Below, piece after piece: positions 1-57,429 of a stretch of DNA of 57,429 bases. The stretch is from positions 1-57,429 of the forward strand of contig JAMCQL010000019.1 in assembly GCA_023381615.1 (NCBI GenBank). The letters are read 5' to 3'. Both the position numbers and the translations under genes were made by a program. This stretch comes from Bacteroidota bacterium (GTDB lineage: Bacteria; Bacteroidota; Ignavibacteria; Kryptoniales; JAKASW01). The stretch's first letter is position 1. Every line of letters starts with the position of its first letter. Under the pieces are notes generated by a model, which saw only the letters and a list, made by a program, of their open reading frames with translations, was not told the origin of the DNA and did no database searches.

Positions 1-1020
1 GACAATTTTGTCGGCGATATTTTTTATCACGAGGTGGAAATGTCCCAATATCCGGTCTTCGACTTCCCTCTTTACACGGACTCGTTGGCTGGAAAAATGA
101 TCGACGTTGCCAAATATCACAACCTCGATGTTTTGCATGTTCATTACGCAATACCTCACGCAATCAGCGCCTTTCTCGCCAAGCAAATACTTGCCCCGAC
201 TAAGGATATAAAGGTCATTACAACGCTTCACGGAACCGACGTTACACTCGTCGGGCTCGAGCCGAGTTTCTTGCCGCTTGTAAAATTTTCGATCGAACAA
301 AGCGACTACGTGACATCAGTGTCCCGTTTTCTTCAGATGAAAACCTACACGATGTATAATGTAGAGAAAGAAATTCAGGTCATTCCAAATTTTGTTGACA
401 CGGAAAAATTTGTAAGATGTAAGAATTGCCAATTCAGATCGCGCATCGCTCCAAACGGAGAAAAGATTCTCGTTCACATTTCAAACTTCCGAGCTGTAAA
501 ACGAGTACCGGATGTGATTCGAATCTTCGACATCGTCAGGCGTTCAATTCCAAGCAAGCTCGTCCTTGTCGGCGATGGCCCGGACAGATCCGAATCTGAG
601 CGGCTCGCGCGCGAACTAGGAATATTTGAAGATGTAAATTTCCTGGGGAAACAGACACTCCTTCCGGAAATTTTGTCAGCCTCGGACTTGATGCTGATGC
701 CAAGCCAGTCTGAAAGCTTCGGATTGTCGGCACTTGAAGCAATGTCATGCAGCGTCCCCGTCGTTGCATCGAGCACCGGCGGATTACCTGAAGTGATCGT
801 GCACGGAGAGACCGGTTTCATTGCGGAGATGGGCGACGTGCAGCGAATGGCTAAATACTCCGTTGACCTGCTGAGCGATGAGCAAAAGTGGGAGTTGTTC
901 AGTCAGAATGCACGAAGACGAGCGGAAGAAAAATTTGATGTTAATTTGGTTGTGCCAATTTACGAAAAGTTGTACGAAGAGGCATTAAGCGAGACGAAGA
1001 CTTCTGTTAGCGTCAAATAG
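1..1020 (+). CDS. bshA: N-acetyl-alpha-D-glucosaminyl L-malate synthase BshA (5' truncated by window)
   Basis: GT4-family glycosyltransferase that joins UDP-GlcNAc to L-malate, the first step of bacillithiol synthesis in the cytoplasm. The frame is open from base 1, so the true start lies upstream; about 339 residues are visible against the usual 370-380. Family marks are HVHYAIPHAISAFLAK, TTLHGTDVTLVG, a C-terminal donor-site region VGDGPDRSE, and PSQSESFGLSALEAMSC with the E-x7-E signature of GT4 retaining enzymes. The gene ends 82 bases before the convergent tamB stop. A small hairpin GCAGTC/GACTGC (1055-1071) lies in the gap and could help termination. BshA against another GT4 enzyme is decided by the close match of the N-terminal motifs to the BshA family. 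Confidence 0.9.
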   Translation, partial: DNFVGDIFYHEVEMSQYPVFDFPLYTDSLAGKMIDVAKYHNLDVLHVHYAIPHAISAFLAKQILAPTKDIKVITTLHGTDVTLVGLEPSFLPLVKFSIEQSDYVTSVSRFLQMKTYTMYNVEKEIQVIPNFVDTEKFVRCKNCQFRSRIAPNGEKILVHISNFRAVKRVPDVIRIFDIVRRSIPSKLVLVGDGPDRSESERLARELGIFEDVNFLGKQTLLPEILSASDLMLMPSQSESFGLSALEAMSCSVPVVASSTGGLPEVIVHGETGFIAEMGDVQRMAKYSVDLLSDEQKWELFSQNARRRAEEKFDVNLVVPIYEKLYEEALSETKTSVSVK

Positions 1021-1102
1021 ACTTAGTAACTCAAGTTTCTCAACCAAAAACCATGCAGTCTTCACGACTGCCTGTCGCATCGCAGGAAAAGATTTCTCTT
1101 CT

Positions 1103-4100
1103 TTAAAAACTTAACTGGTAGAAAAGCCTCAGCGTGTTGATCGTCTCACGCTGGAAGTATGAACGGTTGCTGAGCGCTACCCTCCTCGACAACTGCAAGT
1201 AAAGCCTCTTGCCAAGTATTTCCGTCAAGGGGTAATCAATACTCACGTCCGTATTGTTGATGTCACTGAAAACCTGCCCGCCTACTTTTATCGTTGCGCT
1301 TCCAAACTGAGTAGTGATTGCCACATCCGGATTTGCAAAATCGGAAAGAGAGCTGTAACGAAGCTCAGCGCTTCTAATGAAAGAAAATTCCCGACTGAAG
1401 AGATTTGTCAAGACTCCCGAAAGAATTGAAGATCCGTAGCTCGCAAACAACCCTGCCCCGGCTTGCGCCCACAAGTTGTTGGCAACGCTTGTCTTCTGCG
1501 ATGAAGTCAATTCGTTTTCAAACTGATTAGTCAAGATGAACGATATGGCGTTTGTCTGGGGATCACCTTGGAACGGGTTGTTGTTAACGGTCATCGAAAT
1601 GTTTACCTTCGGGAGATCAAACGTTCCCGTGATCTTAAGCTGAACAACAACTACTTCCGGCGCCTTCGTGGATGAAGTATCCGCATAATGATCGCCTTGA
1701 TATTGGGCCGTTATATCGAGTATCGGATTAAGCGGATCGCCCGTAAAGCGAAGTTTTCCTGCAGCAGCAAATTGCTTGTAAAAATTATAATAAGAATTCT
1801 GCTGTATATTCACATCGCCGGTGAGTTCCATCGTTCCGGACAAATTGGAAAGGTGCAGCCGACCATCCAGCACCGCGTTTAATTCTTCGTTTGTAGTCGG
1901 GTCAAATATCATTCTCAGATTGACATTGCCTTTTGTCTCGACTTCAACATCATACCGCAAACTGTCAATCAGACTTCCAGAAGTTGAAACTTGCTGCGGA
2001 ACGGCAGAGGTGGTCGGCAAAGCCTTCGCTGACTTTTTCCCTGTTGTATCGACGGGAAAATGGTAGACAATTTCCTGTGCGGCAAGATTTTTGCTCTTCT
2101 GCAAAGGCGGCAGAGTTAAATCCGCGTTCTGAATATTAACAGTTCCTTCAAGCATTGGCCTTGCCAAGCTTCCTTTCAGTTTCAAACCCTGCTGACCGGC
2201 GCCGACAATTGCCGATCCGTAAATTACTTTAAGACTCCTTTGAGCTGTCGAACTCAACACTAAAAGCGAACCGTTCAGTCCGATGTCAAACGCTTTAATC
2301 GTATTCTCTCCAACTTGAACCGAACCGTTCGCTTCCATTGTTCCTCCGGTCTGGCCGGGAACATTTCTAATAACGAGCGGAGACAAAACGAGCTTATTGC
2401 GTTCTCCAACTATTCTTCCATTGTAGAGGTAATTTATCTCGTTTGCCGCCAGCCGGATTTTTCCATCATTGATCTGCATCGCCCCTTTAAAATCGGGTGA
2501 TGAGTATTCACCCGCAATAACCATGTTGCCCGATAAAAATCCGCCAAAGTTTTGCACACCAGCCAAAAGAGGAGTTAGAAAGGAAATGTCAAGCGAGTCC
2601 GTTATAACATTCAAATGCAAACCCTTCGACGAGTTACTGGAAAGAGGGACATTCCCGTCAAGTCGAAGCGCATAACGAGTTGAGTCTTCTCGTTTGGATA
2701 GCTCCACCGACAATGCCATGTCGCTGCCGCTCAGGTGAATTTTCCCATTCGCAAGTTTAGCTTTCGCACCGCTGTATTCCACATTGCTTCCGCTGAAATT
2801 AACAGCCGCTACAATGCCGCTGTCGGAATTAGTCAGATCGGCATCGCCGCTGACTGCCCCGTTCAACTTAAGAGTATTTGTGTCGAGTCGAGCCAGCTTC
2901 TGCAAGGACGCGAGTGTGAAGTTGAAAAATTTGAAATGGAGATTCGCTCCATCATTCAAAGAATAACTGCCGTCGAGCGATACATTAGAATTGTTTTGGC
3001 TCGATCCGTTATTAATGCCGGCGGAGAAAGTCGCTGGGGAAATGAAGAAGATTTCCGGGACATACGAGATACGAACAGGAGCCTTGCTCGTTAAAGATAC
3101 CCCGTAAAGTTTTCCCAGCAATGTGTTAGCCGTTATGTCCATTGAATCGCTGCCGATATTGGCTGTCGCATCAACGTAAAATTCCAGCAGTGTATCAACC
3201 TGCCCCAGCGCTGTAACGGAAAGTAAGTTTGGCTTTGAAGAATCGCCGGATGTGTAATTTGCCTTTAGAATTTTGGCGGCAAGCCTCGTTTGGTTTATGT
3301 CGAGAGCTCCAAGATTTGCGTTCACCGACCAGACACTCGAATTCCACACTGACAAATTGTTGTTCGATTTCAAATTGAATTGGACGTTGATTTTTGAAGC
3401 GTTCACCTTCAATGAGTCTTTGACATAGTGAAGAGTGTCCGCTGTCGCCAAGCCGTTCATCGAGAAAACACCCGCATCGGAAACGAGTCTCAAATGGGTC
3501 TCCGGATTTCCGTTTAATTCCGTATTTCCTAGAAGCTTGCCTATGAATCTCGCATCTTTGACTTTGACATCTATCGACGCATTGATGTTTGATGCACCCG
3601 AAAAACCAACCCTTGCACTATCATGCTTTCCAAGAATTCTGTTGCTGAAGCTGTCTGCCAAAGCTGAAAAGATGGAAGACAACTGAGAAGGCAGCTCATG
3701 CGGAACGAAGCTTCCGTTCACATTTGCATCAACATAAGGAGAGTAGAACTGCAGAACCTTGTTAGATGCTTCTGTATTCAACATCAATGTGAATGCGGAG
3801 TTATCCAACGGGAAATTGCCGATAGTCGATCCTTCGGTGAGGAAAGAAAGTTCCGCAGAAGCTGAGTCAATATCAAAACCGTTTCCCGACACGTTAAGTC
3901 TTCCAGTAAGATTTCCTTCCAGCGTCGGCACATGGATAAAAGGCGCTATATCAAATTCACTCAACGCAAATTCCCCGCTGTAATTCTTTGTATCAACGTT
4001 GAGCGCCGCTCTCCCGTCGATATTTCCTTTTACTGTCAAGAAGTTGAGACTGATATTGATACTGTCCCCGACAGAAGCCGCGGTCACTTTGGCGTTGTGA

Positions 4101-5506
4101 ATCGAAGTGTGGTCATAACTTGACGAGTCCACCGTAATAGAAATGTCCCCGCCCGGAATAGCGCCGCTTGAAGATTTGAGAGAGAAGCCGGCGCTGCCGT
4201 TGAGCTGAGTGATCAGCGCTTTCGATTTAAATATCTTCCCGACATCAATGCCGTGAAAAACAATATTCCCATCGTATGAATTATTAGAGACCTGTGAACT
4301 TCCGACGATTTCCGCTTCACCGCTATTGAGTTTAAGAGCAACATTTAACAAGTCCGCAACTTTTCCGTCAACGGCCGCATTAAGATGCACCGGGGGCATT
4401 TGACTTATATCCGGCATGCCGGCGCTCTTTAATAGACTTGACAACTCCACTGTATTCACCAGAGCGTCGTTCATCTCGACTCTCACAGCCCTTGACGAAT
4501 CAAGGACGTTGTATAGCGAAGCAGTCAGAGGAATACTTGAACTATCCGTCTTGAGTAGAAATTGTTTTACGTTCAGTGTATCCAAACTACCGCTTACGAA
4601 GAAAGATAAACCGAATTTTGACACGGGGTCAAGTGGGAGCTTCACAAAATCTTCGACTGCTTTCAGGTCGACATCTCTCGCTTCCACATTAGCCGTCAAA
4701 TGTTTCTGACGGATATCCTTAATATTTAGGGAATCAAGCAAGCTTTGACCCATTAAAGTCAGATCGGCATGGATAAACGTCGAGTTGGATTTCAGCCTGA
4801 AGCCGGAAACCTCCGTTCCGCCCGGCGAAGTAAAGAAATCAAATTTCAACGAGTCCACTCTGAAATCCGGCGGACCTATGTTCAGCGAGACGTTCTTGAC
4901 ATTCGCAGTTAGATTATCGCCTGTGACAATGGCGGATGCCATTATATTTATATTCTTCAAAGTAAAATGAGACGCGTCAAATTGAGTATTGTCCGTGGAA
5001 TTTGGCGAATCTGCGACTTGCTCATTCGCCCCGGTCGCCGTCGAATCATAAAGAAGGAACTCACCTCCGCGTATTTTCACAGACTTAAGAATCACCGTCC
5101 AGTCGAATCTTCCGCTCGACTGCGAAGTACTCTTCGAGATATGGTCAACGTTATACGTTCCATCCTTGTACTTCTTCAAATAGAAACGCGGGTTTACCAG
5201 TTCAACATGCAAAGCCTCAACTGTCTTCGTGATTAAAGAAAGCGGAAGATAAGAAATCTTAATCGTGTCTATGAGTGCAATCGGATCATTACGATAAAGG
5301 AGTGCTGCACCGTCAATTCTGAATGAACCGAAAATACTGCCATGAATCTCACCGAGATAAAGCCGGGCGTTAGTTTGTTCATCCACTACGGATGTCAGTA
5401 AGCTGCGCACTTCTTCACGGAAGAATCGCGTATAAGAAAACAGAAAGATTAGAAGCGGTAGAAGTATTAAGAGGATGAGTATTGGGAAAAAAATCCTTTT
5501 GCGCAT
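1103..5506 (-). CDS. tamB: TamB-like translocation/assembly module protein (DUF490 C-terminus)
   Basis: A protein of 1467 residues with one N-terminal membrane anchor (hydrophobic residues about 5-24) followed by a very long beta-rich periplasmic region and a C-terminal TamB/DUF490 domain (about residues 1130-1467, including the LDITAQYQGDH region and the terminal LRLFYQLSF). Family members span the periplasm as a beta-groove and work in outer-membrane protein insertion or lipid transport between membranes. No TamA/Omp85 partner is seen next to it, as is common in Bacteroidota. It follows rfaE2 in the same direction, with only 28 bases between them, and these hold a perfect palindrome where a ribosome binding site would be expected. 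The call is firm at family level; the exact role is inferred. Confidence 0.88.
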   Translation of the reverse strand: MRKRIFFPILILLILLPLLIFLFSYTRFFREEVRSLLTSVVDEQTNARLYLGEIHGSIFGSFRIDGAALLYRNDPIALIDTIKISYLPLSLITKTVEALHVELVNPRFYLKKYKDGTYNVDHISKSTSQSSGRFDWTVILKSVKIRGGEFLLYDSTATGANEQVADSPNSTDNTQFDASHFTLKNINIMASAIVTGDNLTANVKNVSLNIGPPDFRVDSLKFDFFTSPGGTEVSGFRLKSNSTFIHADLTLMGQSLLDSLNIKDIRQKHLTANVEARDVDLKAVEDFVKLPLDPVSKFGLSFFVSGSLDTLNVKQFLLKTDSSSIPLTASLYNVLDSSRAVRVEMNDALVNTVELSSLLKSAGMPDISQMPPVHLNAAVDGKVADLLNVALKLNSGEAEIVGSSQVSNNSYDGNIVFHGIDVGKIFKSKALITQLNGSAGFSLKSSSGAIPGGDISITVDSSSYDHTSIHNAKVTAASVGDSINISLNFLTVKGNIDGRAALNVDTKNYSGEFALSEFDIAPFIHVPTLEGNLTGRLNVSGNGFDIDSASAELSFLTEGSTIGNFPLDNSAFTLMLNTEASNKVLQFYSPYVDANVNGSFVPHELPSQLSSIFSALADSFSNRILGKHDSARVGFSGASNINASIDVKVKDARFIGKLLGNTELNGNPETHLRLVSDAGVFSMNGLATADTLHYVKDSLKVNASKINVQFNLKSNNNLSVWNSSVWSVNANLGALDINQTRLAAKILKANYTSGDSSKPNLLSVTALGQVDTLLEFYVDATANIGSDSMDITANTLLGKLYGVSLTSKAPVRISYVPEIFFISPATFSAGINNGSSQNNSNVSLDGSYSLNDGANLHFKFFNFTLASLQKLARLDTNTLKLNGAVSGDADLTNSDSGIVAAVNFSGSNVEYSGAKAKLANGKIHLSGSDMALSVELSKREDSTRYALRLDGNVPLSSNSSKGLHLNVITDSLDISFLTPLLAGVQNFGGFLSGNMVIAGEYSSPDFKGAMQINDGKIRLAANEINYLYNGRIVGERNKLVLSPLVIRNVPGQTGGTMEANGSVQVGENTIKAFDIGLNGSLLVLSSTAQRSLKVIYGSAIVGAGQQGLKLKGSLARPMLEGTVNIQNADLTLPPLQKSKNLAAQEIVYHFPVDTTGKKSAKALPTTSAVPQQVSTSGSLIDSLRYDVEVETKGNVNLRMIFDPTTNEELNAVLDGRLHLSNLSGTMELTGDVNIQQNSYYNFYKQFAAAGKLRFTGDPLNPILDITAQYQGDHYADTSSTKAPEVVVVQLKITGTFDLPKVNISMTVNNNPFQGDPQTNAISFILTNQFENELTSSQKTSVANNLWAQAGAGLFASYGSSILSGVLTNLFSREFSFIRSAELRYSSLSDFANPDVAITTQFGSATIKVGGQVFSDINNTDVSIDYPLTEILGKRLYLQLSRRVALSNRSYFQRETINTLRLFYQLSF

Positions 5507-5513
5507 ACTTAGC

Positions 5514-5530
5514 GTCCGCCTCAGGCGGAC
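5514..5530. repeat. Perfect 17-bp palindrome in the rfaE2-tamB gap
   Basis: Arms GTCCGCCT and AGGCGGAC with a one-base centre. It sits 4 bases after the rfaE2 stop and 7 bases before the tamB ATG on the coding (minus) strand, occupying the place of the tamB Shine-Dalgarno region. It may act as a translational or mRNA-stability hairpin, or be another short dispersed palindrome. Confidence 0.6.
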
Positions 5531-5534
5531 TTCA

Positions 5535-6023
5535 CTACTTCTCCCAAAGGGATCCTTCGGAGAGTATCTTTTTTATGATATTCGTGGTCGACTTCCCGTC
5601 AAGATATTCAATCGTAACCACTTTACCGCCGCGTGCTTCAACAATGTCTCTGCCTACTACATCTTCGACTTTCCAGTCGGCGCCTTTGACGAGTATATCC
5701 GGCTGCAGCATGTCGATCGTCTCGTAAGGTGTGTCTTCCTCAAAGATGCAGACATAATCAACGCTCTTTAAATTTGAAATGATAAAGGCGCGATCCTTTT
5801 CGTTGACAATCGGTCTCTTCTCACCCTTTATTTTTTTGACGCTTGTGTCCGAATTTATTCCCACTATTAGAAAATCGCCGAGTTCTTTCGCACGGTTTAG
5901 GTATTCCACATGCCCTTTGTGTAAGATGTCAAAGACACCGTTTGTAAATACAATTTTATTTCCTTCACTCTGCAGCCCGTGCAGAATTGGCGCGAGATCT
6001 TCTCGTGTAAAAATATTAGCCAT
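5535..6023 (-). CDS. rfaE2: D-glycero-beta-D-manno-heptose 1-phosphate adenylyltransferase RfaE2
   Basis: Nucleotidyltransferase of 162 residues that converts heptose-1-phosphate and ATP into ADP-heptose for LPS core synthesis. It shows the cytidylyltransferase-like signature FTNGVFDILHKGHVEYL (HxGH type), GINSDTSVKKIKGEKRP, and KGADWKVEDVVG, and has the normal length for a stand-alone RfaE2. The start chosen is the ATG at 6021-6023, which overlaps the rfaE1 stop as TAATG; a longer reading from 6089 would lie wholly inside rfaE1 and adds no family sequence. The last eight residues (SEGSLWEK) are encoded by a short palindromic element (5542-5561), after which the frame stops. Without the element the frame would read on about as far as the palindrome at 5514-5530. 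Confidence 0.93.
   Translation of the reverse strand: MANIFTREDLAPILHGLQSEGNKIVFTNGVFDILHKGHVEYLNRAKELGDFLIVGINSDTSVKKIKGEKRPIVNEKDRAFIISNLKSVDYVCIFEEDTPYETIDMLQPDILVKGADWKVEDVVGRDIVEARGGKVVTIEYLDGKSTTNIIKKILSEGSLWEK
5542..5561 (-). repeat. Small palindromic element, 20-nt copy, forming the rfaE2 3' end
   Basis: On the plus strand this reads TCCC-AAA-GGGATCCTTCGGA, the same layout as the two inserts in the tRNA-Pro copy (TCCCG-loop-CGGGATCCTTYGGA). It supplies codons 155-161 of rfaE2 and shifts the frame to an immediate TAG. The flanks joined without it (TACTTC|GAGTA) are nearly palindromic around the insertion point, as at the tRNA-Pro insertion sites. Confidence 0.7.
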
Positions 6024-7093
6024 TAAAATTCTCCCGAAGGTCGACGACTCCCGACGGGTCGGGTCATCGACGACTCGTCGAGGATCCATTCGGACAACGA
6101 CTTCGAATCGTTCAGGACTTCGTTAAACAACTTTGTTTTCTCAACCGGGGCGATGCCGACTTCTCCGCAGACAATTCCGCCGGCGTGGTTTGCTATAGCG
6201 GCAGCTTCCTTTATCGTTGCTCCGGAAACAAGAGCAACGGTCAAAGTAGAGATAACTGTATCTCCAGCACCTGACACATCAGCAACTTTTCTCGCCTTCG
6301 TTGGGAAGTGGGCAAAAGTACCGTCCTTTTCAACGAGAGTCATCCCTTTCTCTCCGCGAGTCAAAAGAACGTTCTCACAGTCAAGACGATTCAACAATTC
6401 CTTCGCAACAGTAACTGCCTGCTCGTCCGACCCGGCAGAAAGTCCGAGCGCGCCTTCGGCCTCCTTTTTATTCGGTTTAAAGACCGTTACATGTTTAAAC
6501 TCAAAAAAGTTACTCTGCTTCGGATCTACGCTGATGACTTTGTTTTTCTTTTTTGCAAAGCCGATTACCAGCGACAGCAATTCTTTTGTCAGCATCCCTT
6601 TGTTATAATCTTCCAACAGAACTGCGTCCACTTCATTGGACATAGAGTTTAGAATTTCGATCACGCGATTGACAATCGTCTTATCTATTTCTTTCCTGAC
6701 TTCGTAATCCATTCTGACAACATGCTGACTGTGAGCGATGACTCTTGTCTTCACTGTCGTCGGCCTCTGCGGATCTGTGATCACGCCTTCATCTGACAGC
6801 CCCATTTCGCTTAGTGTTTGTCTCAGCTTGTCCCCGGATGCGTCATTCCCGACTATGCCAAACAAAATCGGCTCCGCGCCAAGGGACTTGATGTTGTTCG
6901 CTACATTTGCGGCGCCGCCAAGCCGTGCTGATTCACTTTCAATTTCCAACACAGGCACCGGCGCTTCCGGTGAAATTCGCGAAACACTTCCCCATACATA
7001 TCTATCAAGCATTAAATCGCCAAGAACGGCGACTTGCTTCCCCCTGAAATTGTCAAAAAGATCTTTTAGTCTCTCAATTTTGAAACCGCTCAA
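6023..7093 (-). CDS. rfaE1: D-glycero-beta-D-manno-heptose-7-phosphate kinase RfaE1
   Basis: Ribokinase/PfkB-family sugar kinase of 356 residues that phosphorylates heptose-7-phosphate at C1. N-terminal VAVLGDLMLDRYVWG, the sugar-binding LGGAANVANNIKSLGAEP, and the PfkB signature VADVSGAGDTVIST with catalytic Asp in GAGD are all clear. It is followed by rfaE2 with a TAATG overlap, so the two activities fused in E. coli HldE are separate but coupled here. The last 23 residues are unusual: residues 334-354 are encoded by a 63-nt palindromic element and only Glu-Phe follow. Removing the element would leave a kinase ending SKSLEF. The start ATG gives a standard N-terminus. Confidence 0.93.
   Translation of the reverse strand: MSGFKIERLKDLFDNFRGKQVAVLGDLMLDRYVWGSVSRISPEAPVPVLEIESESARLGGAANVANNIKSLGAEPILFGIVGNDASGDKLRQTLSEMGLSDEGVITDPQRPTTVKTRVIAHSQHVVRMDYEVRKEIDKTIVNRVIEILNSMSNEVDAVLLEDYNKGMLTKELLSLVIGFAKKKNKVISVDPKQSNFFEFKHVTVFKPNKKEAEGALGLSAGSDEQAVTVAKELLNRLDCENVLLTRGEKGMTLVEKDGTFAHFPTKARKVADVSGAGDTVISTLTVALVSGATIKEAAAIANHAGGIVCGEVGIAPVEKTKLFNEVLNDSKSLSEWILDESSMTRPVGSRRPSGEF
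6032..6094 (-). repeat. Larger palindromic element, 63-nt copy, forming the rfaE1 C-terminal codons
   Basis: In the coding sense it begins TCCGAATGGATCC, continues into the palindrome TCGACGAGTCGTCGA, then CCCGTCGGG, and ends CGACCTTCGGGA. The ends form inverted repeats (TCCGAA.../...TTCGGGA). Its first and last thirds match the 132-nt element in rnr (30413-30544) almost base for base. Length is exactly 21 codons, so the reading frame into the rfaE1/rfaE2 overlap is kept. Confidence 0.75.
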
Positions 7094-7225
7094 CAGAAAT
7101 CTCCATTTTCCTGTAATTTATACCCATTTTAGGTTAAGAGCAATTGCGGAATACGACACCTGCTTGCGCTTAGAACAACTGATGTTGGACTAATGGGTTA
7201 AATGGTTGAAAGTACGATAGACTTT

Positions 7226-10200
7226 CTATTCGTCTTCGTTCAATACTTCGTAAACGGTCTTCAGCAGTTTCTCTCCGGTGAATGGTTTATTGATGAATGC
7301 ATCTATCTGTTCCGAGAACGTTCCTGAAATCGTTTCTTGCAAACCGCTCGTCGCGATAATCTTCACATCTGTTTCCATTCGCCTCAGTGCGGTGACTGCA
7401 GATTTCCCATCCAAGACAGGCATCATATTGTCTATAATTATCGCTCGAACATTATCCATATTCTTTACAAACACTGCTATCGCTTCCGCTCCATCTCCTG
7501 CGACGATAACCTGATAACCATACGCTTCGAGTGTGGCTCGTGCAATTTCCCTAATGGACGATTCATCATCGACCACCAGGACCAGTCCGCCGCGTCCGAC
7601 ATATTGATCGAGATCCGTCTCACCGGGAAGCGCGGCCTCAGCCAATTCGGTAGCCGGCAGGTAGATTTTGAACGAAGTTCCTTTATTGATTTCGCTGTAA
7701 ACGTTCATGAAACCGCTGTGTCCCTTTACTAATGCGAGGGCAGTGGAAAGCCCAAGACCTGTTCCTTTTCCCACATCCTTCGTTGTAAAAAACGGCTCAA
7801 ATATCTTGTCAAGCAGACCGGGAGGAATTCCTGTCCCTGTGTCGGTAACCGACAGCATCACATATCTTCCTGGCTTCGCCTCTATATTTGTTTTTGCATA
7901 CTCTTCGTCAAGTGTGACATTCTCAGCGCCCAAGGCTAGAATTCCACCGTCAGGCATTGCGTCTCTTGCATTCACGCAAAGGTTCAGCAACATTTGATGA
8001 ATCTGAGTGGCATCGCCTAAAATCGTCCACAAATCCTTTGGCATGTTATGTTCAATACGTATCGACTTCGGGAACGTTTCGTTAGCAATGTTTATTATTT
8101 CTCTGATTATATGCCTCGGCTGCAAGACCACGCGTTCGCCCTTTGCACCTCTTCCGAACATGAGAACCTGGCGCACCATATCTGCGCCCCGCTTGGCGCT
8201 CGATTCAATTGCCTGTAGGATTTTTTCGCTCTGCTCGTCGCTCAATCTGCGCTTCAAGGCTCTTACGGACATCATGATCGGAGATAATACATTGTTCAAA
8301 TCATGCGCGATCCCTCCGGCAAGCGTACCGATACTTTCGAGGCGCTGCGCACGCATGAACTGTGCCTCCAACTTTTTGCTTTCTGTAACATCGGTACAGA
8401 CTTTCATTATAGATTTCGGTCTGTTCTCGCTGTCAGTCAAAAGTTTCCATCTGCAATCCAGAATAATCTCTGAGCCGCTGCGATTAACTGCCGTTATCTC
8501 ACCTGACCATTCGCCTTCCTTTAGCACAGCTTCGCGAGCTGCAACGGCATCGTTTGGAATTTCATCGCTGTAAAAGTCTGATAGTTTTTTCCCTGCGACT
8601 TCATCGTATTTCCATCCATAGATTTTCGCCGCCCCCTCATTCCAAAAGGTAATCCTTCCATCCAATGCCTCAAGTATAATGGCATCTTGCGATTTATCGA
8701 GTAGTGCCGCTTGTTCCCTTATTTTCTCATCGGATTGTTTACGTTCAATCGCAGCTGCGATCTGACCGGACAAAAGAGAGAGCAGATTCTTTTCCGATTC
8801 ACCCAATCGCACCTCAGTGGAAAAATTCTGTACGCCTAAAGCTCCTATCGTGCCGGATGCCGTCTTCAATGGAACGCCCACCCAATCAACCGGCATTTTA
8901 CGATTTGTGCTCGCAAGCTCACTGTCTTTGAACTGGCTTGTATCATTCACAGTCAAAACTGACGGACTCCCGCTCAACATAACTTGTTCATTGAAAGCAT
9001 CGAGTCCCGGCTGACTCTCGGGAGCAGCATAAATCTCATTGACGTAGTATGGATAAACGAGCGCACGAGTTACGTCGTCGCGGAGCACAATATAAAAATT
9101 CTTCGCAGGTATGAGCTGCCCGATCACTTCGTGAATTGCTTTGCAGAACTCTCTAAGATTTTCTGTAACGCGTGTAATCTCAGAAAGTCTATACAGAGCC
9201 GCTTGAAGCATTTCCGAACGTCGTCTTTCTGTTATATCCCTTCCAACACCGACAAAGCCCACGATCTGACCTGTCTCCACGACTACGGTCAATGACAGGT
9301 TCATAGGAATGGATTGGCCTTTCTTCGAAAGAAAATCAACATCGATAACTACTTCATCTTCTTTTCCTTGTAAAGCCCTTTCCATATAAGACCGAATGAC
9401 GTCGCTTTGCTGTGTAAGATCGAGAAGGTTTTTCCCTACCATTTCATTCTCTTCATATCCCAAAGCGGCGGCGCCGCCGCCACGAACAAGTTGGACATTC
9501 AATCCGTCATCCATACGAAGGAGAAGGTCGCTCATAAAAGTAAGAGCTGACTTCATCGCATCGTACAGTGTGTTGACAATTATCTTGTGCCTGAATACAA
9601 AGTAGAGGGCGATTACAAGAGACAAGAGCGAAGTAAAAATATAGAGCTCCATGCTTCGTGGAAAGAACGCGAAAAAAATCGACTCCGTAAAAGGTCCTGG
9701 AAGAAGAAGGAGAAGTATCGCGAAGCCAGCTACCAAAAGGTTTGATTTCATTCCCTTGTCCGTGAATCCCTTAAGGAAAGTAAAGAGCAATGCGATGCCG
9801 ATACTGAAAACCACCGACATCCATGTTATAAGAAAAACATAACCTATTGCGGAAATTCCAACGCCGATCGTGATTGGCTTCGGGATCAAACCAAGAAGTT
9901 CAAAAGTGTAACTGAAAAGACCCGCAAAGTACACGAACGCGACAGTAAGAGGAGACTGTAACAACTCTTCGCGGCGCACCATTATGATCATAAAATGGAG
10001 AAAGAAGAACGGGAACAGCGCAAAAAGGAAAGCGCCTACAGAACTAACTATAGCACCTCCCGTATTGGACATAGGCATCGTGCCCCAATAGCCGCACGCG
10101 CCGAAAACTACTAAGCTGGTGACAAGGAAAAGATAGAATTTAACTATCAGACTCCGCGTCGCCTTGAAATAGATAATCAAGGCGAGAAGTAAATTTGCCG

Positions 10201-10234
10201 CAGCATAGCCGATCGAAACATATTTGTACAACAT
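7226..10234 (-). CDS. Hybrid sensor histidine kinase (7TM-PAS-GAF-PAS-HisKA-HATPase-REC)
   Basis: A 1002-residue membrane sensor kinase. Residues 1-215 hold seven hydrophobic segments of the histidine-kinase 7TM type; PAS about 225-335; GAF about 350-497; second PAS about 505-620; HisKA with GGIAHDLNN (phospho-accepting His about 644); HATPase with N-box NLCVNARDAM (Asn about 755) and G-boxes DTGTGIP and GKGTGLGLS; a C-terminal receiver with LVVDDE and phospho-acceptor Asp about 935 in IIIDNMMP, and Lys about 983 in NKPF. The receiver lets it pass phosphate onward to an Hpt protein or act alone. No partner regulator is adjacent, so the signal and output are unknown. It stands as a single gene with intergenic space on both sides. 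Confidence 0.9.
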   Translation of the reverse strand: MLYKYVSIGYAAANLLLALIIYFKATRSLIVKFYLFLVTSLVVFGACGYWGTMPMSNTGGAIVSSVGAFLFALFPFFFLHFMIIMVRREELLQSPLTVAFVYFAGLFSYTFELLGLIPKPITIGVGISAIGYVFLITWMSVVFSIGIALLFTFLKGFTDKGMKSNLLVAGFAILLLLLPGPFTESIFFAFFPRSMELYIFTSLLSLVIALYFVFRHKIIVNTLYDAMKSALTFMSDLLLRMDDGLNVQLVRGGGAAALGYEENEMVGKNLLDLTQQSDVIRSYMERALQGKEDEVVIDVDFLSKKGQSIPMNLSLTVVVETGQIVGFVGVGRDITERRRSEMLQAALYRLSEITRVTENLREFCKAIHEVIGQLIPAKNFYIVLRDDVTRALVYPYYVNEIYAAPESQPGLDAFNEQVMLSGSPSVLTVNDTSQFKDSELASTNRKMPVDWVGVPLKTASGTIGALGVQNFSTEVRLGESEKNLLSLLSGQIAAAIERKQSDEKIREQAALLDKSQDAIILEALDGRITFWNEGAAKIYGWKYDEVAGKKLSDFYSDEIPNDAVAAREAVLKEGEWSGEITAVNRSGSEIILDCRWKLLTDSENRPKSIMKVCTDVTESKKLEAQFMRAQRLESIGTLAGGIAHDLNNVLSPIMMSVRALKRRLSDEQSEKILQAIESSAKRGADMVRQVLMFGRGAKGERVVLQPRHIIREIINIANETFPKSIRIEHNMPKDLWTILGDATQIHQMLLNLCVNARDAMPDGGILALGAENVTLDEEYAKTNIEAKPGRYVMLSVTDTGTGIPPGLLDKIFEPFFTTKDVGKGTGLGLSTALALVKGHSGFMNVYSEINKGTSFKIYLPATELAEAALPGETDLDQYVGRGGLVLVVDDESSIREIARATLEAYGYQVIVAGDGAEAIAVFVKNMDNVRAIIIDNMMPVLDGKSAVTALRRMETDVKIIATSGLQETISGTFSEQIDAFINKPFTGEKLLKTVYEVLNEDE

Positions 10235-10570
10235 TGGACAGCCTCCACTAAGTAAGCACTACAAAGCTCGGAAACAGTTAGCTGTTTCCATTTAACAATA
10301 AGTCTGCTACTGGATCTTTACATTCACACATATTTTCCGAAATCAATCTATCGCCAACATTGACCTTAAGAGTAATCCGTCCAGGATGCTTTCGGTTGAA
10401 TATAAAAGCTGGCTTTACAGAGTGCAACGTGAATTTAACATTTTGTTGCAGAATGTGATTTCCGTTGTCCCCAGTTATTTACTTAACCACAAAAATTGTG
10501 GAATCAAACCTGTCAAAACAGCTTACTTTGGGAACTTGTGAAAAGCCCCACAAAAATCTATCTTATTCCC
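10235..10570. other. Intergenic region between divergent sensor kinase and acetyltransferase
   Basis: 336 bases that must hold the promoters for both divergent genes. An A/T-rich stretch contains a small dyad CCACAA-AAA-TTGTGG (10487-10501), a possible operator, 70 bases before the acetyltransferase start, and an imperfect repeat GGAAACAGTTAGCTGTTTCC near 10271. No RNA gene or further coding frame is convincing; a longer in-frame extension of the acetyltransferase from 10496 has no family similarity. Confidence 0.4.
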
Positions 10571-11161
10571 ATGATGGATGATTTCAATTCGCTTACTTTA
10601 TCCGGACCAAGGGTCGTCCTCCGCTCTGTCCAATTGGCTGACGTGAATTCTTTATTTAGAATCATAAGCAATTCCCGTGAACACCTTGAAAAATGGCTGC
10701 CGTGGGTAGATTACGTTCGAACTGTTGATGACGAAAGGCACATTGTTGAGCAGTGGATTTATGATATGCAATTAAGGGCGGCGATACATCTTTGCATTAC
10801 TGTTGAGAATGGAATTGTGGGGTTGATCAGCACAGGTCAGATCGACTGGATGAATCAACGGACAAGCGTCGGCTACTGGATCAGCCACGACAAGGCGAGA
10901 AATAATTTCGCAACAGAAGCTGCTGCCATTCTGCTAAAATATCTTTTCGAGAAGCTCAGGCTGCACAGGGTCTACATTCAAGCAGCAACAGGCAATGATG
11001 CAAGTAACGGAGTGATTCGAAAACTCGGATTCAAATTCGAAGGCGTCTTACGGGAAAACGAGCGGGTAAAGGAGTACTACTTTGACCATAATATTTATGG
11101 AATGACTGAACAAGATTTTCAAGATCTCAAACAGGACTTGCTGCCGTACCTTCAGAAATAG
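10571..11161 (+). CDS. GNAT-family N-acetyltransferase, RimJ/RimL-like
   Basis: About 196 residues with the RimJ/RimL layout: an N-terminal LSGPRVVLRSVQLADVNSLF strand-helix, the acceptor region HLEKWLPWVDYV, a central strand GLISTGQIDWMNQRTSVGYWI, and the acetyl-CoA pyrophosphate loop region (NFATEAAAILLKYLFE) followed by NDASNGVIRKLGFKFEGVLRE. Such enzymes acetylate the N-termini of ribosomal proteins or small amine substrates; the substrate here cannot be read from sequence. The start is placed at the paired ATG codons at 10571/10574 because the conserved N-terminus begins just after; upstream residues look non-coding. The gene converges on fadE with a palindrome between them. Confidence 0.85.
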   Translation: MMDDFNSLTLSGPRVVLRSVQLADVNSLFRIISNSREHLEKWLPWVDYVRTVDDERHIVEQWIYDMQLRAAIHLCITVENGIVGLISTGQIDWMNQRTSVGYWISHDKARNNFATEAAAILLKYLFEKLRLHRVYIQAATGNDASNGVIRKLGFKFEGVLRENERVKEYYFDHNIYGMTEQDFQDLKQDLLPYLQK

Positions 11162-11170
11162 CGGCAAAAT

Positions 11171-11197
11171 GTTGGTCGACGAGACTCGTCGACCAAC
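11171..11197. terminator. 27-bp perfect palindrome between convergent genes
   Basis: Arms GTTGGTCGACGAG and CTCGTCGACCAAC around one A. It lies between the convergent acetyltransferase and fadE stops and may act as a bidirectional terminator, although the T-run after it is interrupted (CACTTTTTGG). Its core TCGACGAG/CTCGTCGA resembles the core of the palindromic elements in rfaE1 and rnr. Confidence 0.5.
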
Positions 11198-11236
11198 GTC
11201 ACTTTTTGGACAGCCTCTACAGCAACTACCAGATAT

Positions 11237-13030
11237 TTACAGATCGTACTTGTCAGCTTCTGCAAGCTTATCAACGATTGCGCGTCGAATGTACGCTGAG
11301 TTTATCGGCGTGTATTTCAGCAGTCGGCGAACCGCCGTCAAATACGTGCGCAGCATATCTCCTTCTGCCATGATCGCAAGCGCCGCCTTCGCGTGACTCT
11401 CGACTCTTTCAATAGCATCAAACACAAAAGCTCGCGCAATGTCTGCGTAGATGCCAACATCTTTTCCGTTCTTCTCATGCATTTTCCTAACACGCAGCAG
11501 CACACTTTCCATTGCATAAGCTTCCATAACAATGTCGCTGATATGCCAAATTACCTCTTGCTCATTCTCTAACTTGTCCATATACTTTTGGAAAGCTGCG
11601 CCTGAGACAAGCAGGCCAATCTTCTTGGCATTGGCCGCAAGGTTCATCTCGTCTGCCAGCAATCCTTCGTAAGTCGACTCGCCTGCCGAGAATGAAATAA
11701 CTTCGTCCATCAATTTTTGAGCGGCAGCCATCAACGGCAGCTCGCCTTTCATTGCGCGCCGGATCAGCATGGATGGAATTAGCAGTCGGTTGATTTCGTT
11801 CGTTCCCTCGAAGATCCTGTTGATGCGGGAGTCGCGATATGGTCTCGCAACCGGATACTCTTCAGTGAATCCGTATCCTCCAAAAATCTGCACGCCTTCA
11901 TCAGCAATATAGTTTAGGATTTCCGAAGCGTACACTTTGATGATGCTGCATTCAACGGCATATTCCTCGACGCCTTTCAGAGTGAGAACGGCAGAATCAT
12001 GGCTTTTCTTGTCGACATTCTGAAGAATTGAATCGATCAGACCGGCAGTCCTGTAGACCATCGATTCTCCGACGAAAGCTCTGATTGCCATCTCGCCAAG
12101 TTTATGCCTGATGAGTCCGAATGAAATGATTGGAACCTGAAATTGCTTCCGAACTTTTGCGTACTTGATGGACTCTGTGATAATCGCCTTCGCACCGCCA
12201 ATCACACTGGCGCCTAATTTGAAGCGTCCAACGTTCAGAATGTTCAGCGCGACTCTGTGTCCTTTTCCAATTTCACCTATAACATTTTCCGCCGGAACCG
12301 GCACGTTGTCGAGATTCAGAGCGCGCGTCGATGAACCTTTGATGCCGAGTTTCTTCTCTTCCTTGCCGAGAGAGATTCCATTGTAATTCTTTTCGAGTAT
12401 GAAAGAAGTAAACTTGTCTCCGCCGACCTGCGCAAAAGTAATATAAACATCTGCGAATCCGGCGTTGGAAAGCCACATCTTTGTGCCATTTAGCATGTAA
12501 GACTTTCCATCCGGAGAAGGAGTCGCCACAGTCTTTGCAGACAGCGCGTCGCTTCCCGAACCCGGCTCCGACAAAGAGTACGACGAGATCAATTCGCCGC
12601 TCGCAAACTTCGGGAGATATTTTTTCTTTTGGTCTTCCGTTCCAAAGTAGACGATCGGAAGCGTGCCGATTCCCGTGTGCGCGCCGTGGCTGACTGCGAA
12701 CGAGCCGGTCTTGCCGAGGTTTTCCGCCACCAGCATCGAGCTTGTCTTATCGAGACCAAGTCCGCCGTACTCTTCCGGAACATCGACTGAAAGGAGTCCG
12801 ATGTCGCCGGCCTTCCGCAGTAATTTCAACACGAGGTCATAGTTCATTTCCTCGATCTTATCAACATTCGGCATCACTTCACTGTCCGCAAAGTCCCGAG
12901 TCGTGTCGGCGATCATCTTATGCTGTTCGGTAAAATCTTCAGGTGTAAAGACTTCTTCCGGCTTCGTATCCTCGATGAGGAAGCTTCCGCCTTTTTTGTA
13001 ATTCAACGATTGTTTCTGGGTCGTTTCCAT
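11237..13030 (-). CDS. fadE: Acyl-CoA dehydrogenase (FadE type, long C-terminal extension)
   Basis: FAD-dependent acyl-CoA dehydrogenase of 597 residues catalysing the first oxidation step of beta-oxidation and passing electrons to ETF. The N-terminal helical domain, ISSYSLSEPGSGSD and MWLSNAGFADVYI central beta-domain motifs, and the C-terminal QIFGGYGFTEEYP and RIFEGTNEINR (with the catalytic Glu in FEGTNE) are present. Length near 595 with a helical C-terminal extension matches the Bacillus FadE class rather than the 380-residue short class. It is last in the fadD-fadN-fadA-fadE operon, 10 bases after fadA, with GGAG before the ATG. No etfAB genes are in the window. Confidence 0.92.
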   Translation of the reverse strand: METTQKQSLNYKKGGSFLIEDTKPEEVFTPEDFTEQHKMIADTTRDFADSEVMPNVDKIEEMNYDLVLKLLRKAGDIGLLSVDVPEEYGGLGLDKTSSMLVAENLGKTGSFAVSHGAHTGIGTLPIVYFGTEDQKKKYLPKFASGELISSYSLSEPGSGSDALSAKTVATPSPDGKSYMLNGTKMWLSNAGFADVYITFAQVGGDKFTSFILEKNYNGISLGKEEKKLGIKGSSTRALNLDNVPVPAENVIGEIGKGHRVALNILNVGRFKLGASVIGGAKAIITESIKYAKVRKQFQVPIISFGLIRHKLGEMAIRAFVGESMVYRTAGLIDSILQNVDKKSHDSAVLTLKGVEEYAVECSIIKVYASEILNYIADEGVQIFGGYGFTEEYPVARPYRDSRINRIFEGTNEINRLLIPSMLIRRAMKGELPLMAAAQKLMDEVISFSAGESTYEGLLADEMNLAANAKKIGLLVSGAAFQKYMDKLENEQEVIWHISDIVMEAYAMESVLLRVRKMHEKNGKDVGIYADIARAFVFDAIERVESHAKAALAIMAEGDMLRTYLTAVRRLLKYTPINSAYIRRAIVDKLAEADKYDL

Positions 13031-13040
13031 TTTTGGCTCC

Positions 13041-14219
13041 TTACATTAGATTTTCAAAAATTCCCGCGGCGCCCATTCCTCCGCCGATGCACATTGTAAC
13101 CATTCCGTATTTCGATTTGCGACGCTTCATCTCGTGAAGCAAAGTCGCGGTTAACTTCGCACCTGTGCAGCCGAGAGGATGTCCAAGTGCAACTGCACCG
13201 CCATTGACGTTCACTCTGTTCTCGTCAATCCCAAGTTCCCTGATAACTGCCAGTGATTGCGAAGCGAACGCCTCATTCAACTCGATGACATCAATGTCCT
13301 CAAGTTTCAACCCGGCGAGCTTCAATGCCTTAGGGATCGCTTTGATGGGACCGATTCCCATAATCTCAGGGGGGACTCCGGCAACCGCGAACGAGATAAA
13401 TTTTGCAAACGGCTTCAGCCCGAGTTCCTTCGCTCGCTCCGCGCTCATTACAACAGATGCTGCAGCGCCGTCGCTCATCTGTGATGAATTGCCTGCAGTT
13501 ACCGTGCCGCCTTCCATGAATGCCGGTTTCAATTGCGCGAGCTTGTCGATAGTGGTGTCTTCGCGCGGGCCCTCGTCGACTGAGAACGTAAATTCCTCGG
13601 TCTTTACTTTCCCGTTCACTCTTGATTTCCTCACTACCTTAAGCGGGACAATTTCTTCCGAGAATTTTCCGGACTTGATTGCCTCGACTGCATGCTGATG
13701 ACTTCTCAGTGAAAACCTGTCCTGGTCTTCACGAGAGACTTTGTACTGAGCAGCAACCCGCTCGGCGGTGAGTCCCATGTTCAAATAAGTTTCAGGGCTA
13801 TTCCCGACAAGATAAGGATTCGGAACTACTTTGAATCCACCCATCGGCACGAGGCTCATAGTTTCCGTTCCGCCTGCGATGATTGCATCGGCAAATCCCG
13901 CCATTATTCTTTCAGAAGCCATGGCGATCGTTTGCAAACCGGAGGAACAAAACCTGTTGATAGTTGCCGCAGGAACCGAGACCGGCATTCCCGCCCGCAG
14001 AGAAGCGATCCTCGCGACGTTCATTCCCTGCTCGGCTTCGGGCATTGCGCACCCTATCAAAATATCATCGATCGTTTCCGGATTAAGATTCGGCGTCCTC
14101 TCGACAGCCGCTTTGATAACTTCGGCGGCCATTTCGTCCGGACGCACATCGCGCAAGGCTCCCCTCTTCGCCTTACCGATGGCCGTTCTAATTGATGTTA
14201 CGATTACTGCGTCGTGCAT
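13041..14219 (-). CDS. fadA: Acetyl-CoA acyltransferase (3-ketoacyl-CoA thiolase)
   Basis: Thiolase of 392 residues performing the last step of beta-oxidation, cleaving 3-ketoacyl-CoA with CoA. The nucleophile Cys is in [14 protein letters not shown], the catalytic His in [15 protein letters not shown], and the second Cys in [17 protein letters not shown]; length is normal. Strong ribosome site AGGAG before the ATG. Positioned between the multifunctional protein (upstream, 17 bases) and the acyl-CoA dehydrogenase (downstream, 10 bases), which fixes a degradative role rather than a biosynthetic acetoacetyl-CoA thiolase. Confidence 0.94.
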
Positions 14220-14236
14220 GTTAATATTCTCCTATC

Positions 14237-16642
14237 TTAATTCCTCAACGGTTTATTGTTTTTCAACATGTATTGAATTCTTTCCTGGGTTTTTCTTTCA
14301 CTGCATAAGCTCAAGAATGCCTCGCGCTCAAGATCCAGGATGTATTCTTCGTCAACTTCTTGCTGAGAAGAGAAGTCACCTCCCGTAAGCACGTAAGCCA
14401 ACTTCTTTCCGATATGGAATTCGTAGTCGGTGATCTGTTTCGCTTCTTTCCAAAGATAGAGCCCGAGCGTAAGCGCGGAAAGAACCGGCTGACCAAGCGC
14501 CATGATCTTCTGCTTTTCCGGCGGATGGTAACCCTCCTGAACCATTGCAAGCGCAGTTGCCTTCGCGTCGTACACCAAGAATTTATCATTCATGGAAACG
14601 TCGTCTGTCGGGCGGAGGTAGCCGAACTTCTTCGCTTCGTCAGCGCTCATCGCAACTTTCGCAGTTCCGATTGTTTCGAGAACCTCGCGCACGAACGGCA
14701 TCAAGTCCGCGTCGGCAACTTTAGGCGCGCGCGCCAGACTTCGAGCAAGCATTTCCTTCGTGCCTCCTCCTGCGGGAATCAAGCCGACTCCGACTTCAAC
14801 CAGTCCCATGTAAGTCTCTGCCGATGCCCTGACCTTTGGCGCATGAATCGTCATTTCGCATCCGCCGCCAAGTGTCATGTTGAACGGTGCAACAACCACC
14901 GGCTTCGGTGCATACTTAATTTTCATATCAATTCCTTGGAACGCGCGGATCGCGCGATCGAGTTCATCAAAGTCGCCTTCCTGCGCGAGCATTAATATCA
15001 GCATCAGGTTTGCTCCCGCCGAGAAAAGTCTTCCCTGATTCGCAATGACAAGAGCATCGTAATCTGTTTCTAATTTCTTCAAGCCCAGGTCAACAAGTTG
15101 AAGAATGTCCTCGCCGATCGTATTCATCTTTGAATGGAATTCAACGCATGCAACCGAATCTCCGAGATCGATTAGAGAAGCGCCGGAATTCGACTTGATG
15201 ACCCTTCCTTTTTCCGTTTCCGTGCTCAGACTGATGAGTTTCTTCGGAATCGGAATCGCCTTGTAGCTCTTCGATGCAAAGTCGTAATACAACCGCGTTC
15301 CATTCTCTTCCTTGTAAAAACTCTTCGCGCCGGCGGCGAGCATATCGAGGATTTTCTGCGGCACCTGTCTCCCTTCGACCTTCATTCTCTCTACGGATTT
15401 CTCAAGTCCAATCGCATCCCATGTTTCAAAAGGACCGAGTTCCCATCCAAATCCCCACTTCATTGCATTGTCTATGCTCATCACATCGTCGGCAATTTCG
15501 GGAATTCGATTAGCGCTGTAGATCAAGACGGCGGCGGTAGTGTCCCAGAAAAATTCTCCTGCCCTGTCTTTTGCGAAGGCGAGATTCTTCACTCTCTCAC
15601 GAACGTCCTCGATATTCTTTCCCATCTCAATAGAAGCAAATGCCGATTTCTGCCTGGCACGATGTTCCATTTTTCGGTAGTCAAGAGTAAGAATTTCCCT
15701 GTCGCCTTTTTCATTCTTCACTCTCTTATAAAAACCGACCTTCGTCTTTTCGCCAAGCCAATTTCGTTTCTGCATTTCGAGAACGAAATCAGGAACTTTG
15801 AAGTATTCGCGCATCTCATCGTTCGGTGCGGCTTCGTAAAGGTTATCGGCAACGTGAATGAGTGTATCCAATCCGACAATGTCTCCGGTGCGAAAAGTCG
15901 CGCTCTTCGGTTTCCCGGAAGCCGGGCCGGTAATCGTGTCGACTTCTTCGAGCGTGTAATCCTTCTCGATCATTTTGTGGAGAACATACATGATTGCGGC
16001 TACGCCGATCCTGTTGCCGATGAAGTTAGGCGTGTCCTTGCAAAGGACCGTTCCCTTCCCGAGGACTTCTTCACCAAAATTTTTCATGAACGAAAGCACT
16101 TCCGGTGATGTCTCCTTCGTCGGGATCAACTCTAGCAAGTAGAGATACCGGGGCGGATTGAAGAAATGCGTACCGAGAAAGTGTTTTCGGAAATCCTCAG
16201 ACAAACCTTCGGCAATTTCGGAAATCGGGATACCGCTCGTGTTGGAACTGACAATCGTACCCTGTTTACGAAGGGCATCGATCTTCTTCATTAAATCTTT
16301 TTTCGGAGCAAGGCTCTCGACAATCACTTCAATAACCCAATCAACTTCCGAGACTTTTTTTAGATCATCTTCAAAATTCCCAATTGTAATGTAATTGGCT
16401 TTCTCCTTCGTGAAAAACGGCGCAGGTCTCAATTCGAGCGCGCGCTTCAAGCCCGTTGCCGCAAAACGATTCCTTACCGCCTTGTCATTGAGCGTTAAAC
16501 CCTTCTTCTTCTCTTCGTCATTTAATTCTTTCGGAACAATGTCGAGCAAATAAGAACTGATACCCGCGTTCGCAAGATGGGCAGCAATCTGCGCGCCCAT
16601 AACACCGGCGCCAAGTACAGCTACTTTTCTGATTGGTCTCAT
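14237..16642 (-). CDS. fadN: 3-hydroxyacyl-CoA dehydrogenase / enoyl-CoA hydratase multifunctional protein (FadN type)
   Basis: Multifunctional beta-oxidation protein of 801 residues. Unlike E. coli FadB, the NAD-binding dehydrogenase half comes first: VAVLGAGVMGAQIAAHLANA, then GTHFFNPPRYLYLLELIPT and the dimerisation domain; the enoyl-CoA hydratase (crotonase) fold follows from about residue 485, with FSAGANLM, GGGCEMTIHAPKVRA and GLVEVGVGLIPAGGGTKE. This order is that of Bacillus FadN and many Bacteroidota enzymes. It hydrates enoyl-CoA and oxidises the 3-hydroxyacyl product. It is 14 bases downstream of fadD and 17 upstream of fadA, forming one transcription unit. Confidence 0.93.
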   Translation of the reverse strand: MRPIRKVAVLGAGVMGAQIAAHLANAGISSYLLDIVPKELNDEEKKKGLTLNDKAVRNRFAATGLKRALELRPAPFFTKEKANYITIGNFEDDLKKVSEVDWVIEVIVESLAPKKDLMKKIDALRKQGTIVSSNTSGIPISEIAEGLSEDFRKHFLGTHFFNPPRYLYLLELIPTKETSPEVLSFMKNFGEEVLGKGTVLCKDTPNFIGNRIGVAAIMYVLHKMIEKDYTLEEVDTITGPASGKPKSATFRTGDIVGLDTLIHVADNLYEAAPNDEMREYFKVPDFVLEMQKRNWLGEKTKVGFYKRVKNEKGDREILTLDYRKMEHRARQKSAFASIEMGKNIEDVRERVKNLAFAKDRAGEFFWDTTAAVLIYSANRIPEIADDVMSIDNAMKWGFGWELGPFETWDAIGLEKSVERMKVEGRQVPQKILDMLAAGAKSFYKEENGTRLYYDFASKSYKAIPIPKKLISLSTETEKGRVIKSNSGASLIDLGDSVACVEFHSKMNTIGEDILQLVDLGLKKLETDYDALVIANQGRLFSAGANLMLILMLAQEGDFDELDRAIRAFQGIDMKIKYAPKPVVVAPFNMTLGGGCEMTIHAPKVRASAETYMGLVEVGVGLIPAGGGTKEMLARSLARAPKVADADLMPFVREVLETIGTAKVAMSADEAKKFGYLRPTDDVSMNDKFLVYDAKATALAMVQEGYHPPEKQKIMALGQPVLSALTLGLYLWKEAKQITDYEFHIGKKLAYVLTGGDFSSQQEVDEEYILDLEREAFLSLCSERKTQERIQYMLKNNKPLRN

Positions 16643-16656
16643 TTTTTTCTCCAGTT

Positions 16657-18432
16657 TTACTCTTTATAAAAGCTTTCAATTAAGTCTTTGTAGCGGTTTT
16701 CGACATTCCGTCGTTTCATTTTCAAAGTCGGAGTCAGGTAATCTGCTTCGATCGTAAGCTCACCGTCCAGCACGGCAAACTTTTTTATTGTCTCCCAGTG
16801 CGACAGATCCTTGTTCGCGCCGTCAACGATCCCCTGGAAAAGCGCCTTGATCTGAGGATTTTCCGCAAGCTCTGCATTTGACTTAAACTCTATTTGGTTC
16901 TTTTCCGCGAAACCTCGTAAGGCATCCCAGTTAGGGAAGATCAAAGCGGAAGCAAACTTGCGTTGATCGCCGAGCACAATTGCCTTGTCGACGTATAAAC
17001 TTTTTGAAAGAAGCGACTCGATTTCTTGCGGAGCAATAAATTTCCCGCCGCTCGTTTTGAGCAGGTCCTTTTTGCGATCGGTAACGAACAAGAAACCATC
17101 TTTGTCGAGATACCCGATGTCTCCTGTCTTGAACCAACAGGTGTAATACGAAGCCGACGTCGCCGCAGTATTTTTGTAATAACCCATCATCACGTTCGGA
17201 CCATCGATTAGAATTTCACCGTCGCCGGCTATCTTGGCTGACACGTTTGGGATGAGCGGGCCCACGGAGCCGATCCTGTTTCTCTCAAGCCTGTTAACTG
17301 CAATGACCGGTGAAGTTTCGGTCAAGCCATAGCCTTGCAGTACTGTCATTCCTGCTGCACAGAAAATCGTCGCCAAATCCGGCCTGAGAGGGGCGCCTCC
17401 GCTGATTATGAATCCAATTCTTCCGCCAAAAGCTTCCCGCAGATTCTTGTAAACGAGTGCACTTGCAAACGCGCGTTTCACTCTATAACCCAAAGGCATT
17501 TCCTTTTCGGTGTTGAATTGAAGCGCCAGGTCGATTGCCCATTTGAATACGAAACGTTTATACCACGGCAAGCCTTCAACGACATTCTGTGCTTTCTCAA
17601 AAGCTTTCTCCAGCATTCGTGGAACAGTAGTCATCAAGTGAGGTCTGACTTCGATGAGATCCTGCGGCAGCGCTTCAATTGATTCCGCGTAAAATATCCT
17701 GATGCCGACGTGGATGTAGAGATATAAAAGCATCCGCTCGAAGACATGAGATGGCGGCAAATAACTCAAAGCAGTTTCCTCAATCGGCGTGAAGCTGAAC
17801 AATGGCGCGCAATCGACGACGTTTGAAACGAGATTTCTATGCGAGAGCATCACGCCTTTGGGCTCGCCGGTTGTGCCGCTTGTGTAGATTATCGTAGCAA
17901 GGTCGTCTTCCTGCGGAGCGTGTTTCAATTCATCGAAGAGATTCGGGGTTTGAAGAGCGGCCTTTTTCCCCATCTCGAGAAGCTCACTCCATGTGACTAC
18001 ATTCGAGTCGAACTTCTCATCCGAGACACTTATGACAAATTTGCATTTTGAATTTGCAACAGCATCCTTCGCTCTGTCATAAAGCTTTCGTGAACCGACA
18101 AAGATTCCTTTCGATTCGGAATTATTCAGGATAAATTCAATTTGTGGAACAGCTTGAGTTACGTAAATCGGAATGTCGGCGGCGCCCGCATGGATTATTC
18201 CAAGGTCGGAGATCGTCCAGTATGCGGAACTCTCTGCATACAATGCGACGTGGTCACCCGGGACAACACCAAGCGAGTGCAATCCGAGCGCAATATTTTT
18301 CACCGTTTCATAAACTTGATCGGAAGAAAATGATTTCCATTCACCTCCGGCTTTTGAGTTGAGCATTTTAGGATTGTGGTAAGATTCGACCGATTTTTCC
18401 AGCAATTCACAGAGTGTTCTTGGCGCGTTCAT
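16657..18432 (-). CDS. fadD: Long-chain fatty acid--CoA ligase
   Basis: AMP-forming acyl-CoA synthetase of 591 residues that activates free fatty acids for beta-oxidation. The P-loop IIYTSGTTGEPKGVMLSH, the A5 motif GYGLTETSPVIA, and the A7/A8 region KTGDIGYLDKDGFLFVTDRKK with catalytic Lys near the C-terminal domain are clear. It is the first gene of the fad operon, so the promoter should lie in the 512-base region upstream. A G-rich stretch precedes the ATG. The chain length preference cannot be judged from sequence. Confidence 0.92.
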   Translation of the reverse strand: MNAPRTLCELLEKSVESYHNPKMLNSKAGGEWKSFSSDQVYETVKNIALGLHSLGVVPGDHVALYAESSAYWTISDLGIIHAGAADIPIYVTQAVPQIEFILNNSESKGIFVGSRKLYDRAKDAVANSKCKFVISVSDEKFDSNVVTWSELLEMGKKAALQTPNLFDELKHAPQEDDLATIIYTSGTTGEPKGVMLSHRNLVSNVVDCAPLFSFTPIEETALSYLPPSHVFERMLLYLYIHVGIRIFYAESIEALPQDLIEVRPHLMTTVPRMLEKAFEKAQNVVEGLPWYKRFVFKWAIDLALQFNTEKEMPLGYRVKRAFASALVYKNLREAFGGRIGFIISGGAPLRPDLATIFCAAGMTVLQGYGLTETSPVIAVNRLERNRIGSVGPLIPNVSAKIAGDGEILIDGPNVMMGYYKNTAATSASYYTCWFKTGDIGYLDKDGFLFVTDRKKDLLKTSGGKFIAPQEIESLLSKSLYVDKAIVLGDQRKFASALIFPNWDALRGFAEKNQIEFKSNAELAENPQIKALFQGIVDGANKDLSHWETIKKFAVLDGELTIEADYLTPTLKMKRRNVENRYKDLIESFYKE

Positions 18433-18730
18433 GCCGCCCCCCTTTTCTGTTTTTGGAATCGTTGACTTTCAATTTTAAGCGAGCAAAATGCCAATTGCAA
18501 CACCGAGTGTTAATTAAATCTTGCAAAGAAAAATCTACACTGTAAACGACCACTGCCATAGAAGCCTGGCCGAAAAGTGGATTCAGGAAAAGAGGGGGAC
18601 ACAGAGTTCCGAGCGACCCCGCAAGGGGGGGCACCACTCGGCGTAACTCCTCTAATTTCTCCGTGTCCCTCTGTGAAATTCTTCTTTGCACAGGCCTTTT
18701 CGGCCGAGCTTCTATGCGGTGGCTTTCTTT

Positions 18731-18756
18731 TCCGCAGGATCCCGACTTTGTCGGGA
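18731..18756 (+). repeat. Small palindromic element, 26-nt intergenic copy
   Basis: Reads TCCGCAGGATCCCGA-CTTTG-TCGGGA. Its reverse complement is TCCCGACAAAGTCGGGATCC followed by TGCGGA, the same order of parts (TCCCG-loop-CGGGATCCTNYGGA) as the copies in the tRNA-Pro remnant and at the rfaE2 3' end. Confidence 0.7.
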
Positions 18757-18799
18757 CAACCCCCTCTTTTCTCCCCCTTGACAAGGGGAAAACGTCCCG

Positions 18800-18816
18800 T
18801 CCCGACTTTGTCGGGA
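18800..18816. repeat. Second copy of the 17-mer palindrome core
   Basis: TCCCGACTTTGTCGGGA, identical to bases 18740-18756 but without the GGATCC tail; flanked by GTCCCG and GGAC. A hairpin core of the palindrome family. Confidence 0.6.
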
Positions 18817-18944
18817 GGACAGTAAGGGTCGATAAACCGGCAAAGACAGTGGGTTTCTATGTCCGACTAAACCTGAGTAAATTGTCGTACAGAAAATATC
18901 ATTTGCTAAATGGGCGTTCTCCAAACTAAATTCAAAGGATTTTT

Positions 18945-19562
18945 ATGACAGAATTACTTATTGACCACATCGTTCATTGGATCTCGATCTCAGGTTACAC
19001 TGGTATTGTGGTTCTCATGGCATTGGAAAGTATGGTAGCTCCATTGCCGAGCGAAGCGGTAATGCCATTTGCGGGCTTCTTGATATTCGAAGGAAAATTT
19101 TCTTTTCACGAAGTCATCCTGTTCAGTACGATGGGAAGCATCATTGGTTCGGTGATTTCTTATTACGTCGGCCTATACGGCGGAAGACCGTTCGTCGCAC
19201 GCTTCGGAAAGTATCTCCTGCTGGATATGCATCACCTCGAATTGACAGAAAAATTTTTCAATAAGTACGGCGACAAGACAATTTTCATCAGCCGGTTTGT
19301 GCCGGTAGTAAGACATCTCATTTCCCTGCCTGCGGGCGCGGGAGAGATGAAAATCGCAAAGTTCATTCTTTATACGGCGCTCGGAGCAGGAATCTGGAAT
19401 TCGACTCTTGCATTCGCGGGCTTCCATTTGAAAAGTCATTGGGAAGAGATCAGAAAATACAGTCAGGTTGTCGATATCGCAGTCGTTGTCATTCTACTGC
19501 TCGGAATATTGTATCTTGTTTATAGACACCTCAGACAAACGAAGAAACAAGAACCTCAATAG
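18945..19562 (+). CDS. DedA family membrane protein
   Basis: Inner-membrane protein of 205 residues of the DedA/SNARE-associated (VTT) family, whose members act in undecaprenyl-phosphate or phospholipid flipping and membrane homeostasis. Typical features are MALESMVAPLPSEAVMPFAG with the acidic residue of the re-entrant loop, GSIIGSVISYYVGLYGGRPF, KYGDKTIFISRFVPVVRHL with the conserved Arg, and LPAGAGEM, plus a C-terminal membrane helix. Start ATG follows AAAGGA. It is followed 3 bases later by a pseudouridine synthase gene, suggesting one transcript of three genes. Confidence 0.92.
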   Translation: MTELLIDHIVHWISISGYTGIVVLMALESMVAPLPSEAVMPFAGFLIFEGKFSFHEVILFSTMGSIIGSVISYYVGLYGGRPFVARFGKYLLLDMHHLELTEKFFNKYGDKTIFISRFVPVVRHLISLPAGAGEMKIAKFILYTALGAGIWNSTLAFAGFHLKSHWEEIRKYSQVVDIAVVVILLLGILYLVYRHLRQTKKQEPQ

Positions 19563-19565
19563 TTT

Positions 19566-20279
19566 ATGCCGGGAGAAACGATTTCCTTAGCTCGCGCTTT
19601 ATCAAAGCTCGGCTATTGTTCTCGTTCGCGGGCCGCACTTTACGTCAAAAGCGGAAGAGTCACCGTCAACGGGAAAATCGTGAAGGTTCCTTCCTGGCGT
19701 GTCGACGTAGAGCAAGATGAAATTGAAATCGACAACAGACATCTCACAAAACCAACAACTGTCGTCATTATGCTGCACAAACCACGCGGTTATGTAACAA
19801 CATCCGACGACGAATTGTCCCGAAAGACAGTCTACGAGCTCGTGCCGAACGATATACATCTCTTCACCGTCGGCAGATTAGACTTAGATACGACCGGGCT
19901 TCTTCTCTTCACAAACAATGGAGAACTTCAGGATAAGATCACATCGCCTGAAAAGAAGATCAGCAAGACTTATTTAGTAACCGCAATAGGTAAGGTAACG
20001 CAAGACCATATTGAAAAGCTTTTGCGCGGCGTAGAAATTAGTGAAGGTGTAGTAGTCAAAGCTGACGAATGTGAAATCATGAAAAGCGAATTTTCGAAAA
20101 CCCATCTTCGAATCAAAATTCATGAAGGAAAAAATAGACAGGTCAAACGAATGCTCGCCGCGGTTGGAAGAAATGTAGCGGAGCTTCACCGTTCGGCAAT
20201 CGGAAAACTGGAGCTTGATCTTCCTGAAGGCGCCTGGCGAAAATTATCCGATGACGAGATAAAACTAATTTTCGATTGA
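19566..20279 (+). CDS. Pseudouridine synthase, RsuA/RluB/RluE/RluF family
   Basis: RNA pseudouridine synthase of 237 residues acting on rRNA. N-terminal S4 RNA-binding domain (LARALSKLGYCSRSRAALYV, residues about 6-60), then the catalytic domain with VIMLHKPRGYVTT, the motif VGRLDLDTTGLLLFTN with catalytic Asp in RLD, and KIHEGKNRQVKRML at the C-terminal side. RluB-type (23S rRNA) against RsuA-type (16S rRNA) cannot be settled by eye. It overlaps the next gene as TGATG. Confidence 0.92.
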   Translation: MPGETISLARALSKLGYCSRSRAALYVKSGRVTVNGKIVKVPSWRVDVEQDEIEIDNRHLTKPTTVVIMLHKPRGYVTTSDDELSRKTVYELVPNDIHLFTVGRLDLDTTGLLLFTNNGELQDKITSPEKKISKTYLVTAIGKVTQDHIEKLLRGVEISEGVVVKADECEIMKSEFSKTHLRIKIHEGKNRQVKRMLAAVGRNVAELHRSAIGKLELDLPEGAWRKLSDDEIKLIFD

Positions 20280-20761
20280 TGTCAAAAATAAATTTTGAGA
20301 TTGTCGAGATCGTCGTCTTTAGAAGAGGCGCTGTACCTGAGTTTCTTGTACTCCAGCGCTCAGACGATGATAAAATTTATCCGGGCTTGTGGCAGATCGT
20401 CAGCGGTGGAATCGAACGAGGCGAGAAAGCATGGGAAGCGGCATTGCGCGAAGTAAAAGAAGAAATCGGAGTCAAACCGAGAAAACTTTACAATACTCCG
20501 CTCACAAACACTTTCTATTTCTTTACCAACGATTCAGTGAACCTGAGTCCTGTGTTCGCGGCAGAAATAGATCCGACGATCGAAATAAAAATCTCGCCGG
20601 AACATAAAAATCATAAGTGGTTACAAAAGGAAGAAGCTATTTCATCGTTGGTTTGGCCCGGGCAGAAGCAGGCTATCCAGGGCGTGTACGATTATATTAT
20701 TCTTAACAATCCGGCTCGCGGATTTATGGAGATTCCCCTTAAGCATCGCGATAAATCGTGA
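20279..20761 (+). CDS. NUDIX hydrolase (dNTP pyrophosphohydrolase-like)
   Basis: Protein of 160 residues with a full Nudix box GGIERGEKAWEAALREVKEE followed by IGV, matching GX5EX7REUXEEXGU. The N-terminal VVFRRGAVPEFLVLQRS and WQIVSGG are typical of the NudB-like dihydroneopterin triphosphate/dNTP group, so folate synthesis or pool cleaning is possible. Start is the ATG at 20279, sharing bases with the pseudouridine synthase TGA; a TTG one codon earlier is less likely. The stop lies inside a strong hairpin GCATCGCGAT/ATCGTGATGC. Confidence 0.88.
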   Translation: MSKINFEIVEIVVFRRGAVPEFLVLQRSDDDKIYPGLWQIVSGGIERGEKAWEAALREVKEEIGVKPRKLYNTPLTNTFYFFTNDSVNLSPVFAAEIDPTIEIKISPEHKNHKWLQKEEAISSLVWPGQKQAIQGVYDYIILNNPARGFMEIPLKHRDKS

Positions 20762-20776
20762 TGCTCATTCAAAGAA

Positions 20777-20816
20777 ATCACGCTGGGAGCGTGATGCACA
20801 TTTCCTTTTAAGGAAA
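20777..20816. terminator. Two hairpins between convergent genes
   Basis: ATCACGCT-GGG-AGCGTGAT (20777-20795) followed by TTTCCTTTTAAGGAAA (20801-20816). They lie between convergent NUDIX (+) and mazG (-) genes and likely terminate both. Confidence 0.5.
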
Positions 20817-20855
20817 TTGTTTCGCTGGGCATTGGGACTTATCCAAACGCAAACT

Positions 20856-21626
20856 CTACACCCCTTTTTTGCTCTTCTCCCAGAGATCATTCATCTCATC
20901 GAGACTCGCATCATGAAGCGAGACATTTCGTTTGTCTAATTCGTCCTCGATATAAAGAAATCTCTTTTGAAATTTTTCGACGGCTGTTCGCAAAGCACTT
21001 TCTGGATGAACTCCGATATGTCGGGCGTAATTCACGAGTGAAAAAAGTAAATCTCCGAACTCCTCCTCGACTCGTTTGGCATCTTCGCTCTTCACCGCCT
21101 GCCGCAGTTCCTTCATCTCCTCTTCAACTTTCGGCCAGACTTCCTCTGCATTTCCCCAATCGAAGCCGACTTTCGCCGCCCTATCCTGGATTTTGAATGC
21201 GCGAGCAAGAGCCGGGAATGCTGCTGGAATCCCATCAAAGATAGATTCCCTTCCTTCCTCTGTCTTAATCCTTTCCCAATTCACTTTTACTTGCTCCGGG
21301 GTGTCCGCTTCAACATTTCCAAAAACATGGGGATGACGCACGATCATTTTCTTCGTCTCCGAGCGCACCACATCGACGAGTGTGAATTTCCCTTCGTCTT
21401 CCGCTATCTGCGAATGAAGAAATACATTCAGCAAAATGTCGCCAAGCTCGCCTTTCACTTCGTCCCATTTTTCCTGATCTATTGCCTCTGCAAGTTCATA
21501 AACTTCTTCGATTGTGTAATGCCGGATGGAACGATTGGTCTGAATTTTATCCCACGGACATTCCTGTCTCAGTCTCCGAACCACCTCAACAAATTCCTGC
21601 AGCGCATTTTCTTCTATCTTAGTCAT
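20856..21626 (-). CDS. mazG: Nucleoside triphosphate pyrophosphohydrolase MazG
   Basis: Full-length MazG of 256 residues with two all-alpha MazG domains. Domain 1: RRLRQECPWDKIQT and YTIEEVYELAEAI with the EExxE metal ligands, then KGELGDILLNVFLHSQIA (ExxD). Domain 2: RVEEEFGDLLFSLVNYARHIG (EExxD). It hydrolyses NTPs, house-cleaning or lowering ppGpp. ATGA overlap with the upstream glycosyltransferase shows translational coupling. Confidence 0.93.
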   Translation of the reverse strand: MTKIEENALQEFVEVVRRLRQECPWDKIQTNRSIRHYTIEEVYELAEAIDQEKWDEVKGELGDILLNVFLHSQIAEDEGKFTLVDVVRSETKKMIVRHPHVFGNVEADTPEQVKVNWERIKTEEGRESIFDGIPAAFPALARAFKIQDRAAKVGFDWGNAEEVWPKVEEEMKELRQAVKSEDAKRVEEEFGDLLFSLVNYARHIGVHPESALRTAVEKFQKRFLYIEDELDKRNVSLHDASLDEMNDLWEKSKKGV

Positions 21627-22657
21627 TTATCTGCTCTGTGTTTGATTTTTAGTATTTGCTGTAAAGCTTCAAAGACCTCTTCCGGTCTGATTAGTTTCAT
21701 GCAACGCATATATTCTTCCCCTTCAAGCTTGCAGATGTCGCGGCGACAACATTGGACATCCTTCTTGAAAGCAACGTGTCCAAGGTTCTTGTCATACGGG
21801 AACCATATCTCCGGCTCACTCGGCCCAAAAATCCCGACTGTCGCAGTGCCCACGGCAGCGGAAATATGCATCGGCGAGGTATCGTTAGAAACGAATGCGT
21901 CACACTGAGAAATCGCTGCGGCAAGTTTTCTCAGCCTCTTCGGGGCTTGTGGCGGGACAACTGAAAACTGCGAATGAGTTGACGCGGCGAATCTTTCGAA
22001 ATACTCCTTGTCCGCCGGGCCATACGTCACAATAACCTGGGCACCGAGCTCATCATTAACCAGTTCGGCAAGACGTCCGAAGTGTTCCGGCAGCCACATT
22101 TTTGCCGGCCATGTTGCGCCGATGTGGAGACCAATTATCATTCCCGAATTGTCAATTCCCAGTGAAGCCAAAAACTCTGCCGCATCGTGAACTTCTGTGT
22201 CCGATAAAAACACTTTAGGTTGTCGGTAACTTTCTTCAATGCCAAGCGGTCTCAGATATCTCAGATGAAACGCGATGGAGTTGATTCTTTCATTGATGAC
22301 GATCGGATGCGTGTAGGTTTTCCCTCTCCAACCGAAGTCTCCGCCTATTCGCATCTTCGCGCCGGATAGGAAAATCGCTATGGCGCTTCTCGGATTTCCA
22401 AAAAGATCGATCGCAGCATCATACTTTTTCTTCCGCAAAATCAAAGCGACTCTTAATTGTTCTTTCACCGATGGCGCATCGAAATCGTAGGGGATAATTT
22501 CATTTAAATTCGGATTATGTTCCAAGAGAGTTACGCCATCTTTGTCGCCGAGATAATCGATTTCGCTTTCAGGAAATTTGTCCCGAAGCGCTCCTATGAC
22601 GGGCGTCGTGAGAATCATATCGCCGATGAACTTCAGTCGGCTCACGAGAATCTTCAA
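21623..22657 (-). CDS. Glycosyltransferase family 9 (heptosyltransferase-like)
   Basis: About 344 residues of the ADP-heptose:LPS heptosyltransferase family. Motifs: N-terminal LVSRLKFIGDMILTTPVIGALR, sugar-nucleotide site GLHIGATWPAKMWLPEHFG and C-terminal FVSNDTSPMHISAAVGTATVGIFGPS. It fits the ADP-heptose synthesis genes rfaE1/rfaE2 elsewhere in the window, so LPS inner-core synthesis is a reasonable inference. The start is placed at a TTG (22655-22657) overlapping the upstream TGA as TTGA, because this gives the usual MKILV... N-terminus; an upstream ATG at 22693 would sit wholly inside the preceding gene. Confidence 0.87.
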   Translation of the reverse strand: MKILVSRLKFIGDMILTTPVIGALRDKFPESEIDYLGDKDGVTLLEHNPNLNEIIPYDFDAPSVKEQLRVALILRKKKYDAAIDLFGNPRSAIAIFLSGAKMRIGGDFGWRGKTYTHPIVINERINSIAFHLRYLRPLGIEESYRQPKVFLSDTEVHDAAEFLASLGIDNSGMIIGLHIGATWPAKMWLPEHFGRLAELVNDELGAQVIVTYGPADKEYFERFAASTHSQFSVVPPQAPKRLRKLAAAISQCDAFVSNDTSPMHISAAVGTATVGIFGPSEPEIWFPYDKNLGHVAFKKDVQCCRRDICKLEGEEYMRCMKLIRPEEVFEALQQILKIKHRADK

Positions 22658-24060
22658 TATGAAGTCCGCCACTTGTTGACATAATAGCCCCACATATCGG
22701 CATTCGAGTAAACTCTATCAATTCGATAAAATCTGTCGTCGGGATTTATCGTTTCTCTCGTGAGCCTGAAGACAACCATCATCGAACTCTGCGTGGAAGG
22801 TTCAGAGTAAACCCATTTTTCATTCCACGCTCCTTGGCATTCCACATAGTCCGGCGGCCCGCAAACTATGTAGAACATTCCCATCGGAGTTTTCCAGCCG
22901 TCGACGCAATTTGCGAAGTACTGGTTGGCTTGCGCGACTCTGTGATAGTACTGTACCATCTTGTCGTATCCGCCGCGGTCTTTCCAGAATTTCAGCAGAT
23001 TGCCTTTGACTGCCGAATCTGTTTTCGCCTCGACAATTTTCTTGAGTTCATAACTCGAGGCAATGTAATTCAACGAACTCACCATCTCAGGCAAGTCGTC
23101 TGAAATATCCGGAAAGTTTTTTGTGCGTACTTGGAAATCCAGCAAAGCCATCGCGGAATCTTTTGATTCATCTTTCGCCGCGACCTTCAGTAAATAATTT
23201 CCCACCGGAGGTTTCGGCACAACACCGAAGACAAACGAATTTCCTCTGTTCAAACTTGCAGTAGTCCAATAGCTGTAAATCAAAACAGTATCTTTCTTCT
23301 CACTGCAAGGATCGTACGTCGACGGCTGGTTCGAAAATGTCTGGACGCTGAAATTCGGGAAGTAATAGTCACGGCTCCGCAATTTGTAGAGATAGAAAAA
23401 GATGGAATCAACGGATGGATTCTTTGAGGAAACCACCGTGAAAAATTTTATTGTGTCGGGCAAAAGACCGGCGTTCGACATAATGAACGGCGTTATCTTT
23501 CGGCTTTGCCCCGAAGTATCATATCTCGCGAGAAGCAGAATGTCGCTCAAAGCAAGTTTCTTGTCTGAGATGTCTGGGACAGTCAGGTCATAGATTCTCA
23601 CAGCTTTCTGCTTACTTTCCTCGTCGTTGACGCTGACTTCAACTGAGTATTCCCCGGGTTTAACATTGAAGGAGACCAAGAACGCATCGTAGGAATTATC
23701 GAGATCTTCCGGATAAGAATTTCGTTTGATTACACGTGAGACTTCCTTGGTGATTGGAACTTGTTCTTTCTGCACGAGACGAACCGAAGAAATATATGAT
23801 GCGCGGTAAATGTCACCTTGTCTTTCGTACTTTAACCTCGATTCCTTCACGCTGACGTACACATCGAGGCGCTGACCGGCACTGTCCGGCGAATAAAATA
23901 ATCGTGCTTCAAATCCGGGCAAGCTCGATTTGGAAGTTTCATAAGTATAATAGCATTGGTACAATTCCGTTTCGCCGCTTGCTCCGCATCCTTCCAAAAT
24001 AAAGACGGCGGCAAGCGCTAAACTAAAACTCGTCGCTTTGAACACGCTCGATGTCGGCAC
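22654..24060 (-). CDS. GWxTD-domain lipoprotein
   Basis: About 468 residues with a lipoprotein signal (hydrophobic stretch ending FILEGC, lipid-modified Cys) followed by a beta-rich periplasmic region and a C-terminal GWxTD-type domain (VDGWKTPMGMFYIVCGPPDYV, WVYSE). GWxTD proteins are found in the Bacteroidota/Chlorobi/Acidobacteria range and their function is unknown. Here the motif Asp is replaced by Pro (GWKTPMG). The start is uncertain: TTG 24063, GTG 24060 (with AGAGGA four bases upstream, chosen) and GTG 24045 all give a usable signal peptide, and all overlap the murA 3' end. Confidence 0.83.
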   Translation of the reverse strand: MPTSSVFKATSFSLALAAVFILEGCGASGETELYQCYYTYETSKSSLPGFEARLFYSPDSAGQRLDVYVSVKESRLKYERQGDIYRASYISSVRLVQKEQVPITKEVSRVIKRNSYPEDLDNSYDAFLVSFNVKPGEYSVEVSVNDEESKQKAVRIYDLTVPDISDKKLALSDILLLARYDTSGQSRKITPFIMSNAGLLPDTIKFFTVVSSKNPSVDSIFFYLYKLRSRDYYFPNFSVQTFSNQPSTYDPCSEKKDTVLIYSYWTTASLNRGNSFVFGVVPKPPVGNYLLKVAAKDESKDSAMALLDFQVRTKNFPDISDDLPEMVSSLNYIASSYELKKIVEAKTDSAVKGNLLKFWKDRGGYDKMVQYYHRVAQANQYFANCVDGWKTPMGMFYIVCGPPDYVECQGAWNEKWVYSEPSTQSSMMVVFRLTRETINPDDRFYRIDRVYSNADMWGYYVNKWRTSY

Positions 24061-25285
24061 CAAGTCCTCTCAGCTTTTCCTCAATACGTTCGTAACCTCT
24101 GTCCATATGATAAACTCGCAAAACTTCAGTCGTGCCTTCAGCAACAAGTCCCGCCAAAATTAAAGACGCGCTCGCCCTTAGATCCGTTGACATGACCTTC
24201 GCTGCCTTGAGAAAGCGAACTCCTTTCACAATCGCAACATTCTCCTTCACTTCAACGTCTGCGCCAAGTCTGAGCAGCTCAGGAACATGTTTGAAACGAT
24301 CAAAATAAATTGTCTCTGTTATGACTGAAGAACCGACTGAGCGGGACATCAACGCAATCCACTGAGCCTGCATATCTGTCGGGAAACCGGGATACGGTGC
24401 CGTCGAAATATCAACCGGCAATATTTTGTCGGGAGCCTCAATCGTCACTGAATCTTTGTCCGTACTAATTTTCGCGCCGGCTTCCTCCAGTTTTGAAAGA
24501 AGAGAAGAAATGTGGGACGGCTCGCAATCAGCCACTTTGATTTTTCCACCAGCCATTGCGCCAGCCACAAGAAACGTCCCGGCTTCTATCCTGTCCGGAA
24601 TATTTTTGAAATCGCTCCGGTGAAGTTCGTCCACGCCTTCAATTGTAACAGTCGAAGTTCCAAGACCGTCAATTCGAGCGCCCATTCTTTTGAGAAACTC
24701 ACCGAGTGCCACGATCTCCGGCTCAAGCGCCGCATTCCCGATTACGGTCATGCCTTTAGCGAGAACTGCAGCCATCATAACATTGCCGGTAGCGCCGACG
24801 CTCGATACATCAAAATTTATACGTGCGCCGTTCAGTCTTTTTGCACGGGCAATTATGTAACCGGAATCAAGAGTTACTTCAGCGCCCAATTTCTCCATCC
24901 CTTCGATGTGCAAATTAACCGGCCGCGGTCCCCATGCGCATCCGCCGGGCATCGACACTTTTGCGTATCCGTAGCGAGCAAGGAGCGGTCCCAAAACATA
25001 AATTGAGGCGCGCATCTTTTTGACAAGCTCGTACGGAGCTTCGAAATTGTTCACGCCCCTCGTATCAATCGTCTGAAGTTTGCCATTCAACGACACCCTT
25101 GCGCCGAGAGTCTCCATAAGTTGAGACATCGTCGAGACATCTCTCAAATCAGGTGTGTTATCAATCCTGAAAGTACCCGGCGCGAGCAAAGTGGCAGGCA
25201 TGAGCGCCAGAGAAGCATTCTTTGCTCCGCTGATTACCACATTTCCCGAAAGTCTCTTGCCGCCATTAATTACAAACTTGTACAT
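24023..25285 (-). CDS. murA: UDP-N-acetylglucosamine 1-carboxyvinyltransferase MurA
   Basis: Peptidoglycan precursor enzyme of 420 residues that transfers enolpyruvate from PEP to UDP-GlcNAc. Conserved Lys22 (SGAKNASL), catalytic loop MPGGCAWGPRPVNLH with Cys at residue 116 (so fosfomycin-sensitive type), and DLRASASLILAGLVAEG near the C-terminus. Length is normal. It lies 70 bases after ftsX on the same strand and overlaps the following GWxTD gene. Confidence 0.96.
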   Translation of the reverse strand: MYKFVINGGKRLSGNVVISGAKNASLALMPATLLAPGTFRIDNTPDLRDVSTMSQLMETLGARVSLNGKLQTIDTRGVNNFEAPYELVKKMRASIYVLGPLLARYGYAKVSMPGGCAWGPRPVNLHIEGMEKLGAEVTLDSGYIIARAKRLNGARINFDVSSVGATGNVMMAAVLAKGMTVIGNAALEPEIVALGEFLKRMGARIDGLGTSTVTIEGVDELHRSDFKNIPDRIEAGTFLVAGAMAGGKIKVADCEPSHISSLLSKLEEAGAKISTDKDSVTIEAPDKILPVDISTAPYPGFPTDMQAQWIALMSRSVGSSVITETIYFDRFKHVPELLRLGADVEVKENVAIVKGVRFLKAAKVMSTDLRASASLILAGLVAEGTTEVLRVYHMDRGYERIEEKLRGLGADIERVQSDEF

Positions 25286-25355
25286 AATCTATTCTGAGTT
25301 AATTAAACTAAATTGGTCCGTTTATCCGAAAACTTTCCTGCAAAATTCACAAAAG

Positions 25356-26234
25356 TCACGAGAGACTTTCTTTGATGTAACGACGCGTCGCAAACAACGT
25401 CGACAACAAGCCAAGCAGCGTAGCCACTCCAACTATCGAGAGATAGAACTGCGAAGGCGGCAGAACTTCCGCCAAAATGTTTTCCCTCACCAAGACAACG
25501 GCGGCGTTGATTACGCCATAAATCACGACTGCCGCGACAAGTCCGCCCGTAAAGCCCTGAATCATCCCGCCAAGAAGAAAGGGCATTCTAACGAAGCTCC
25601 GCGATGCGCCGACCAATTTCATTGTGTCAATCATCCGCTTCTTGTATGAAATCGCGAGACGCATTGAGTTGTAAACGAGAAAGATAGACAGCAAGACCAG
25701 CGCTCCGCCGAATCCGCTCATCACTCCGTAGAACAATCTCACGCGCCTGTCGATCAACGTCAACAAAATTTTTCTGTACTTTACAGATTCTACTCCGGAC
25801 ATTTTCTCTATCTTCGCAGCAATCGCGGCGACATCGCGAGAGTTCTTGTTCTGATCTTTCAAAAAAACTCTGTAAGACGCAGGCAGTGGATTGAACTCGA
25901 GCACCGTTTTTATATCTTGTCCGAATTCCTTTTTAAATATTTCCGCCGCTTCATCTTTGCTGACAAATTGAACGCCGCCTACTCCTTTTGTCGCCAATAA
26001 CTTTGACTTTACTTCCCGGATCTGATCCGATGAAAGCGAGTCGGACAAGAATGCTTCGATCTCGACTTTGCCTTTAAGATAGTCCAAGAATTTTTCGGCT
26101 TGCATCGACGTCAAATAGAAACTTCCCAACAAAGTGAACGAGAGCGCAACCATCAGGATCGAAAAGAACGCGCTGAGCCTTGCGTGCTGGAGTCCGCTGA
26201 AAGCTTCTTTTACGATGAACCATAATCTATTCAA
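25356..26234 (-). CDS. ftsX: Cell division protein FtsX (permease-like)
   Basis: Protein of 292 residues with the FtsX plan: an N-terminal cytoplasmic segment, first membrane helix (about 22-44), a periplasmic domain (KGKVEIEAFLSDSLSSDQ... to about 165) and three C-terminal helices. FtsX with FtsE controls peptidoglycan hydrolases at division. FtsE is not adjacent here. The start is a TTG (26232-26234) sharing bases with the pheA TGA stop (TTGA); no ATG is available before the conserved region. Confidence 0.9.
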   Translation of the reverse strand: MNRLWFIVKEAFSGLQHARLSAFFSILMVALSFTLLGSFYLTSMQAEKFLDYLKGKVEIEAFLSDSLSSDQIREVKSKLLATKGVGGVQFVSKDEAAEIFKKEFGQDIKTVLEFNPLPASYRVFLKDQNKNSRDVAAIAAKIEKMSGVESVKYRKILLTLIDRRVRLFYGVMSGFGGALVLLSIFLVYNSMRLAISYKKRMIDTMKLVGASRSFVRMPFLLGGMIQGFTGGLVAAVVIYGVINAAVVLVRENILAEVLPPSQFYLSIVGVATLLGLLSTLFATRRYIKESLS

Positions 26235-27085
26235 ACTATTGTCTCCCCCGATTTGTAACTCCCGACGACTTTCACGTGCGGGCTTACTTCACGCAAATGG
26301 TTAACCGCATTTGCCCGCTCGTCGTTTAAAATGCTTCCGCTGAAGTCGACATAAAATTTGTACTCCCACGGTTTGCCGACTATAGGAATAGAATCTATGG
26401 CAAGAAGGTCGATGTCCCGTATCGCGAAAACACTAAGAACCTTGTGAAGGGCGCCCGGCATGTTTCTCAGACTAAATATCACTGTTGTTTTGTCGGCATT
26501 TTTCGAGACGGAATATTTTCTCGAAATGACAAGAAATCTCGTAAAATTATTCCCGTCGCTCTCAAGACGCCTTTTCAGCACCGCAAGGCCATAATCTTCT
26601 GCGGCGGCTTCGCTTGCTATCGCGGCAATACTGCGGTCGTTGTTCTCAGAGACGAATTTTGCCGCACCCGCAGTGTCGTAGAATTCAACCGGCGTCAACT
26701 TAGCTTTGCGGATAAACTTTCGGCATTGAAGGAGCGCTTGAGGATGGGAATAGACTTTCTTGATGTTTGAGAACTTCGCTCCATTCATGGCGAGGAGCAC
26801 ATGGGAAATTTTCAGTTTGATCTCACCGTGGACATACAACGGTTCTTCGTCCAGCAGGTTAAACACTTCGCGAATCCCGCCGTTTAATGTATTCTCTACG
26901 GGAACCATGCCGTTATCCGCCTTGCCTTTCTCAACTGCGTGAAAGACATCCGCAAAAGTCTTGCAGGGAATCAACTCAAGATTCTTCAAAGGGAAAAAAC
27001 GCATTGCAGCAATCTCGCTGTAGGCTCCTTTTTCTCCCTGGAAAGCTACTTTCAATTTCCTCTTTCTTTTAAAAGTTGGACTCAT
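26231..27085 (-). CDS. pheA: Prephenate dehydratase (PDT plus ACT)
   Basis: Monofunctional prephenate dehydratase of 284 residues making phenylpyruvate for phenylalanine. The PDT domain (about residues 10-188) has VAFQGEKGAYSEIAA, VPVENTLNGGI and the catalytic TRF triplet at 182-184. The C-terminal ACT domain carries GALH (211-214), but the phenylalanine-binding motif normally ESRP reads DSIP (231-234). The gene overlaps the preceding lipoprotein by 17 bases and ftsX by 4. Confidence 0.93.
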   Translation of the reverse strand: MSPTFKRKRKLKVAFQGEKGAYSEIAAMRFFPLKNLELIPCKTFADVFHAVEKGKADNGMVPVENTLNGGIREVFNLLDEEPLYVHGEIKLKISHVLLAMNGAKFSNIKKVYSHPQALLQCRKFIRKAKLTPVEFYDTAGAAKFVSENNDRSIAAIASEAAAEDYGLAVLKRRLESDGNNFTRFLVISRKYSVSKNADKTTVIFSLRNMPGALHKVLSVFAIRDIDLLAIDSIPIVGKPWEYKFYVDFSGSILNDERANAVNHLREVSPHVKVVGSYKSGETIV

Positions 27086-27569
27086 CCCGCCACAGAGAAA
27101 TCCGCCATGGCGCCGACGAAGATGATCTTTTCAATTCAAAATATGCTTTGCCGTTGACCTCTGCAATATCCGCCGGATTAAAAGCGACTGTTAGTGTAAA
27201 CCCGCGCGTCACGGCTGCGTTAAGAGAATCTTCGGTAAGAGAAAAAATGTTGTTCCAATTCAGGACCAGACGATTCACAAGCTGAAACATCATGTTAGTC
27301 GATCTCATTTCGTCGTCTCTTCCCCATGCGACGTCGACTGAATTGTCGTAGTCACGATAGATAAAAGTAAAATTAGACGCGATCAACTTCGAGTACACGG
27401 AAGTGTCTCTGAAAGTATAGGCGTAAACAAAATTTTGAAAGACTCCGTCGATCGTTTTCTGGTCGGAAAGAAAACTATTCGGAACGATCTGCTGCGTCGC
27501 CAACTTTGGCGCGAATGGGTTTTCACAACTCGCAAAAAGGAACATGAATAGGAGCGCCGCCAACCTCAT
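27069..27569 (-). CDS. Putative lipoprotein, NTF2-like
   Basis: 166 residues beginning [17 protein letters not shown], a lipoprotein signal with Cys after the S-A-S box. The rest resembles an NTF2/SnoaL-like fold (TIDGVFQNFVYAYTFRDTSVYSKLIA at the front, WRISLWRDE at the end); the fold call is by eye. Start at 27569 is set by the ATGA overlap with the upstream lipoprotein gene. The two adjacent lipoproteins have similar plans and may be diverged duplicates. Function unknown; outer-membrane or periplasmic location is inferred. Confidence 0.75.
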   Translation of the reverse strand: MRLAALLFMFLFASCENPFAPKLATQQIVPNSFLSDQKTIDGVFQNFVYAYTFRDTSVYSKLIASNFTFIYRDYDNSVDVAWGRDDEMRSTNMMFQLVNRLVLNWNNIFSLTEDSLNAAVTRGFTLTVAFNPADIAEVNGKAYFELKRSSSSAPWRISLWRDESNF

Positions 27570-28153
27570 TGGCTGAATCTCGCTTTCATTTCGCTCCAAG
27601 TTAGGCTGTCCCCAACCCGAGAATCAACCCAGCGGTAAATCGACCAGTTCTGATTCCTGTCGATGCCCAAAGAGAATTGCAGGTTGCCGTGCGCCTGTTG
27701 TGGATAACCCGGCACCTTGTTCGGCCACAGCAAAGTGTAATTCGCGTTATAAATTGCAGAATCACTACCTTGGTAAGTAAGGTTTGCAGATGAGAGTATA
27801 AGAGCAGAACTTGAGGAGTTCGATGATTGGGATGTAAGATTGTTGAAATATGCCCGCTCCGAGTTCTTATCCCAATTTAAAAAAATTGATCTATACTGAT
27901 TGTACACATCCGCGGGCGGAACGAACGAAAAACTTCTGCCGCCAAAACTTGTGTCCGAAAGACAAGAAATATAATTGTCCACGTTTCTATCGGCGATCGA
28001 ATTAACCAAGTTTTGAATTACGATGTTGGGAGAAGCCGGCGGAAGAAAATCTGTGCGACCTTGCTGAGGAGGCTGCGGCTGCCGGGTTTCAAAAATTCCG
28101 CATCCGGAGATAAAAAAGATGGACAGGAAAGTAACTGCAAAGCGCTTTTTCAT
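27566..28153 (-). CDS. Putative lipoprotein, NTF2-like
   Basis: 195 residues with a lipoprotein signal ([19 protein letters not shown]). After a Pro/Gln-rich linker comes a domain with [22 protein letters not shown] at its start and [10 protein letters not shown] near its end, the same plan as the next gene (27069-27569). It overlaps recR (ATGA) and the next lipoprotein (ATGA), so it is translated within the ybaB-recR unit. Function unknown. Confidence 0.78.
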
Positions 28154-28749
28154 TCGACGACAATCCGCCCCTCCAATGCTCTAACAAGCGTCGCTTCGTC
28201 TGCAAATTCGAGGTCTCCTCCAACAGGAACGCCGCGCGCGATTCTCGTTACTCTGATTCCGAGCGGCTTGAGCAAATTGCCGAGGTAAATCGTTGTCGCT
28301 TCTCCCTCAACATCCGGATTCATTGCCAAAATAATTTCGTTGACTCCGCCTTTCAGACGGCTCAGCAATTCTTTTACTTTCAATTGCTCGGGACTGACTC
28401 CCTCGAGTGGACTCAACGCTCCTCCAAGGACATGGTACACCCCATGAAACTCGTTTGTCTTTTCAATCGCTAGAACATCGCTCGGGTCCTCGACCACGCA
28501 TATCGCAGTGTGGTCGCGAGATTGATTCGAACAAATCGAACACGGATCTTTCTCCGTTATGTTCCAGCACACGGAGCAGTAACGAATTCTGCGCTTCACT
28601 TCGACGATCGCATTTGCAAGGCGGTCGGCATCTTCGTTGTCGGTTTTCAGTAAATGAAGCGCGAGCCTCTGAGCTGTCTTCCTTCCTATTCCGGGAAGTT
28701 TGCTCAGCTCGCCAATTAAAGTTTCAAGTGCTTGAGATGTATAAATCAC
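28150..28749 (-). CDS. recR: Recombination protein RecR
   Basis: 199 residues: helix-hairpin-helix ([20 protein letters not shown]), four-Cys zinc finger ([16 protein letters not shown]), Toprim domain with [13 protein letters not shown] and [17 protein letters not shown], and a C-terminal Walker-B-like end. Works with RecO/RecF in gap repair. The start is a GTG at 28749 directly after the ybaB stop. Confidence 0.95.
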
Positions 28750-29082
28750 TCAGGAAATCCCGCCAAATTTGAACCCGGGAAGCATCGTGAGCAATCCGCC
28801 GGCGCTCGATCCCAAATGATCGGTTGCCAACTTTTCCGCTTTTTCCAACGCATTGTTCACGGCGGCGGCTACGAGGTCTTCGACCATTTCTTTATCTTGA
28901 GACTTTATAAGTTCCGGTTCAATTTCGACTTTCATAATTTCCCTCTTGCCATTTGCCGTTACCTTAACCATCCCGCCGCCGGCTTCGCCGGTAACGCTCA
29001 TATTTTCAAGTTCGCTCATTGCCTTTTCAAGATTCTTTTGAAACTCGGCAAACATCTTCTGCATATTTCCAAAATCGTTCAT
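28750..29082 (-). CDS. ybaB: Nucleoid-associated protein, YbaB/EbfC family
   Basis: 110-residue DNA-binding protein with the family signature of a helical N-terminus (MQKMFAEFQKNLEKAMSEL), MVKVTANGKREIMKVEIEPEL, and a C-terminal helix. Placed directly before recR as in most bacteria; dnaX, the usual third partner, is absent and rnr lies upstream instead. Confidence 0.94.
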   Translation of the reverse strand: MNDFGNMQKMFAEFQKNLEKAMSELENMSVTGEAGGGMVKVTANGKREIMKVEIEPELIKSQDKEMVEDLVAAAVNNALEKAEKLATDHLGSSAGGLLTMLPGFKFGGIS

Positions 29083-29139
29083 TCCAGACTCCTCACTAAA
29101 ATATACTTTTCAAAAGCCGTTCTTCAAATAACCAAAGTT

Positions 29140-31413
29140 TTAGCATAGTACGAAATCAATTTCGTGTCTTTCCATGTTGACGCGGAGAACTTTCACGCGA
29201 ACGCGGTCTCCGAGCTGATAGACTCTGCCGCTTCGCCTGCCTTTCAGTTGAAACTGCCCTTGAACAAAAGTATAATAGTCATCCATCTCCCGTACATGCA
29301 CAAGGCCCTCGACCAACAGATTGTCGGCTTGGACGAACATCCCAAAGTTTGTAACTCCGGAGACGGTTCCTTCAAACTCGTCGCCGACGTGATCCATCAT
29401 GTACTGGACTTGTTTTATTTTCACCGACTCTCGCTCGGCTTCCACGGCGCGTCTCTCAGCTTCGCTCGAAGATTTGCCGACTTCGACAAGCATTCTCTTG
29501 AGATTTCCAAGATCGATAGTCTCGTTACCGCTTTCATAAGTATTCAAAAGGCGGTGCACCACCAAATCCGGATATCGTCTTATCGGAGAAGTAAAATGCG
29601 TGTAATATTTGAAAGCGAGGCCGTAGTGTCCGATGTTCTTCTCAGAATAAATCGCTTTCGCCATTGAGCGGAGCATAATGCCGTTGATAAGATATTCTTC
29701 CGGCTTACCTTCCACTGATTGAAGAAGTTTTTGAAGCTGCTTCTGGCTGATTGTTCCATCGAAGTTCAAATTGTAGCCGAAGTGAGAAACGAAGACGGCT
29801 AATTCGCCGATTCTATCGGGATCAGGGACGTCGTGAACTCTGTAAAGAAATGGCTTCGCTTTAACTCCGTGCTGGCCGATGTGCATCGCAACAGTTTTGT
29901 TTGCCAACAACATAAATTCTTCGACAAGACGATGACTGTCGAGACGCATTTTCTTGATGATCTCGATCGGCCTTCCGAGTTCATCGAACACAAACTTTGC
30001 CTCCGGCAAATCAAAGTCGATACTGCCCGCACGGTTCCGAATTTTTATAAGCGTGTGGGCAAGCTTGTTCATCTCTTGAATCGTCTCGACGAAATCTCCC
30101 TTGCCGGATTCAACGATTTCTTGGACCTCTTCGTATGTGAATCTCCTCTTGCTGCGAATCACGGATTTAGCAAAACGATACTCGACCACTTTTCCTGTCG
30201 GCCGGATTTTCATAATCACGGAATAAGTGAGTCTGTCAACATCGGGATTCAAACTGCAGATCTCATTTGAGAGTTTATGAGGAAGCATCGGAATGACGCC
30301 GTTCGTCAAATAAACGCTTGTTCCTCGCTTGTATGCTTCACTGTCTAGCGCGCTTCCCGGTCGTACGTAGTGGCTGACGTCTGCGATATGAACGCCGAGT
30401 TCGAATAACTCATCCGAAGGTCGATGATTCCCGACGGGTCGGCCTACAGCTCGACGAGTCCCAACGGGTCTATCGACCCGAAGGGTCGTGGACGAGTCAT
30501 CGACCTCGTAGAGGGTCATCGACGACTCGTCGAGATCCTGCGGATCGGAGATCTTCTTCAGCGAAACGGCGTCGTCAAAGTCCCTCGCGTCTTCCGGATC
30601 GATTGTGAAAATTATTTCGTCTCTCAAATCGAGTCGATGGGCAAGCTCCTCTTCTGAGATTTTATCTGGGATTGCTTCCGCTTCACTTAATACTTCAGGC
30701 AGAAAATCTCTCCGGAGATCAAACTGAGCGGCTATGCTCTTTAATTCAACGTTCGGATCGCCGGCTTCGCCGAAAATTGAAACAACTTCAGCGGAGTATC
30801 CGTTGAAGTTGTCGACGAGCAATTTCACTAGGACCTTGTCGCCTTCCTCCGCGCCGTTCAATTTCTTCCGTGATATGTCGATTCCCGCCGGAAAATTCTT
30901 GTCGCGCGAAAAAAGCTTGTAAGAACTTCCCACCCGCTCGACAGTCCCGACAATTTTTTTCTCTTCGCGTTCGAGCACCTTGGTTACTTTCGCAACCAGC
31001 ACCTTGCCGGTACCGCCGATAATTTTCACTCCCACTCTGTCGCCCGGGTTGGCGCCGCCAAGTCCGCCCGGAGGAACGACAAATTGCACCTTTACATCGC
31101 CTTCCAATTCCGATTGATCCGGATTGAACAAAATGCTGCCGCTTCTGTCGAGGCTCAGCCGTCCTGTCGCGGCTTCGATTCGCTCCGCAGAACCGAATTT
31201 CCTGCGGCCGCTCTGCTGAATCCCACCGCCCTCTTCGAGTCCTCTCAGCGCCTGTTTGAACCTTGCATACTCGTGCTCGGAAGTGTAACCAAGAAGTTTT
31301 GCAAGCTGACGCTTTTTGAAACTCGATAATGGATTTCGTTTCAGGAAAGTTTGTATTTCCTTACGGATGTCCTCGATCTTTGGGGACTTAGTTTTGTGTG
31401 AAATTCTTTTCAT
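29140..31413 (-). CDS. rnr: Ribonuclease R with a 44-residue in-frame palindromic insertion
   Basis: 3'-5' exoribonuclease of 757 residues: N-terminal winged-helix (KRQLAKLLGYTSEHEY), cold-shock domains, the RNB catalytic domain starting FTIDPEDARDFDDAVSL with the metal-binding Asp cluster, TSPIRRYPDLVVHRLL, and a C-terminal S1 domain (GDEFEGTVSGVTNFGMFVQ). Directly after DDAVSLKKIS the protein carries about 44 extra residues (about 291-334, rich in D, S, R, P, V), then continues DELFELGVHIADVSHYV as in the family. These residues are encoded exactly by the 132-nt palindromic element at 30413-30544. The start overlaps the upstream amidase gene by 26 bases. Confidence 0.94.
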   Translation of the reverse strand: MKRISHKTKSPKIEDIRKEIQTFLKRNPLSSFKKRQLAKLLGYTSEHEYARFKQALRGLEEGGGIQQSGRRKFGSAERIEAATGRLSLDRSGSILFNPDQSELEGDVKVQFVVPPGGLGGANPGDRVGVKIIGGTGKVLVAKVTKVLEREEKKIVGTVERVGSSYKLFSRDKNFPAGIDISRKKLNGAEEGDKVLVKLLVDNFNGYSAEVVSIFGEAGDPNVELKSIAAQFDLRRDFLPEVLSEAEAIPDKISEEELAHRLDLRDEIIFTIDPEDARDFDDAVSLKKISDPQDLDESSMTLYEVDDSSTTLRVDRPVGTRRAVGRPVGNHRPSDELFELGVHIADVSHYVRPGSALDSEAYKRGTSVYLTNGVIPMLPHKLSNEICSLNPDVDRLTYSVIMKIRPTGKVVEYRFAKSVIRSKRRFTYEEVQEIVESGKGDFVETIQEMNKLAHTLIKIRNRAGSIDFDLPEAKFVFDELGRPIEIIKKMRLDSHRLVEEFMLLANKTVAMHIGQHGVKAKPFLYRVHDVPDPDRIGELAVFVSHFGYNLNFDGTISQKQLQKLLQSVEGKPEEYLINGIMLRSMAKAIYSEKNIGHYGLAFKYYTHFTSPIRRYPDLVVHRLLNTYESGNETIDLGNLKRMLVEVGKSSSEAERRAVEAERESVKIKQVQYMMDHVGDEFEGTVSGVTNFGMFVQADNLLVEGLVHVREMDDYYTFVQGQFQLKGRRSGRVYQLGDRVRVKVLRVNMERHEIDFVLC
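30413..30544 (-). repeat. 132-nt palindromic element inserted in frame in rnr
   Basis: In the coding sense it begins TCCGCAGGATC, then TCGACGAGTCGTCGATGACC, and ends CGACCTTCGGA, so the ends form an inverted repeat. Outer parts match the 63-nt element at the rfaE1 3' end; the extra middle contains further GACCCTTCGGGTC and GACTCGTCGA type palindromes and looks like a nested or expanded copy. Excising it restores the coding sequence KKISDELFELGVH, and 132 is 44 codons. Confidence 0.85.
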
Positions 31414-32962
31414 ACTCAGCCTTATACTTCACGATTGCATTAGTGATTCCTCTTGCGATTGCTTCCCGTCCGGTTTTGCTTCTCAAATATCTCTCTTCGC
31501 GAACATTGGACAGATATCCGGTCTCGACCAAAACGGCAGGCATCGACGCGCCAATCAAAACGTAGAATCCTGCCTGACTGACGCCGTTATCCGCAACTGC
31601 CGCGACCGAGGAAACGTTATCTTCGATCAACTGCGCGAGCCGTTCCGAATATTTTACATAAGCACCGTGCGCCATCGTAGTCAAAATCATGTTGTCTGCA
31701 TCGTAAGTTTTATATTTTTTCTCGTAATCATTTTCATATTTAATCGCCGCGTTTTCCTGCGCCGCAATTCGAATCGCCTCACCGGTTTTTCCTGGACGCA
31801 GGAAATAAGTCTCGAGTCCATTCGCGGGATTAGGTTTATGCGGCATCGAGTTGCAGTGAATGCTGATAAAAAGTTTTCCGCCAGCCTCGTTCGCGATTTC
31901 ACCGCGTTTGTCCAATTCGACAAACTCATCGTCGTCCCTTGTCATCACAACCTTGACGTTTGGCAATTTTTTATTCAGATCCCTTTTTAAATCCTTGGCT
32001 ATTGCCAATGTGACATTCTTTTCCTCCGTTCCCATAACACCGATTGCGCCCGGATCCTTCCCGCCATGCCCTGGGTCAATCACAATCACATCTAACTTCC
32101 AATTCTTCTTCTCCGCATCCAACTTCTTTTTTATCTCTTCCGAAAAAATCTTTTTGACATCCGCTTGCGAGTAAAGAGCCACAACAACGGAATTTGTCGT
32201 GCTGTCGACAAAAATCTGTTTTGAAACATAGCTTTGCTTCAGCCTGAAACTCAACTGGATAGAATTCGGATTCTGTATTGCTATGACGTTCGAATAAACA
32301 TCCGTAGGAGATAACGAATTGAGTTTTTGAATGTTGCCCGTCGCCGGCATTAGTGTAACATACAGCATATTTTCTTGCCCGCCGGATGCGGCAGTAGCCA
32401 TTGCGGCTTCATAAGCCTTCGGCAGCGACTGCATTCCAATTTCAATCACGGCGCCGTTGGCTTTTTCTTCGACTTGCACACCGGTTACCAAAGGTGCAAT
32501 CAAATTCGAATTTAAAAAATTGAACTCAGCTTTCTCTTCATCGTAGGTCAAATTTCCCTGGAGAATGCGAGAGAAATATTCACCCGCGTAAGTTGCAGGC
32601 ATATAAAGTTTCCCGTTAGCAGAGAGAACCGCGATCGGCAGTTGATAAATTTTCGACTCGCCACCGGTCGAGACAACTATGAAATTATTGTCGGGGGTAA
32701 AAAGTAGACTTCCATACTCGGAATAGACGCTAAGTTTTCCTGTTGATCGTAATTCAAAAGTGTGCAAACCGAGGCATTGTGAAAGATCATTAAGAGAAAT
32801 GTAAACATGGTTGAGATCGACAAACCCGCCGACGTAGGAGACCGTTGATCCAACTTTAAGAGTAACAACCTTCGGTTGGGCAAACAGCAAACCGGAGAAT
32901 AAGAAAATAAAAATGATTGTGGACTTAAGACACATTCCGAATGTCACCTCACTCGATTTCAT
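31388..32962 (-). CDS. N-acetylmuramoyl-L-alanine amidase (Amidase_3)
   Basis: 524-residue zinc amidase that cleaves the amide between MurNAc and the stem peptide. N-terminal signal-like hydrophobic segment, an AMIN-like/copper-amine-oxidase-like beta region, then the Amidase_3 domain from about residue 293: VIVIDPGHGGKDPGAIG (first His ligand), KLFISIHCNSMP (third ligand), and VLVETGYLSNVREE with the catalytic Glu. Resembles AmiC-type division amidases. FtsX, the usual amidase activator, is in the same strand block. Confidence 0.92.
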   Translation of the reverse strand: MKSSEVTFGMCLKSTIIFIFLFSGLLFAQPKVVTLKVGSTVSYVGGFVDLNHVYISLNDLSQCLGLHTFELRSTGKLSVYSEYGSLLFTPDNNFIVVSTGGESKIYQLPIAVLSANGKLYMPATYAGEYFSRILQGNLTYDEEKAEFNFLNSNLIAPLVTGVQVEEKANGAVIEIGMQSLPKAYEAAMATAASGGQENMLYVTLMPATGNIQKLNSLSPTDVYSNVIAIQNPNSIQLSFRLKQSYVSKQIFVDSTTNSVVVALYSQADVKKIFSEEIKKKLDAEKKNWKLDVIVIDPGHGGKDPGAIGVMGTEEKNVTLAIAKDLKRDLNKKLPNVKVVMTRDDDEFVELDKRGEIANEAGGKLFISIHCNSMPHKPNPANGLETYFLRPGKTGEAIRIAAQENAAIKYENDYEKKYKTYDADNMILTTMAHGAYVKYSERLAQLIEDNVSSVAAVADNGVSQAGFYVLIGASMPAVLVETGYLSNVREERYLRSKTGREAIARGITNAIVKYKAEYEKNFTQN

Positions 32963-33053
32963 AATTTAGCAGCGAAAAATGAGACATAACTCTCTGACAG
33001 AAACAAGGCGCGTGATTTCAGATACACCAAGAAAAGCTTTCAAATTTTATAAA

Positions 33054-33344
33054 TCAACTATTGCACAATACCTTTAAAATCGTTTGCGGTGCTTTTGACA
33101 ACAGATTGAGCAATACTAAAGCAGGACCTTGTGGATATCTGTCTCCTCTTTCCCAATGTCTGAGTGTCCCAAGACTTATTCCGAAAGAAGCGGCAAATTT
33201 AGCTTGACTCATCCCCACTCTCTTTCTCAAGCCCTTCACGTCAACATGTTTGGGAGAAAAGACTTTAGCGCCAGTCCTTTTCCCTTTCGAGTATTCAACT
33301 GCTTCTTCTAATCCATTCTTTATACTCTTAAATGTTTCGCTCAT
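33054..33344 (-). CDS. Antitoxin, XRE/HigA-like helix-turn-helix protein
   Basis: 96 residues with an XRE HTH in the C-terminal half (LRKRVGMSQAKFAASFGISL, TLRHWERGDRYPQGPALVLL). This order (extended N-terminus then HTH) is typical of HigA/NadS-type antitoxins that neutralise the partner and repress the operon. Three bases after the toxin gene, with GAGGTG before the ATG. Confidence 0.88.
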   Translation of the reverse strand: MSETFKSIKNGLEEAVEYSKGKRTGAKVFSPKHVDVKGLRKRVGMSQAKFAASFGISLGTLRHWERGDRYPQGPALVLLNLLSKAPQTILKVLCNS

Positions 33345-33347
33345 TTG

Positions 33348-33680
33348 TCACCTCTTATAATTTGATACCAACTTTCCTGTCAACCTTCCTAATTCATTCC
33401 GCTCAGATTTACTTGGATTTTCTTTTTCGCTTTTGCTAGATATTGTCAAGAGAAACAGCAGAATTGTTTCGTTATAAAAGAAATAAATTGTTCTTGACCC
33501 ACCACTCTTGCCTTTACCTTTCGACGCCCGACGCAGTTTTCTAATTCCACCAGTCCCCTCAATGAGATTTCCAGCGTCAGGATTAGCCGATAGATGATAA
33601 AGCAACGCGTCTATTTCTTCGTTAGTGAGAATGCGTTCAGCCCTACGAGTAAACTCAGGCAATTCCACTATTGTGATCAA
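33348..33680 (-). CDS. RelE/HigB-family toxin
   Basis: 110 residues of the RelE/ParE superfamily, HigB2-like: ITIVELPEFTRRAERILTNEEI, LIEGTGGIRKLRRASKGKGKSGGSR with its basic patch, IYFFYNETILLFLLTI, and a C-terminal helix. Such proteins cut mRNA at the ribosome. Toxin-first gene order with the HTH antitoxin directly behind is the HigBA layout. The start appears to be TTG at 33678-33680; GTG four codons later is possible. Confidence 0.87.
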   Translation of the reverse strand: MITIVELPEFTRRAERILTNEEIDALLYHLSANPDAGNLIEGTGGIRKLRRASKGKGKSGGSRTIYFFYNETILLFLLTISSKSEKENPSKSERNELGRLTGKLVSNYKR

Positions 33681-33740
33681 TGTGCCTAAATATACGCCAC
33701 TGGATTACCCGAATCAAGATCACGAGTTGCTGAAGATTCT

Positions 33741-34556
33741 TCACTCTTTCTTTCCTTTCCTCAGTTCAATCCCATAAAGGAACAACGGCACGTCGTACTT
33801 CACAGGATCGATTGGATCGAGACACTTGAGCTTCTCTGTAATTTCGACCGCTGTCTTCCAGTTGTCAGTCTTTCTTTTGGTCAACTTGAGTTTCCTTGCC
33901 GCTCTTGAAACGTTTACGTCGAGCGGTATAACAAGTTTGTCTGTGCCGAGCCAATCGTAAAAGCCAAAGTCTATTTCATCGCGCCGCGTCATCCATCTCA
34001 GAAACATATTCATTCTCTTGCAGGCACTTCTCTGTTTAGGACTCGCGAGAAGCGCCCTCGCACGCGGACTTAATTCACCGCCAAGGGAAGAAGGAATTCG
34101 ATACGATTTCATTTCCTCAAGCAGCGCAGTCAGAATGTAATAGACACCCCCTTCTTTGTCATCGGCGTTCAATTTAAGCACATCCTCAATCGTCCCGTGC
34201 GAGTTGACAAGAAGCTTTAGTGTAAACAAGATCTGAACAACATCTTTCCCCGTAATATTCTTATAGGCAAACTGGATGTGTCCATTCATGCTCTTGAGCA
34301 TTCTTGAGTGGCTAAAATTCATAATTGCATCGTAAGGAGACTCACCGAGTTCTGCAAAAATCTTTTCCAGAGATCTGATTATTGCATAACGCGGACCAAT
34401 GGCAAACGTTGCGGCGATGAATGCAGCAGTCTCTACGTCCTGTTTTTTCTTAAATCTTTTTGGAAACCAAATCGGATCGGAGAGATAAAAATCCTTCAGC
34501 AAATTATTCGCTTGATTAAACTCGAAAATCTGCTGGAGACGCTTCAGACCCTCCAT
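33741..34556 (-). CDS. TIGR02757 family protein
   Basis: 271 residues resembling the TIGR02757 (DUF2400) family found widely in Bacteroidota and Spirochaetes: PIWFPKRFKKKQDVETAAFI near the start, GGELSPRARALLASPKQRSACKRMNMFLRWM, and DFGFYDWLGTDKLVIPLDVN. The core resembles a helical DNA-glycosylase-like (HhH-GPD) arrangement, though no enzyme activity is established. Transcribed alone, away from the GIY-YIG region. Confidence 0.8.
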   Translation of the reverse strand: MEGLKRLQQIFEFNQANNLLKDFYLSDPIWFPKRFKKKQDVETAAFIAATFAIGPRYAIIRSLEKIFAELGESPYDAIMNFSHSRMLKSMNGHIQFAYKNITGKDVVQILFTLKLLVNSHGTIEDVLKLNADDKEGGVYYILTALLEEMKSYRIPSSLGGELSPRARALLASPKQRSACKRMNMFLRWMTRRDEIDFGFYDWLGTDKLVIPLDVNVSRAARKLKLTKRKTDNWKTAVEITEKLKCLDPIDPVKYDVPLFLYGIELRKGKKE

Positions 34557-34605
34557 CTACTCTTTTATCTCGCCACACATTTAAGATTCGTAAGGCATTC
34601 TGCAC

Positions 34606-34630
34606 AATAAAATGCGCCTCCGAGGAGGCG
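34606..34630 (-). terminator. Candidate terminator downstream of the GIY-YIG gene
   Basis: On the minus strand CGCCTCC-TC-GGAGGCG followed by CATTTTATT. A perfect 7-bp GC-rich stem, just past the tRNA-Pro remnant. Confidence 0.4.
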
Positions 34631-34670
34631 TTTGGAAAATTTGGTCGTTCTTGTCGGAACGGCGGGATTC

Positions 34671-34694
34671 TCCCGCAAAGCGGGATCCTTTGGA
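34671..34694 (+). repeat. Small palindromic element, 24-nt copy in the tRNA-Pro remnant
   Basis: TCCCG-CAAAG-CGGGATCCTTTGGA inserted between GGGATTC and GAACCC, i.e. in the T-loop at the centre of the T-arm hairpin. Its first 15 bases are identical to the terminator core at 55205-55219. Confidence 0.8.
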
Positions 34695-34726
34695 GAACCC
34701 GCGACCCCTACCACCCCAAGGTAGTG

Positions 34727-34753
34727 TCCCGAATTAAAACGGGATCCTTCGGA
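34727..34753 (+). repeat. Small palindromic element, 27-nt copy in the tRNA-Pro remnant
   Basis: TCCCG-AATTAAAA-CGGGATCCTTCGGA inserted exactly between GGTAGTG and CGCTACC, the two halves of a dyad spanning the D-arm and anticodon-arm side. Confidence 0.8.
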
Positions 34754-34834
34754 CGCTACCAGGCTGCACATCCACAAAGACTCCGTCTTGGTATTCACGA
34801 CAGTGTCGTCCACAAGATTCATCGATCAAATTCC

Positions 34835-35068
34835 TTAATAATCCTTCTCTTCCGCACCGCGCGGACTCTTCAGAAACATTTCTCTTCGAAAGGCATCCGA
34901 CCTTGTATTGAACTCCTCTGTGTAGATAAGCTTGAAGGGCCGCCATGACTTGGTGGATTTCACTTTGCCTGAATTGTGTGCCTGTACTCGCTTGGGTACA
35001 TCGCTCGCATGGCCGGTATAATGCCACGTATCTTTCAAACTCGTGAGTATGTACAAGTAATACTTCAT
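34835..35068 (-). CDS. GIY-YIG nuclease family protein
   Basis: 77 residues of the small stand-alone GIY-YIG (UvrC N-terminal-like) family: YYLYILTSLKDTWHYTGHAS (Tyr and the YTG variant of the YIG triplet), DVPKRVQAHNSGKVKSTKS with the conserved Arg, and EEFNTRSDAFRREMFLKSP with the metal-binding Glu. The second half GIY-YIG signature has T instead of I. It lies between tRNA-Pro and its duplicated 3' end, so it is probably cargo of a small integrated island. Length is near the usual 80-85. Confidence 0.85.
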   Translation of the reverse strand: MKYYLYILTSLKDTWHYTGHASDVPKRVQAHNSGKVKSTKSWRPFKLIYTEEFNTRSDAFRREMFLKSPRGAEEKDY

Positions 35069-35141
35069 TGCCTATCGTGAAACCCCACTAACTCGTTCGG
35101 ATAGCCCCTGCGGCGACCCATCAACATACCAGAGGATCTTG

Positions 35142-35215
<74 letters not shown>

Positions 35216-35407
35216 ATATAACCAATTGCACATATAATTTATGAAAATCCACTTCATCTATCAAACTCTACAACTATTATCGGCTTCTCGCGTAAACGCT
35301 TTGGTCCATCTCATCGTTGCATTGGACTCTATCCCTTGCACGAAAACACGTTGGTCATTGACAGAACAAGGTAATCTCACCGAGAGTATGACAAGCCGAA
35401 TTTTGGG

Positions 35408-35782
35408 TTAGTCCTTGACAGAAAGTTTTTGGATTAGCTCCTCCAGGAAAGCGCGGGTCTCAAGCAGAGTCTGCTTCAAGTCTTGCGTCGTGTCTCCCTC
35501 CCCTTCAGTCTCAACAAGCTGTGCTGGATTGCCATTCGATTTCGCACTCAGAACTTTCTTTGCGCCTTCAATTGTAAATCCCTCTTCGCGAACAAGCCGT
35601 TTGATCTCAAAAATCAGACTAATGTCCTTGTTCGTGTAAATTCGGTTGCCAGCTCTGTTCTTTGCAGGATTCAGTTCAGGAAACTGAGATTCCCAATAAC
35701 GCAGGACATGCTGTTCGAGTGTCGTTATACGACTAACTTCCGAGATGGAGTAGTAAAGTTTCTTAAACTCAAAATCCTTCAT
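35408..35782 (-). CDS. MerR family transcriptional regulator
   Basis: 124 residues: MerR HTH with YYSISEVSRITTLEQHVLRYW, FPELNPAKNRAGNRIYTNKD, then the helix IFEIKRLVREEGFTIEGAKKVL and a C-terminal coiled coil. This short MerR type without a metal-binding tail is conserved in Bacteroidota/Chlorobi as a single-copy regulator of unknown signal. Divergent from the tRNA-Arg/element junction. Confidence 0.9.
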   Translation of the reverse strand: MKDFEFKKLYYSISEVSRITTLEQHVLRYWESQFPELNPAKNRAGNRIYTNKDISLIFEIKRLVREEGFTIEGAKKVLSAKSNGNPAQLVETEGEGDTTQDLKQTLLETRAFLEELIQKLSVKD

Positions 35783-35888
35783 CTGGCGAAATTATAACAT
35801 ATTATGTCGATAATTGCAAATTTTTGTTAAGTGATCCTTATAAGTTTAAGTTTCTAATTTGGAATTGCAGGTGGCCAATAATAAATTA

Positions 35889-35936
35889 TTTTCAACGCGC
35901 CTGTAGCTCAATTGGATAGAGCAACAGACTTCGGAT
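35889..35936 (+). repeat. Left attachment site (attL), tRNA-Arg 5' half fragment
   Basis: 48 bases identical to 44545-44592. Bases 35897-35936 are tRNA-Arg nucleotides 1-40, ending one base after the anticodon loop; the sequence then diverges, so this copy is a dead tRNA fragment still attached to the chromosome's own upstream DNA. Confidence 0.92.
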
Positions 35937-35985
35937 GATGAGGTTTTCTTTTCGTTTCTTCCCTCTTAATGCGATTTCTCTGAAT

Positions 35986-36015
35986 GGTTCAGAAATTGGT
36001 TCAGTCAAGGTTCAG
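35986..36015 (+). promoter_or_regulatory. Three GGTTCAG direct repeats between attL and integrase
   Basis: GGTTCAG at 35986-35992, 35998-36004 and 36009-36015, with periods of 12 and 11 bp, so all on one face of the helix. Likely integrase arm-type sites, an excisionase site or an operator for the integrase promoter. Confidence 0.5.
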
Positions 36016-36072
36016 CTTTTGCTTGTGGACTTGAGGAGTCCGCCATGAGACAAGACGGCGGAGGAGGTTACA

Positions 36073-37110
36073 ATGTTTCTCTTTAAGAGACGCGGTTACT
36101 ATCAGCTTGAATACTTCGATGAGGCTGAAAATCGTTCACGGAGAATTTCCACAGGAACAAAGCACAAACCGGAGGCGCTCCGATTCCTTGCGAATCTCCG
36201 GGAGGAGTTAGCTCACAAGCCAAAGATTGAAGCCGTTACGCTTTCAGGGTTCACAGTGGAATATATTTCTTTCCTGCGAGCCGGACGTTCTCCCAATTAC
36301 GTTACGTCGGCTGACTTCGCCTTGAACAGGCTTCTCCAATTCACGGGAGACCTTCCGCTTTCACGCCTGCATGTCCGAAACTTAGAGCAATTCTTCACAG
36401 AAAGTTTCCAGCGGACAAAGCAAGGGACAGCGCACTACTACCGGACAATCAAAGCGGCATTCAGCAAAGCCGTCGAGTGGAATTATCTCTCCGAGAATCC
36501 ACTGAAGAGAATCAAACTTCCCAAAATACCGAAAAGCCTTCCGCTGTTTATCTCCGAAATTGAACTCGCTTCAATTCTTGAGTCCCTCCAAGGAGACGGC
36601 CGGACAAAACAGGACATGAGAGACTTGTTCACGCTGGCGTTCTACACCGGGTTAAGATTATCGGAGCTTCTCAATCTCGAATGGAACGATGTGAGCATGG
36701 CAGAGCGAATAATCAAAGTGGCAAACACAGAGACGTTCACGACAAAGAGCAAACGGGAGCGAATCATCCCCCTGAACCAGACGGCCCTTGAGATGCTCAA
36801 GAAAAGACAGCCGAAGGTTTTCAGCCTTGACGAAAAGAACTATGTCTTCCAGAAGCATCCCGGCTTGAGATACGAGAGAGACTTTGTCAGCAAGCAATTC
36901 AAGAAGGCAGTCCGAGCCACAGAGCTTAATGGGAACCTTCACTTCCACAGCCTTCGGCATTCATTCGCGTCTAACTTAGTTCAGCGTGGAGTTCCGATAG
37001 TAGCCGTCAAGGAATTACTCGGACATAGCTCAATAGCGACAACCATGATTTACAGTCACGTCCGACGTGAAGACTTAGCGAATGCTGTGAAGATGCTGGA
37101 CGGACACTGA
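36073..37110 (+). CDS. Tyrosine-type site-specific integrase
   Basis: 345 residues. An N-terminal segment (about 1-50), SAM-like core-binding domain (about 55-145) and catalytic domain (about 155-345) with the complete set of residues: Arg195 in TGLRLSELLNLEW, Lys225 in TTKSKRERIIPL, His292-x-x-Arg295 in HSLRHSFAS, His318 in LLGHSSIATT, and nucleophile Tyr327 in MIYSHV. It catalyses element insertion and excision at the flanking 48-bp repeat. Strong ribosome site GGAGGAGG before the ATG. Adjacent to attL, the normal place for an element integrase. Confidence 0.95.
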   Translation: MFLFKRRGYYQLEYFDEAENRSRRISTGTKHKPEALRFLANLREELAHKPKIEAVTLSGFTVEYISFLRAGRSPNYVTSADFALNRLLQFTGDLPLSRLHVRNLEQFFTESFQRTKQGTAHYYRTIKAAFSKAVEWNYLSENPLKRIKLPKIPKSLPLFISEIELASILESLQGDGRTKQDMRDLFTLAFYTGLRLSELLNLEWNDVSMAERIIKVANTETFTTKSKRERIIPLNQTALEMLKKRQPKVFSLDEKNYVFQKHPGLRYERDFVSKQFKKAVRATELNGNLHFHSLRHSFASNLVQRGVPIVAVKELLGHSSIATTMIYSHVRREDLANAVKMLDGH

Positions 37111-37338
37111 GAGAGTCCGTAAGCAAACTTTCGGAGCCGACAAATTGAGTCAAGCAATGCACTGTAAACCTCATTTCTTGCCGTCTATCTTGCCCGACGT
37201 TTGCATTTCTCATGGTACTCAAGTAGAATAAGAGCCAGAGGAAAAACTTGACCAAAGGTTCCTGCGGACGAATAATGTCATTCCTCTATGTTTTTTTACA
37301 GATGATGGGATTAACAGGTAATATCGTGAGGACAATTC

Positions 37339-37989
37339 ATGGAAGTATTTAAGGTTGCAGAATTATCGCATAATACAATGTACCCCCTTAAATCCGCCGG
37401 TCGCGAGAGGTGGCACGTTTTTGCTGGAATAGTGACGAGTTTGGTTAATGTGCCCGACTTTGCTCCGGAGTGTTCATGGGGAATTACGATTGTTGTAGAT
37501 AGGGGACCGAACGCTCGTGAGGTGAAACTCAATACCAGGCACTTTATGAGTCGAAGTGATCTAGCGAAATCTAATACAGAACCAGTCTTCATTACTGAAG
37601 CGTCTTCCCTAATCTTCTTTAGAAATGGTTTTTACATGACTGGAAGACCGATTAATACTCAGGATGAAATGGAAGAGGTTATTCTGAGAGTGAAGAAGAT
37701 TGCGTTTGACGACGAAAGCGAAATATCGACGCTGAGAAATCAAATAGCGAATATTGAGAGTGCAATTGAGTTTTCTCATTCAAAGACTGCACGTCAAGCC
37801 ATCCCAGAAGATGTTAAGCTGGTGGTGTGGGCACGAGACAAAGGCGTTTGCGTCTACTGCGGCTCAAAGGTCAACCTGCAATTTGACCACACCATACCAG
37901 TGGCTAAGGGAGGTGGAAACTCTCCTGAGAACGTCCAGATTCTCTGCCGGGAATGCAACTTGAGGAAATCAGACAAGATTTCCATTTAG
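37339..37989 (+). CDS. HNH endonuclease domain protein
   Basis: 216 residues. The C-terminal third is an HNH nuclease: VWARDKGVCVYCGSKVNLQF with paired Cys, FDHTIPVAKGGGNSPENVQIL with the catalytic His, and CRECNLRKSDK with a second Cys pair and the final N/K. The N-terminal 130 residues have no recognised domain and could sense or bind a target; a short helical linker (ESEISTLRNQIANIESAIE) joins them. Such cargo in small integrated elements often acts in phage interference, or nicks DNA in packaging; neither can be shown here. GAGGAC precedes the ATG. Confidence 0.82.
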   Translation: MEVFKVAELSHNTMYPLKSAGRERWHVFAGIVTSLVNVPDFAPECSWGITIVVDRGPNAREVKLNTRHFMSRSDLAKSNTEPVFITEASSLIFFRNGFYMTGRPINTQDEMEEVILRVKKIAFDDESEISTLRNQIANIESAIEFSHSKTARQAIPEDVKLVVWARDKGVCVYCGSKVNLQFDHTIPVAKGGGNSPENVQILCRECNLRKSDKISI

Positions 37990-38040
37990 TCTTCGTCTGT
38001 CCGAGATATTCTTTTTTATACTCGTTACCACGGTCTACAC

Positions 38041-38260
38041 GGTAGCGAAAAGATTGGCAAAGCCGTTGCAGCAATTGCGGCGCTACACTTTCGGGAACAA
38101 CAGAACAATGAGAAAACTAAAGGCGGCATTCATAACGATGGATTAAGTTCAGAATGTCAACTTGCAAATGAAGTCCAACAAAGTTCAACATATCCCCCGT
38201 TTCGTTCCCGATTTTCGGGAGGCCTTTAGACAAGGCTTGCAGACGGGCGGGGGGATTTTG
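38041..38260 (+). ncRNA. Structured leader A upstream of 38275, three-way-junction fold
   Basis: After a small branched fold GTAGCG/CGCTAC (38042-38086), bases 38194-38253 fold into an outer stem CCCCCG/CGGGGG enclosing two hairpins, TCCCGA-TTT-TCGGGA (38206-38220) and GCCTT/AAGGC (38222-38236), followed by GATTTTG. The fold and much of the sequence recur upstream of 39202 (leader B). No Rfam family recognised. Confidence 0.45.
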
Positions 38261-38274
38261 TTTGAAGGTGAGTG

Positions 38275-38526
38275 ATGACTTTTCAAAAGGAAGAAGGCAG
38301 GAAAATTGAACGTACCAAAACAGGATTGACACCGTTTCAGGCTTTGCTCATGGAGGCTGCTAAGTTCTCAGCCGTTTGCATTTTCGGAGGCCATGGAGTA
38401 GAATTGAAACAGGAAAAAAACTTGCGAGTGATGCTGAAAGCTTTCTTTAACCCCTACCGTTTCCTGATAAAATCGGGAAGACCGACAGCACGGTTCGCAA
38501 ACGGTAGGGGCTTTTTGTTTTTGTGA
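38275..38526 (+). CDS. Doubtful small ORF
   Basis: 83 residues starting after AGGTGAGTG; the last third is encoded by a perfect 12-bp stem-loop (38451-38510) with a T-run, which looks like a terminator or structured RNA rather than coding sequence. The first half (TGLTPFQALLMEAAKFSAVC) is neutral. No family recognised. It may be a short leader peptide gene or not a gene at all. Confidence 0.25.
   Translation: MTFQKEEGRKIERTKTGLTPFQALLMEAAKFSAVCIFGGHGVELKQEKNLRVMLKAFFNPYRFLIKSGRPTARFANGRGFLFL
38451..38525 (+). terminator. Three-way-junction stem-loop with T-run
   Basis: Outer stem CCCCTACCGTTT (38451-38462) with AAACGGTAGGGG (38499-38510), then CTTTTTGTTTTTG. Inside are CCTGAT-AAA-ATCGGG and ACCG-ACAGCA-CGGT, so the fold has the same outline as leaders A and B. 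Placed 57 bases before the lipoprotein gene. Confidence 0.6.
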
Positions 38527-38566
38527 TGAGTTAGCTTCAAGAAGAAGAAAAACGTGGGAGAATAAG

Positions 38567-39034
38567 ATGAAGAGAAGATTGATGTTAGCATTGTTGCTCG
38601 GACCCGTTCTCGCAGGATGCGCGTCTGTTCCGGTTCCCCCTGCTATTCAGGACACAGAAATCATTAACGCTCCATTTGACAAGGTTTGGAGCGCTATTGT
38701 TGGTACACTTGCAGAGCAATCGCTTCCCATTCAATCGATTGACAAGGCAAGCGGACTTGTGACCACACAGTTTGTTGTCTTTGCCAACGGGATTCTGGCG
38801 CAAAGAGCGATTGACAAAGTGGCGGTAAAGCCATCGAGTTTGTTGTACACTTGGAGCGGCGGAAGGTACATGCTGAGTATCTTTGTGACAAAAAGCGGAG
38901 AGAACCAGACACGAGTGAAAATTACTACTCACATCGAAGCATTTGAGAACAACGTCACTTATAGCTGGATGATTTGCTACTCCAACGGCACGATAGAAAA
39001 TCAGCTATTTAACGCTATCAAAGCTAAGATATGA
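38567..39034 (+). CDS. Small lipoprotein of the mobile element
   Basis: 155 residues with a clear lipoprotein signal (MKRRLMLALLLGPVLAGCAS). The mature part (INAPFDKVWSAIVGTLAEQS, TRVKITTHIEAF) resembles BamC-like or SRPBCC-like domains often found in short outer-membrane lipoproteins. As cargo of an integrated element it could alter the cell surface and exclude other phages (inference). Its leader contains the terminator fold at 38451. Confidence 0.72.
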   Translation: MKRRLMLALLLGPVLAGCASVPVPPAIQDTEIINAPFDKVWSAIVGTLAEQSLPIQSIDKASGLVTTQFVVFANGILAQRAIDKVAVKPSSLLYTWSGGRYMLSIFVTKSGENQTRVKITTHIEAFENNVTYSWMICYSNGTIENQLFNAIKAKI

Positions 39035-39122
39035 CGCGAGGGAACCAATTGCTATGATTCGAAAGAGGGTTCCCACTTAACCGCATAACTTGGCGATGTA
39101 CGCCATGGAACAGTTTTAACCG

Positions 39123-39200
39123 CTCGCTTTTCCCGGTTTTTTGGGAGGTTGTTTGGCGACAGCCAGCAACAGGCGAGGTATTCTTATTTGAGAGGTGAAT
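39123..39200 (+). ncRNA. Structured leader B upstream of 39202, related to leader A
   Basis: Outer CTCGC (39123-39127) with GCGAG (39173-39177) encloses TTCCC/GGGAG and GTTG-GGC/GCC-CAAC hairpins. GGGAGG, the position of the second hairpin, the GGCGRGG closing strand and the trailing TTTGARAGGTGARTGATGA all match leader A (38194-38280) after simple alignment. Confidence 0.45.
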
Positions 39201-39201
39201 G

Positions 39202-40026
39202 ATGAAATCACGGAACACAGAGTACCTCAAAGAGGAGTCGTCCACTTATCGCACTATCAGGGTACACGAGATATACGAAGCAGCTGCAAAAGGTAATCTA
39301 TCCATTGAAGAATTCATGGAGGCATTCCGGAAATCAAAGGAAGACTGGATAGCAAAGCTTTACAAGATTGCGATGACCAAGTTTAACGAGTTCCTTTCTA
39401 AGAATGAGCATGTGTCCACTCTTTACCAGGGTTTCGCTTTCCTCTACGACTGTTATGTAAGCGTCGAAGATAATTTGAAGTTCTTTGATTATGTTACACC
39501 CGAAGGGCAGACCATTCCTTTCCCAGCTCAACCTAACCGCGAATATTACCTTTCGCTGAGACCGGTTCTAAAGGAGGACACAGCATCCCGATTGGTAGAT
39601 TTGAAAATTCAAATTCTCGAAGAAGCTCTTCAAATTGTGCCTCATTGGGTGCAAAATGTTATAAAATCATTGGAGCAGGAATCAAGAGAAGATACGCAGG
39701 AACAACTACAAGCACTATCGGTGCATGATACGAAAATATTCATGGAGACATACAGAGAACATAGAGATAATGGATTGCTCAATAGAATACCGAAGATTTT
39801 CCCCGATAAAATACAGATGCTCACAGAAAGAGAAAGATTTGTCGAGACAATAAGGCAGGCAATGAGGGGAATTCTAAAGAAGGGCGGTCGAGTCAATCCT
39901 CACGCAATTGCTAAAGAGGGAGGTATAGCCGACACCAGCCTTAGAGAAGGCATGAAAAAACACATGATTGAGTTCGACAAGAAAGATAAAGTATTCATAG
40001 ACAAAGAGACCGGAAAAAAGTTCTGA
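39202..40026 (+). CDS. Hypothetical protein of the mobile element
   Basis: 274 residues, mostly helical, without a recognised domain. It has no signal peptide or membrane segment. The N-terminal half has acidic helices (YEAAAKGNLSIEEFMEAFRK, KEDWIAKLYKIAMTKFNEFL); the C-terminal part has basic patches (MRGILKKGGRVNPHAIAKEG, KKHMIEFDKKDKVF) that could contact nucleic acid. Start ATG 39202 has GAGAGGTG at suitable spacing; the ATG directly before it (39199) is too close. It is followed by paired TTCACGG repeats and a terminator, so it is its own unit. Candidate accessory or defence protein; function unknown. Confidence 0.7.
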   Translation: MKSRNTEYLKEESSTYRTIRVHEIYEAAAKGNLSIEEFMEAFRKSKEDWIAKLYKIAMTKFNEFLSKNEHVSTLYQGFAFLYDCYVSVEDNLKFFDYVTPEGQTIPFPAQPNREYYLSLRPVLKEDTASRLVDLKIQILEEALQIVPHWVQNVIKSLEQESREDTQEQLQALSVHDTKIFMETYREHRDNGLLNRIPKIFPDKIQMLTERERFVETIRQAMRGILKKGGRVNPHAIAKEGGIADTSLREGMKKHMIEFDKKDKVFIDKETGKKF

Positions 40027-40028
40027 CT

Positions 40029-40119
40029 TTCACGGAATTTCACGGGCAAAGACACACGCGGGTACGTAACACCTCTTTCATCAAACAATAGCAGAAAAAT
40101 CATTCACGGAAATTCACGG
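40029..40119 (+). promoter_or_regulatory. Two pairs of TTCACGG direct repeats
   Basis: TTCACGG at 40029 and 40039, then again at 40103 and 40113; each pair has a period of exactly 10 bp and the two pairs are 74 bp apart. They lie in the 227-base gap before the replication operon. They may be initiator iterons or operator sites. Confidence 0.45.
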
Positions 40120-40181
40120 AACACTCATTGCTTCTATGTGCTCCATGAAAGAAAATGATTTCCAAGTCAGCAAGTTTATTA

Positions 40182-40247
40182 GCCGGAATAAGGGCTTTGG
40201 GTTTTGGAAATACCCCTTTCACCCTTTCCGGCATTTTTATTTTTTTG
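40182..40247 (+). terminator. Stem-loop with T-run directly before the replication operon
   Basis: Outer stem GCCGGAA-(TA)-AGGG with CCCTTTCCGGC, inner GGG/CCC hairpin, then CATTTTTATTTTTTTG. Ends six bases before the ATG at 40254, so it would separate the cargo units from the operon or act as an attenuator in its leader. Confidence 0.6.
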
Positions 40248-40253
40248 TGACAC

Positions 40254-40667
40254 ATGGAAACACAAATCACCCTTCTTCCTAAGACACCCGGACGCTATTA
40301 CGTCCAGCTTACCCTTCCAGATCGCACCACACGCGGCATCGGCGAACTTGATACCACGGCGGGAGTTTACCGAAAACGAATCAAGAGTGGAGACCATTTC
40401 TTCAGACTGAACGGAGAGATTGGCTTCAATGGAGAGCTTCTCTCCAGTCCGAGATTCAAGTTCAGTACTATCGAAGTGACCCTTGACAGCGAAACGCTGG
40501 CGATCTCACGTAAGGATGCCGTCCGCTTCGGGCATTCGCGATCTTTTCACGGTTGGGAAAGACAAATCTTTGTCGGCGTAAAGCACTTCCGAAAGCCGGG
40601 GAACGCGATTCAGCCCGAAGCCCACACAGAGGACTTGCAGCCGTCACTCTTCGAGGCGCTGCCATGA
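40254..40667 (+). CDS. Hypothetical protein, first gene of the replication operon
   Basis: 137 residues, beta-rich (TQITLLPKTPGRYYVQLTLP, FNGELLSSPRFKFSTIEVTL) without known motifs. Shares the stop/start ATGA overlap with the next gene. Begins six bases after the T-run of a stem-loop and has no clear ribosome site, so initiation may depend on leader structure. Related proteins at this place in small elements sometimes bind single-stranded DNA, but that is not shown here. Confidence 0.6.
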   Translation: METQITLLPKTPGRYYVQLTLPDRTTRGIGELDTTAGVYRKRIKSGDHFFRLNGEIGFNGELLSSPRFKFSTIEVTLDSETLAISRKDAVRFGHSRSFHGWERQIFVGVKHFRKPGNAIQPEAHTEDLQPSLFEALP

Positions 40668-40924
40668 TTGAGCGTCTCCCCTTTTTCGCTGAGGATGTTC
40701 GCAGCCTGATTCTGTCAATAGAAGGCACGCTGCAGGAACTTGGCGGGACAAAACCAGGGACAACGCCCGAAGCCCTCCTTCGCCGGAGGCTAACCGATTT
40801 CCTTGAGACAGCGGAGTCCTCACTGATTGACTGCCACGCGATCTTACTTGACGGCACGATGTGCCATGATACCGAAGACCTTGCCCTGTTCATGTCTCAG
40901 GTAGAAAGCGGAGCCGAGCCATGA
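40664..40924 (+). CDS. Hypothetical small protein of the replication operon
   Basis: 86 residues, helical and acidic (LRRRLTDFLETAESSLIDCH). Start chosen at ATG 40664, overlapping the previous stop (ATGA), rather than the longer reading from 40553, which overlaps that gene by over 100 bases. Ends with ATGA overlap to the next gene. Function unknown. Confidence 0.55.
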   Translation: MIERLPFFAEDVRSLILSIEGTLQELGGTKPGTTPEALLRRRLTDFLETAESSLIDCHAILLDGTMCHDTEDLALFMSQVESGAEP

Positions 40925-41607
40925 ACGGATGGATTAAGCTACACAGACAGAGCCTTGATTCAGCCGTATTCCAGAACGGTAACCTCTGGCAAGTGTGGTG
41001 CTGGTGCTTGATGAAAGCAACGCACGAAGAGAAGAAGATGCTGTGGAACGGTCAGGAAATCGTTTTGAGGCCCGGTCAGTTCCTCAGTGGAAGGTTTAGC
41101 GGAGCGAAGGAATGCCACATGAAGCCGTCGACGTTCCGTAACCAGATAGCACTTTTAGAAGAACTCGGAAATCTGGACATAAACTCGGACAGCCGTTCAT
41201 CTCTCATAACCGTGATAAAATGGTGTGAATTTCAAGAAAACAGCAGCGCACAAAAAGGGGCAAGGACAGGTGAAAGGACACCCGAAGGACAGCCGGAGGA
41301 CACAATCAAGAAAGAAAAGAAGGAAGAGAATATAACCTTTACCCTTGGACGTGACCTTCTCTTGGCCGAAGACAAGAACCTGTATTCTGTGATTAACAGA
41401 TTCAAGAAAGAGTTCGGCGGTGAAGAACCGCTAAAGAAGCAATTTGCCAAAATACTCGGAAGTGAAACAAGGTTCATTGACGCGAGACAGCTTGCAGCGT
41501 ACCTGACGGGCTGTCTTAGAAACAACGGGCACGGCAAAGCAACAGAGCCGAAACCAAAGCCGCTGCCTGAATTGAGTAGGGAAACCGAACCGTGGCTGAA
41601 TGGGTAG
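40921..41607 (+). CDS. Replication initiator-like protein (phage replisome organiser / DnaD-type)
   Basis: 228 residues. The N-terminal 100 residues have the phage replisome-organiser layout: GWIKLHRQSLDSAVFQNGNL, WQVWCWCLMKATHEE, WNGQEIVLRPGQFLSG, and a winged-helix element MKPSTFRNQIALLEELG. A charged linker is followed by a C-terminal helical region (YSVINRFKKEFGGEEPLKKQ). These proteins bind an origin and load a helicase; the helicase here is the primase-helicase two genes on. Good support for a role in element replication. Confidence 0.75.
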   Translation: MNGWIKLHRQSLDSAVFQNGNLWQVWCWCLMKATHEEKKMLWNGQEIVLRPGQFLSGRFSGAKECHMKPSTFRNQIALLEELGNLDINSDSRSSLITVIKWCEFQENSSAQKGARTGERTPEGQPEDTIKKEKKEENITFTLGRDLLLAEDKNLYSVINRFKKEFGGEEPLKKQFAKILGSETRFIDARQLAAYLTGCLRNNGHGKATEPKPKPLPELSRETEPWLNG

Positions 41608-41614
41608 GTGGGGC

Positions 41615-41752
41615 ATGAAAACTAAACTCAACATCATGGAGATCGCTTACATGCTTTTCTGTCTCCCTCTTCCCTTTCAGGCGCGGATGATAGGCAAAGT
41701 ATTGATGCGTTATTCCAGAACCGTAAGGACTTTTTTCTATGAGCTATTTTGA
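41615..41752 (+). CDS. Short ORF coupled to the primase-helicase
   Basis: 45 residues starting MKTKLNIMEIAYMLF, seven bases after the preceding stop with a good ribosome site (GGTGGGG), and overlapping the start of the primase-helicase by 14 bases. It may be a small protein or mainly a coupling device for translation of the next gene. No family recognised. Confidence 0.4.
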   Translation: MKTKLNIMEIAYMLFCLPLPFQARMIGKVLMRYSRTVRTFFYELF

Positions 41753-43523
41753 ATTGTACTGTGAAACCGCTATCGGCGGACTGAACAACCGAAACGTGGT
41801 TATCCCTGTCAAGGATTTCCGCCTGAACGGACTACGCAACGAATGCTATCGGAGTGTGTTCCTGTTCGGCCCGGAGCTGAAAACATGGGTTGACAAGACG
41901 GACAGCGTTACCGAATTCACCGGGCCACACACGGCGGATGCTGTTCCCTTCGACTTTGACGGCGAAAATTTATCGGCAGTCAAGGCAGAGGTTGAGAAGT
42001 TCATCGGCTATCTTACAGAAACCTATGAAATCCCCTTGGACTACTTCCGGCTTTCCTTTTCGGGAAACAAGGGCTTTCACGTTGTCATTCCTATCGAGGC
42101 CTTTGTATCGGATCCGAAACCCTCAATCCATTTCGCACAGATCGTTAAAGCAATCGCCGGGGAAATGTCTCAAGGCTTCAGCTTTGTTGATTCTTCCATT
42201 TATGAGTCAAAGAGATTGCTCCGTGTCTTGAACACTGTGAATCTAAAATCGGGACTGCACAAAATCCCGTTGACATTCAGTGAACTGCAAAGCCTGACAG
42301 TGGATGAAATCAAAGAGCTTGCGAAAGAACCGAGGGAGATCGAGGCGCTGGCAACTTCCGAAATCAGCCCGGTAGAATCGTTGTCTGCATTATGGGCCAA
42401 ATGGTACAGCCACGATTTCAGAGAGCGTAAGAAGACGGAAAGGCACGACAGCGACATTTTCCAGCTACTCCGGGGTGCAGAGCAAGGCAGCCGGAACGAT
42501 GCAGCCATTAAGCTTGCCGGGACATATCTTGCAGCGGGCCTCAACGAATCCCTTACCCTTGCCACGCTGGAAGCATGGAACAAGCAGAATAATCCTCCAC
42601 TTCCTCAAGGTGAACTTGAAGGGGTTGTTCACGGAGCTTTTCAGCGCTACAAGAAAGAGAGCACGGAAGCTGTCAGAGTGTACGATCTTAGAGATGCTGG
42701 CAAAGTCTATGCTGAATTCATTGGCAGCATGAAGAAGGCAAAGGCGCACACCGGCTTTGAGACCGTTGATAAGAAGTTACGCGGGATAATGCCCGGCGAA
42801 TCCCTCTGCGTACTTGGCAAAACATCAGTCGGCAAGTCCGCATTTCTCCAAAACGCGGGAATAAACTACGCAAAGAGTTCGGGGAGGCCAGTCCTGTTTT
42901 TCTCAATGGAAATGCCTATTACCTCCGTGTTCGAAAGAGCCGCACAAATCGAGTTCGAACTATCCGGCTATGAAATCGAGAATGACCTTACGCGGAACAC
43001 CGGGGACATTCAAGGTTTCGCCGAGATGCTATTCAGCAAGATTCCGAATTTCTATTGCATCGAGAAGAACGGCTTGACTCTCGAAGCAATTGAATCGCTT
43101 GTCCGGTACGCCGAAGAAAACGTGTACCACGACAAGACAGGTTTAGTCTTGATTGATTATCTTGGGCTTGTGAAGTCAAGCGGGAAAGACATATACGAGC
43201 AAGTCAGCAAGGTGGCACGTGGCATGAAAGACCTTGCGAAGTCTCTCGGAGTCCCGATTATCTTCTTGTCCCAAGTTAACCGGAACTATTCTGCCTTCGA
43301 GGAACTCCAGATTGATGCTGCCCGCGACAGCGGAGCGGTTGACGAAGCCTCCGATTTCATCCTCGGACTCTGGCGCGAACAAGTCGGCAGCGAGGATGAT
43401 ACAAGTCCGGAAATGAGGTTGAAACTTGGAATCCTGAAGAACAGGCGCGGTGGACTAGGAAAAATTACAGTCGAGATGGAACGCCGGACGCTGAGAATGA
43501 AGGAAGTGGACGGTCAAATATGA
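41739..43523 (+). CDS. AEP-type primase fused to DnaB/RepA-type helicase
   Basis: 594 residues. The N-terminal domain has archaeo-eukaryotic-type primase motifs: PFDFDGEN (metal Asp about 72 and 74), SFSGNKGFHV (about 107-115, catalytic SGxKGFH), and a later strand near SIYESKRLLRVLN. A PriCT-like helical segment follows (about 235-305). The C-terminal half is a RecA-fold helicase: Walker A GKTSVGKSAF (360-369), FFSMEMP, Walker B LVLIDYLGL (Asp about 473), and IIFLSQVNR. Such fusions prime and unwind DNA for autonomous replication of satellites and plasmids. Central gene of the element. Confidence 0.87.
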   Translation: MSYFELYCETAIGGLNNRNVVIPVKDFRLNGLRNECYRSVFLFGPELKTWVDKTDSVTEFTGPHTADAVPFDFDGENLSAVKAEVEKFIGYLTETYEIPLDYFRLSFSGNKGFHVVIPIEAFVSDPKPSIHFAQIVKAIAGEMSQGFSFVDSSIYESKRLLRVLNTVNLKSGLHKIPLTFSELQSLTVDEIKELAKEPREIEALATSEISPVESLSALWAKWYSHDFRERKKTERHDSDIFQLLRGAEQGSRNDAAIKLAGTYLAAGLNESLTLATLEAWNKQNNPPLPQGELEGVVHGAFQRYKKESTEAVRVYDLRDAGKVYAEFIGSMKKAKAHTGFETVDKKLRGIMPGESLCVLGKTSVGKSAFLQNAGINYAKSSGRPVLFFSMEMPITSVFERAAQIEFELSGYEIENDLTRNTGDIQGFAEMLFSKIPNFYCIEKNGLTLEAIESLVRYAEENVYHDKTGLVLIDYLGLVKSSGKDIYEQVSKVARGMKDLAKSLGVPIIFLSQVNRNYSAFEELQIDAARDSGAVDEASDFILGLWREQVGSEDDTSPEMRLKLGILKNRRGGLGKITVEMERRTLRMKEVDGQI

Positions 43524-43786
43524 GCAAAGAATCGCTGCAATTGGTTAAGACTCAAAGCAGTAACGAAAACCCCTACCCTATCATCGAGGGAAACCTGAAA
43601 GTCCGAAATCTCAAGGCTGCTAAGAGGCTGATGAGTAAACTAATCGAAGCCTTTATCGCGGGGAGAGTAACGGGAAACGATGCCAAAACTTTGGCTTACC
43701 TTACGTCAACATATATTGAAGTTGCTCAGGCAGCGGACTTGGAAGACCGATTAATTAAACTTGAAACCAAATTACTTCAGAGGTAA
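43520..43786 (+). CDS. Hypothetical small helical protein
   Basis: 88 residues overlapping the primase-helicase stop (ATGA). Helical, with NLKAAKRLMSKLIEAFIAGR and AADLEDRLIKLETKLLQR, the latter a likely coiled coil. Resembles short accessory proteins following replication genes in phages. Function unknown. Confidence 0.6.
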   Translation: MSKESLQLVKTQSSNENPYPIIEGNLKVRNLKAAKRLMSKLIEAFIAGRVTGNDAKTLAYLTSTYIEVAQAADLEDRLIKLETKLLQR

Positions 43787-43788
43787 CC

Positions 43789-44007
43789 ATGAAAAATTTA
43801 CAAGCACGTCTTGAACGAATCGAGCAACAAATCGGCATGAACTCGACCCAGAAGGTCATCGTTGACGACATAGGCTATGACGGCATGGACGCAATCCCGA
43901 CAGTGGAAGTATCAGCAATTGCTCACCAGCTGGCAGCGCGGAGACGGTTCCCTGTTTGTATCGTTCACGGTTCAGATATTCTTCAAGCATGGGAGGGAGA
44001 CCGATGA
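43789..44007 (+). CDS. Hypothetical small protein, paralogue 1
   Basis: 72 residues starting two bases after the previous stop. MKNLQARLERIEQQIG forms a short coiled coil also found at the start of the following gene. The rest (VEVSAIAHQLAARRRFPVCI) is unlike it. Function unknown. Confidence 0.55.
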   Translation: MKNLQARLERIEQQIGMNSTQKVIVDDIGYDGMDAIPTVEVSAIAHQLAARRRFPVCIVHGSDILQAWEGDR

Positions 44008-44186
44008 AAAGCCTTGAAGCGCGGTTAAAAAGGTTAGAGGATATTGTATCGCCGCGAGAAGTGGAGTTCATAATTGAAATCGGCATCTGTGAAGACACGC
44101 CGGAAAACGTATCGGAAATAATTGTCATCGAGCCTAAGAAGCCAATATCCGACCCCCGGAGAAAGACAAGCAAGGTCTCCGAATAA
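44004..44186 (+). CDS. Hypothetical small protein, paralogue 2
   Basis: 60 residues overlapping the previous stop (ATGA). Start MKSLEARLKRLEDIV repeats the MK(N/S)L(Q/E)ARL(E/K)R(I/L)E pattern of the gene before. Ends just before the operon terminator. Function unknown. Confidence 0.55.
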   Translation: MKSLEARLKRLEDIVSPREVEFIIEIGICEDTPENVSEIIVIEPKKPISDPRRKTSKVSE

Positions 44187-44205
44187 AATCAATTCTTTGC
44201 CGTCA

Positions 44206-44253
44206 AAAATGCCCCTGGTTGAATTATCTTTTGTTGGTTGTGAGGGGCATTTT
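44206..44253 (+). terminator. Terminator of the element's replication operon
   Basis: Perfect 11-bp stem AAAATGCCCCT (44206-44216) with AGGGGCATTTT (44243-44253), 26-base loop. Shields the right end and tRNA-Arg from operon readthrough, which makes the tRNA depend on a promoter in the next 300 bases. Confidence 0.65.
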
Positions 44254-44544
44254 CCGTTGTACCATGATGCATAATCCAGAGTGTTTACCCCTCTTGACTT
44301 CACGAGGGCACATAAGTTAAATTCTTTCACCATGAAACTCGAATCTGCGTCGAGACAAGTTGATTTTGAGAAAGCCGTTGGAGCCTTTGGCAACGCAGAG
44401 CCGGAGTTTCGCTTCAGCGGCTTTTCTCGTTTTATCAAGTTCACAGCAGCACGCTGGAATGTACAGTAAAATGCACAGTTTGAATCCAGACAAAATTCAA
44501 ATGAGGGCAAAAGACTTCTCCGAAAATCTGCGAAATCAGTTAGT
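44254..44544. other. Element right-end non-coding region
   Basis: About 290 bases between the terminator and attR. It should hold a promoter for the rebuilt tRNA-Arg. A 45-codon plus-strand frame (44332-44469) has no ribosome site and no recognised family. A minus-strand frame runs through the terminator and tRNA and is taken as spurious. Confidence 0.4.
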
Positions 44545-44592
44545 TTTTCAACGCGCCTGTAGCTCAATTGGATAGAGCAACAGACTTCGGAT
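44545..44592 (+). repeat. Right attachment site (attR)
   Basis: 48 bases identical to attL (35889-35936), covering eight bases upstream of the tRNA and tRNA-Arg nucleotides 1-40. Confidence 0.92.
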
Positions 44593-44626
44593 CTGTGGGT
44601 TGGGGGTTCAAGTCCCTCCAGGCGCG
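44553..44626 (+). tRNA. tRNA-Arg(TCG), rebuilt at the element's right end
   Basis: 74-nt cloverleaf: acceptor GCGCCTG/CAGGCGC, D-arm GCTC/GAGC, anticodon stem ACAGA/TCTGT with loop CTTCGGA (anticodon TCG), T-arm GGGGG-TTCAAGT-CCCTC with one G-T pair, discriminator G, no encoded CCA. The 5' half belongs to the element copy of the repeat, the 3' half to the chromosome. Confidence 0.95.
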
Positions 44627-44844
44627 CTACGGATTGTCAGGGCTGCCGTACTCCATTGTTTCCAAGCAGACCTTGTGGATTCCGCCAATGCCAGAGTCTT
44701 CCATGTGAGTCATCACTACTTCTAACACTGAGACTAAGCATGGTTGATCCGGTGAGACAATATTTATTCATCACAAGGAAATCGCGAAACCAATTGTAAG
44801 TCTCGCCGTAATCTGAAGAGAATAAAAAGCAGAGGGCTTTTAAG

Positions 44845-45957
44845 ATGCCTAACAAACACAGAGGAAAAAAGAAGAAATGGATCATCGGCGCGTCAGCAGT
44901 GGTCCTTCTGGCAATCGGAGCATTCGTCGTCGCAAAATCCAAGAATAACGGTTCGTCAGAGGGGACACCCAGCGTCAAAGTTGCCAGAGGCACAATCCAG
45001 GAAAAGGCGCTCGCGGTCGGAACAATCGAGCCGCAAAATGAAATCTCGATCAAGTCCAGAGTGAGCGGTGTTGTCAAGAGACTGTATGTGGATGTAGGAT
45101 CATTTGTGCATGCTGGAGATCCTCTTCTTGAAGTGAAGCCTGATCCGACACCTATCGAACTCGCCGACGCAAAACGACAACTCGAATTGGCATTGGTGGA
45201 TTACGACAACGTGAAAAGGGAAAAAGATCGTCAAGATATCTTGCACAAGCGCTCACTGATATCCGACCAAGATTATGACAACACGCAGAAACAGTACAAG
45301 GAATCCGAACTGCGGGTGAAGATTGCACGCGAGAAACTCGAGCTGATGCAGAGTGGCAAAGTGACGATAGGCAACACGAAGATTGAATCGATAATCTACG
45401 CGCCAATCGACGGTTATGTCCTGACGCGTACCGTCGAAGTAGGAGATCCTGTCACCCCCTTGACTTCTTACCAGGAAGGGACAGTCTTAATGAAGATGGC
45501 GAATATGAAGAACCTTGTTTTCAAAGGTACGGTCGACGAGATCGACGTCGGCAAACTGCGTGAAGGGATGCCAGCCGAACTAAGGGTCGGCGCTCTTCCG
45601 GGCGACACGATCCCCGGCAGACTCTCGAAGATATGGCTGGAGGCAGAGAAGAAAGAAAATGCGTCGGTATTCCCTATCGAGATTGCGATCTCCAACACGA
45701 AAAATGTCACCCTGCGAGCGGGCTATTCCGCCAATGCCGATGTTATCATACAAAAGAAGACCAACATTCTCTATATACCGGAACGGGTTGTGACGTTCAG
45801 GAACGATTCTTCGTTCGTAAAGCTCGCGCTAGCCGACAATAAATCCGAAGAACGCGCAATCAAAACCGGCCTGAGCGACGCCATCAACATCGAGGTAGTC
45901 TCCGGTTTGAAGGAAGGCGACAAAGTCCTCGAAAAACCCGTCACGAAAATCAACTAA
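44845..45957 (+). CDS. Efflux periplasmic adaptor (MacA/HlyD-like)
   Basis: 370 residues with one N-terminal membrane anchor (WIIGASAVVLLAIGAFVVA), a biotinyl-lipoyl-like half (IKSRVSGVVKRLYVDVG and IIYAPIDGYVLTRTVEVG) split by an alpha-hairpin coiled coil (about residues 110-165), and a beta-barrel/MP domain. Acts as the periplasmic bridge in an ABC-type tripartite exporter. Followed 9 bases later by two MacB-like permeases. No ATPase gene is in the cluster, at least within the window. Confidence 0.9.
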   Translation: MPNKHRGKKKKWIIGASAVVLLAIGAFVVAKSKNNGSSEGTPSVKVARGTIQEKALAVGTIEPQNEISIKSRVSGVVKRLYVDVGSFVHAGDPLLEVKPDPTPIELADAKRQLELALVDYDNVKREKDRQDILHKRSLISDQDYDNTQKQYKESELRVKIAREKLELMQSGKVTIGNTKIESIIYAPIDGYVLTRTVEVGDPVTPLTSYQEGTVLMKMANMKNLVFKGTVDEIDVGKLREGMPAELRVGALPGDTIPGRLSKIWLEAEKKENASVFPIEIAISNTKNVTLRAGYSANADVIIQKKTNILYIPERVVTFRNDSSFVKLALADNKSEERAIKTGLSDAINIEVVSGLKEGDKVLEKPVTKIN

Positions 45958-45966
45958 CACCCCGAC

Positions 45967-47202
45967 ATGACTGCGTTTATAGGTTTCTTCTCGGAATTCT
46001 TCGCTGACCTTCGCGCGCAGAAAATGCGGGCTTTCCTAACGATGTTCGGTATCATCTGGGGAACAGTCACGATCATCGTCCTGATTTCATTCGGACTCGG
46101 GTTCAAGAAACAAGCAATGATCAACATGCATGGAATGGGCGAAAGCATTTCCGTCCTCTTCCCTAACAGAACGACGAAGCCTTACCAAGGATTCGGGATC
46201 GGAAGGCAGATAAATCTGACCGAGGAAGCGGCTTCCATTATCCAGGCTAAGGTACGCGACATTCAGTCGATAAGCCCGGAGTATATAGGAATGTCGACTC
46301 CCCTCAGATATGGAAACAACATCACCAGCCCCGGAATCACCGGGATATACCCAATCTACGAGCATATGAGGAACATTATCCCCGCGCAGGGTGGGCGGTT
46401 CATTGACACGCTGGACGTCGCAGCACGAAGACGCGTCGTTGTTCTCGGAAACCAGGTGAAAGATTACCTCTTCGGCGACAAAGACGCTATCGGAAAAATT
46501 GTCTACGTCGGTCAGACACCCTTCACTGTTGTTGGAGTGATGCAGAAGAAGAACCAGAATTCATCCTACTACATGCGTGACCAGGACAGGATTTTCATTC
46601 CGGCGCCGACTTACACCGCAATGTTCGGCACTCCTTACATTACCGACATCGTGTACAAAGCCAGTGATGCATCAAGAACGGCTGATGTGGAACGAGAAGT
46701 GCGCGAGGCACTCGGAGAGAAATACAAATTTGATCCGGCCGACATGGATGCAATGTTCATCTGGAACACTACCGACATGGATAAGATACTCCTTTACATC
46801 ACCGTAGGCTTTACATTGTTCCTGGGGATCATCGGAAGTTTCACACTTGGCGTCGCCGGGCTGGGAGTTGCCAATATCATGTTTATCGTGGTCAACGAAC
46901 GTGTTAAGGAAATCGGCGTGAAGAGAGCGGTCGGGGCAAGAAAATCTACAATCCTTCTCCAGTTCTTCGCGGAGACTTTTATGATTGTCGGATTGGGCGC
47001 GGCAATTGGCTTCCTGCTCGGCTGGGGGATCGTTGCGGCCCTGCAGCTCATCCCAGTTAAAGACTATATTGGGACGCCCGCGATTTCCCTCCCCGTCGTT
47101 CTATCAACCATGTCGATATTGGCAGCGATCGGACTTTCCGCCGGGATGATGCCTGCAAGACGCGCCGCGAACCTCGATGTTGTAGAGTGTCTGAGAGACT
47201 AA
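45967..47202 (+). CDS. ABC transporter permease, MacB/FtsX type
   Basis: 411 residues: N-terminal membrane helix (IIWGTVTIIVLISFGLGF), a large periplasmic MacB_PCD domain, and three C-terminal helices of the FtsX domain ending MMPARRAANLDVVECLRD. Exports lipoproteins, peptides or drugs with an ATPase encoded elsewhere. Paralogue of the following gene; presumably they form a heterodimer. Confidence 0.9.
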   Translation: MTAFIGFFSEFFADLRAQKMRAFLTMFGIIWGTVTIIVLISFGLGFKKQAMINMHGMGESISVLFPNRTTKPYQGFGIGRQINLTEEAASIIQAKVRDIQSISPEYIGMSTPLRYGNNITSPGITGIYPIYEHMRNIIPAQGGRFIDTLDVAARRRVVVLGNQVKDYLFGDKDAIGKIVYVGQTPFTVVGVMQKKNQNSSYYMRDQDRIFIPAPTYTAMFGTPYITDIVYKASDASRTADVEREVREALGEKYKFDPADMDAMFIWNTTDMDKILLYITVGFTLFLGIIGSFTLGVAGLGVANIMFIVVNERVKEIGVKRAVGARKSTILLQFFAETFMIVGLGAAIGFLLGWGIVAALQLIPVKDYIGTPAISLPVVLSTMSILAAIGLSAGMMPARRAANLDVVECLRD

Positions 47203-47227
47203 TGAATCCCCCAGGAGACTGCAGAAT

Positions 47228-48469
47228 ATGATAATCGAACTCATCAGAGAATTCTTCCGTGACATGAACAGCCACAGGATGCGCACCGTACTCACACTGA
47301 TCGCGATTACCTGGGGGACGATGTCAGTTGTACTCCTCCTGGCATTCGGAGAGGGTTTCGGCACTGCCATGAGGAACGGAATGGTGAACGCGTGGAACAG
47401 GGTCCTCATCGTTTACGGCGGAGAAACCGGAAAGGTTTACCAAGGGTTACCCAAAGGACGCGGCGTCAATCTCGAAGAAAGCGATGTGACACTGCTGAAG
47501 GCAACTGTGCCGAACATAGTCATGATCAGTCCGCAGTACAGGAAAAACGCAGAGTTGTTTTACGGCAAGACGCGGCTGACAACCGAATGCGAAGGAGCCG
47601 GGCCGGACTTCGAGGTAATGCGCGCGATGTACCCTGAAGCAGGAGGTCGATTCATCGATGCCAACGACATCAAATATCAGAAGCGCAGTCTTTTTCTCGG
47701 GTACGAAATTGCCGGCGATCTGTTCAAGGGTGAGAACCCAATTGGGAAAACCGTGATGTTGGATAATGTGCCGTTCACCGTTATCGGCATCATGGAGAAG
47801 AAGCTGCAGACATCCATGAACAACGGCCCGGATTCAAGGCGTGCTGTCATACCGTATTCCACATTCAGAATGATATACGGTTACGAGCACATCAACACGA
47901 TTCTCATCAAGGCCGCGAGCCCGAGCATGCAGACTCGGATGATCAGTGATATCCGCCAGGTATTGGGAAGGAAATACAGATTCGATCCGACTGACGAGCG
48001 CGCGGTGGGCATATTCGACACAATGATGATAGACGAGATCATCAAGAAAGTCAGCCTGGGAGTAAACATATTCCTCGGCGTCGTCGGTTTTTTCACTCTT
48101 ATGATAGCGGGGGTGGGAGTTGCAAATGTCATGTATGTTGTTGTGAAGGAGCGGACCAGAGAAATAGGGATCGAGATAGCAGTAGGGGCAAAGAGGGTTC
48201 ATATCTTGTCCCAATTCGTGTTTGAGGCGCTTTTCCTTTCGTTGCTTGGAGGAACTTTAGGCCTGCTGCTATCGTGGGGTATTGTTTACGCAATGAGCTT
48301 CGTGAACACAAGCAGTGGCCCGATGCAATTTCTCGGAAGGCCGATACTCTCGATAGGCATAATGCTTTTTACGGTAATTGTCCTGACGCTTATCGGCTTA
48401 TTCGCGGGAGTCTTCCCTGCCCGCAGAGCGGCGGGAGTTGATCCGGTAGAATCACTAAGGTACGAGTAG
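47228..48469 (+). CDS. ABC transporter permease, MacB/FtsX type
   Basis: 413 residues with the same plan as the gene before: first helix (ITWGTMSVVLLLAFGEGF), periplasmic domain, C-terminal FtsX helices ending FPARRAAGVDPVESLRYE. It starts 25 bases after the first permease. Together with the adaptor they form an adaptor-permease-permease unit lacking its ATP-binding subunit. Confidence 0.9.
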   Translation: MIIELIREFFRDMNSHRMRTVLTLIAITWGTMSVVLLLAFGEGFGTAMRNGMVNAWNRVLIVYGGETGKVYQGLPKGRGVNLEESDVTLLKATVPNIVMISPQYRKNAELFYGKTRLTTECEGAGPDFEVMRAMYPEAGGRFIDANDIKYQKRSLFLGYEIAGDLFKGENPIGKTVMLDNVPFTVIGIMEKKLQTSMNNGPDSRRAVIPYSTFRMIYGYEHINTILIKAASPSMQTRMISDIRQVLGRKYRFDPTDERAVGIFDTMMIDEIIKKVSLGVNIFLGVVGFFTLMIAGVGVANVMYVVVKERTREIGIEIAVGAKRVHILSQFVFEALFLSLLGGTLGLLLSWGIVYAMSFVNTSSGPMQFLGRPILSIGIMLFTVIVLTLIGLFAGVFPARRAAGVDPVESLRYE

Positions 48470-48860
48470 GAGAGCGATGCATTGCTCTTTTATCGTCACA
48501 CCGCTCTTAAAAGTCGGCATCGGTTGAAACCGACGCCTCAGGAAGCACGAAACCCGAAGGGTTTTGTACAAATGAGCCGTCCAATTTATTGGATGGCGAT
48601 CTTTTTGGACATCCACCCATTACATTTTCTAGTTCCTGGATTCCCGTTCCCCACTTACGTGAGGACAAGTTTCACGGGAATGACCATTAAGTGGGACTGT
48701 TCGCACACTCTGCCCGTGTTACCTCTCATTGTTATTAATTCCCCCACCAACTAAATTTCTCTCGAATTTCGGCATTACATAATATTGTTGGCAACTTCGG
48801 TGAGGCCAAAAGGCAGCACCGGTAGTTTTTCACTCTTCCTAATACTGAAAGGAAAACGAT
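48470..48860. other. Hairpin-rich intergenic region before serA
   Basis: 391 bases with several separate palindromes: CGGTT-GAA-ACCG-type (about 48515-48535), AAACCC-GAA-GGGTTT (48550-48564), GCCGTCCAA-TTTA-TTGGATGGC (48576-48597), and TTCCCGT/ACGGGAA (48641-48680) around CACTTACGTGAG. The first may end the permease transcript. The serA promoter should lie near the right end. No coding frame is convincing. Confidence 0.45.
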
Positions 48861-50069
48861 ATGAAAGTGCTAATTGCGGACAAGCTGTCGGACAAAACCG
48901 TCTCAGCACTGAAGAAACTCGGCATGGACATTTCCGTGGATACTGAATTGACAGCGGAGAATTTGCCGCAAGCGGTAGGCGACTCAGATACACTCATCGT
49001 TCGCTCAACAAAAGTTACTGCCAAGACCATTGAGGCGGCAAACAATCTTTCACTCATCATTCGTGCGGGAGCTGGTGTAAACACGATCGATCTCGCCGCC
49101 GCTAATGCGCGAGGCATTTATGTATCTAATTGCCCGGGCAAAAACACCGAAGCTGTCGCAGAATTGGCAATTGGATTTTTGATTGCGGCAGACAGACAGA
49201 TTGCGAATGCGACAATTGATCTGCGCAACGGTTTCTGGAAGAAAAAGGAATACGGAAAAGCGCGCGGCCTGAAGGGACGCGTTCTCGGAATCATCGGCTT
49301 CGGTGCAATCGGAAAGGCAGTTGCAAAACGCGCGCAGAGTCTTGAAATGAAAGTATTGGTATGGTCAAGGAGTCTGACTAAAGAAAACGCCGAGCAGTTC
49401 GGAGTAATTTCCGCTCCGGATCCGGTAACACTCGCACAGCAGTCGGACGCAATCAGCGTACACGTCGCTTACAAGCCGGAGACTCATCATTTGATCAATA
49501 AAGTTTTTCTTGATGCGATGAAGAACGGATCGATATTAGTCAATACATCAAGAGGAGAGGTTGTAGATACTTCCGCTTTAAAGGAAGCCATAAAGACCAA
49601 AAAGCTCCGCGTCGGTCTTGATGTATTTGAAGATGAACCCGCAGGCGGCGAAGCGTCCTTCGGCGACAAAGAACTTGCCGAAGTTATTACAGGCACACCT
49701 CATATCGGGGCATCGACAGATCAAGCCTCAGAAGCAATTGCCGACGAAGTCGTCCAAATCGTAAAGTCTTTTCAAGAAACAGGCGTACCATTCAACACTG
49801 TTAACATCCGTGCGCGTTCCTCTGCTACGCAGTCGCTTGTCGTCAGGCATTACAATAGAGTCGGCGTCCTTGCCGGGATATTGGACAAACTTCGCAGCAA
49901 CGGAATCAACGTGGAGGAGATGACGAATATAATTTTTGAGACTTCGAAAGCTGCGTGCTGTACACTGCTGCTTGATGACGCACCTTCAAGTGACGTGTTA
50001 AGTCAGATGCAAAAAGACGAAAACATTATTGAGGTTGCGCTGAAACCGTTGACCTTTACTGGTTCCTAA
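48861..50069 (+). CDS. serA: D-3-phosphoglycerate dehydrogenase
   Basis: 402 residues. D-isomer hydroxyacid dehydrogenase fold: substrate domain (VLIADKLSDKTVSALK, RAGAGVNTIDLAAANARGI), NAD-binding domain (LGIIGFGAIGKAVAKRA), catalytic Arg in VNTSRGEVVD, Glu in DVFEDEPA and His in TPHIGASTDQA, and a short C-terminal ACT-like regulatory domain (VVRHYNRVGVLAGILDKL). First step of serine synthesis; ACT-type serine feedback is likely but the domain is truncated relative to E. coli SerA. Confidence 0.93.
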   Translation: MKVLIADKLSDKTVSALKKLGMDISVDTELTAENLPQAVGDSDTLIVRSTKVTAKTIEAANNLSLIIRAGAGVNTIDLAAANARGIYVSNCPGKNTEAVAELAIGFLIAADRQIANATIDLRNGFWKKKEYGKARGLKGRVLGIIGFGAIGKAVAKRAQSLEMKVLVWSRSLTKENAEQFGVISAPDPVTLAQQSDAISVHVAYKPETHHLINKVFLDAMKNGSILVNTSRGEVVDTSALKEAIKTKKLRVGLDVFEDEPAGGEASFGDKELAEVITGTPHIGASTDQASEAIADEVVQIVKSFQETGVPFNTVNIRARSSATQSLVVRHYNRVGVLAGILDKLRSNGINVEEMTNIIFETSKAACCTLLLDDAPSSDVLSQMQKDENIIEVALKPLTFTGS

Positions 50070-50098
50070 AAAGAAAAGATTTCGCGAGACATAAAGAG

Positions 50099-50132
50099 AA
50101 AAGGGCATCCCGACAAGTCGGGATGCCCTTTT
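50099..50132. terminator. Strong bidirectional terminator
   Basis: 16-bp perfect stem AAAAGGGCATCCCGAC / GTCGGGATGCCCTTTT with a two-base loop, between convergent serA and the DHOD-like gene. The core TCCCGACAAGTCGGGA is of the palindrome-family type. Confidence 0.9.
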
Positions 50133-50149
50133 TTATCGCTGAACCAGAA

Positions 50150-51148
50150 TTAGATAAGTAATTTATAACGGTTCAAAGCCTTCACGTAGTTGGCACGCTC
50201 AAAAGCCGCAGGATCAGCAACCGATTTCTGGCTCATACTTCCCTTCATCTGTTCAATCGAAACATATCCATGTTCTTCCATCCAGCGATTCAGATCACCG
50301 AGAACATTTTTGATGTGCCCATGCCCACTCTGAAGCAACGCCGAACACATCATGGTTATGTCTGCGCCTGCCATCACCAACTTCAGAACATCTTCTGCCG
50401 TGTGAATACCGCTCGTAGCCGCAAGGCTTGCTTTCAGCTTCCCGTAAAATATCGCGATCCATCTCATCGGCAGACGATTTGCGGGAGAGTCGCTTAAAGT
50501 TACACTCGGAGTGATCTCAAGCTCGTTGAGATCGATGTCCGGCTGGTAAAACCGGTTGAACATGACAAGACCATTTGCTCCGGCTTTGACGAGCCTTTCC
50601 GCCATCTGCGAAAGTGAACTAAAGTACGGGCTTAACTTAACCGCAATTGGGATGTTCACTGCATCTCTGACCGCTGATAAAACGTCGATGTATCTCTCTT
50701 CGACATCCTGAGACGTCAAGCGAGGATCAGTCGGGATGTAATAGACGTTCAGTTCAACCGCGTCCGCACCCGCTTCCTCAAAATACTTAGCATACTTTAT
50801 CCACCCGCCGGCAGTAATTCCGTTCAAGCTCGGGATCACAGGAACGCCAAGCGACTCTTTCGCTTTTCTCAGAAGATCGAGATACGCATCCGGCTCCAGA
50901 TTGTATTCTGATGCGGATGGCATGTATGTTAACGCTTCCGCAAAGCTATCTATGCCGTAATGCAAGTAATGATCCAGCTCGGCGCTTTCGTGCACGATTT
51001 CCTCTTCGAAAAGAGAATACATCACGATCGCCGACGCTCCAGAATCTTCGAGCCGTTTCATGCTGTCAAGATTGCGCGAGAGCGGGCTGGCAGACGGGAC
51101 GATGGGATTTTTAAGTTTTATTCCAAGATATTTTGTTGTCAAATCCAT
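50150..51148 (-). CDS. Dihydroorotate dehydrogenase-like protein
   Basis: 332 residues starting [20 protein letters not shown], the standard N-terminus of a DHOD-like TIM-barrel family often next to nifJ in anaerobic FCB bacteria. FMN-site motifs: [30 protein letters not shown], and [18 protein letters not shown]. The active-site base position of true PyrD is not clear, so a pyrimidine role is uncertain; a redox partner or PreA-like role is possible. Start at ATG 51148 is preferred to an upstream TTG at 51184. Confidence 0.83.
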
Positions 51149-51186
51149 ATTTGGACTTTCAGTTTCGTTTTCAAATGACTGCAAAA

Positions 51187-54100
51187 TTAATTCAAGGGAG
51201 TCGCAGCTTGAGTTGCGGCTTTCTTAGCAGCATCCGCCCCATCTCCGGATTTTTGCGGCTCGTATTCTTTCGAAAGCTGTTCATACATTTTCCACCTTTG
51301 CTGAACATCTTCCTGAGCGAGATTCATAAGGAATTTTGCTCTTTCCGGATAAATCTTTTTTAGAATATTGAACCGTGTTTCAAGTGAAGTAAATTCACTT
51401 AGCGATCCCTTCGGAGCTTTGGAATCAAGCTTGAACGGGTTCTTCCCTTCTGTAGTCAATCGAGGGTTGAAACGGAATAGCGGCCAGTAACCGGTCTCAA
51501 CGGCAATTTTCTGATTGCGCGCGCCGAGGGACATGTCGATGCCGTGTTCAATGCAGTGCGAGTAGGCAATTATTATCGAAGGACCGTCATAAGATTCGGC
51601 TTCGAGGAATGCGCGAACCGTCTGCGCATCGTTTGCTCCCATCGCAACTCGCGCGACGTATACGTTGCCGTACATCAGAGCCATCAACGACAAATCTTTC
51701 TTTGGCATCGGCTTACCTGCCGCCGCAAACTTTGCAACCGCCGCGCGCGATGTTGACTTGGACATCTGACCGCCCGTATTAGAGTAAACCTCAGTATCCA
51801 AAACAAGAATGTTAACATTTTTGCCCGAAGCGATAACGTGGTCAAGTCCGCCGTATCCAATGTCGTATGCCCAGCCGTCTCCACCGAATATCCAGACACT
51901 TCTCTTCACAAGATTGTCTGCGATGTTCATGAGACTTCGAGCTTCCGTCGAATTTGCTGAACCTAATTTCTCTTTGAGAACTTTCACTCTTTGTCGCTGC
52001 TCGTAAATGCCTGCTTCATCCGATTGATCGGCTTCGAGCAGTTCCTTCGCCAATTGTTCACCAATTTGGCCCGCGAGTTTCTGCACAAGCTCTCTTGCCA
52101 TTTCGGTTTGCTTGTCAACTGCAAGCCTCATTCCAAGACCAAACTCAGCGTTGTCTTCGAAGAGTGAATTCGACCAAGCTGGTCCTTTTCCGTCTCTATT
52201 TACCGTATAAGGCGTAGTTGGAAGGTTGCCGCCGTATATCGAGGAGCACCCGGTCGCATTTGCAACGAGCGAACGGTCGCCAAATAGTTGCGTAACGAGC
52301 TTCACGTAGGGCGTCTCACCGCATCCGGAGCAAGCGCCGGAATATTCAAACAGAGGCTCCAAGAATTGCGAATCTTTCACCGAATCCAACTTGACTGTTC
52401 TGCGGTCGATCTCTGGAAGATTCAAGAAGAAATCGTAATTGACTCTCTCGGCTTCTCTAAGCGGCGGCTGGGGCTTCATGTTTATTGCTTTGACTTTCGA
52501 CTCAGTCTTGCTCTTTGCCGGGCAGAACTCGACGCACAAACCGCATCCCGTGCAATCTTCGGGAGCAACTTGCAGAGTATATTTCATCCCTTTATGCTCC
52601 GTTCCGCGGAAATCAACCGCTATAAATGTCGGAGGTACATTGGCCAGTTCCGCCGGATCGTAGACTTTCGCGCGAATGCTGGCATGTGGGCAGATTACGA
52701 CGCACTTGTTGCACTGAATACAAATCTCCTCTTCCCAAACCGGAATCTCAAGAGCAATATTTCGTTTCTCCCACTTAGCCGTGGCTGTCGGGAATGTTCC
52801 ATCGATTGGCATTGCACTGACCGGAAGCGAGTCACCCTTACCTGCGATCATGGCAGCCGTAACCTTCTTCACATACTCAGGAGCACGGTCTGAAACCACT
52901 GGAGGCATTTCAATTATGCTGGTAACTTTATCCGGAACTTTGACTTCGAAAAGATTGGCAAGCGTTTGATCGACAGCCTGATAGTTCTGTTGAACGATCA
53001 AGTCGCCTTTCTTTCCGTATGTCTTTTTGATCGAATTCTTGATCTGAACGATCGCCTGTTCGCGCGGCAGCACACCTGAAATTGCGAAGAAACATGTTTG
53101 CATTATCGTGTTGATTCTGCTTCCCATGTTTGTCTCGCGCGCGACTTTGTAAGCATCGATGACATAGAACTTCAAATGCTTCTCGATGATCTCTTCTTGG
53201 ATATATCTCGGGAGTTTGTCCCATACTTTGTCCGGACCGTACATGCTATTAAGAAGGAAGACTCCTCCCGGCGCGGCTTTTTCAAGAACGTCAAACTTCT
53301 CGAGGAAAAACCACTGATGACATCCGACAAAATTCGCGTTGTTAATTAAATACGTGGAGTGAATCGGTTTGGGACCGAAACGAAGATGCGATACTGTCGT
53401 TGAACCGGACTTTTTCGAATCATAAACGAAATAGCCCTGTGCCTGGAAATCTGTATCGCCGCCGATGATCTTTATGGTATTTTTGTTAGCGCCTACAGTT
53501 CCATCCGCGCCTAAGCCATAGAACATCGCGCGAATTACTTCGGGCGGCTCTATGTCAAATGACGGATCGTATTCAAGACTTGTGTTGGTTACATCATCAA
53601 CGATGCCGACCGTAAAGTGATTTTTCGGCTTGTCCTTTTTCATTTCATCAAAGACCGCCTTCACCATTGCCGGTGTAAATTCCTTTGAAGACAAACCGTA
53701 TCTTCCGCCGATCACTCGCGGCGATGACTTTAACGACAGCGTCCCAGAAGCGCTTGCCTCCGCCAATGCAGTTATGACGTCCGTGTACAAAGGCTCACCA
53801 GTTGCTCCGGGTTCCTTTGTGCGGTCAAGAATAGCAATATTTTTGACCGCCTGCGGAAGAGAATTAACAAAGGCTTCAATAGAGAAAGGTCTGAACAATC
53901 TCACTTTTACGAGCCCGACCTTTTCTCCTTTTCCTTGCAGGTACTCAACTGTCTCGTGCGCGGTCTCGGCGCCGGAGCCCATCATTATTATAACCCGTTC
54001 CGCGTCAGGCGAGCCGACATACTGGAATAACCTGTACTCTCGTCCGGTAACTTTCGCAAACTTGTCCATGACTTTCTGGACAATCGCTGGACAAGCGTCA

Positions 54101-54852
54101 TAGAATTGATTCACTGCTTCTCGCGCCTGGAAGAAAACGTCCGGGTTTTGTGCAGAGCCGCGAAGAACGGGATGATCAGGAGATAATGCACGCTGGCGAT
54201 GTTGAATAATCAGCACTTCATCGATCAAAGCGCGCATCGTTTCATCAGTGAGCTGCTCGATCTTCATTACCTCATGCGATGTTCTGAACCCGTCAAAGAA
54301 ATGAAGGAAAGGTACTCGTGCCTCTAAAGTTGCGGCTTGGGCTATCAAAGCAAAATCGTTTACTTCTTGAACTGAATTTGAAGCGAGCATCGCCCACCCC
54401 GTTGCCCTTACTGCCATTACATCACTGTGGTCGCCAAAAATTGAAAGCGCATGTGAAGCCACTGCGCGTGCAGTAATGTGAAATACTGATGGCGTCAATT
54501 CACCTGCAATCTTGAACATATTCGGGATCATCAACAGGAGTCCTTGCGACGACGTGAACGTAGTAGTGAGTGCGCCAGCTTGAAGCGCTCCGTGCACAGC
54601 GCCAGACGCGCCGCCCTCGCTCTGCATCTCTGCCACAACGGGAACGGTCCCCCACAAGTTTGGTTTATTTTGTGCGGACCACTCATCAGACCACTCTCCC
54701 ATCGGCGACGATGGTGTGATCGGATAGATAGCAATCACCTCGTTCAGCTTATGAGCGATGTACGCAGCAGCTTCATTGCCGTCTATCGTCACTATCTGCT
54801 TGCCGGAGGCAGACTTTCCATTATTTTTCTCATTTGTAATATCTTCAGCCAT
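51187..54852 (-). CDS. nifJ: Pyruvate:ferredoxin (flavodoxin) oxidoreductase
   Basis: Single-chain PFOR of 1221 residues joining pyruvate oxidative decarboxylation to ferredoxin reduction. Domain order: pyruvate-binding N-terminal ([20 protein letters not shown]), gamma-type domain, a two-cluster ferredoxin insert ([19 protein letters not shown] and [16 protein letters not shown], about residues 690-760), and a C-terminal TPP domain ([50 protein letters not shown]). Suggests anaerobic or micro-aerobic metabolism. It converges with the TonB receptor unit upstream only by direction; 38 bases separate it from the DHOD-like gene. Confidence 0.95.
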
Positions 54853-55193
54853 TTTTTATTCCTCTTTACAACTTTCTTTGCTTTATGAAACTTCAATAAC
54901 ACGTATTTTTCTGCAACTTGAGTGCCATAATTTTACTGCATTACCCCTTTACATTCAATGAGTTACTTCAGCACTGATTCAGAAAGTTGAAACTCAGTGG
55001 TGTTCTGCCTCAGAAAAATGAACAAAAAGTAACCCTTCTGTTTCAAAAGTTGTTTCAGGCTACTCGCAGGAATGCTGACAAAAGGGAGGTTATCCCAAAT
55101 GCCCGTCGAGGGTGTCACGGTCCATACTGTGACACCCAGAATGCGCTGCTTCGCAAGATGCGGCGTCACGAAATGGTTCGTCGTGACGCCCAT
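54853..55193. other. Intergenic region upstream of nifJ with extra hairpins
   Basis: Between nifJ start and the receptor terminator. Contains GGGTGTCAC/GTGACACCC (55110-55137) and GGCGTCACGA/TCGTGACGCC (55162-55190); the shared GTCACG/CGTGAC core suggests a repeated palindrome. The nifJ promoter should be in the A/T-rich part 54870-54960. No coding frame is convincing. Confidence 0.45.
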
Positions 55194-55223
55194 AAAAAAA
55201 GACGTCCCGCAAAGCGGGACGTC
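55194..55223 (-). terminator. Terminator of the TonB-dependent receptor gene
   Basis: Minus-strand stem GACGTCCCGC-TTT-GCGGGACGTC followed by seven T. Lies 30 bases after the receptor stop. Its core TCCCGCAAAGCGGGA is identical to the first 15 bases of the 24-nt element in the tRNA-Pro remnant. Confidence 0.9.
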
Positions 55224-55252
55224 AATTACATCATTGTGTCGCTGAACTCAGA

Positions 55253-57429
55253 TTAGAACGTATACCTTGCTCCGAGCTGCAACTGCCAACGAGAGGCGAA
55301 TGGAGCTGTTTGGAAGATCGTTCCGCCGTTCGGTGGGTAGAATGCATATTGAGGCTGACCCTGCGCGTTCAAGCCCTTGTAGCTCAGAAGCGTGTAAGTT
55401 CCGTACTGCACATACTTGATGTATCCCCAGCTGTGGTTCAACAAATTAAGAACGTTGATTATGTCAAGAGTAAACTCAAGACTTTGCCCTTCAACGGTGG
55501 GTATATCCTGAGCAAGTCTTAGGTTTAGCACATTCTGCCACGGTGCACGTCCGCCATTCCTGGGAACAATCTGACCACGATGACTGCTCAAGTAAGAATC
55601 GCCATTAATGAAGGCATCCAACTGAGCATAGTTGTTCGTGGTAAGAATTATGTCGCTCGAATTTTTCGGCACATACACGAGATCATTTAGGTTCTGACCA
55701 TCACCATTGACATCACCGTAGTAGATGTAGGAGAACGGACTTCCCGATTGTCCGGCGTAGAAGAGGGAGAGCGTCGTTGCCCAGCCTTTGGCATACTCCA
55801 CCTTTTCAGAAACCGAGGCGACTATTCGGTTCGGAACATCGAAGTCTGAAATAGCAAGCGGAGGATTGTTGGGATTACCCGGAACGGGGTTGTAGCGCCA
55901 CTGCGAAATTGCCTGACTTGATGTAACAGCATTCTGGTCATACGAATGACCGTACGTGTAAGAAACGTTTGCGAAGAGCTGGTCGTTGAGTCCGCCAATG
56001 TTGAAATATGAGAAGATACCTTCACCGAATTGTCTTTGTAACTCGGCAGTGATACTGTACTCATACGGCTTATTCGTATTGGTCATATAGACAACGTTCG
56101 TGAAGGCAGGGTTAATCTTGTTGACGTTCCAATAAGTCTTCCCAACTCCCGGATTAGTGCCGTAAAGCGGTCTGCCGTCAGGGAAGTATTGCCCTGTCGG
56201 TTTGATATTGATATCCTGGTAAAGCACGTCGTTTACCGACTGACTGAAAATACCTTCAATTGTTCCGACGATTCCAAATGCCAACTGACGATCCACAGCG
56301 ACGTCTGCTCTCAAGACTTGCGGCATCTTGAAGTTATTGGCGGTGATATCTATTTCGGTCGTCTTGATCGGAGATAGACCTGGCGTTACACCTGGCCTTG
56401 GCTGGTTGTTTGGATTAGGCGAAAAGAAACCGGCTGGCAAACCATACGAGTCCACTCTCAATATATCCATTCCAGTATTGCTGTACTGGTTTGATATCCA
56501 AACGTACGGCACACGTCCGGAAAACACGCCTGCACCACCACGCAAGATTGTCAATCTATCACCCGTAACATCCCAGTTGAAACCCAGCCTGGGAGAGAGC
56601 AAGAAAGACGGCTTCGGAACCTTATCTGTTCTGAGACTCATGAACGCAAAGGTCGAGTCAAATGTCGGGTTGTTGAGAGGACTGGTTGGAAATGTCGGTA
56701 CATCAAGTCTCAAACCAAACGTAAGTTTTAGATTTGATGTCGCAGTCCATTCGTCCTGTGCATACAATCCGTATTGAACTGCATTCCACTTTGCACTTGG
56801 CTCGGGCGTGCCAGGAATATTGGAATAGCTGTACCTGTATTCGTTTGGCTTTCCTGCTTGAAGATCACTCAGGCTGTTGAACTGATACCAGCCGTAATAA
56901 TCCCTGATGAATAAGTTATTAAACCCAAAAAGTTCTTCGTGAGTACCAAATGTGAAGAGGTGTGCTCCATTAACCCACGAAAGGTTGTCTGTCAGTTCCC
57001 ATATATCCTGATTCAAACCGTTTGCGCCGGAGAATTCTTCGGTGCCGGCAACAAATGAACCATTATTAGGAATTGACGCATCCCTTACGGTGATCATTGG
57101 GGAAACAGGAGACGGAACTACTCTATTGTCACGAATTGCCGTGTAACCGAGAATCAATTCGTTGGATAGAGTGGGACTGAAAGTGCTGTTCAATGTTGCA
57201 GCAAGGGAGTTTGTCTTATCGTTAAACGTGTAATCATTGGAAGAGAAGCCTAAGCTGGTAATACCGCGTGACAAGTTATCCTGGCTTGCATTAATGTAGT
57301 TGTCCCTGATGGTCAGCTTATTTGTTTCAGAGATGTTGTAGTCCAACCTGACGAATAATTTATTCGAAGGTTGAAGCAGAGTATAAGTGTTGTAGCTTCC
57401 AGGACTGAGTCCATATCCAGACATTATGC
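55253..57429 (-). CDS. TonB-dependent receptor, Oar-like (5' truncated by window)
   Basis: At least 724 residues of an outer-membrane beta-barrel; the frame is open to the window edge, so the signal peptide, CarboxypepD_reg-like and plug domains lie outside. Barrel-type features: LFVRLDYNISETNKLTIRDN, TSNLKLTFGLRLDVPTF, SPRLGFNWDVTGDRLTILRG, and a C-terminal strand ending LQLGARYTF with terminal Phe. Oar-like receptors in Bacteroidota/Acidobacteria take up large or unknown ligands using TonB energy. No partner SusD-like gene is visible on the window side. Confidence 0.9.
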   Translation of the reverse strand, partial: IMSGYGLSPGSYNTYTLLQPSNKLFVRLDYNISETNKLTIRDNYINASQDNLSRGITSLGFSSNDYTFNDKTNSLAATLNSTFSPTLSNELILGYTAIRDNRVVPSPVSPMITVRDASIPNNGSFVAGTEEFSGANGLNQDIWELTDNLSWVNGAHLFTFGTHEELFGFNNLFIRDYYGWYQFNSLSDLQAGKPNEYRYSYSNIPGTPEPSAKWNAVQYGLYAQDEWTATSNLKLTFGLRLDVPTFPTSPLNNPTFDSTFAFMSLRTDKVPKPSFLLSPRLGFNWDVTGDRLTILRGGAGVFSGRVPYVWISNQYSNTGMDILRVDSYGLPAGFFSPNPNNQPRPGVTPGLSPIKTTEIDITANNFKMPQVLRADVAVDRQLAFGIVGTIEGIFSQSVNDVLYQDINIKPTGQYFPDGRPLYGTNPGVGKTYWNVNKINPAFTNVVYMTNTNKPYEYSITAELQRQFGEGIFSYFNIGGLNDQLFANVSYTYGHSYDQNAVTSSQAISQWRYNPVPGNPNNPPLAISDFDVPNRIVASVSEKVEYAKGWATTLSLFYAGQSGSPFSYIYYGDVNGDGQNLNDLVYVPKNSSDIILTTNNYAQLDAFINGDSYLSSHRGQIVPRNGGRAPWQNVLNLRLAQDIPTVEGQSLEFTLDIINVLNLLNHSWGYIKYVQYGTYTLLSYKGLNAQGQPQYAFYPPNGGTIFQTAPFASRWQLQLGARYTF

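Follow-up and report, generated by a model that had tools for sequence, protein, structure and literature searches.

The tRNA-Pro locus and its two inserts

The window, i.e. the whole stretch of 57,429 nucleotides that was analysed, corresponds to one contig (C81) of an assembly of 3.37 Mb in 86 contigs, which is labelled G000 and was compared with 12 other genomes of the genus. An intact, uninterrupted tRNA-Pro(GGG) gene is encoded on its minus strand (35141..35215), was identified by both ARAGORN and Rfam, and serves as comparison copy. About 370 bp away lies a truncated second copy of the same tRNA (34649..34767, tRNA sense on the minus strand), and the two copies are separated by a small gene with a GIY-YIG nuclease domain (34853..35065, minus strand; PF01541, E 4.1e-14). 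A DUF2400 gene (33741..34556, minus strand; PF09674) served as synteny anchor for the locus in relatives, with a match in 13 of 13 genomes of the genus, this one included. Ten MAGs (nine labelled Bacteroidetes bacterium, one Candidatus Kryptoniota bacterium) encode DUF2400 proteins with 63-75% identity to this one, and among the matches listed the other 70 loci reach at most 40%. Between the DUF2400 gene and an amidase gene we found an HTH/RelE-type toxin-antitoxin pair (33054-33680). Genes for a tyrosine integrase and an HNH protein (36073-44552) are located in about 9 kb between MerR and a tRNA-Arg; since the distance from tRNA-Pro to tRNA-Arg is about 0.55-1.1 kb in those relatives where both were found, an island was probably inserted here.

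The broken tRNA-Pro copy spans 119 nt. After removal of two inserts of 24 and 27 nt, 68 nt are left, and these are identical in 68 of 68 positions to a stretch in and just beside the intact tRNA-Pro (35137-35204). The 24-nt element (34671..34694, plus strand) consists of TCCCGC-AAA-GCGGGA followed by TCC-TTT-GGA and is located after base 57 in tRNA sense, which places it in the T-loop (GGTTC|GAATC, site TTC|GAA). The 27-nt element (34727..34753, plus strand) consists of TCCCG-N8-CGGGA followed by TCC-TTC-GGA and is located after base 25 in tRNA sense (GTAGCG|CACTAC). Only one placement of each insert restores the empty site, so that the boundaries TCCCG...GGA are exact, and target-site duplication is absent. 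The original prediction, made from the letters of this DNA, had described the two inserts and the 68/68 match, and our re-alignment with its unique placements agrees on both. It had added that no other change separates the copies, which holds inside the 68 nt, but the broken copy is also truncated, with 11 bases missing at the start of the tRNA. ARAGORN did not call the broken copy as a tRNA, and Rfam at gathering thresholds gave no matches other than tRNAs, either in the window or in 20 loci.

Inserts at this locus were also detected in sister species. In G006 and G002, a tRNA-Pro fragment at the same locus is interrupted by about 22 nt at the same T-loop position, a partial tRNA-Pro fragment in G004 contains a hairpin at about the position of the T-loop insert, and in G007 the second tRNA-Pro site holds a 20-nt insert.

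A family of short elements multiplied in one genome

Around one hundred copies of a hairpin-like piece of 18-27 nt are found in G000. Their layout is a hairpin-like stretch TCC...GGA, directly followed by TCC-TTY-GGA. The A form, defined by the TCCCG pattern, has 31 matches in the genome (17 forward and 14 reverse), while the same pattern read backwards has 0. Two exact matches are located in the window, where shuffled sequences average 0.00 matches with a largest count of 0. Among 60 relatives, four contain one match each and the other 56 contain none. The B form, TCC-NNN-GGA-TCC-TTY-GGA, is 18 nt long and gives 134 strand hits in G000, 66 and 68 per strand, with palindromic copies counted on both. 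Nine of the 12 genus-mates have 1-8 hits to the B form and three have none; out of 296 genomes of the phylum ten match, G000 included, and the other nine have at most 5 hits each. Two of the six B hits in G002 are on contigs that closely match G000. Reversed-pattern controls gave 0 hits. A genome-wide count of the TCCCG pattern against shuffles had been proposed with the original prediction, which an absence of further copies would have contradicted; both forms recur well beyond the two inserts. Judging by these counts, the element has multiplied in its own species in a lineage-specific burst.

Two further members of the family are located in the window, namely a 26-nt variant copy, TCCCGACAAAGTCGGGATCCTGCGGA (18731..18756, minus strand), and a 20-nt short form, TCCC-AAA-GGGA-TCC-TTC-GGA (5542..5561, plus strand). 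Our catalogue of the sequence examined holds, with identical flanks merged, 25 A copies, 75 B copies (second loop relaxed) and three copies of a 30-nt form, TGAGCC-NNN-GGCTCA-TCAGCC-NNN-GGCTGA. A piece resembling this 30-nt form is found at the T-loop of a tRNA-Leu fragment in G000. Thirty A loci were examined, of which 12 lie within one larger repeat and one (L021) in a related repeat; the flanks of the rest are unrelated by eye. In the larger repeat the A copies occupy one and the same place (L001, L002, L004, L007, L013-L016, L020, L022, L024 and L026), and the copy of L021 occupies another. What looks like another related hairpin family is represented by six copies of TCGAGATCCTTTGGA (G000 C39:2395, C41:7113, C41:46121, C43:22524, C49:21064 and C49:28864), two of which are preceded by GACTCG.

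Double hairpins in general are numerous in G000, with 114 found compared to 42-57 in three first-order resamples, and 252 compared to 101-137 in resampled sequence under a looser definition, an excess that is inflated by the choice of stretches partly around known copies. G006 shows no clear excess (132 double hairpins compared to 99-125 in resampled sequence). Folded as single-stranded DNA, the 24-nt insert is predicted to form two hairpins (-6.3 kcal/mol, z -2.8 against shuffles), and so is the commonest A copy, which represents the A consensus (z -2.3). Two hairpins are likewise predicted for the 27-nt insert, but they are no better than those of shuffles (z -0.6). The 18-nt form, of which one copy was folded, is close to a simple palindrome and of negligible stability (-0.2 kcal/mol). 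By these scores the designation as a double hairpin is well supported for the A form only.

Occupied and empty sites

Several copies interrupt conserved protein genes and can be compared with empty sites in relatives. The alanyl-tRNA synthetase (AlaRS) of G000 is nine residues (27 nt) longer between HVL and EGG; none of the 10 orthologous proteins aligned has this addition, an eleventh genome lacks it at the DNA level, and the twelfth has a fragment that ends short of the site. A 27-nt insert in NuoN is absent in all 12 genus-mates, nine of which have a single proline adjoining the empty point (alanine in G000) and three of which have other short stretches there. Six extra residues (18 nt) in aconitase are absent in all 12 genus-mates as well, with G005 (L343) having at this position an unrelated stretch of seven residues that does not form a hairpin. 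The copy in a prolyl oligopeptidase is matched in PDB 3iuj by gaps that add up to 9 residues. For three B copies (L339, L304 and L320) the joined flanks align at the DNA level to G006 and are gap-free at the junction. We also found one clear case of nesting, with a B copy inside a B copy (L164).

All comparisons of occupied and empty sites are between species, and wherever the empty sites are comparable they demonstrate, at the level of sequence, discrete insertion of an exact unit without target duplication. The claim that these units move as discrete pieces, which had initially been based on the tRNA-Pro copy, is in this way supported by further copies and by the occupied and empty pairs in AlaRS, NuoN and aconitase.

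A number of candidates were discarded. A second match to a nested copy (L161) looks like a chance pattern match, the copy in RuvC lies past the end of the best PDB-chain alignments, and those in a histidine kinase and in CinA fall in variable loops of the PDB chains. A counter-example is L303, a relaxed B match for which a similar sequence is present in the relative and which is probably ordinary coding DNA. On the G002 contigs that closely match G000, the B copies are at the same places and no difference in presence or absence of an element was seen. Two of these loci, L193 (G002:C60) and L189 (G002:C58), are 100% and 90% identical to G000 over 1.8-1.9 kb compared to 75% identity at the aconitase locus of G002, which points to a possible contamination of the G002 bin.

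Target preference

Out of the 75 B copies, 44 were oriented by their asymmetric loops and not by their flanks. On the left side of these copies we observed C at position -4 (32 copies), T or C at -3 (36), T at -2 (29) and G or C at -1 (33), and on the right side A at +2 (36) and A or G at +3 (34). The left flanks of A copies (n = 23) agree with those of the B form, with C at -4 in 12, T at -2 in 19 and G at -1 in 17 copies; their right flanks are weaker, with A at +2 in 10 and G at +4 in 13. One-sided, uncorrected p values for the nine positions tested range from 3e-14 to 0.003. The aligned flanks establish a preference of the element for CYTS|NAR targets. Because some orthologues (AlaRS, NuoN and L304) keep the left flank without the element, this flank belongs to the target and not to the element. 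Of the two tRNA-Pro sites, the T-loop site ATTC|GAAC fits this target at -3, -2, -1, +2 and +3 with a misfit at -4, and the second site, AGTG|CGCT, agrees with it at no more than three positions (-2, -1 and +1).

A symmetric target, YTG|CAR, was rejected as an artefact of mixed orientations in the near-palindromic B form, as oriented copies give CYTS|NAR. No co-variation was seen between left and right flanks. A hairpin formed by the target itself was rejected too, since neither flank complementarity nor the duplex energy of joined flanks was clearly above that of permuted pairings; for A copies alone, 38 of 300 permutations were at or below the observed energy. Junction hairpins of at least 6 bp occur in 9 of 103 joined flanks compared to a permuted mean of 3.5 (sd 1.7, maximum 9), an excess that takes in nested copies.

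Copies in protein-coding genes

Open frames of at least 180 codons, some of which may be spurious, hold 9 of the 25 A copies and 32 of the 75 B copies. On long stretches such frames contain 8 of 21 A and 8 of 23 B copies compared to 76% of random positions, indicating that genes are avoided but not closed to the element. Each of the nine A copies located in such a frame measures 27 or 24 nt, and none of the four 26-nt copies is found in one. Furthermore, all six frames are free of stop codons in 23 of the 25 A copies and 65 of the 75 B copies compared to 14% and 28% of random windows, a scarcity of stops to which the invariant, G+C-rich positions of the pattern contribute. Together with this rarity of stops, a length that is in most cases divisible by three helps to account for the in-frame copies in protein genes.

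tRNA fragments beside GIY-YIG genes

Thirty GIY-YIG loci were examined in the genus, among many more matches. A tRNA gene is present in 12 and absent in 18 of them; of the 12 that have one, 11 also hold a partial duplicate of it close by, with two pairs of loci overlapping. An automated pass over the T-loops returned 13 rows, from which L142 and L248 were dropped for a wrong anchor; the 11 usable fragments with both T-loop halves have an insert of 22-84 nt exactly at TTC|RA in six cases and none in five. Seven T-loop inserts were folded, and two hairpins are predicted for five of them, the exceptions being those of the tRNA-Pro of G002 and the tRNA-Leu of G000. Partial copies, many of them hairpin-bearing, were seen for tRNA-Pro, -Gln, -Val, -Met, -Leu, -Arg, -Ser and -Ala. 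Small GIY-YIG genes adjoin a tRNA gene and a partial copy of it at L208, L209, L210, L212, L215, L216, L221, L228, L229, L246, L248, L251, L252 and L254; the tRNA-Pro locus is represented by L141, L142 and L151. In tRNA-Gln and tRNA-Val fragments of several species, hairpins of the type TCCCG...CGGGA with different stem sequences are found in place of the anticodon arm.

At about positions 1896-2780 of L245 (G000:C74:27500-32000), two tandem GIY-YIG units that are identical over the gene follow a tRNA-Gln. The tRNA-Gln fragments of the two units are distinguished by a 31-nt pair of hairpins and an insert in the T-loop, and the first fragment looks like the result of a crossover with the intact tRNA. 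The tRNA fragments of G006 carry double hairpins although its genome has no clear excess of them, which suggests that T-loop inserts may have another source; the inserts in tRNA fragments beside GIY-YIG genes may represent a second, separate system. Among the publication titles listed, with subscription papers thinly covered, none dealt with these elements or with tRNA/GIY-YIG units of this group.

Y1 transposase genes

The genome of G000 has 11 matches to the Y1_Tnp domain. Ten of the 11 loci were examined, and eight of these are without an A- or B-like copy. L235 contains two B-type copies, on one side only, the nearer of which is about 180 bp from the Y1 domain and directly adjoins a hairpin repeat of that locus. 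L244 contains one A copy about 1.5 kb from a sub-threshold Y1 match. Hairpins listed beside Y1 genes, in the flanks of nine Y1 matches, are mostly other sequences. A search for a RAYT/IS200-type transposase, as had been proposed with the original prediction, therefore yields Y1 domains but no convincing link between them and the elements.

Proposed origin and movement of the elements

We interpret the two inserts in the tRNA-Pro copy as belonging to a miniature mobile DNA element, non-autonomous and 18-27 nt long (probability roughly 0.85). A nuclease of the host or of a mobile element would open CYTS|NAR sites, a strand of the element would be joined in at the opened target, and replication would then fix the joined element. 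The T-loop of tRNAs (TTC|RA) would offer a match to part of this target, and the tRNA fragments beside GIY-YIG genes might be neutral places where inserts persist. Points against the mobile-element interpretation are the negligible fold of the 18-nt form, the shuffle-level fold of the 27-nt insert, the lack of co-variation between the flanks and the weak right-hand fit of the A copies.

The age of the tRNA-Pro inserts is a separate matter. They had been regarded as recent and independent, which is not supported here, since both sites are occupied in sister species and the identity of two copies with about 370 bp between them gives no age for the insertions. The shared occupancy may go back to a common ancestor, in which case the intact tRNA would have kept the fragment alike by gene conversion, or else to a target hotspot. 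That the inserts are in fact old and shared by descent, with the 68/68 identity maintained by such conversion, is a tentative alternative that we regard as somewhat less than probable: the occupied T-loop position in G006 and G002, the occupied second site in G007 and the apparent recombination between tandem copies at the tRNA-Gln locus of G000 are in line with it, but the sequences and lengths differ between species (24, ~22, 27 and 20 nt) and the two inserts of G000 match the family dispersed in its own genome. Very improbable, in our view, is that the remnant functions as a tRNA-like RNA closing the GIY-YIG message at its 3′ end and that selection maintains its hairpins. The recurring replacement of the anticodon arm in tRNA-Gln and tRNA-Val fragments would fit such a role, but the fragments are truncated to varying extents and at either end, and the T-loop is intact in five of 11.

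The remaining explanations overlap with each other and with the mobile-element interpretation. The hairpins in tRNA fragments could be scars of double-strand-break repair, left where a GIY-YIG nuclease cuts T-loops and the break is filled by snap-back synthesis with a short hairpin, so that the cut site is lost, with the dispersed copies being separate or escaped scars. The frequent partial tRNA copies at tRNA-bearing GIY-YIG loci, the inserts exactly at TTC|RA and the lack of a clear genome-wide excess of double hairpins in G006 argue for this, yet we consider it unlikely, as 18 of the 30 GIY-YIG loci have no tRNA gene, both tRNA-Pro inserts match the dispersed family, the inserts in AlaRS, NuoN and aconitase are clean, and the target motif is broader than TTC|RA. 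Movement by a Y1 transposase (REP-associated or IS200/IS605-like), as is thought for REPINs, appears quite unlikely. Insertion of IS200/IS605 elements proceeds with exact joins, without duplication and at a short left-hand motif, which the joins described here resemble, and Y1 domains are present, one of them close to a B copy at L235; against this, most of the Y1 loci are without A or B copies, their listed flanking hairpins are mostly of other sequence, and the target of the B form also has a right-hand preference (A at +2 in 36 of 44). A more speculative combination, to which we give little credence, would regard the tRNA-linked GIY-YIG genes as tRNA-cutting mobile cassettes, whose hairpins would be both a scar against recutting and the source of the dispersed elements; this would be ultrashort mobile DNA moved by a homing-type nuclease and not by a transposase.

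Comparison with known systems

Cyanobacteria reportedly contain small dispersed repeats (SDR) of 21-27 nt that are mobile, nested, of shared secondary structure and restricted to one clade, as is said to have been described by Elhai et al. in 2008 in Genome Res. To judge by this description, the miniature elements of G000 are alike in being very small mobile repeats with a nested copy (L164), and in secondary structure the two hairpins predicted for the A consensus and the 24-nt insert may be compared, the 18-nt form not being stable. Unlike the SDR, they occur in a Bacteroidota host, include an 18-nt form and in-frame copies in conserved genes, and prefer a CYTS|NAR target. Double-hairpin elements are also said to have been reported from the mitochondria of Allomyces by Paquin et al. 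In sponge mitochondria, repetitive hairpin-forming elements with single or double hairpins occur in genes and spacers; their mobility is deduced from species comparisons, and DNA or RNA routes are discussed (PMC2800124). The copy number of the elements described here likewise differs between close relatives, and two adjacent hairpins are predicted for the A consensus and the 24-nt insert, at shuffle level for the 27-nt insert and not at all for the 18-nt form. Differences to the mitochondrial elements are the location on a bacterial chromosome, the few or absent stops in six frames and the target motif.

Rickettsia palindromic elements are described as palindromic selfish DNA of about 150 bp that is found in frame in protein genes (PMC10969869). 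The in-frame insertions in AlaRS, NuoN and aconitase, absent from orthologues, are similar, but measured against the size given there our elements are far shorter, with 18-27 nt overall and exact inserts of 27 and 18 nt. REPINs, which are treated together with RAYTs, are short palindromic non-autonomous DNA multiplied in one genome (PMC3116915). In this the elements of G000 resemble them, but a convincing cognate Y1 gene was not found in G000 and many copies lie inside open frames. By analogy, our best reading is that the element would behave as cyanobacterial SDRs, the double-hairpin elements of mitochondria and Rickettsia palindromic elements do, as a variant of that kind which is a member of no one family.

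To our knowledge, the question how DNA of about 20 nt moves as a unit has been open from the time when mobility was first proposed for very small repeats. The exact occupied and empty pairs, the target consensus, the nested copy and the species-specific burst make the mechanism testable in this lineage. For annotation, the extra peptides STGSFG in aconitase and SRKRSGSFG in AlaRS are to be read as insertions and not as conserved features of these proteins.
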